Positions 1 through 20,878 of a stretch of 20,878 nucleotides of DNA are shown here, piece by piece. The notes under the pieces were generated by a model. The model searched no databases and was not told the origin of the DNA. It saw only the letters and a list, made by a program, of their open reading frames with translations. The translations under genes were made by a program, and so were the position numbers. Each line of letters begins with the position of its first letter. Position 1 is the stretch's first letter. Source of the stretch: a virus; the IMG/VR virus record IMGVR_UViG_3300035703_000454, positions 1 to 20,878 of that record; one strand, given 5' to 3'.

Positions 1-128
1 GCGTTTGCAACTGCTGGGCGGAATTCGTCAATCTTTTCAGCAGACTTTGCAAATAGAAGTTCTTTAATTTTATCGCTGATTTGCGAAGGTGCTTCGTCAC
101 CTGCAATCATATCCATAAGTTCATCCAT
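1..128 (-). CDS. N-terminus of a prohead-core-like protein, 3' part outside window
   Basis: Forty-two codons are visible: MDELMDMIAGDEAPSQISDK, then IKELLFAKSAEKIDEFRPAV and the edge. In T4-like phages the genes between portal gp20 and protease gp21 encode small prohead core proteins (gp67, gp68). An acidic, helical N-terminus with ISDKIKELLFxKSAEKID fits a small core or scaffold protein of cyanophages. The start is the ATG at 128, with AGGTAC about eight bases upstream; another ATG at 124 is out of frame. An exact late promoter core lies just upstream. The core-protein assignment rests on position and general character, and the specific gene number is unknown. Confidence 0.6.
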   Translation of the reverse strand, partial: MDELMDMIAGDEAPSQISDKIKELLFAKSAEKIDEFRPAVAN

Positions 129-153
129 TGTTAGTACCTAATAATATTTTCTA

Positions 154-161
154 TATTTATA
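154..161 (-). promoter_or_regulatory. Late promoter core before the prohead-core gene (exact TATAAATA)
   Basis: The minus strand reads GATATAAATATAG: an exact match to the T4 late consensus TATAAATA, 25 bases upstream of the ATG of the last gene. The gp20 stop codon TAA is its central TAA. This is the best-matching late promoter in the window. An AGGTAC sequence before the ATG supplies a ribosome-binding site for the leader it would produce. Confidence 0.7.
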
Positions 162-1839
162 TCTCGCCGCCCTTGGGCATTTCTGCAATCTTCCCACTTG
201 CCTCAGTTGTGGCCCCTTGGGCATCAAGATTTGGTTCCATCACTGGTTGACCTAAATCCATTCCTGACGTTTCTTGACCTAAAGGCATTCCTGTATTTGG
301 ATCTACGGGAATATTTGGATCTGGAATAATACCATCTTCGATTTCTTTTTTCATAATCTTATCTTGTTCCAGAATTTCTTCATCGGTCTGACGAAGAATC
401 TTTCTTCTCAAATAATCTTGAGAGAAATACTTTCCAACATAAGGTTCTGCAATCTGAACCATATTCAATCTTTCATTGAGAAGTTCTGCATCCTTAAGTT
501 CTGCAAAATGATTGTCATAGAGGAAGTCATATTGAATATGCTCCTCCATAACATCCCAATCTTGTGGAGTAATAATGTTTTTGAGAATGAGTTGAGTTCT
601 CAACATATCGTGGAACATGTATGAGAATCTCTTTCTCAAACGAGAAACAAACTTACTGAACTTAACTTCGTCGCGGAGAATTTCCGATGAACGACCAAGA
701 TTAAATCCACCTTCTCCATCCATTCTTGATGGGGGAACATTTAGGGAGCGATATAACTTTTTCTTAAAATATTCAATATCAGTAATTTCTCCAAGATTTT
801 GTCCACCGGGAAGAGTAGAAATTTCAGTTCCTCTACCACCTTCACGTCTTGGAAGCCAAAAGTCCTCAAGCATTGCCATGAACTTTTTGTCATCACGGAT
901 TTCTCCTGTGTTTGCGTCATAAACAAGTTTGTTGCGATAACGCATCATAACATCACGAAGATATTGCTCTGCTTTTACTTTAGGAAGATTACCTACGTCG
1001 ATGTAGAAAATTCTTCTCTCTGGAGCGCGTGATAGTCTATAAATTACCAGAGAATCCTCAATCATTCTTAACTGATTGAGTGACTTAATTGCTTTGTGGA
1101 GATATGATAGTGTTGATCCTTTGTTTCTATCAACAAGACCCGAAGTGCAGTATGTGATAGAATCCTTAGACATCTTAATTCCAGCAGTACCCCCAAGAGA
1201 TGATGGGTTACTTGCCGGATATGTCATTTTTGGGTTATAAACGAAGTATTCTTCAATCTCAGGAAACTCAAAATCCATTGGGTTGTCTGAGTTGATATTT
1301 GATAGTCTATATTTGTCTTTTTCACTTTTCTTCTGCTGCCGCACATATCTCATCTTCATTGGATCTATATAACGAAGTTCTTGAATTCCTTCGTGTGGAT
1401 TTTTTAGATCAATGACTTTATGATAATACAATCTACCGTCCACATACCAATTTCTGTAAATTTCGTGGGATTTTTTATCGAAATCTAGAAGTGAAAGAAT
1501 GTACTTAAATTCTTGTCTGATTTTCTTTTTAATGCCATCACTTGCATTTAAATTAGAAAGTTCAATTTCTATAGGAGTATCATTTGTATCGGATACAATT
1601 GCTTCATTTACAATATCTTCAATTGCACTATCACACTCTGGATGAAGTGCCATCTCGCGATATCTCTTTATAAGATCAAACTCAGTTCTATAAACACCTT
1701 CAATATCTACATAAGATCCAAAAAAACCACTACTCAAGTAATGATCAGTCCCGTCCTCATTATTTTGAGGAACGGGACTGACTACACCTGGAGATAATGG
1801 TTCGTTATCCTCAATAGAGAATCCAAACAATCTTGCCAT
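157..1839 (-). CDS. 20: Portal protein gp20
   Basis: At 560 residues it is close to T4 gp20 (524). Family features: REMALHPECDSAIEDIVNEA near 61-80, YRNWYVDGRLYYHKVID near 128-144, ERRIFYIDVGNLPKVKAEQY near 274-293 (the conserved stretch used for cyanophage gp20 diversity surveys), and LNVPPSRMDGEGGFNLGRSS near 366-385. Twelve copies form the ring that nucleates the prohead, docks gp17 and later holds the neck. The last 60 residues are Pro/Gly/Gln-rich and probably disordered. The ATG has no close Shine-Dalgarno sequence: the nearest AGGA is over 20 bases upstream, with an A-rich leader between. That may keep portal output low relative to the tail proteins. The stop TAA is embedded in a TATAAATA late-promoter core for the next gene. 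Confidence 0.96.
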   Translation of the reverse strand: MARLFGFSIEDNEPLSPGVVSPVPQNNEDGTDHYLSSGFFGSYVDIEGVYRTEFDLIKRYREMALHPECDSAIEDIVNEAIVSDTNDTPIEIELSNLNASDGIKKKIRQEFKYILSLLDFDKKSHEIYRNWYVDGRLYYHKVIDLKNPHEGIQELRYIDPMKMRYVRQQKKSEKDKYRLSNINSDNPMDFEFPEIEEYFVYNPKMTYPASNPSSLGGTAGIKMSKDSITYCTSGLVDRNKGSTLSYLHKAIKSLNQLRMIEDSLVIYRLSRAPERRIFYIDVGNLPKVKAEQYLRDVMMRYRNKLVYDANTGEIRDDKKFMAMLEDFWLPRREGGRGTEISTLPGGQNLGEITDIEYFKKKLYRSLNVPPSRMDGEGGFNLGRSSEILRDEVKFSKFVSRLRKRFSYMFHDMLRTQLILKNIITPQDWDVMEEHIQYDFLYDNHFAELKDAELLNERLNMVQIAEPYVGKYFSQDYLRRKILRQTDEEILEQDKIMKKEIEDGIIPDPNIPVDPNTGMPLGQETSGMDLGQPVMEPNLDAQGATTEASGKIAEMPKGGEI

Positions 1840-1869
1840 AATTTATTTTTTTAAGTTTAGTCCTGAGAG

Positions 1870-1877
1870 TATTTATT
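1870..1877 (-). promoter_or_regulatory. Candidate late promoter core before gp20 (AATAAATA)
   Basis: The minus strand reads CAGTAATAAATACT: the gp19 stop TAA is followed at once by a second in-frame TAA that lies inside the AATAAATA core. It sits 30 bases upstream of the gp20 ATG. It has one mismatch to the T4 late consensus. Local AT-richness lowers certainty; repetition of the arrangement at other junctions raises it. Confidence 0.5.
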
Positions 1878-2457
1878 ACTGTTCTCCAGTCACTGGTGTC
1901 CAGTATTGAACTTGGAATTCTACAGTGAATTCTTCAATTGTATCTGAACTATCGTATGAAAGATCAATTGCAGAAACGTTAGTTGGAAAAACACTGTAAA
2001 ATTTGTATGTAGCTGCAGTGTTTTGAACTAGTCCGGCACCTTCCCCATTACCATTTCTCGTTACTGCAGATGCTCCTCTCTTAAGTTGCTTTACATAAGC
2101 ATCAACCATATAAGTTGCAGGATCAGTAGCACCACTTGCATCGCCATACTGACCAATGAAATTCATCCAGTTTTCCATAACCTGTCTAATTTCAAAACTT
2201 TCATCATTAATAATGGTTACTGTCCAGGTATCAAAAGTGCGATCTCCAGCAACTTTAAAGATTCTTCCTCTGAAAGGAACATCAATAGATGCTATGTTTG
2301 ATGCTGGTAATTGCGCTGCTTTGCAAAGAATTGAGAATGACTCACCCAAAGCACCACCACCCGGAATAGTTCCGGGGATGGTTACTTCAAATAGATTAGG
2401 TCTTGCGCCACCGCCAATGAGAGTGGATTTAAATTTTGAAATTGTTGACTCTGCCAT
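1876..2457 (-). CDS. 19: Tail tube protein gp19
   Basis: At 193 residues it is somewhat longer than T4 gp19 (about 163). The opening STISKFKSTLIGGGARPNLF and the segments LPASNIASIDVPFRGRIFKV and DRTFDTWTVTIINDESF identify the T4-like tube family. Its fold assembles as hexameric rings forming the inner conduit for DNA. The end (STIEEFTVEFQVQYWTPV in style) carries the expected final beta strands. The ribosome-binding sequence AGGAGG nine bases before the ATG is the strongest in the window, as expected for an abundant protein. I see no separate promoter between gp18 and gp19, so it is probably co-transcribed with gp18. Confidence 0.96.
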   Translation of the reverse strand: MAESTISKFKSTLIGGGARPNLFEVTIPGTIPGGGALGESFSILCKAAQLPASNIASIDVPFRGRIFKVAGDRTFDTWTVTIINDESFEIRQVMENWMNFIGQYGDASGATDPATYMVDAYVKQLKRGASAVTRNGNGEGAGLVQNTAATYKFYSVFPTNVSAIDLSYDSSDTIEEFTVEFQVQYWTPVTGEQ

Positions 2458-2489
2458 TTTTAGGTCCTCCTTTTTAGGTTAAATTTAAA

Positions 2490-4646
2490 TCAAACAGTAC
2501 CAGCAACTTCTTCAAAACTTACTCCCGTTCTGGTAGCAACAAAAGTAAGAGTTACATAATTAATAGACTTGGCAGGCTTCAGGAAAATGTCTGCTCTGAA
2601 TTCATTATTATCAATTACGTCTGGAGTATTATTTGACGTATCGCAAACAACTAAGAATCCGTAGAGACCTCGTTTTGCCTGAACATCGCGAAGATATGGT
2701 TCTACAATGTTCCTAAAGTTAGCTCTTGTGACCTCATCATTTAATTCAAATAGTTGTGCTTGTGCAGCTCTTTGTAGGGATTGTTCAATTGTGAGGAACA
2801 AGCGACGAACATTAATTCTATCGAAAGCAGATGCGTATCCAAGACCAGTCTTATCTCCAAAGAGAAGAATACCTATTCCTGGTTGATTGACAATGGAATT
2901 AACTCTAACTGGATAAAGTTGATCCCTTTGCGCTTTATTGGGATTATATGCAAGCTTAATAGCATTATTCAAAATTCCCCTTTGTTGGCCAGCAGGTGAA
3001 AACCAAGGATATGCAAGAATGTTAGTTCTAACCATCAAACCTGCAATATCTGGATTGCATGGAATGTAGCGGAATTTATTATTAAATCTATCATAAGTGT
3101 ACTTATAACCACTATCAAACACTGCATAAGAAGAAGATGAAAGTGGAGCAAAGAACTGAATTATATTATTTGTTTGTGTTGTGGTGTTTGTTACATCAAC
3201 AACGTCTGCACGATGAGGAGAAATGACCGCAATACAATCCTTTCTTGATTCTGCAATTGCAATCAGTTGATTTGCTTTTGCTTGTGAATCTGTCTTATTA
3301 GCTAAACCAGGACCACAAATTAAGTAATCAACTTGAATTTCATCTCTGTTTGAGAAGAGATTGTATGAAGTAATCAGATTACCGAGAGTTGCTGTCATTC
3401 CGTTTGATGCAGAATAATCAACACCACCAGTTAAGGTATACGAGGTATTACCGATTACATTAAAGGTAACTCCTTGAGCATCTCTATTCCAAGTTCCTGC
3501 TGCAGTTGTAATTCCACTAAATCCAGAACTAAATCCAGAAACTGCTACGAAACCATCGGAACCGTCAGATGGGTTATCGCCTGCATAGATGTATGCAGAG
3601 TTCAGTGCAAGATAATCCTTCCAGAATACCTTCTGTGGTGCATTTTCTGCAGAAATTGCGTCAGATGCCTTAGACAAGAAGAGATGCTTTTCGAGAAGAT
3701 TGCCTTGTATTCCTGTTACTGAACCAGTGTCATCAACTACTACAACGTGAATACCGTCGTTCTTTCCTTGTCTTGAAAGTGAGTAGTTGCTTGAGATTGG
3801 TTTTGGTGCAATTGAACTCCAGAAAACTGTAGAGTTTACCAGTCCAAGAGTTTGTTGATTGTACCAATCTACTGCGTCGGTCTCTGCAGAACCTAATGTT
3901 GCAGTTAAAATTCCAACACCAGAAGCATTGATTACTGAAACCGTGTTACCTGGTCTGAATGATAAAGATTGATCTCTTTGTGCATAAGTAACTGAGGTTT
4001 CTATACCAGCAGAACTTACACGAGAAACGATCTTAACATCAATAGTTGTTGCACCGATTCCGGTAATGATTCCTTTCAGATACCCAGTAAAGGTGCTGGT
4101 AGAACCAGATCCTGCGATGACTTGATTGGTGAGAGTAGTAGTAACTCCAAAACCAACACTAATACCTGCAGTGGATCCAATTGATAAAGTTTGATCTGCT
4201 TTATCGTCAATTACACAAACTTTAAGATTGTTAGACCAAGCACCTGGATTCTTTGCAGCAATGCCCCAAGTCACCGTATCATCAGAATAGTTTGCATTGT
4301 AATCATCATAATTCTTGATCTTAAGAACTGAACTGCTTACACCAGCTCTTGTTGAGTTTGCATTGTTTAAAGATGATCCATCAGTTCTAACAACTTTAAG
4401 AATGCCACCATATGAAAGGAAAGAAGATGCACTCATCCAATACTCATATTGAGCATCTGTTGAAAGTGGTTTTCCAAAAGTGTTGATTAATTCTTGTTCT
4501 GTGGTAATATCAATTGGTTCGTCAACAGGACCAATTGCAAAAGGACCCGCAATTGCTCCGATATTATCTATTACATTATCAGCTCTCCCTACAGTTAAAT
4601 CAACTTCTCTGACGAGTACGCCTGGAGATAATTGAGGAGTCGCCAT
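2490..4646 (-). CDS. 18: Contractile tail sheath protein gp18
   Basis: At 718 residues it is longer than T4 gp18 (659). The N-terminus QLSPGVLVREVDLT and GPFAIGPVDEPIDIT is typical of the sheath family, as is the C-terminal domain (INVRRLFLTIEQSLQRAAQ, then FELNDEVTRANFRNIVEPYL and GLYGFLVVCD). The middle, about residues 150-250, is a Gly/Ser/Thr-rich beta stretch (GSTAGISVGFGVTTTLTN, GIITGIGATT) and probably forms the exposed protrusion domain that varies between phages. Gp18 polymerises around the gp19 tube and contracts during infection. The ATG has a strong GGAG eight bases upstream, consistent with high expression, and a late-promoter-like core precedes it. The gene ends 32 bases before gp19. 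Confidence 0.96.
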   Translation of the reverse strand: MATPQLSPGVLVREVDLTVGRADNVIDNIGAIAGPFAIGPVDEPIDITTEQELINTFGKPLSTDAQYEYWMSASSFLSYGGILKVVRTDGSSLNNANSTRAGVSSSVLKIKNYDDYNANYSDDTVTWGIAAKNPGAWSNNLKVCVIDDKADQTLSIGSTAGISVGFGVTTTLTNQVIAGSGSTSTFTGYLKGIITGIGATTIDVKIVSRVSSAGIETSVTYAQRDQSLSFRPGNTVSVINASGVGILTATLGSAETDAVDWYNQQTLGLVNSTVFWSSIAPKPISSNYSLSRQGKNDGIHVVVVDDTGSVTGIQGNLLEKHLFLSKASDAISAENAPQKVFWKDYLALNSAYIYAGDNPSDGSDGFVAVSGFSSGFSGITTAAGTWNRDAQGVTFNVIGNTSYTLTGGVDYSASNGMTATLGNLITSYNLFSNRDEIQVDYLICGPGLANKTDSQAKANQLIAIAESRKDCIAVISPHRADVVDVTNTTTQTNNIIQFFAPLSSSSYAVFDSGYKYTYDRFNNKFRYIPCNPDIAGLMVRTNILAYPWFSPAGQQRGILNNAIKLAYNPNKAQRDQLYPVRVNSIVNQPGIGILLFGDKTGLGYASAFDRINVRRLFLTIEQSLQRAAQAQLFELNDEVTRANFRNIVEPYLRDVQAKRGLYGFLVVCDTSNNTPDVIDNNEFRADIFLKPAKSINYVTLTFVATRTGVSFEEVAGTV

Positions 4647-4679
4647 GTTTTTCTCCGTAAATCTCAGTTTGTTTAAAAT

Positions 4680-4687
4680 TATTTATT
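4680..4687 (-). promoter_or_regulatory. Candidate late promoter core before gp18 (AATAAATA)
   Basis: The minus strand reads TTAATAAATAATT in the gap of about 80 bases between the CxxC gene and gp18. The core matches T4 late TATAAATA at seven of eight positions. It ends 33 bases before the gp18 ATG, leaving room for a short leader containing the ribosome-binding sequence. It is in the longest intergenic gap of the window, and gp18 is among the most abundant virion proteins, which fits. Confidence 0.55.
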
Positions 4688-4726
4688 AAAAAGTTACTTT
4701 ACATGGGGGAAACGTGACGCGAACAT

Positions 4727-4975
4727 TTACCAGTCGGGATATTCCCAGACCATCGTATTATATGTTTTTTTGTTGGTTTTAATAACTCTACTTATTGTAC
4801 ATTCTTTACATTCATAAGAAAAGGATGATGCTACCGGTCCTCTATCCTTTCTTGTTCTATAAAATCCATCAATTAAATTTTTATTTTCTCCACAAACTCT
4901 ACATTTTCTATCGGTAAGAAGTAAATGCCCCAAATTTAATTGTTTATCCAAATCTATCATGTCAAATAATCCCAC
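4727..4975 (-). CDS. Small CxxC zinc-ribbon-like cyanophage protein (82 aa)
   Basis: Two Cys pairs, CRVC and CKEC about 32 residues apart, with a basic loop between (GFYRTRKDRGPVASSF), suggest a zinc ribbon. I recall similar small proteins (MGLFD..., LNLGHLLLTD, YECKECT) lying between gp17 and gp18 in T4-like cyanophages. Start choice: GTG at 4975 gives MGLFDMIDL, which matches the remembered N-terminus. An ATG at 4960 sits in the classic ATGA overlap with the gp17 stop and would give 77 residues. The GTG has GGAG 13 bases upstream, which is rather far. A nucleic-acid-binding helper of packaging or late expression is possible from context; function is unknown. Confidence 0.82.
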   Translation of the reverse strand: MGLFDMIDLDKQLNLGHLLLTDRKCRVCGENKNLIDGFYRTRKDRGPVASSFSYECKECTISRVIKTNKKTYNTMVWEYPDW

Positions 4976-6603
4976 ATATATGAGCGATCTCCATACTCAT
5001 CAACAAACCATCTATCTCCTTCTTGATCTACAAAACTATTGGTATCTAATCCATCGGAAACAAACCCAAAAGGTGCCATATCTTGTTCTATCTGATTTTT
5101 CTGCTCTTCATAAAGTCTTTTTCTAACATCCTGATCAGTAAGTTCTTTAAAATAGTCCTGAGCGACCAACCAAGCATATATTACAAGACACATGGCAAGA
5201 TCATCATTACATCCTTCTTCAGCCTCAAATGAATTATGTTTTTGGATAAACGTTGTCAGTTCACTAATGATATCATAGTCATTTAAAAATAATTTATTTT
5301 CCTCTATCATTGTTTTTAAATTGAGACATCCAACTTTCTTTACCGTTTTGGACATCTTGACTCCAAGTTGAGTTTTCTTTCCAGAAAATCCTTGACCTAC
5401 AATTTGACCTGCTCTACCTCTCATTGAACACATGAGTAAATTATTGTATTCTAAATCATATTGTATAATACTTGCGACTTGATCCCCAACATCATTAACC
5501 TCACATAAAATATAAGAGTTGTTATATGCAGTCGCTGCTTCATGAATGATACTTGGAAATAGCATGGGTTTAATTTCATTATTTCTATATTTTGCAACTA
5601 CCTTATGAGGAAACTGAGTTATATCAACTATGACAAATGCAGAATAATCGTTTCCCACGCCTCTAGCAACGTCTACAGTGACTAGGTAATCGTGATTCTC
5701 TTGGGGATCTTCATAAACATCTAAACCAGCACTGCGTGTCTTTGGGTGGTCGTATACAAATGATCTTAATTTTGACGGTGCAATAAGAGTATCGACGGAT
5801 CCTAAAAATTCACATTCAAACTCAACTTTGAATTGTTGTTCTGAAGTGTTTGCAATTGTCTGAGCCTTCCACTCTTCATCTCTTCCAGGAACTTCACTCC
5901 AATGAACATCTGTGAATACATATTCATTCTTACCTTTTTCCGCATCGTGCCACATTCGGTAGAAATGATTCATACCATGTGGCGTAGAAACAATTATAAC
6001 CTTGGTTTGTTTACCTGAAGTAATTGTGGGATATACGGATGCAAAGAATGAATCTGCAATGTGATTTGGAACGAATGCAAATTCGTCCAAGAACAGAATG
6101 TTAAATGACATTCCTCGAACAGCAGAGGCAGAAGTTGATGCTGCCAAAATCTTAGAACCATTTTCAAGTTCTAGAGAACCTTTATTCCAAGAGATAATTC
6201 CTTGTTGCATCCACTTTGGTAAATTTTCATAAGCAGTCTGCAATCTATCCAAAAGTTCTCTTGCAGTTGCTGCCTTGTTCGCTAGAATGCCTATATTTAC
6301 ATTGTCATTGAATACTGCATAATGTAACAAAAAAGATACCACAGTAGTAGATTTGCCAGTCTGTCGTGGCATCTTACAGATATTAAATCTGTGATTGTGG
6401 AAATTATTAATTAACTTCTCTTGGAAATGATATGGTTTAAAAGTTTGAAGTCCATGATCTAGAGTTACAATTTTTACGTAATTATTCGCAAAATAAACAG
6501 GATCATCTTTACACCTAACAAATTCAAGAATTTGCTCTTGAGTAAATTCAATAGGAGTATTTGCTTTTTTTAAAAGCGGATTACCAAGATAAACATCACT
6601 CAT
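4957..6603 (-). CDS. 17: Terminase large subunit gp17 (packaging ATPase-nuclease)
   Basis: The protein has 548 residues. The ATPase domain shows a Walker A loop at about 78-86 (MPRQTGKST), Walker B at 169-174 (ILFLDE; D173, E174) and the coupling motif STPHG at 206-210. The RNase H-like nuclease domain shows the acidic triad: VTVDVARG (D311), CEVND (E368) and CNDDLAM (D467/D468). It powers DNA translocation into the prohead through the gp20 portal and cuts the concatemer at headful. The start is the first Met, with GAGG seven bases upstream and a 15-base gap from the mosaic gene. The end overlaps the following CxxC gene. All catalytic residues are present, so it should be active. Confidence 0.97.
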   Translation of the reverse strand: MSDVYLGNPLLKKANTPIEFTQEQILEFVRCKDDPVYFANNYVKIVTLDHGLQTFKPYHFQEKLINNFHNHRFNICKMPRQTGKSTTVVSFLLHYAVFNDNVNIGILANKAATARELLDRLQTAYENLPKWMQQGIISWNKGSLELENGSKILAASTSASAVRGMSFNILFLDEFAFVPNHIADSFFASVYPTITSGKQTKVIIVSTPHGMNHFYRMWHDAEKGKNEYVFTDVHWSEVPGRDEEWKAQTIANTSEQQFKVEFECEFLGSVDTLIAPSKLRSFVYDHPKTRSAGLDVYEDPQENHDYLVTVDVARGVGNDYSAFVIVDITQFPHKVVAKYRNNEIKPMLFPSIIHEAATAYNNSYILCEVNDVGDQVASIIQYDLEYNNLLMCSMRGRAGQIVGQGFSGKKTQLGVKMSKTVKKVGCLNLKTMIEENKLFLNDYDIISELTTFIQKHNSFEAEEGCNDDLAMCLVIYAWLVAQDYFKELTDQDVRKRLYEEQKNQIEQDMAPFGFVSDGLDTNSFVDQEGDRWFVDEYGDRSYMWDYLT

Positions 6604-6618
6604 AATAAACCTCTAATA

Positions 6619-8355
6619 TTAATTACAATTCCAACGTCTAAGTGCTTTATTAATGTTGCTATCAGGATCTCTTGCAGTTTTTGCTGAAGTCAATTTTGAT
6701 TTCATACCTTTCATACGTCGGCAAAATGAAGCACGACGTTTTGCTCTTTTACCTTCTGGATTTTTTTCAGTAACTGCTGTTTGAAGTTTTGAGCCTGGAT
6801 TTTCTCTACGATATGCATCAACAGCTTTTTGACTTAACCCTGCAGTTTTATCTTGTCGATTTACTTTTTGCCAATCTTCATCAAATTCAACTTGTTCACC
6901 ATAAGGTTTTACATATTTTTTTGATGGTCCAGGAAATCCAAAAGATCCACCTTGAGGACCAAAGGTTTGAATTAATGGTTGTCCTGGTTGAATTTCTGAT
7001 ATTGAATGGGAAACAACTATTGATCCGGGATAAACTTTTTGAAGTTCATCATTAATTTCTTTTTTTGATGGAGTTTTAATCTGCGGAAAGAACATCTTAA
7101 GGGAATAATATTTTCCTCTCCAGGAAAGAGTGACTCCGATAACATTTCCAGTTTGTGCTTGAAGTCTAGTTGCTTCCTCTACTTGAGACTTAAATCCTTT
7201 GATGGGTTCTGGTTCAATCAGATCAACAACTTCTGCAAAAGTGTTTCCATTCGCATCCTCAATTGACACATCTTCCGCTTTTACGCAGCGATTATATTTT
7301 TTACCAAAAAGTGTTTGAGTCCCTTTCTTCTTATATCCAGGCCAACACTTCATTTCATCCATAATTTTATCAACTAATTTTTGCTCCTCCATTTCTCCAC
7401 TTGCAACATAATCTGCGGCAGTATCAATATAATCTGCTGCTTTAGTAATTTTTGATTGAACCCATGCTTCCAAGTCACCTTCACCCTTACCAACTTTCAT
7501 TTGAAGTCTTTTTACTGCATCTGCAATGGTTTTAAGTTCAGATCTTGCCATAGAATATTCGTGGTCTTTGATGGAAACTTTATCCCATGCCTTTCCACCA
7601 TAAGAACACTCTGACCTAGTTTCTCTTTTATCACATAATGGACAATATCTTTGTTCTTCTACCGCTTCGGATTTAGTTCCCCAATTATCGGCACCAACCT
7701 TACGACATTTTACCAAAGCACCAGATGCATATGCACTTGGCCAAACACTATAACGAGACTTTACTTTATGATAACAAGCGTCTTTTTTACCACTACCTTT
7801 ACCTGGTTTATCTTTTGCTTCTTGTAGTTCCATTTCTTCTTTCATTTTCTTTCTGGGTGAATCTGTAGAAACATATGTTGGTTTTGCAGCTCCTGTTTTC
7901 TGTTGCTGTCCAGGATCTGCTGCTTTCTTTCTTCTTGATGCCGAAAGTCTTTCTGCGGGAGTCATGCTTGCTCTTTTTGCCGAAGAGACGCACTTAGGTG
8001 TTCCCTCTCCAGGTTCGTCACTTGCACATGTTCCACCAGTAACAACATTTACCCAACCAGATTTACCATCTTTTGATTTTGATTTACCAAACCAATCACG
8101 AAGACCTTCTTCTTTGATATCTTTAAACTTTTTATGATGCTTTTTGGCATCTGCTTCCATTTTTTTCAAGCGAGTATAATAATCTGGAATTTCATCTAAA
8201 TGTTGGAGAGCAATCTCACGAGCAAGTTTGTGATCTTTTGTATGTTCATGTTCAATAGGTTCACCCATATCAAGTTGCTTTTGTATGAAAGAAACATCCA
8301 TACGATGTTTCTTTGCAATTTGCTCAACTGTTTTGTGTGACTTGATCTTGGGCAT
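6619..8355 (-). CDS. Mosaic multi-module phage protein between gp16 and gp17 (578 aa)
   Basis: Modules in order: residues about 5-72 DUF5661-like (EHEHTKDHKLAREIALQHLD then EIPDYYTRL); about 85-165 GWVNVVTGGTCASDEPGEGT with CVSSAKRASMTPAERLSASR; about 186-226 KKDACYHKVKSRYSVWPSAY followed by GALVKCRKVGADNWG; about 236-320 a CPLC pair plus helices (EYSMARSELKTIADAVKRL); about 334-360 KCWPGYKKKGTQTLFGKKYN; about 385-465 an alpha/beta segment (YYSLKMFFPQIKTPS); about 504-578 GLSQKAVDAYRRENPGSKLQ, then RRASFCRRMKGMKSKLTS and a final RRWNC. I recognise several as small modules found alone or in other combinations in marine phages. It is Lys- and Cys-rich and lacks enzyme motifs I can name. LQEA at 177-180 fits a gp21 protease site. 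T4 has no gene here, and no function is assigned. Confidence 0.85.
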   Translation of the reverse strand: MPKIKSHKTVEQIAKKHRMDVSFIQKQLDMGEPIEHEHTKDHKLAREIALQHLDEIPDYYTRLKKMEADAKKHHKKFKDIKEEGLRDWFGKSKSKDGKSGWVNVVTGGTCASDEPGEGTPKCVSSAKRASMTPAERLSASRRKKAADPGQQQKTGAAKPTYVSTDSPRKKMKEEMELQEAKDKPGKGSGKKDACYHKVKSRYSVWPSAYASGALVKCRKVGADNWGTKSEAVEEQRYCPLCDKRETRSECSYGGKAWDKVSIKDHEYSMARSELKTIADAVKRLQMKVGKGEGDLEAWVQSKITKAADYIDTAADYVASGEMEEQKLVDKIMDEMKCWPGYKKKGTQTLFGKKYNRCVKAEDVSIEDANGNTFAEVVDLIEPEPIKGFKSQVEEATRLQAQTGNVIGVTLSWRGKYYSLKMFFPQIKTPSKKEINDELQKVYPGSIVVSHSISEIQPGQPLIQTFGPQGGSFGFPGPSKKYVKPYGEQVEFDEDWQKVNRQDKTAGLSQKAVDAYRRENPGSKLQTAVTEKNPEGKRAKRRASFCRRMKGMKSKLTSAKTARDPDSNINKALRRWNCN

Positions 8356-8510
8356 TATTCAACAGGTTTCGATTTAGTCTGCTCACCTTTTGCTCTTTTT
8401 CTTCTCGCTGCACAATGAGCGCGTTGAGAGAATCCTTTTGGACTTGAGCAATCAATACTCTTTTTATATTTATTAGACCAATCTTCTTGAAATTGTTTAA
8501 ATGTTTTCAT
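8355..8510 (-). CDS. Small basic protein with DUF5872-like motif and CTS-like leader (51 aa)
   Basis: This short frame starts MKTFKQFQED and carries IDCSSPKGFSQRAHCAARRK at residues 19-38. The CSxPKGFSQxAHCA pattern with paired Cys is one I know from a small module (DUF5872-type) in many marine phage proteins. The protein is strongly basic: I count 14 Lys/Arg against 5 Asp/Glu. The first residues resemble the capsid-targeting leaders of T4 internal head proteins (MKTYQEFIAEA). The start lies within the end of gp16 (14-base overlap), and its TAA overlaps the ATG of the next gene by one base (TAATG), which supports real translation. A packaged internal protein is a plausible inference; a role beside the terminase is another. 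Confidence 0.78.
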   Translation of the reverse strand: MKTFKQFQEDWSNKYKKSIDCSSPKGFSQRAHCAARRKRAKGEQTKSKPVE

Positions 8511-8931
8511 TTTGGGCCTGTTGTTTTAAAAGTTTTGCTAATTCTGCAGTAGAACCAACAAACAAAGCATTGTTTACTGTAGTTGGACCTTTACTAACTT
8601 TCTCTTCCTCAATATCTTTTAATTTCTTTTGAAGATCCATTAATTTGTCAGTGGCATCTGCAACATTTTTAATTAGTTGTCCCGCAACTTCGTAAGCACG
8701 AGGCATCTCACTTTCTTGTGCTAGTTCAAGAATACCATTAATTGCTTCTTGACCTTTTTCTATAAGAGAATATAAATTTCCCCTAGTATAATCATAATCT
8801 TTTTTAATATCATCAGCGGTTGGTAATATAGTTTCCATTTTGCCAATTTCAATTTTATTTTCAGCAGGAACTATTTCACCATCAACGTTGAAAGCTTCAT
8901 TTAATCCGTCAAATTTTTTTGTCATTTTCAT
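8497..8931 (-). CDS. 16: Terminase small subunit gp16
   Basis: At 144 residues it is slightly shorter than T4 gp16 (about 164). It has the helical composition and central segment expected of the family: ILPTADDIKKDYDYTRGNLY, then GQEAINGILELAQES and AYEVAGQLIKNVADATDKLM, followed by a charged helix (LQKKLKDIEEEK). It lies directly after gp15 and upstream of gp17, as in T4. gp16 forms a ring that stimulates the gp17 ATPase and helps select DNA for packaging. Start choice: the ATG at 8931 (MKMTKKFDGL) leaves five bases after the gp15 stop and has a weak GAG nearby. An ATG at 8925 or a TTG at 8940 would change length by two or three residues. Its 3' end overlaps the next small gene by 14 bases. 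Confidence 0.88.
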   Translation of the reverse strand: MKMTKKFDGLNEAFNVDGEIVPAENKIEIGKMETILPTADDIKKDYDYTRGNLYSLIEKGQEAINGILELAQESEMPRAYEVAGQLIKNVADATDKLMDLQKKLKDIEEEKVSKGPTTVNNALFVGSTAELAKLLKQQAQNENI

Positions 8932-8936
8932 AATAC

Positions 8937-9938
8937 TCAAGAGACTGTTCCACTAAATCCAAAATCATCGCCATCTTCTATCAACGCATTATCTTGAGCG
9001 GTAATGGACTTAACTGGAGCTCCAGATAAGTGAGGTGTGGCAGTAGTTCCATCTTTACCCCTTTCAACAGTAAGAACATTGCCGGATACAAGTTTTACAT
9101 AAACTTCTTCGCCTTCAATATCCAAGTAGGTATTTGTGTTGATCGAACTTGCACTATTAACTACAATGAGCGTATCTTCTGATGTAATATCTTCCGCTAA
9201 ATTTGTTAGAATAGTTCCAGTGTAATTTTTAATAGCCCTTGGTTCGGAAGAGTAAACAATTTCTCTTGTTGGAGTGTTTGTAGTATCTCCAACAACATAT
9301 CCGATAGTAGTTTTTTTGATAATATCTTTTGATGCTGAAGAAACTGGGCCGAACAAATATGTTTTTACAGTAAATCTTAGTGTATAAATTAATACCCTTC
9401 TCGTTGTGAAATTACCTTCATAATCATCTTGCATCGTAATGTTTTCGAGAATTACTGGAACATCTCTTTTTTCATTAATTATGTCTGCCAGTTCAACACT
9501 TATAGTATAAGCTGGTTGAAAATATGGTAAAATTTGTTCAACAATTTGCAAAGCATCATCATTTATCTTTGACATAATACTAAGTTCAAATTGCATATTA
9601 TAAGGAACCGGAAGATATGTTTTTTTAGTTTCTGTTCCGTCAGTTGCAGACTTAGAAGTAAATGTCTGTGTAGTTGTTGACTTTCTAGATGGATCATAAG
9701 TCAAACCAGTAAATTCAAATGACATTCTTGGTAATGTTATTTGAACAGGTTTATTTAAATCTGGGGACTGTTCTAGTCTTGCGAGAAACTTTTGAGTTGG
9801 TCCATATGCAAGAGGAACTTTAATTACGTTAGTAACCACCCCATTATTGTTTGCGTGTTTAATGCTTATTTCATTAAACAAAGACCCAAAAGCAATTACA
9901 GTTCTTCTTAAAATTTCGTGATAAAAGTATTCAAACAT
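8937..9938 (-). CDS. 15: Tail sheath stabilizer / tail completion protein gp15
   Basis: The N-terminus MFEYFYHEILRRTVIAFGSL with later VPLAYGPTQKFLARL and LPRMSFEFTGLTYDPSRK is the standard gp15 signature. In T4, gp15 caps the tail above the last sheath and tube rings and connects it to the gp13/gp14 neck. The core is about residues 1-235. T4 gp15 has about 272 residues; this one has 333. Residues about 240-313 form an added module (EDITSEDTLIVV, LDIEGEEVY, LTVERGKDGTTATPH). It resembles a small beta module common in phage structural proteins and one in the giant protein of this window. The start is the only plausible Met. Upstream lie a late-promoter-like sequence and a perfect stem-loop whose 3' foot abuts the AGG that may serve as ribosome-binding sequence. 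The stop is five bases before the chosen gp16 start. Confidence 0.93.
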   Translation of the reverse strand: MFEYFYHEILRRTVIAFGSLFNEISIKHANNNGVVTNVIKVPLAYGPTQKFLARLEQSPDLNKPVQITLPRMSFEFTGLTYDPSRKSTTTQTFTSKSATDGTETKKTYLPVPYNMQFELSIMSKINDDALQIVEQILPYFQPAYTISVELADIINEKRDVPVILENITMQDDYEGNFTTRRVLIYTLRFTVKTYLFGPVSSASKDIIKKTTIGYVVGDTTNTPTREIVYSSEPRAIKNYTGTILTNLAEDITSEDTLIVVNSASSINTNTYLDIEGEEVYVKLVSGNVLTVERGKDGTTATPHLSGAPVKSITAQDNALIEDGDDFGFSGTVS

Positions 9939-9950
9939 ATTTTATAAACC

Positions 9951-9981
9951 TAGAAGTTATTATGTGCAATAATAACTTCTA
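9951..9981 (-). promoter_or_regulatory. Perfect 13-bp stem-loop between gp14 and gp15
   Basis: Positions 9951-9963 and 9969-9981 are perfect reverse complements (arm TAGAAGTTATTAT), with a five-base loop GTGCA on the plus strand (UGCAC in the message). It lies between the gp14 stop and the gp15 ATG. No run of U follows the stem in the transcript, so it does not look like a standard intrinsic terminator. The 5' arm overlaps the end of the late-promoter-like core, and the 3' arm ends directly at the AGG preceding gp15. Possible roles are a processing or stability hairpin, or control of gp15 translation. Confidence 0.85.
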
Positions 9982-9987
9982 TTTATG
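9980..9987 (-). promoter_or_regulatory. Candidate T4-like late promoter core before gp15 (CATAAATA)
   Basis: The minus strand reads CATAAATA, one base from the T4 late consensus TATAAATA, 41 bases upstream of the gp15 ATG. Its TAA is the stop codon of gp14. Late promoters of T4-like phages need only this -10-type element, read by the gp55 sigma factor with the gp33/gp45 co-activators. AT-rich DNA gives chance matches, but the position exactly between genes supports it. Confidence 0.55.
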
Positions 9988-11389
9988 GAATTCCAAAGGG
10001 GTTCCCCTCACTAAAATCGATAATTTTATCAGCCTCAGTTTCAATTTCATCATTATTGGCAAATCCATCTTTAATTATAAGCGTATCTATTAACCTCAAT
10101 TGATACGAAGCACTTGATGCTGTTCCGACAAGATTTTCTCCAACAACAAATTCACCATTTATATTTGATACTTCAAGAACATTGGTTGTTGCGTTCCAGG
10201 ATCTTACTCTTGCTGTTACTCCACTCTGAGATCCTGTAACTACCTCATTAAATATAAATGTTCCTATTCCTCCAACATTTGGAGATCCTATAGTTATCGT
10301 TGGAGCGACTGTATATCCAAGGCCGGAATTTGTTATTCTAATCTGAGATATTGTACCTGCAGCGGAAACAACAGCAGTCGCAGCAGCTGAAACTGAAGAA
10401 ATTCCTGTAAAAATAATTGATGGGGGAGTTGCGTATCCTGAACCAGAATTTGTAACAGTAACTATTCCTACCACACCATTTCCTATTGATGCAATTCCTG
10501 TTGCACCATTTCCACCACCTCCAATAAACCTCACTCCAGGAGATATAGTGTATCCGTAACCGGCATTAATTATCTCTACACTTTGAACAGATTGTGCAGA
10601 AGGATTGGTATTGTCATTGCATACAACTATTCCACCAATCATTTTTGCAATAGCAGATGCAGTTCTACCTCCCATAGGTGCAGATGATATTCCTACAGTA
10701 GGTGTGCTAGTGTATCCTCCACCACGATTTGTTACTATTATTGATGTAATACCACCATTTACAATTTGAACAATTGCCGTTGCGGTTACACCAACGCCAA
10801 CCATGGTGAGTTTTTGTACAACTCCAATTGGTTTACTATCTTCACCAATACTTCCACTGACATTATCATCAATTTCTTCAATGCTTGTATCAATAATTTC
10901 ATCCTCATATCTAAAGAGTTCGCACCTTAACTCATAAGTGTATAACCCCTGGAGTTGATAAAAAGGTTTTTCGTGCTCAACGTATTTAATTTCAAATAAA
11001 CGATCCCCCAACGGAAAATAAATTAAATCTCCTTCTTTGGGTCTTGACGATAATTTTACGTTTGCCTGATCCTTTATGAGAGGTGAAATATAATTTTTAA
11101 ATCTCTCTCTGGAGATTATCAAAGTAATCTCATTTAAAGCCTGAATACCAAATTTTGACAGAATAGTGGGATTATCACCATATCCATCGTAAGAATCAAT
11201 ATACGCTTCTATCGGATATGCGTTGTCAAACTTTGATTCTATAACTTCCTTTATAACTGTTTTTTCTGTAATATATTTTCTTGGTAGATAATGTACGTCA
11301 ATTCCATACATTCTAAGTTGTTCATTTATTAGGTCTTGGATTAAACCTTGCTCTGTTTTAGAACCTTGGAGAAAAAAAGGATTAAGCAT
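9983..11389 (-). CDS. 14: Neck protein gp14 with repeat-rich C-terminal extension
   Basis: The first 170 or so residues are the conserved neck protein: LNPFFLQGSKTEQGLIQDLI, GIDVHYLPRKYI, and YQLQGLYTYELRCELFRYED near 145-163. T4 gp14 has about 256 residues; this one has 468. The extra length begins near residue 190. It holds four copies of a Gly-rich beta repeat around residues 215-230, 268-283, 308-322 and 347-361 (pattern I-x-[VI]-TN-x-G-x-GYT-x-x-P), then a different module at about 383-430 (GVTARVRSWNATTNVLEV, GEFVVGENLVG). The last 30 residues (EIETEADKIIDFSEGNPFGI) look like the native gp14 C-terminus, so the repeats appear to be inserted before it. The protein forms the head-tail neck with gp13. 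The stop TAA is part of the candidate late promoter of gp15. Confidence 0.9.
   Translation of the reverse strand: MLNPFFLQGSKTEQGLIQDLINEQLRMYGIDVHYLPRKYITEKTVIKEVIESKFDNAYPIEAYIDSYDGYGDNPTILSKFGIQALNEITLIISRERFKNYISPLIKDQANVKLSSRPKEGDLIYFPLGDRLFEIKYVEHEKPFYQLQGLYTYELRCELFRYEDEIIDTSIEEIDDNVSGSIGEDSKPIGVVQKLTMVGVGVTATAIVQIVNGGITSIIVTNRGGGYTSTPTVGISSAPMGGRTASAIAKMIGGIVVCNDNTNPSAQSVQSVEIINAGYGYTISPGVRFIGGGGNGATGIASIGNGVVGIVTVTNSGSGYATPPSIIFTGISSVSAAATAVVSAAGTISQIRITNSGLGYTVAPTITIGSPNVGGIGTFIFNEVVTGSQSGVTARVRSWNATTNVLEVSNINGEFVVGENLVGTASSASYQLRLIDTLIIKDGFANNDEIETEADKIIDFSEGNPFGIP
10295..10762 (-). repeat. Four Gly-Tyr beta repeats in gp14
   Basis: The encoded segments SIIVTNRGGGYTSTPTVGIS, SVEIINAGYGYTISPGVRF, IVTVTNSGSGYATPPSIIF and QIRITNSGLGYTVAPTITI share a strand-turn-strand pattern with invariant Gly-Tyr and a downstream Pro. 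Their spacing is 39 to 54 residues. Copies are diverged at the nucleotide level, unlike the 18-bp array, so this is an old protein repeat. Such repeats probably form stacked beta hairpins decorating the neck. Confidence 0.85.
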
Positions 11390-11393
11390 ATGA

Positions 11394-12242
11394 TTATCCG
11401 ATCATATCTAGTGGTGGAAGTTCATAAGTATTCGACATTTTTTCCATTAATATGTCTATTTCTCTTTGAGCGTCATCATACATTTGTCTACCATTTAATT
11501 CTACTCCACCGGGAAGTTTTACTCCAGTAAACTTCATCATATTTTGACCCCACTGCCTCTTAATTAAAGCAGTCAAATATGGTTTTAAGAAGGAGTCGTT
11601 CCAAACTCTTGAATAATCATTTGGATCTAGAGTTGAATAGCAATCAATAACAAAATAATGATTTTCTGTTACCGAACCCCAATCAATATCAAGATATAGT
11701 CTATCTTGTCTTTTATTGAATCTAATTTGTTTTTGTGTGTTTAATAGAAAATCTAAGTCCTCTAGATATGTCTTAACCATTGCATAACTCAAAAGTTCAG
11801 TAGTTCCCCAATAGTAAATATCGTTCAAAAACAACTGATATTTGACACTAAACATATTGTGAGTAATAGTGTTAGCACCATCAAAAGTAAAAATTTTGTT
11901 TACTCCAATGATATTGGGGGGAACTTGGAGATAATTGCTATTTTCGTAATAATTAAAAGTAGTAGCAGTTCCTACTATGTTTGTACTAACCGTTGTTGTA
12001 ACAATTCCAACACTATTTTGACTTAATCCTTTTGCTCTTCCTCTATCGATATCTGCTTGCGTTACTTTATACTTATAAAATGTTGGATATACACCATCAA
12101 AATGACGCTCTTGAAAAAATTGAACGGCATCATCTACCAAGTCTTCAATTTGTTCATCCGCAACGTTAATTTCCAAAACTGGAGCTCCCAGTTTTCTTTT
12201 ACAATAATCAATTAATTCTTGTCTAGTAGATGGTTGTGCCAT
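11394..12242 (-). CDS. 13: Neck protein gp13 (head completion)
   Basis: At 282 residues it is close to the usual length of T4-type gp13. The N-terminal block TRQELIDYCKRKLGAPVLEI followed by VADEQIEDLVDDAVQFFQER is the characteristic opening of the family. The central region holds aromatic beta segments (NIIGVNKIFTF, YQLFLNDIYYWG), and the C-terminus ends in a helical stretch after PGGVELNGRQMYDDAQREID. In T4, gp13 and gp14 close the portal vertex after packaging and form the platform to which the tail binds. The ATG overlaps the stop of the 54-residue gene by one base. Only four bases separate its stop from the gp14 ATG, so the three are probably translated as a coupled set. Recognition is confident from family motifs and gene order. 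Confidence 0.93.
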   Translation of the reverse strand: MAQPSTRQELIDYCKRKLGAPVLEINVADEQIEDLVDDAVQFFQERHFDGVYPTFYKYKVTQADIDRGRAKGLSQNSVGIVTTTVSTNIVGTATTFNYYENSNYLQVPPNIIGVNKIFTFDGANTITHNMFSVKYQLFLNDIYYWGTTELLSYAMVKTYLEDLDFLLNTQKQIRFNKRQDRLYLDIDWGSVTENHYFVIDCYSTLDPNDYSRVWNDSFLKPYLTALIKRQWGQNMMKFTGVKLPGGVELNGRQMYDDAQREIDILMEKMSNTYELPPLDMIG

Positions 12243-12406
12243 TAGAATTTAGATACGACTTCTTGTTGCTTTAAATATAATTTAATATAACATTTTGCGA
12301 GATTTCTAACTTCACTAATATCATCTATACTATCTATATCCCTTGCAAGTTTTTCATATTCAAACATTTTATTTAAATTTTCCAAATTTACTTTATCTGG
12401 GTCCAT
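12242..12406 (-). CDS. Hypothetical small helical protein upstream of gp13 (54 aa)
   Basis: This is a short frame starting MDPDKVNLENLNKMFEYEKL and ending KLYLKQQEVVSKF. Support for it being real: the ATG has a good ribosome-binding sequence (GAGAGGA, about seven bases upstream), it fills what would otherwise be a gap between the 75-residue gene and gp13, and its TAA overlaps the gp13 ATG by one base (TAATG), an arrangement typical of coupled phage genes. The sequence looks like two short amphipathic helices separated around residues 26-31, with one Cys. I do not recognise a function. Its place in the neck cluster suggests a small assembly factor, but a host-interaction role is equally open. 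Confidence 0.75.
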   Translation of the reverse strand: MDPDKVNLENLNKMFEYEKLARDIDSIDDISEVRNLAKCYIKLYLKQQEVVSKF

Positions 12407-12620
12407 CTACCAATCCTCTCAAAAGATTTTTAATTTCGTTAATATCACTTTTTAAATTTGATAAATCATTTTCAATATGATTTATTTTCTCCTCATGAGA
12501 TTTTTTTGAATCTCTTAATGCAATATAACTATTATATTCATTCATGTCTGTATTTAAAATTGCTTTTGTTTTTTGGTCACGTACTAAATTTACGTGACCC
12601 TCTACCTTTGCGTAATTCAT
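12393..12620 (-). CDS. Small conserved cyanophage protein with C-terminal coiled coil (75 aa)
   Basis: No enzymatic motif is visible. The first half contains VEGHVNLVRDQKTKAILNTD. The second half, from about residue 40, is a heptad-like helix (HEEKINHIENDL, NLKSDINEIKNLLRGL) that looks like a coiled coil. The arrangement VEGhxNLVRD plus a C-terminal IKxLLRGL helix recalls a small hypothetical protein found beside neck genes in T4-like cyanophages. The ATG comes two bases after the stop of the giant gene with no obvious Shine-Dalgarno sequence, so reinitiation or coupling is likely. It overlaps the next small gene by 14 bases. A structural or assembly-chaperone role is possible from context only. 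Confidence 0.8.
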   Translation of the reverse strand: MNYAKVEGHVNLVRDQKTKAILNTDMNEYNSYIALRDSKKSHEEKINHIENDLSNLKSDINEIKNLLRGLVDGPR

Positions 12621-12622
12621 AA

Positions 12623-15600
12623 TTATGCGAGAGCAATAGTTCTAAGATCTCTAAGTCTAGGTGGATATGCTTGATTTGTTGAAGTTCCAACAATCTTGAC
12701 ACTAAAGTATCTAAATGTCGGCAAGTTGTCAATTGTAAACTCAAGATCTGTAAATTGTGCTTGATCACTAATCAATGCCAAAGTATCAGATCTTGGTACA
12801 AACTTGTCTGAAGATCCATCACTATTTGAAATATCAATAACTTGACCAGATTGAAGAAGATTTGAATATCCTGGGAAAGGATAATAAATTAATTCTTCGG
12901 ATGAATCTTTTGCAATTGCATAGAATGCTCTTACATCATTATAAACATTCAAGTATGCGGAAACATATACTTTAATTGATGTTGCAGGAGATTCAAGAGA
13001 AATTGGGTTTATTGCATAAACAAATGCATTTGGATCATCAATTATAGTTGAAGTTCTGTTGTCAGTTATGTAATTTGTGATTGGTTGATTGACTCTATTA
13101 GATGTAAGAATCATTGCAACACGATGCAAGTCAACGACTGGAGATAATGCAGAATTTGTACTATTTAAGTTCAATGCCATTGTGAATGATCTATTTCCAG
13201 GTAAAGTTGTCAGTGTATTTGTCTCATTAACTCTGGAGGCAATCAATCTTGGAGAACTTAAATAATTTACTCCCTTCAGAGTAATATTTTCAAATCCTTT
13301 ATCAACAAAAGAAATTTCAGAGCCATTAACACTTGTTCCACTTACTGTTCTAATAGAGGCACTAATGTTTGTTCCTACAGGAGTTATATTTTCAACTATT
13401 GGGGTTATGACTTCATATTGAATATTTTCCGTTGACTTAATCTTATCTCCACCAGTAGATTTAGTTTCATTTAGATAGAGTTTTGGTAAACTTGTACCAA
13501 CAGATCTATCAACTCCATTTGTTGACATATTCAGTTTAATATTATAATGGTCAAGACCAATAGAATCAGACACAGTTGCATCTGAGAGATCATGAACTTT
13601 GTTAATTCTTCTCAGAGAAACTCCACCTAATTCATACTTGTAAACAAAATCTCTAGTTGTATAATTAAACGCAAGAGTTGAATCAACTGATCTTGTAATT
13701 CCAGTTAGTGAATTTGTGGAAACACCGGTGTAAGAAATAATTTCTTGACCTATTTTTGCATAACCTGGATTTGTTGTTCCAACCCCAACATTTTCAAATG
13801 TCCCAAAGTTTGTGGAATCTGCAACCAGTATAGTTGAAGTTGATGTTGATGCATAATCTGCAATTAGTCTTGTTGGTGCAATATCGCTGGTGACATTAGA
13901 TATCTGAACTCTATTGAGAGATGAGTGCATACCATGATTCTTTTGGTTCACTTTAATGTGTAAACCGTCAGTAACGATAGTTGGAGCCGTTGGAATCAAC
14001 ACATTGCCACCAGTGCTTGCATTCAGAGTAGTTGTTATTCCTAGGTTGTTTGTATACCTCACAGTTCCGCCAGCACCGACTAAGAAATCTCCTTGAACAT
14101 TATCAAGAACAAGTTCATTGATTCCAGTTATATTAGTAACTGAAAGTCTAAGATTTCTCCCAAGAGATGTAATTCCAATCTGAGTTGCTGTTAGTACATC
14201 ACCAACAGAGTATCCAGTTCCGCCATTAGAAATTGTAGCAGCAATGGCAACTCCATTACTGATAGTAATATTTGCTGTTGCATTTCTTCCAGATCCAGTT
14301 ACATTTGTTAGGGAAACATTGGAATACACAGTAGAACCAGATGATGGCGTATAACCTATTCCTGAGTTGGTTATAGTTAAGTTTCCTGTTGCAGTGCCTG
14401 CAGAACCAACATAAATTCCTCTAGCATTTGAACCAAATTGGGTTACTGTATTACCTAAAGTAAGTCCAGAATCTTGTACAGTAGATCCTAATCCAACTCT
14501 AATCCTCTTAGATGAAAGTTCTAAAGTATCTTTGAGTAAGAATGGTGTCTGGTCACTATCAATATCAAGAACAGGATTGTAGAAATTAACACTTCCACTA
14601 TTTGCAAATATTGCACGATTTAATGTAAACTTAATATCTTCATATTGACTTGCATTCCAAGTTGATCCATTTTGAGACTTGAACAAAGACCCAAGAAGTG
14701 GTTGTGTTGTAACAACAACTTGTCTAGATTCTACTTGATTTGCAGTGGAAATATCTACTTCACCTAGTCTTGAAATCCAAACTGTATATTCATTACTAGA
14801 TGAAAGAACAACAAGAGAATGATACTGCTGCCCAGTGAGATAAACGGGAGATTCAAACGTTACTCTTGTCGCAAGACTACCATCTTCAGAAACATTAACG
14901 TCTTTTGCATCAATTACAACTTCACCAAAAGGATATATTTGTTCGGTTGGAAGTCCAAGTTGCATTGGACGCAACTGAACAATGACGGGTAGTGTTGCAT
15001 CTTTTGATCTAAAGAAAAGATCAACAGAAGTAACAAAAATTCCAGATTCTGGTTCGATAAAGAATGATTGTGCAAGAGGATCTAATACACAAGAATTTTT
15101 ACCATAACCAAAATCTCTTTGACCAATAATTTTAATACTTTCTATCGCTCCTCTAATTCCAGAAACTCTTCCATCTACAGATGCACTTAACCAATCATTA
15201 ATTTCTTGTTGTGATGGACCTTCTTTTCTACCAAGGAATTCTTGATATGCTGCAATAATTAAAGCTGAATTTGCTTCTAATGCCAATTGTGGTACAGATG
15301 ATGATGAAGATCCCTGAACCGCTTGACTTGTTACTGTTACTCCTGGGGTTGGTGAAGTTTGTGTAATTTTAAATTGGTCTTGTTGTTTTGCAATGACACC
15401 TTTTCCAAGTACTGTTGCTTCTACACCATTGGCAATATCTGTTTGAATTTGACTAACAGCATCCAAAGTACTTTTTCCTTGAGCCCTAAGTTCTTCAAAC
15501 CTAGTCTTTGCCCAATAACGTTCTCCACTAGTCTCTGGTCTTCTTCCAAGATAGTCAACATAGGCTGACTGTACCGATTTCAATACAAAAGGATCAAGAT

Positions 15601-18600
15601 CTGATGAAGTTTCAGCTACTGTTGATTGAGTTGTTGCAGTAACGGGAACAAAAATATTTTCACCCGGTGTCGTCGTTTGAGTTGGTGTCGTCGTTTGAGT
15701 TGGTGTCGTCGTTTGAGTTGGTGTCGTCGTTTGAGTTGGTGTCGTCGTTTGAGTTGGTGTTGGAGTAAGTGGGTCTATTGGAGGTGGAGTTGGTGGATTT
15801 TGAGTTCTAACTAGAGTTGTTCCAACAACGGAAGTATTCGTTGCGCTTGTTGAATTAGATTCTTGTTGCAAGGTAGATTCAAATCTAATACTTCTAACAG
15901 AAAGGATATTTTCTTGTACTTTATTCAGTGAACCTTTAGATTCAAATCTTTCTTCAGCACTAGTGGAAACAAATCCTGGAATTTGTGTATTTGTATTACT
16001 ACTAGTGAGTCTAAAAAGTTTAGTTCCAGATTCAAATCTGGGATTGTTGTCAATGTTGGGATTTGGAATATAGATACATCCAATTACAGTTCCCACACTA
16101 TCAGTAACTAATCTAATATTTGATATAGTTGCTTGAGCCCCACTTGTTTGCCCTTTTAGTTTCATTCCAACTTGAATGTAACCAAAGAATTCATTTTGAG
16201 ACTTTTCAGACAAACTAAATGTATCAACGTTTATTAAGGTTGAAGTTGAAGAATATGAACTCGGTATGGTTCTATTTCTATCATATGGATTGATTGTATA
16301 TACATCAGTTGGGTTATTATATGGACCGTACTTGTGGTTTTGTTGAGAAACTCTGAATGTTATAGATGGTCCATTTTCAACTTCTCCACTTACGGTTTCT
16401 CCAACCTGGAAAGATCCAGAAACCATGTTTATTTCTATCAACTTTGGAATAATATATTGATTAATATCAATACCATCAAAGAAACCATAAACTCTTGTGA
16501 TTGGTTTTAGTCTCTTAGAAGTGAACTCAATGTTTCTAGATCTTACAAAAGGAATTAATTGTGTACTTACTACAGAATCGCCAAGACTAACATTATCAAA
16601 TGCTTCTTTAAATACTTGTCTTGTTCCAGTTCTGGTTTGTGTTCCTGTTTTTGTAGTTGTTTGATAATCTGTTCTAATTAAATTTACCCCTTGCCAAGAC
16701 TCTTCAGAATAATTTTTAGTATTCTCTCCAGTCCAAGTTGTCTCCCATGAACCCCATATTACTGGACCATATCCAGTTTGAGGATCAAATCCTCCTGCTG
16801 TTAATTGGGCAACAGTTTCGTTATAATTTCCATCAACAGACGTAGTTTTTGCAGAAAGCCTTGTAGTATCTACCCAAACATCAGATGATGGGTTAAGTTC
16901 AATTGTTCCATAGTAGTAGTTAACTAAGTATGGAGTTACATTTTCAACTCTTGTTGCAAATGGTTGAGATATATGTTCGACTTCAGCATATTGGAGAGTC
17001 AAAACCCTACCAGTTCTTCTTACACCAATACCATCCAAATCTGTAACAAATCTTTGGTCAATTTGTGGACTTGCAGCTGTTCCAATTCCAATCAAAGCAT
17101 TTGATCCAAGAACTAAATCAAGTTCTGTGGTGTAGTGTGAAGGTCTTAACTCAGAGTTTTTAACATCAATACTATTTTTAACAATTGTCTTTTTAATTTG
17201 TGATGTTGTTGATGAGAAATCGTCAACAAAGAAACCTGATTTAAATCTATTCAGTCCATCAGCATCTCTAATATAAAGATTGGACGTATCAGATTCTAAA
17301 AGAGAAAGTGAAGTATAGAATTCTAAATTAGTAATTCTAGTCTCAAGATTACTAATATCAGACATTCTATATCTCTTGTGTTGTTTCAAACTAACACTTA
17401 CTTCATCAATATCACATAGATAAGCTGGTAAGGTTAGAGTTGCAACCTCTAAGGTGTTTTCAATAATATTTGGAGGCAATGGAGTTTCTTCTGGTACTCC
17501 ATTTACTAATTGGAATACACCATCTTTACTCAAGAAAATTTTATCAATTCTTGGCAAATAGAAAGAATAGTCTAGAAGGATTGACTCATCGGATGCAAGA
17601 ACATTTGATGCAGAGTTGCCCTGTGAAGTAAAATCTCTAGCTTGGAATTCGAATGGAGAAAGAGTTGATGAAGTAAATTCTGAAACTCTAGGTCTAATAT
17701 CAATTATGTCCGATGTTCTGATCGAGTTAATGAATGGAAGATCACAGTAATCAAATTGTTCATATGAATTTACTGTTGTAATATCTCCAGTATCGGAAGA
17801 TGAAAAATCAGCATACTCAAATACAATTTTTAACCTTCTTGTTGGTTCTTTAGAAGATGGTTTTCTGATTATTCTAGAATAATCATAAATTGTATCTCGT
17901 TGACCATTATCAAATATGAAGTTTGATGTGATGTTATTATCGCCAATATTATTATCAGTTACTATTGCAGTTATGCCGGATTCTTTAAAAGTAATTACTT
18001 CACCAATCGTTAAATTATTTGAATTTAATGTGGTAAAATTAATTGTTAAATCATCAACTTTTCCAACGTAGAGTCCAACAAATTTATTATCTTGTCCAAC
18101 AAATTCCTCTCCAACTAAAAGATCACCTGTTTTATTTGTTGGTCCACTCAGAGATGTTAAACTTAAAGTTGGTAATGTTGCATCAGAAGTTCCACTTGAC
18201 TCAAAAATTCCATGAATTTTAAATACATCAGGTACAAGTAAACATATTTCCTCATCTTGAACTCTAGTTCCGTATCCTGATCCAAAAGTCAAACCATCAT
18301 TCAAAGTTGATGCACCAATACCAGATTGTGAATATTTTGATTTGGAAACCGTTATAGTTTTTACTCTGTTTTTATTTTTTACTTTTGACTTTATATTTGT
18401 TTTTCTTAATGTAGCAATTAATTTTGCAGAACTATTAGAACCAAGGCCATTAATTGTTAATGTTGTTCCACCATTAGTGAAAACAAACTTGTCTGAACTT
18501 AGAGGTTCTGTTGATCCATCAGATCTAATTAAAACATATCTTTCCTCATCAAATGGTAAGAAAGTTTCATCTGATGAACCAGATGTTATTGCTCCTGTTG

Positions 18601-20695
18601 AATTTGAAACAATATTTACATCAAACTGTTTTTTAATTGGTAAGTTTGATGATGTTAAATCTACAGAAGCAATATTTCTCTTTGGTAATGCTGTATATAA
18701 AGTATTATCTACAGAGGACTGGAAATTGGAGGTTAATACTCTAAAATCGCTAGGATTAATTGTAGTTGATGGAAGACCACCATCACAAACTCCAGAGACC
18801 GTTGTTACAGCAGAAATTACAATCGAGTTTTGTGATACTGACACTACTTTTGAGAAAGTTGGAATTGTCAATCCTGGATTTGAATATGCAACAATATTTC
18901 CAACAGTTGCAACCCCAACGAAATATTTGGATAAGTTTGCACTTGTTACTGTACTAACACCACCACTAGATGCACTAATATTAACAAGTCCAATTTCACT
19001 CAAAGTGGATTGAACTACATCTGCATTAAAAGTTGAGGCAGTTCCAACAATTCCATATATAGATTTTACATCACCAGTTGAATATGAAGTTACTGCAGTA
19101 GATACTCTGTTATTTTCTATACCATCAAATATAAAACTTTCTCCAACAGCAAAAAATCCTTTTGTGTTATATGCTGTGATAATTCCTGAGTTAGATGCCG
19201 AGTATCTTAAGAATCCTACAGCACCACTAGACTTTCCTTTAATGTAAGTTGGTGTTGATAATGTGATTGGTCTATTTAATGTTATTTCCGTATATGTTTG
19301 AATATCATAGAATGATGCGTCCCAGACATTTGTATTTGGATTAGTAGAATCATAAGATCCGGATTCTAATGCAAAATCGTAAACTCTAGCAACACCAATT
19401 TCTTTGCCCGCTGCCGATGTTGTTGTTACACCAATTCTATCACTTCTTAGACTTACAGTATATGATGTTGAAATTCCAATAATTGGAGAACCACTGACTC
19501 TATTCAATGAATAGGTTGGACCAGTTAAATAATTTACACTTTGATTCTCAAGATTTTTTGTAGTTCTTGGTTTTGGAAAATCTAAGTATACTGGACTAAT
19601 TGTTTCTACTTCATACCCTTGAACATAAGCTTTTGTCGGACTTACAATATAAGTTCCCAAATCATCATTAGGAACATTATTATTATAAGTTGTTTGATTT
19701 TCAAAAAATACTCCTTTATTACCCTTTAAATCATTTAAAGTTTCCTTTACCTGTATTCCTGCAGGGATTACATAGTAGTCTCCAGATTCATCATAAGTTC
19801 TTCTTGCAAATTCTTTCGATAATTCGTTATATTGTGTATCTTTTCTTACTGACGTGATTGTGCCATCACGAACAATCATCAACTCAATAAAGTTTTCATA
19901 CTTAACATTGTCTACAGGTTTTTTAGTGAGAAATGCACTAATCTTTAATCTATCAGCTCCAGGTGCAGTATAATTTGAGAATCCTTTGGCATTATCATTT
20001 AAGGAATCGTCAATATCAGAATTTATAATTTCTTCAAATACTTCTAAACCAATTCTATAAGTTGGAAGGTTATTATAAGGTTCAAGAATTATTGTTTGTT
20101 CTGGCAACTCAATAAAATACCCACGAATATAATAAACACCAGCGGATAAAGTTGCTGCAGATGCTATAGATAATGCATTTTCTGGTAAAATACTTGCAAT
20201 ACTTTCACCCGGTTGAATTGTTATTGTATTATTTGATAAACCTTCCTCAATAATTAAGGATTCTCCATCGAAAAATTTCTCATTATCGTTTGAAGATTCT
20301 AAGTAATTTACATAGAGAGTATAAGGTTCTCCGGGAAAAGCAGATCTATTCAGATATGCTTTTATTTTTGCCCTTACCCCAGAAACTGAACCAATAACTA
20401 CCTTATTGAGTAAGTCCGAAAGATAATTGGATACTGAAATTCCAGAAAATGACCTTTCAATTAATACTGAATTAAATGTATTTGCATAATGAATACCACC
20501 ACCAGTTACAGAATCTCCTTCTTTGAAAACGTGATTTCCAAACTTTTCAATCTGATTTTGAAGAATAGATTGAATAGTAGTTAATTCTCTTGCTTGGACA
20601 GGATATCCTGGTTTGAATAAAACCTTATGATAATTTTCTGTTGAGTCAAAGTCGTCAAAGTATGGTGAGACGTTGAGGTTAGTTTCCTGGGGCAT
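12623..20695 (-). CDS. Giant virion structural protein, DUF4815-type with DUF4214-like insert (2690 aa)
   Basis: The N-terminus (PYFDDFD, KVLFKPGYPVQARELTT, QNQIEKFGNHVFKEG) and the later block YLPRIDKIFLSKDG...RYRMSDISNLETRITNLEFY (about residues 1045-1135) match the DUF4815 family of cyanophage virion proteins. Residues about 1643-1679 are a TQTTTP repeat linker. Residues about 1704-1756 (YVDYLGRRPETSGERYW) and about 1808-1860 (AYQEFLGR...WLSA) look like two DUF4214 modules. Residues about 1870-1977 (DPLAQSFFIEPESGIF to VWISRLGE) are a conserved phage beta domain. Residues about 2103-2169 hold GxGYT-type repeats, and about 2273-2346 an IGQEIISY...LTGITRS module. I see no signal peptide or membrane segment. 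Start: ATG with AAGGA only three bases upstream. Its place between a baseplate-type gene and the neck cluster suggests a baseplate or fibre role. Being a virion protein is well supported; its exact location in the tail is inference. Confidence 0.85.
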   Translation of the reverse strand: MPQETNLNVSPYFDDFDSTENYHKVLFKPGYPVQARELTTIQSILQNQIEKFGNHVFKEGDSVTGGGIHYANTFNSVLIERSFSGISVSNYLSDLLNKVVIGSVSGVRAKIKAYLNRSAFPGEPYTLYVNYLESSNDNEKFFDGESLIIEEGLSNNTITIQPGESIASILPENALSIASAATLSAGVYYIRGYFIELPEQTIILEPYNNLPTYRIGLEVFEEIINSDIDDSLNDNAKGFSNYTAPGADRLKISAFLTKKPVDNVKYENFIELMIVRDGTITSVRKDTQYNELSKEFARRTYDESGDYYVIPAGIQVKETLNDLKGNKGVFFENQTTYNNNVPNDDLGTYIVSPTKAYVQGYEVETISPVYLDFPKPRTTKNLENQSVNYLTGPTYSLNRVSGSPIIGISTSYTVSLRSDRIGVTTTSAAGKEIGVARVYDFALESGSYDSTNPNTNVWDASFYDIQTYTEITLNRPITLSTPTYIKGKSSGAVGFLRYSASNSGIITAYNTKGFFAVGESFIFDGIENNRVSTAVTSYSTGDVKSIYGIVGTASTFNADVVQSTLSEIGLVNISASSGGVSTVTSANLSKYFVGVATVGNIVAYSNPGLTIPTFSKVVSVSQNSIVISAVTTVSGVCDGGLPSTTINPSDFRVLTSNFQSSVDNTLYTALPKRNIASVDLTSSNLPIKKQFDVNIVSNSTGAITSGSSDETFLPFDEERYVLIRSDGSTEPLSSDKFVFTNGGTTLTINGLGSNSSAKLIATLRKTNIKSKVKNKNRVKTITVSKSKYSQSGIGASTLNDGLTFGSGYGTRVQDEEICLLVPDVFKIHGIFESSGTSDATLPTLSLTSLSGPTNKTGDLLVGEEFVGQDNKFVGLYVGKVDDLTINFTTLNSNNLTIGEVITFKESGITAIVTDNNIGDNNITSNFIFDNGQRDTIYDYSRIIRKPSSKEPTRRLKIVFEYADFSSSDTGDITTVNSYEQFDYCDLPFINSIRTSDIIDIRPRVSEFTSSTLSPFEFQARDFTSQGNSASNVLASDESILLDYSFYLPRIDKIFLSKDGVFQLVNGVPEETPLPPNIIENTLEVATLTLPAYLCDIDEVSVSLKQHKRYRMSDISNLETRITNLEFYTSLSLLESDTSNLYIRDADGLNRFKSGFFVDDFSSTTSQIKKTIVKNSIDVKNSELRPSHYTTELDLVLGSNALIGIGTAASPQIDQRFVTDLDGIGVRRTGRVLTLQYAEVEHISQPFATRVENVTPYLVNYYYGTIELNPSSDVWVDTTRLSAKTTSVDGNYNETVAQLTAGGFDPQTGYGPVIWGSWETTWTGENTKNYSEESWQGVNLIRTDYQTTTKTGTQTRTGTRQVFKEAFDNVSLGDSVVSTQLIPFVRSRNIEFTSKRLKPITRVYGFFDGIDINQYIIPKLIEINMVSGSFQVGETVSGEVENGPSITFRVSQQNHKYGPYNNPTDVYTINPYDRNRTIPSSYSSTSTLINVDTFSLSEKSQNEFFGYIQVGMKLKGQTSGAQATISNIRLVTDSVGTVIGCIYIPNPNIDNNPRFESGTKLFRLTSSNTNTQIPGFVSTSAEERFESKGSLNKVQENILSVRSIRFESTLQQESNSTSATNTSVVGTTLVRTQNPPTPPPIDPLTPTPTQTTTPTQTTTPTQTTTPTQTTTPTQTTTPGENIFVPVTATTQSTVAETSSDLDPFVLKSVQSAYVDYLGRRPETSGERYWAKTRFEELRAQGKSTLDAVSQIQTDIANGVEATVLGKGVIAKQQDQFKITQTSPTPGVTVTSQAVQGSSSSSVPQLALEANSALIIAAYQEFLGRKEGPSQQEINDWLSASVDGRVSGIRGAIESIKIIGQRDFGYGKNSCVLDPLAQSFFIEPESGIFVTSVDLFFRSKDATLPVIVQLRPMQLGLPTEQIYPFGEVVIDAKDVNVSEDGSLATRVTFESPVYLTGQQYHSLVVLSSSNEYTVWISRLGEVDISTANQVESRQVVVTTQPLLGSLFKSQNGSTWNASQYEDIKFTLNRAIFANSGSVNFYNPVLDIDSDQTPFLLKDTLELSSKRIRVGLGSTVQDSGLTLGNTVTQFGSNARGIYVGSAGTATGNLTITNSGIGYTPSSGSTVYSNVSLTNVTGSGRNATANITISNGVAIAATISNGGTGYSVGDVLTATQIGITSLGRNLRLSVTNITGINELVLDNVQGDFLVGAGGTVRYTNNLGITTTLNASTGGNVLIPTAPTIVTDGLHIKVNQKNHGMHSSLNRVQISNVTSDIAPTRLIADYASTSTSTILVADSTNFGTFENVGVGTTNPGYAKIGQEIISYTGVSTNSLTGITRSVDSTLAFNYTTRDFVYKYELGGVSLRRINKVHDLSDATVSDSIGLDHYNIKLNMSTNGVDRSVGTSLPKLYLNETKSTGGDKIKSTENIQYEVITPIVENITPVGTNISASIRTVSGTSVNGSEISFVDKGFENITLKGVNYLSSPRLIASRVNETNTLTTLPGNRSFTMALNLNSTNSALSPVVDLHRVAMILTSNRVNQPITNYITDNRTSTIIDDPNAFVYAINPISLESPATSIKVYVSAYLNVYNDVRAFYAIAKDSSEELIYYPFPGYSNLLQSGQVIDISNSDGSSDKFVPRSDTLALISDQAQFTDLEFTIDNLPTFRYFSVKIVGTSTNQAYPPRLRDLRTIALA
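15116..15586 (-). other. Two DUF4214-like modules inside the giant virion protein
   Basis: The first copy reads SAYVDYLGRRPETSGERYWA, fitting the family pattern of Tyr, then LGR, Pro, Gly and a YW pair. The second (AAYQEFLGRKEGPSQQEINDW) keeps Tyr, LGR and Trp but is more diverged. A Thr/Gly/Ser-rich stretch lies between them. DUF4214 is otherwise known mainly from large bacterial surface and secreted proteins, including cyanobacterial ones. I infer an added surface-exposed or glycan-interacting region; no binding function can be read from sequence. Confidence 0.65.
15666..15755 (-). repeat. Five identical 18-bp tandem repeats encoding TQTTTP
   Basis: Five perfect copies of an 18-base unit (GGTGTCGTCGTTTGAGTT on the plus strand) run head to tail in frame inside the giant virion gene. 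A degenerate partial copy follows from 15756. Each unit encodes six residues, giving a Thr/Gln/Pro linker just before the first DUF4214-like module. The unit is half G+C, visibly richer than the surrounding AT-rich coding sequence. Exact nucleotide identity between copies, including third codon positions, indicates recent expansion by slippage or unequal recombination. Confidence 0.97.
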
Positions 20696-20701
20696 GATTC
20701 C

Positions 20702-20878
20702 TTAGAATTGCAAAATAACTTTAATATCTTCTTTTTGATTAATAGATCTTGTAATTGAAGGTCTATTATCTACATAAATTATATTTCCAGAATACTTTTT
20801 GACTTCTGGATTGGAAACACCATTGGTAAATGACTGTCCAAGGTAATATGTTCTATTATTTATTTGAGTAGATACACC
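20702..20878 (-). CDS. C-terminal end of a baseplate-type virion protein (gp8-like?), 5' part outside window
   Basis: This is an open frame running in from the right edge and ending at TAA; 58 codons are visible. The tail reads YSGNIIYVDNRPSITRS and then ends QKEDIKVILQF. I associate a closing of this style (IIYVDNRP followed by a charged stretch and a final hydrophobic strand) with T4-like cyanophage baseplate wedge proteins in the gp8 position. That is recalled family knowledge, not an alignment. The gene lies immediately upstream of the giant DUF4815-type protein: six bases separate its stop from the next ATG, and the stop codon is part of the TAAGGA ribosome-binding sequence of that gene, so the two are probably translationally coupled. 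It being a virion structural protein is likely; the gp8 identity is tentative because most of the protein is missing. Confidence 0.5.
   Translation of the reverse strand, partial: GVSTQINNRTYYLGQSFTNGVSNPEVKKYSGNIIYVDNRPSITRSINQKEDIKVILQF

Follow-up and report, generated by a model that had tools for sequence, protein, structure and literature searches.

The window, a stretch of 20,878 nucleotides from a viral genome, contains a conserved 51-residue mini-gene between gp16 and a large modular gene, and this mini-gene, which is under coding selection, is the main new finding of our analysis. The large gene encodes a protein, here termed P, that belongs at full length to the T4-GC119 family, known but uncharacterised; its place is the hot spot between gp16 and gp17 in T4-like cyanophages (Kyanoviridae). 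The start of the mini-gene, MKTFKQF, matches the tag used for head loading in T4, which suggests by analogy that the site is a source of cargo travelling within the virion. The gene-level hot spot and the T4-GC119 family are already published; the turnover of modules within a single gene and the mini-gene are additions to them.

The window covers late genes of a T4-like cyanophage, which read on the minus strand in the order gp13, gp14, gp15, gp16, P, gp17, a small endonuclease VII-like gene, gp18, gp19, and gp20. The terminase genes and the genes between them are as follows.

4957..6603, minus strand: gp17, terminase large subunit, TerL (Terminase_6N, 6e-25; Terminase_6C, 4.2e-14)
6619..8355, minus strand: multi-module protein P, 578 residues plus stop, architecture A-B-C-D-E-F-G
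8355..8510, minus strand: mini-gene, 51 residues, with a T4-like capsid-targeting start and module K
8497..8940, minus strand: gp16, terminase small subunit, TerS (phrog_445, 5.6e-56; Pfam DNA_Packaging, 1e-8)

A 578-residue multi-module gene between the terminase subunits had been predicted from the sequence, and we confirmed it as an open reading frame at 6619-8355 with seven blocks (A to G), lying on the minus strand, which the original prediction left unstated; the 51-residue gene separating gp16 from P had been missed. PHROG profiles assigned P to the T4-GC119/phrog_727-3477 family (phrog_727, 1.1e-103; phrog_3477, 3e-87), and P has both traits of this DUF6321 cyanophage family, a C-terminal DUF6321 and a gene located in the gp16-gp17 interval. 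The T4-GC119 label is borne by the P homologues of S-SM2 and S-SM1 in the same interval. The cyanophage hypothetical proteins of T4-GC119, phrog_727, and phrog_3477 thus share family, site, and C-terminal DUF6321 with P, whereas the main text of the earlier T4-GC119 work presents one hypothetical protein and does not describe modules. The gp16-gp17 interval is among the hot spots reported by Sullivan et al. (2010), who give credit for it to Millard et al. (2009) and associate T4-GC119 with a mobile cassette for carbon metabolism (PMC3037559). The place is the same as ours, but the turnover described there is of whole genes, whereas here it also occurs inside one gene and is accompanied by the mini-gene.

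Elsewhere in the window, an 82-residue endonuclease VII-like gene (4727-4975; phrog_4723, 2.4e-34) overlaps the end of gp17, and the small gene at the corresponding position of S-SM2 is T4-GC282. The gp14 homologue (9983-11389) has a long C-terminal extension (approximately residues 244-376) resembling baseplate or virion structural repeat regions, and a 2690-residue structural open reading frame (12623-20695) contains a tandem TPTQTT-type repeat at 15626-15814.

The mini-gene (8510..8355, minus strand; MKTFKQFQEDWSNKYKKSIDCSSPKGFSQRAHCAARRKRAKGEQTKSKPVE) shares 14 nt with the end of gp16, stop codon included, and one base with the P start (TAATG), and the 141 nt separating gp16 from P are part of it rather than intergenic. 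We set aside a reading of this gap, which contains AATAAATA, as a promoter, since its bases are coding sequence of the conserved mini-gene. We found the mini-gene in at least 82 loci in 55 distinct versions, with changes by codon position of 132/180/584, a bias toward the third position, and an approximate omega (nonsynonymous changes relative to the no-selection expectation) of ~0.14. Neither PHROGs nor Pfam holds a model for it, and in phage Bellamy it is annotated as gp122, "hypothetical," directly before the P homologue gp123. The mini-gene is a conserved gene of the kind that the usual 60-residue length limits leave out.

The body of the mini-gene constitutes a module, K, that is fused into P at varying positions in eight other phages. 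Among 141 loci, K was present as a separate gene in 51, fused into P in 8, in both forms in none, and in neither form in 82; this exclusivity of separate and fused forms gave p = 0.024 with relatedness ignored. In S-SM2, the upstream gene runs on into the mini-gene as a fusion, in which the mini-gene start (RKTFEEFRESW) survives as a linker.

Blocks A to G of P were cut from an alignment of 62 close relatives; their borders were set in the present analysis, and only A and G are curated Pfam families. They are listed below in the order of the protein, together with a proposed protease site.

8116..8355, minus strand (residues 1-80): module A, DUF5661 (PF18905, 1.8e-14, residues 11-67, 54.3 bits against a cut-off of 27)
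7846..8109, minus strand (residues 83-170): module B, GWVNV...KCVSS...PTYVSTD, from the 62-sequence alignment, with two conserved cysteines
7816..7827, minus strand (residues 177-180): LQEA, the proposed gp21 site, between modules B and C
7657..7788, minus strand (residues 190-233): module C, CYHKVKSRYSVWPSAYASGALVKCRKVGA, from the 62-sequence alignment
7390..7656, minus strand (residues 234-322): module D, CPLC and a helical region, from the 62-sequence alignment
7270..7380, minus strand (residues 326-362): module E, CWPGYKKKG...CVK, from the 62-sequence alignment
6892..7269, minus strand (residues 363-488): module F, a beta-beta-alpha-beta core, elsewhere a standalone gene of ~105 residues
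6622..6876, minus strand (residues 494-578): module G, DUF6321 (PF19846, 3.7e-13, residues 501-575, 50.4 bits against a cut-off of 28.5)

Many of the modules had been described as lysine-rich with cysteine pairs. This held for the cysteines, all 11 of which are kept in 61-62 of the 62 close relatives (B, 110/122; C, 194/217; D, a triplet at 238/241/250; E, 337/357; G, 545/577), and for the basic modules A, B, C, E, and G (pI 9.3-10.8), but not for D (pI 5.8) or F (pI 6.8), the latter without cysteines. A pI above 8.5 was found for 99% of 202 P family members, compared with 1.5% of 470 other open reading frames in the same loci. From this charge alone, the DNA-binding units proposed earlier would be plausible. 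P has no recognised enzymatic domain, a PADLOC search of 75 relatives for defence systems gave no match, and a literature search for DUF6321 or DUF5661 found no paper. A standalone homologue of module B in a pelagiphage matched DUF5872 weakly, under the Pfam cut-off, and an inserted DUF192 (PF02643) was seen in 26 DUF6321 proteins out of a diverse set of 75.

Parts of P occur in 508 phage records, nearly all of them from cyanophages, but in only one record was at least 80% of P covered at one place by tblastn. We scanned the open reading frames of fetched loci with profiles of A to G and of four further modules found at variable positions (H, I, J, and K); the loci were mostly fetched by likeness to P or gp17, and some of those counted overlap on a single contig. 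Among 235 distinct complete DUF6321-bearing proteins, there were 62 architectures, bearing out both the predicted recurrence of modules in shuffled order and the suggestion of a shuffling hot spot at the gp16/gp17 junction, which at the level of genes had been reported before (PMC3037559). The outcome that would have counted against the original prediction, one unchanged architecture in every relative of a protein neither packaged nor cleaved, is not what we observed. Order was variable (ratios of 95:17 for B and D and 85:28 for C and D), and 12 architectures already occur in phages whose gp17 shares at least 90% identity with that of the window, some of the loci overlapping. The subgroup nearest to the window typically has its form, in which A-B-C-D-E-F-G includes DUF5661 and K is a mini-gene of its own. 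Against this turnover, two features were nearly constant: DUF6321 was at the extreme C terminus in 234 of the 235 proteins, and a DUF6321 protein lay between the terminase genes in 120 of the 121 loci that contain both of them (25 of 26 among loci fetched by gp17 and not by P). Fragment shuffling inside one phage protein likewise appears in the general survey of domain mosaicism by Smug et al. (2023; PMC10684548); here, by comparison, the C-terminal module is fixed and the upstream mini-modules turn over at one locus.

Single modules also occur as their own genes, with A in Caulobacter phage Cr30 and adjoining G and B mini-genes in pelagiphage HTVC027P, and standalone DUF6321 genes are found in podoviruses and pelagiphages away from any packaging region. 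In the unrelated marine Flavobacterium phage immuto (L175:1901-7248), A, C-B, and D-D genes lie within ~5 kb, and this neighbourhood suggests that the modules travel or work together. A scan of genome contigs gave six matches (L167-L172), in which modules resembling those of phages lie on contigs assigned to MAGs of bacteria or archaea. One of them, L167, in a MAG titled Euryarchaeota TMED129, encodes a full-length relative of the H-B-C-E-F-G type and is probably a misbinned cyanophage contig.

The start of the mini-gene is one residue off that of T4 ipI (MKTFKEF) and near that of ipII and ipIII (MKTYQEF; T4 record). In the T4 capsid-targeting sequence, residues 4 and 7 govern entry of a protein into the head and residues 8 and 10 control the later removal of the sequence; an Asp at residue 10 keeps targeting and blocks removal (PMC9026906). 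The mini-gene of the window matches T4 at targeting residues 4 and 7 but not at processing residues 8 and 10 (Q8 and D10), with FQE/D replacing L/I-x-E, and its residue 10 is this Asp. P itself starts with MPKIKSHKTVEQ, in which we found no N-terminal capsid-targeting motif (aromatic residues at 4 and 7, L/I-x-E processing). The pattern MK[ST][FY]..F was found in 1 of 150 open reading frames of the window and in 3 of ~5,170 from three cyanophages, which were two standalone F genes and a virion NMNAT. The standalone F genes start MKSFKQFISES, and S-SZBM1_192, a standalone DUF6321 protein, starts MKTFKQYITEA.

We compared such starts with proteins detected in virions by mass spectrometry (MS), with the tag pattern taken from T4 and relatedness ignored in all p values. 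In S-CREM2, all four genes matching a broader pattern (SAM hydrolase, gp13, gp136, and cytidylyltransferase) were MS detected (p = 0.003). When the strict tag was set against the MS virion sets of S-CREM2, S-SCSM1, and S-SZBM1 pooled, the counts were 5 of 8 versus 118 of 680 (p = 0.006), an association driven by S-CREM2 and not significant in S-SCSM1 alone or S-SZBM1 alone. Because S-CREM2 was inspected before the pooled test was fixed, the association of the tag with virion proteins in cyanophages is suggestive only. A literature search found "cyanophage" and "capsid targeting sequence" together only in a T4 review.

T4-like starts were also seen on packaged-looking enzymes, including the SAM hydrolase of S-CREM2 (MKDFDSFLEE) and cytidylyltransferase/NMNAT proteins of S-CREM2, S-SCSM1, and S-SZBM1 (MKNFSSFLTEA, MKSFLQFLKEA, and (M)RFRQFIIEA), and after short extensions on a Cas9-like protein (..LRFASFMAEAA) and a kinase (..KRFDAFLTEEE). 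Another hot-spot protein, the 707-residue S-SZBM1_194 (26253-28376), has a weak DUF3008 start, an S-AdoMet lyase domain (PF23780, residues 567-675), and an internal YREFIAE/G shortly before that domain. The lyase domain would fit an anti-restriction cargo like T4 IPI.

The original prediction that the protein is packaged is borne out in part, and indirectly, by virion MS of homologues in S-SCSM1 and S-CREM2, but not in S-SZBM1 and apparently not in S-SM1. The S-SCSM1 record, in which labels follow the MS set, names the P homologue ORF29 (B-F-C-E-D-F-G) "virion protein," and the S-SCSM1 paper reports 45 virion proteins by MS; ORF30 was not detected in that virion MS. In S-CREM2, TerS and TerL are separated by gp136 and gp137 alone, and both are in the virion MS table. 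By profile and Pfam, gp137 is F-G (4 peptides, 4.1% coverage), and gp136 starts MQTFSMFFSE (8 peptides); the S-CREM2 authors were unable to exclude co-purification for packaged-looking enzymes. Support from virions for the P family is partial because the standalone F (_191), the DUF6321 protein (_192), and _194 of S-SZBM1 are absent from its virion MS table and the S-SM1 homologue is annotated as hypothetical though that genome has published proteomics. In the nearest relatives, a standalone F lies between portal gp20 and protease gp21, an interval that we take to be the place of T4 core genes 67/68. In all 45 loci, F stands directly before a gene annotated "virion structural protein." With this phrog_1645 gene, standalone F forms a two-gene cassette located after P or between gp20 and gp21 (L086:14595-16219 and 44 other loci).

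We propose, with a confidence evenly poised between acceptance and rejection, that the gp16-gp17 hot spot is a locus like those of the T4 internal proteins (IPs), whose basic cargo modules would be interchanged between tagged mini-genes and fusions ending in DUF6321. In this proposal, small basic proteins encoded at the hot spot would be loaded into the prohead and perhaps ejected together with the DNA, with DNA, host polymerase, or host defences as targets, and their supply would be diversified as modules move between standalone mini-genes with a T4-type targeting start and the large fusions. Both the P family and the mini-protein would then lie inside the head, and MKTFKQF would be a working targeting sequence in cyanophages. 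We infer that the untagged P may enter through modules whose standalone forms carry the tag, possibly bound to a tagged partner, for which the mini-protein is a candidate because fusions of K with P exist; alternatively, P may enter with the core, through F or G. P may have a DNA-binding or anti-host activity, its charge fitting contact with DNA.

T4 IPI, IPII, and IPIII are likewise small and basic proteins of variable loci, and the mini-gene start matches their targeting residues 4 and 7. Their bodies show no seen similarity to ours, however, P is untagged, the mini-gene lacks processing residues 8 and 10, and the genome position differs. Polyvalent proteins of phages and conjugative elements are multi-domain and thought to be delivered with DNA, but in P we found no enzymatic domain. 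In favour of an IP-like locus are the virion detection of homologues, the basic charge of the family, the rarity of the tag and its presence on virion proteins and on standalone F, the interchange of K, and the site of F between gp20 and gp21. Several points stand against it: P lacks an N-terminal tag, the MS evidence for gp137 is thin, S-SZBM1 _191, _192, and _194 and S-SCSM1 ORF30 went undetected, the S-SM1 homologue is annotated as hypothetical, the link of the tag to virion proteins is driven by S-CREM2, the mini-gene does not have the T4 processing residues, DUF6321 also stands alone away from packaging genes, and the exclusivity of K reaches only p = 0.024.

A possible but doubtful alternative is that P binds nucleic acid inside the cell late in infection, for example as an aid in DNA processing or packaging near the terminase, and only co-purifies with virions; shuffling would tune its binding, and its site beside the terminase would reflect late co-transcription or a packaging function. 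The strong positive charge, the Cys-pair mini-modules, the lack of a targeting sequence on P, the low MS coverage in S-CREM2, and the standalone DUF6321 genes of phages without a gp16-gp17 P locus are consistent with such a role, as is the location of P at most 40 nt from gp17 in 140 of 193 loci (some of which overlap). However, the S-CREM2 virion contains the neighbouring gp136, whose start is targeting-like, and P is not tightly tied to the terminase because S-SRM01 keeps P with gp17 several genes away and AMG cassettes often intervene between P and gp17.

We find it unlikely that P is mainly the product of an endonuclease-associated recombination hot spot, with little selected function at a site that tolerates insertion. 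The metabolic cassettes and endonuclease genes of this hot spot (PMC3037559) and the number of architectures would fit such an origin, but the near-invariant cysteines, the C-terminal position of DUF6321, its retention between the terminase genes, and the low omega of the mini-gene all argue for selection.

Very improbable is an injected host-takeover factor in which module F would act against host RNA polymerase, as with T4 Alt. The full-length AlphaFold model of P (pLDDT 55, pTM 0.20) resembled beads on a string and was left out of fold searches; an F-G model reached pLDDT 70, with the F core at 85-92. The F core weakly resembled the small RNA-polymerase-binding proteins YkzG and T7 Gp2 (Foldseek E 0.45-0.9, none significant) and a predicted structure annotated as a phage RNA polymerase inhibitor (E 0.05), but no structural or sequence match was significant: Foldseek of the F-G model against the PDB gave a best E of 0.19, phmmer of P against PDB sequences gave no match at E<=1, and beta-beta-alpha-beta mini-folds are common. 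Viral matches of the F-G model at E <= 0.001 were mostly named DUF6321 or S-SCSM1 "Virion protein," and the others were unnamed.

Finally, we reject the proposal, the least probable of all, that gp21, which in T4 cuts after L/I-x-E (PMC9026906), cleaves P as a polyprotein into separate module units, because the one LQE/A site between B and C is not conserved ([IL]xE at this position in 31 of 62 relatives, followed by A/G/S in 4 of 62, with several lacking the segment) and the [IL]xE sites in P are at chance level (5 versus 3.8 expected from shuffled sequence; p = 0.33).

Returning to the IP-like locus, we hold more tentatively, at somewhat under an even chance, that the hot spot is an arsenal of internal proteins in which tagged mini-genes and fusions travel in the head and the same tag carries NMNAT/cytidylyltransferase, SAM hydrolase, a Cas9-like nuclease, and a kinase. 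If so, it would explain why NMNAT, SAM hydrolase, Cas9-like nuclease, and kinase recur in cyanophage virion proteomes. If our reading of the tag is true, an MKTF/Y..F start rule would forecast the proteins that marine T4-like cyanophages bring into cells, would settle the published doubt between cargo and contamination for virion NMNAT, SAM hydrolase, and kinases, and would at once yield a set of candidate proteins for anti-defence and takeover. The tag aside, the locus is a well-sampled case in which modules pass between standalone mini-genes and a fused protein of which one end stays constant.
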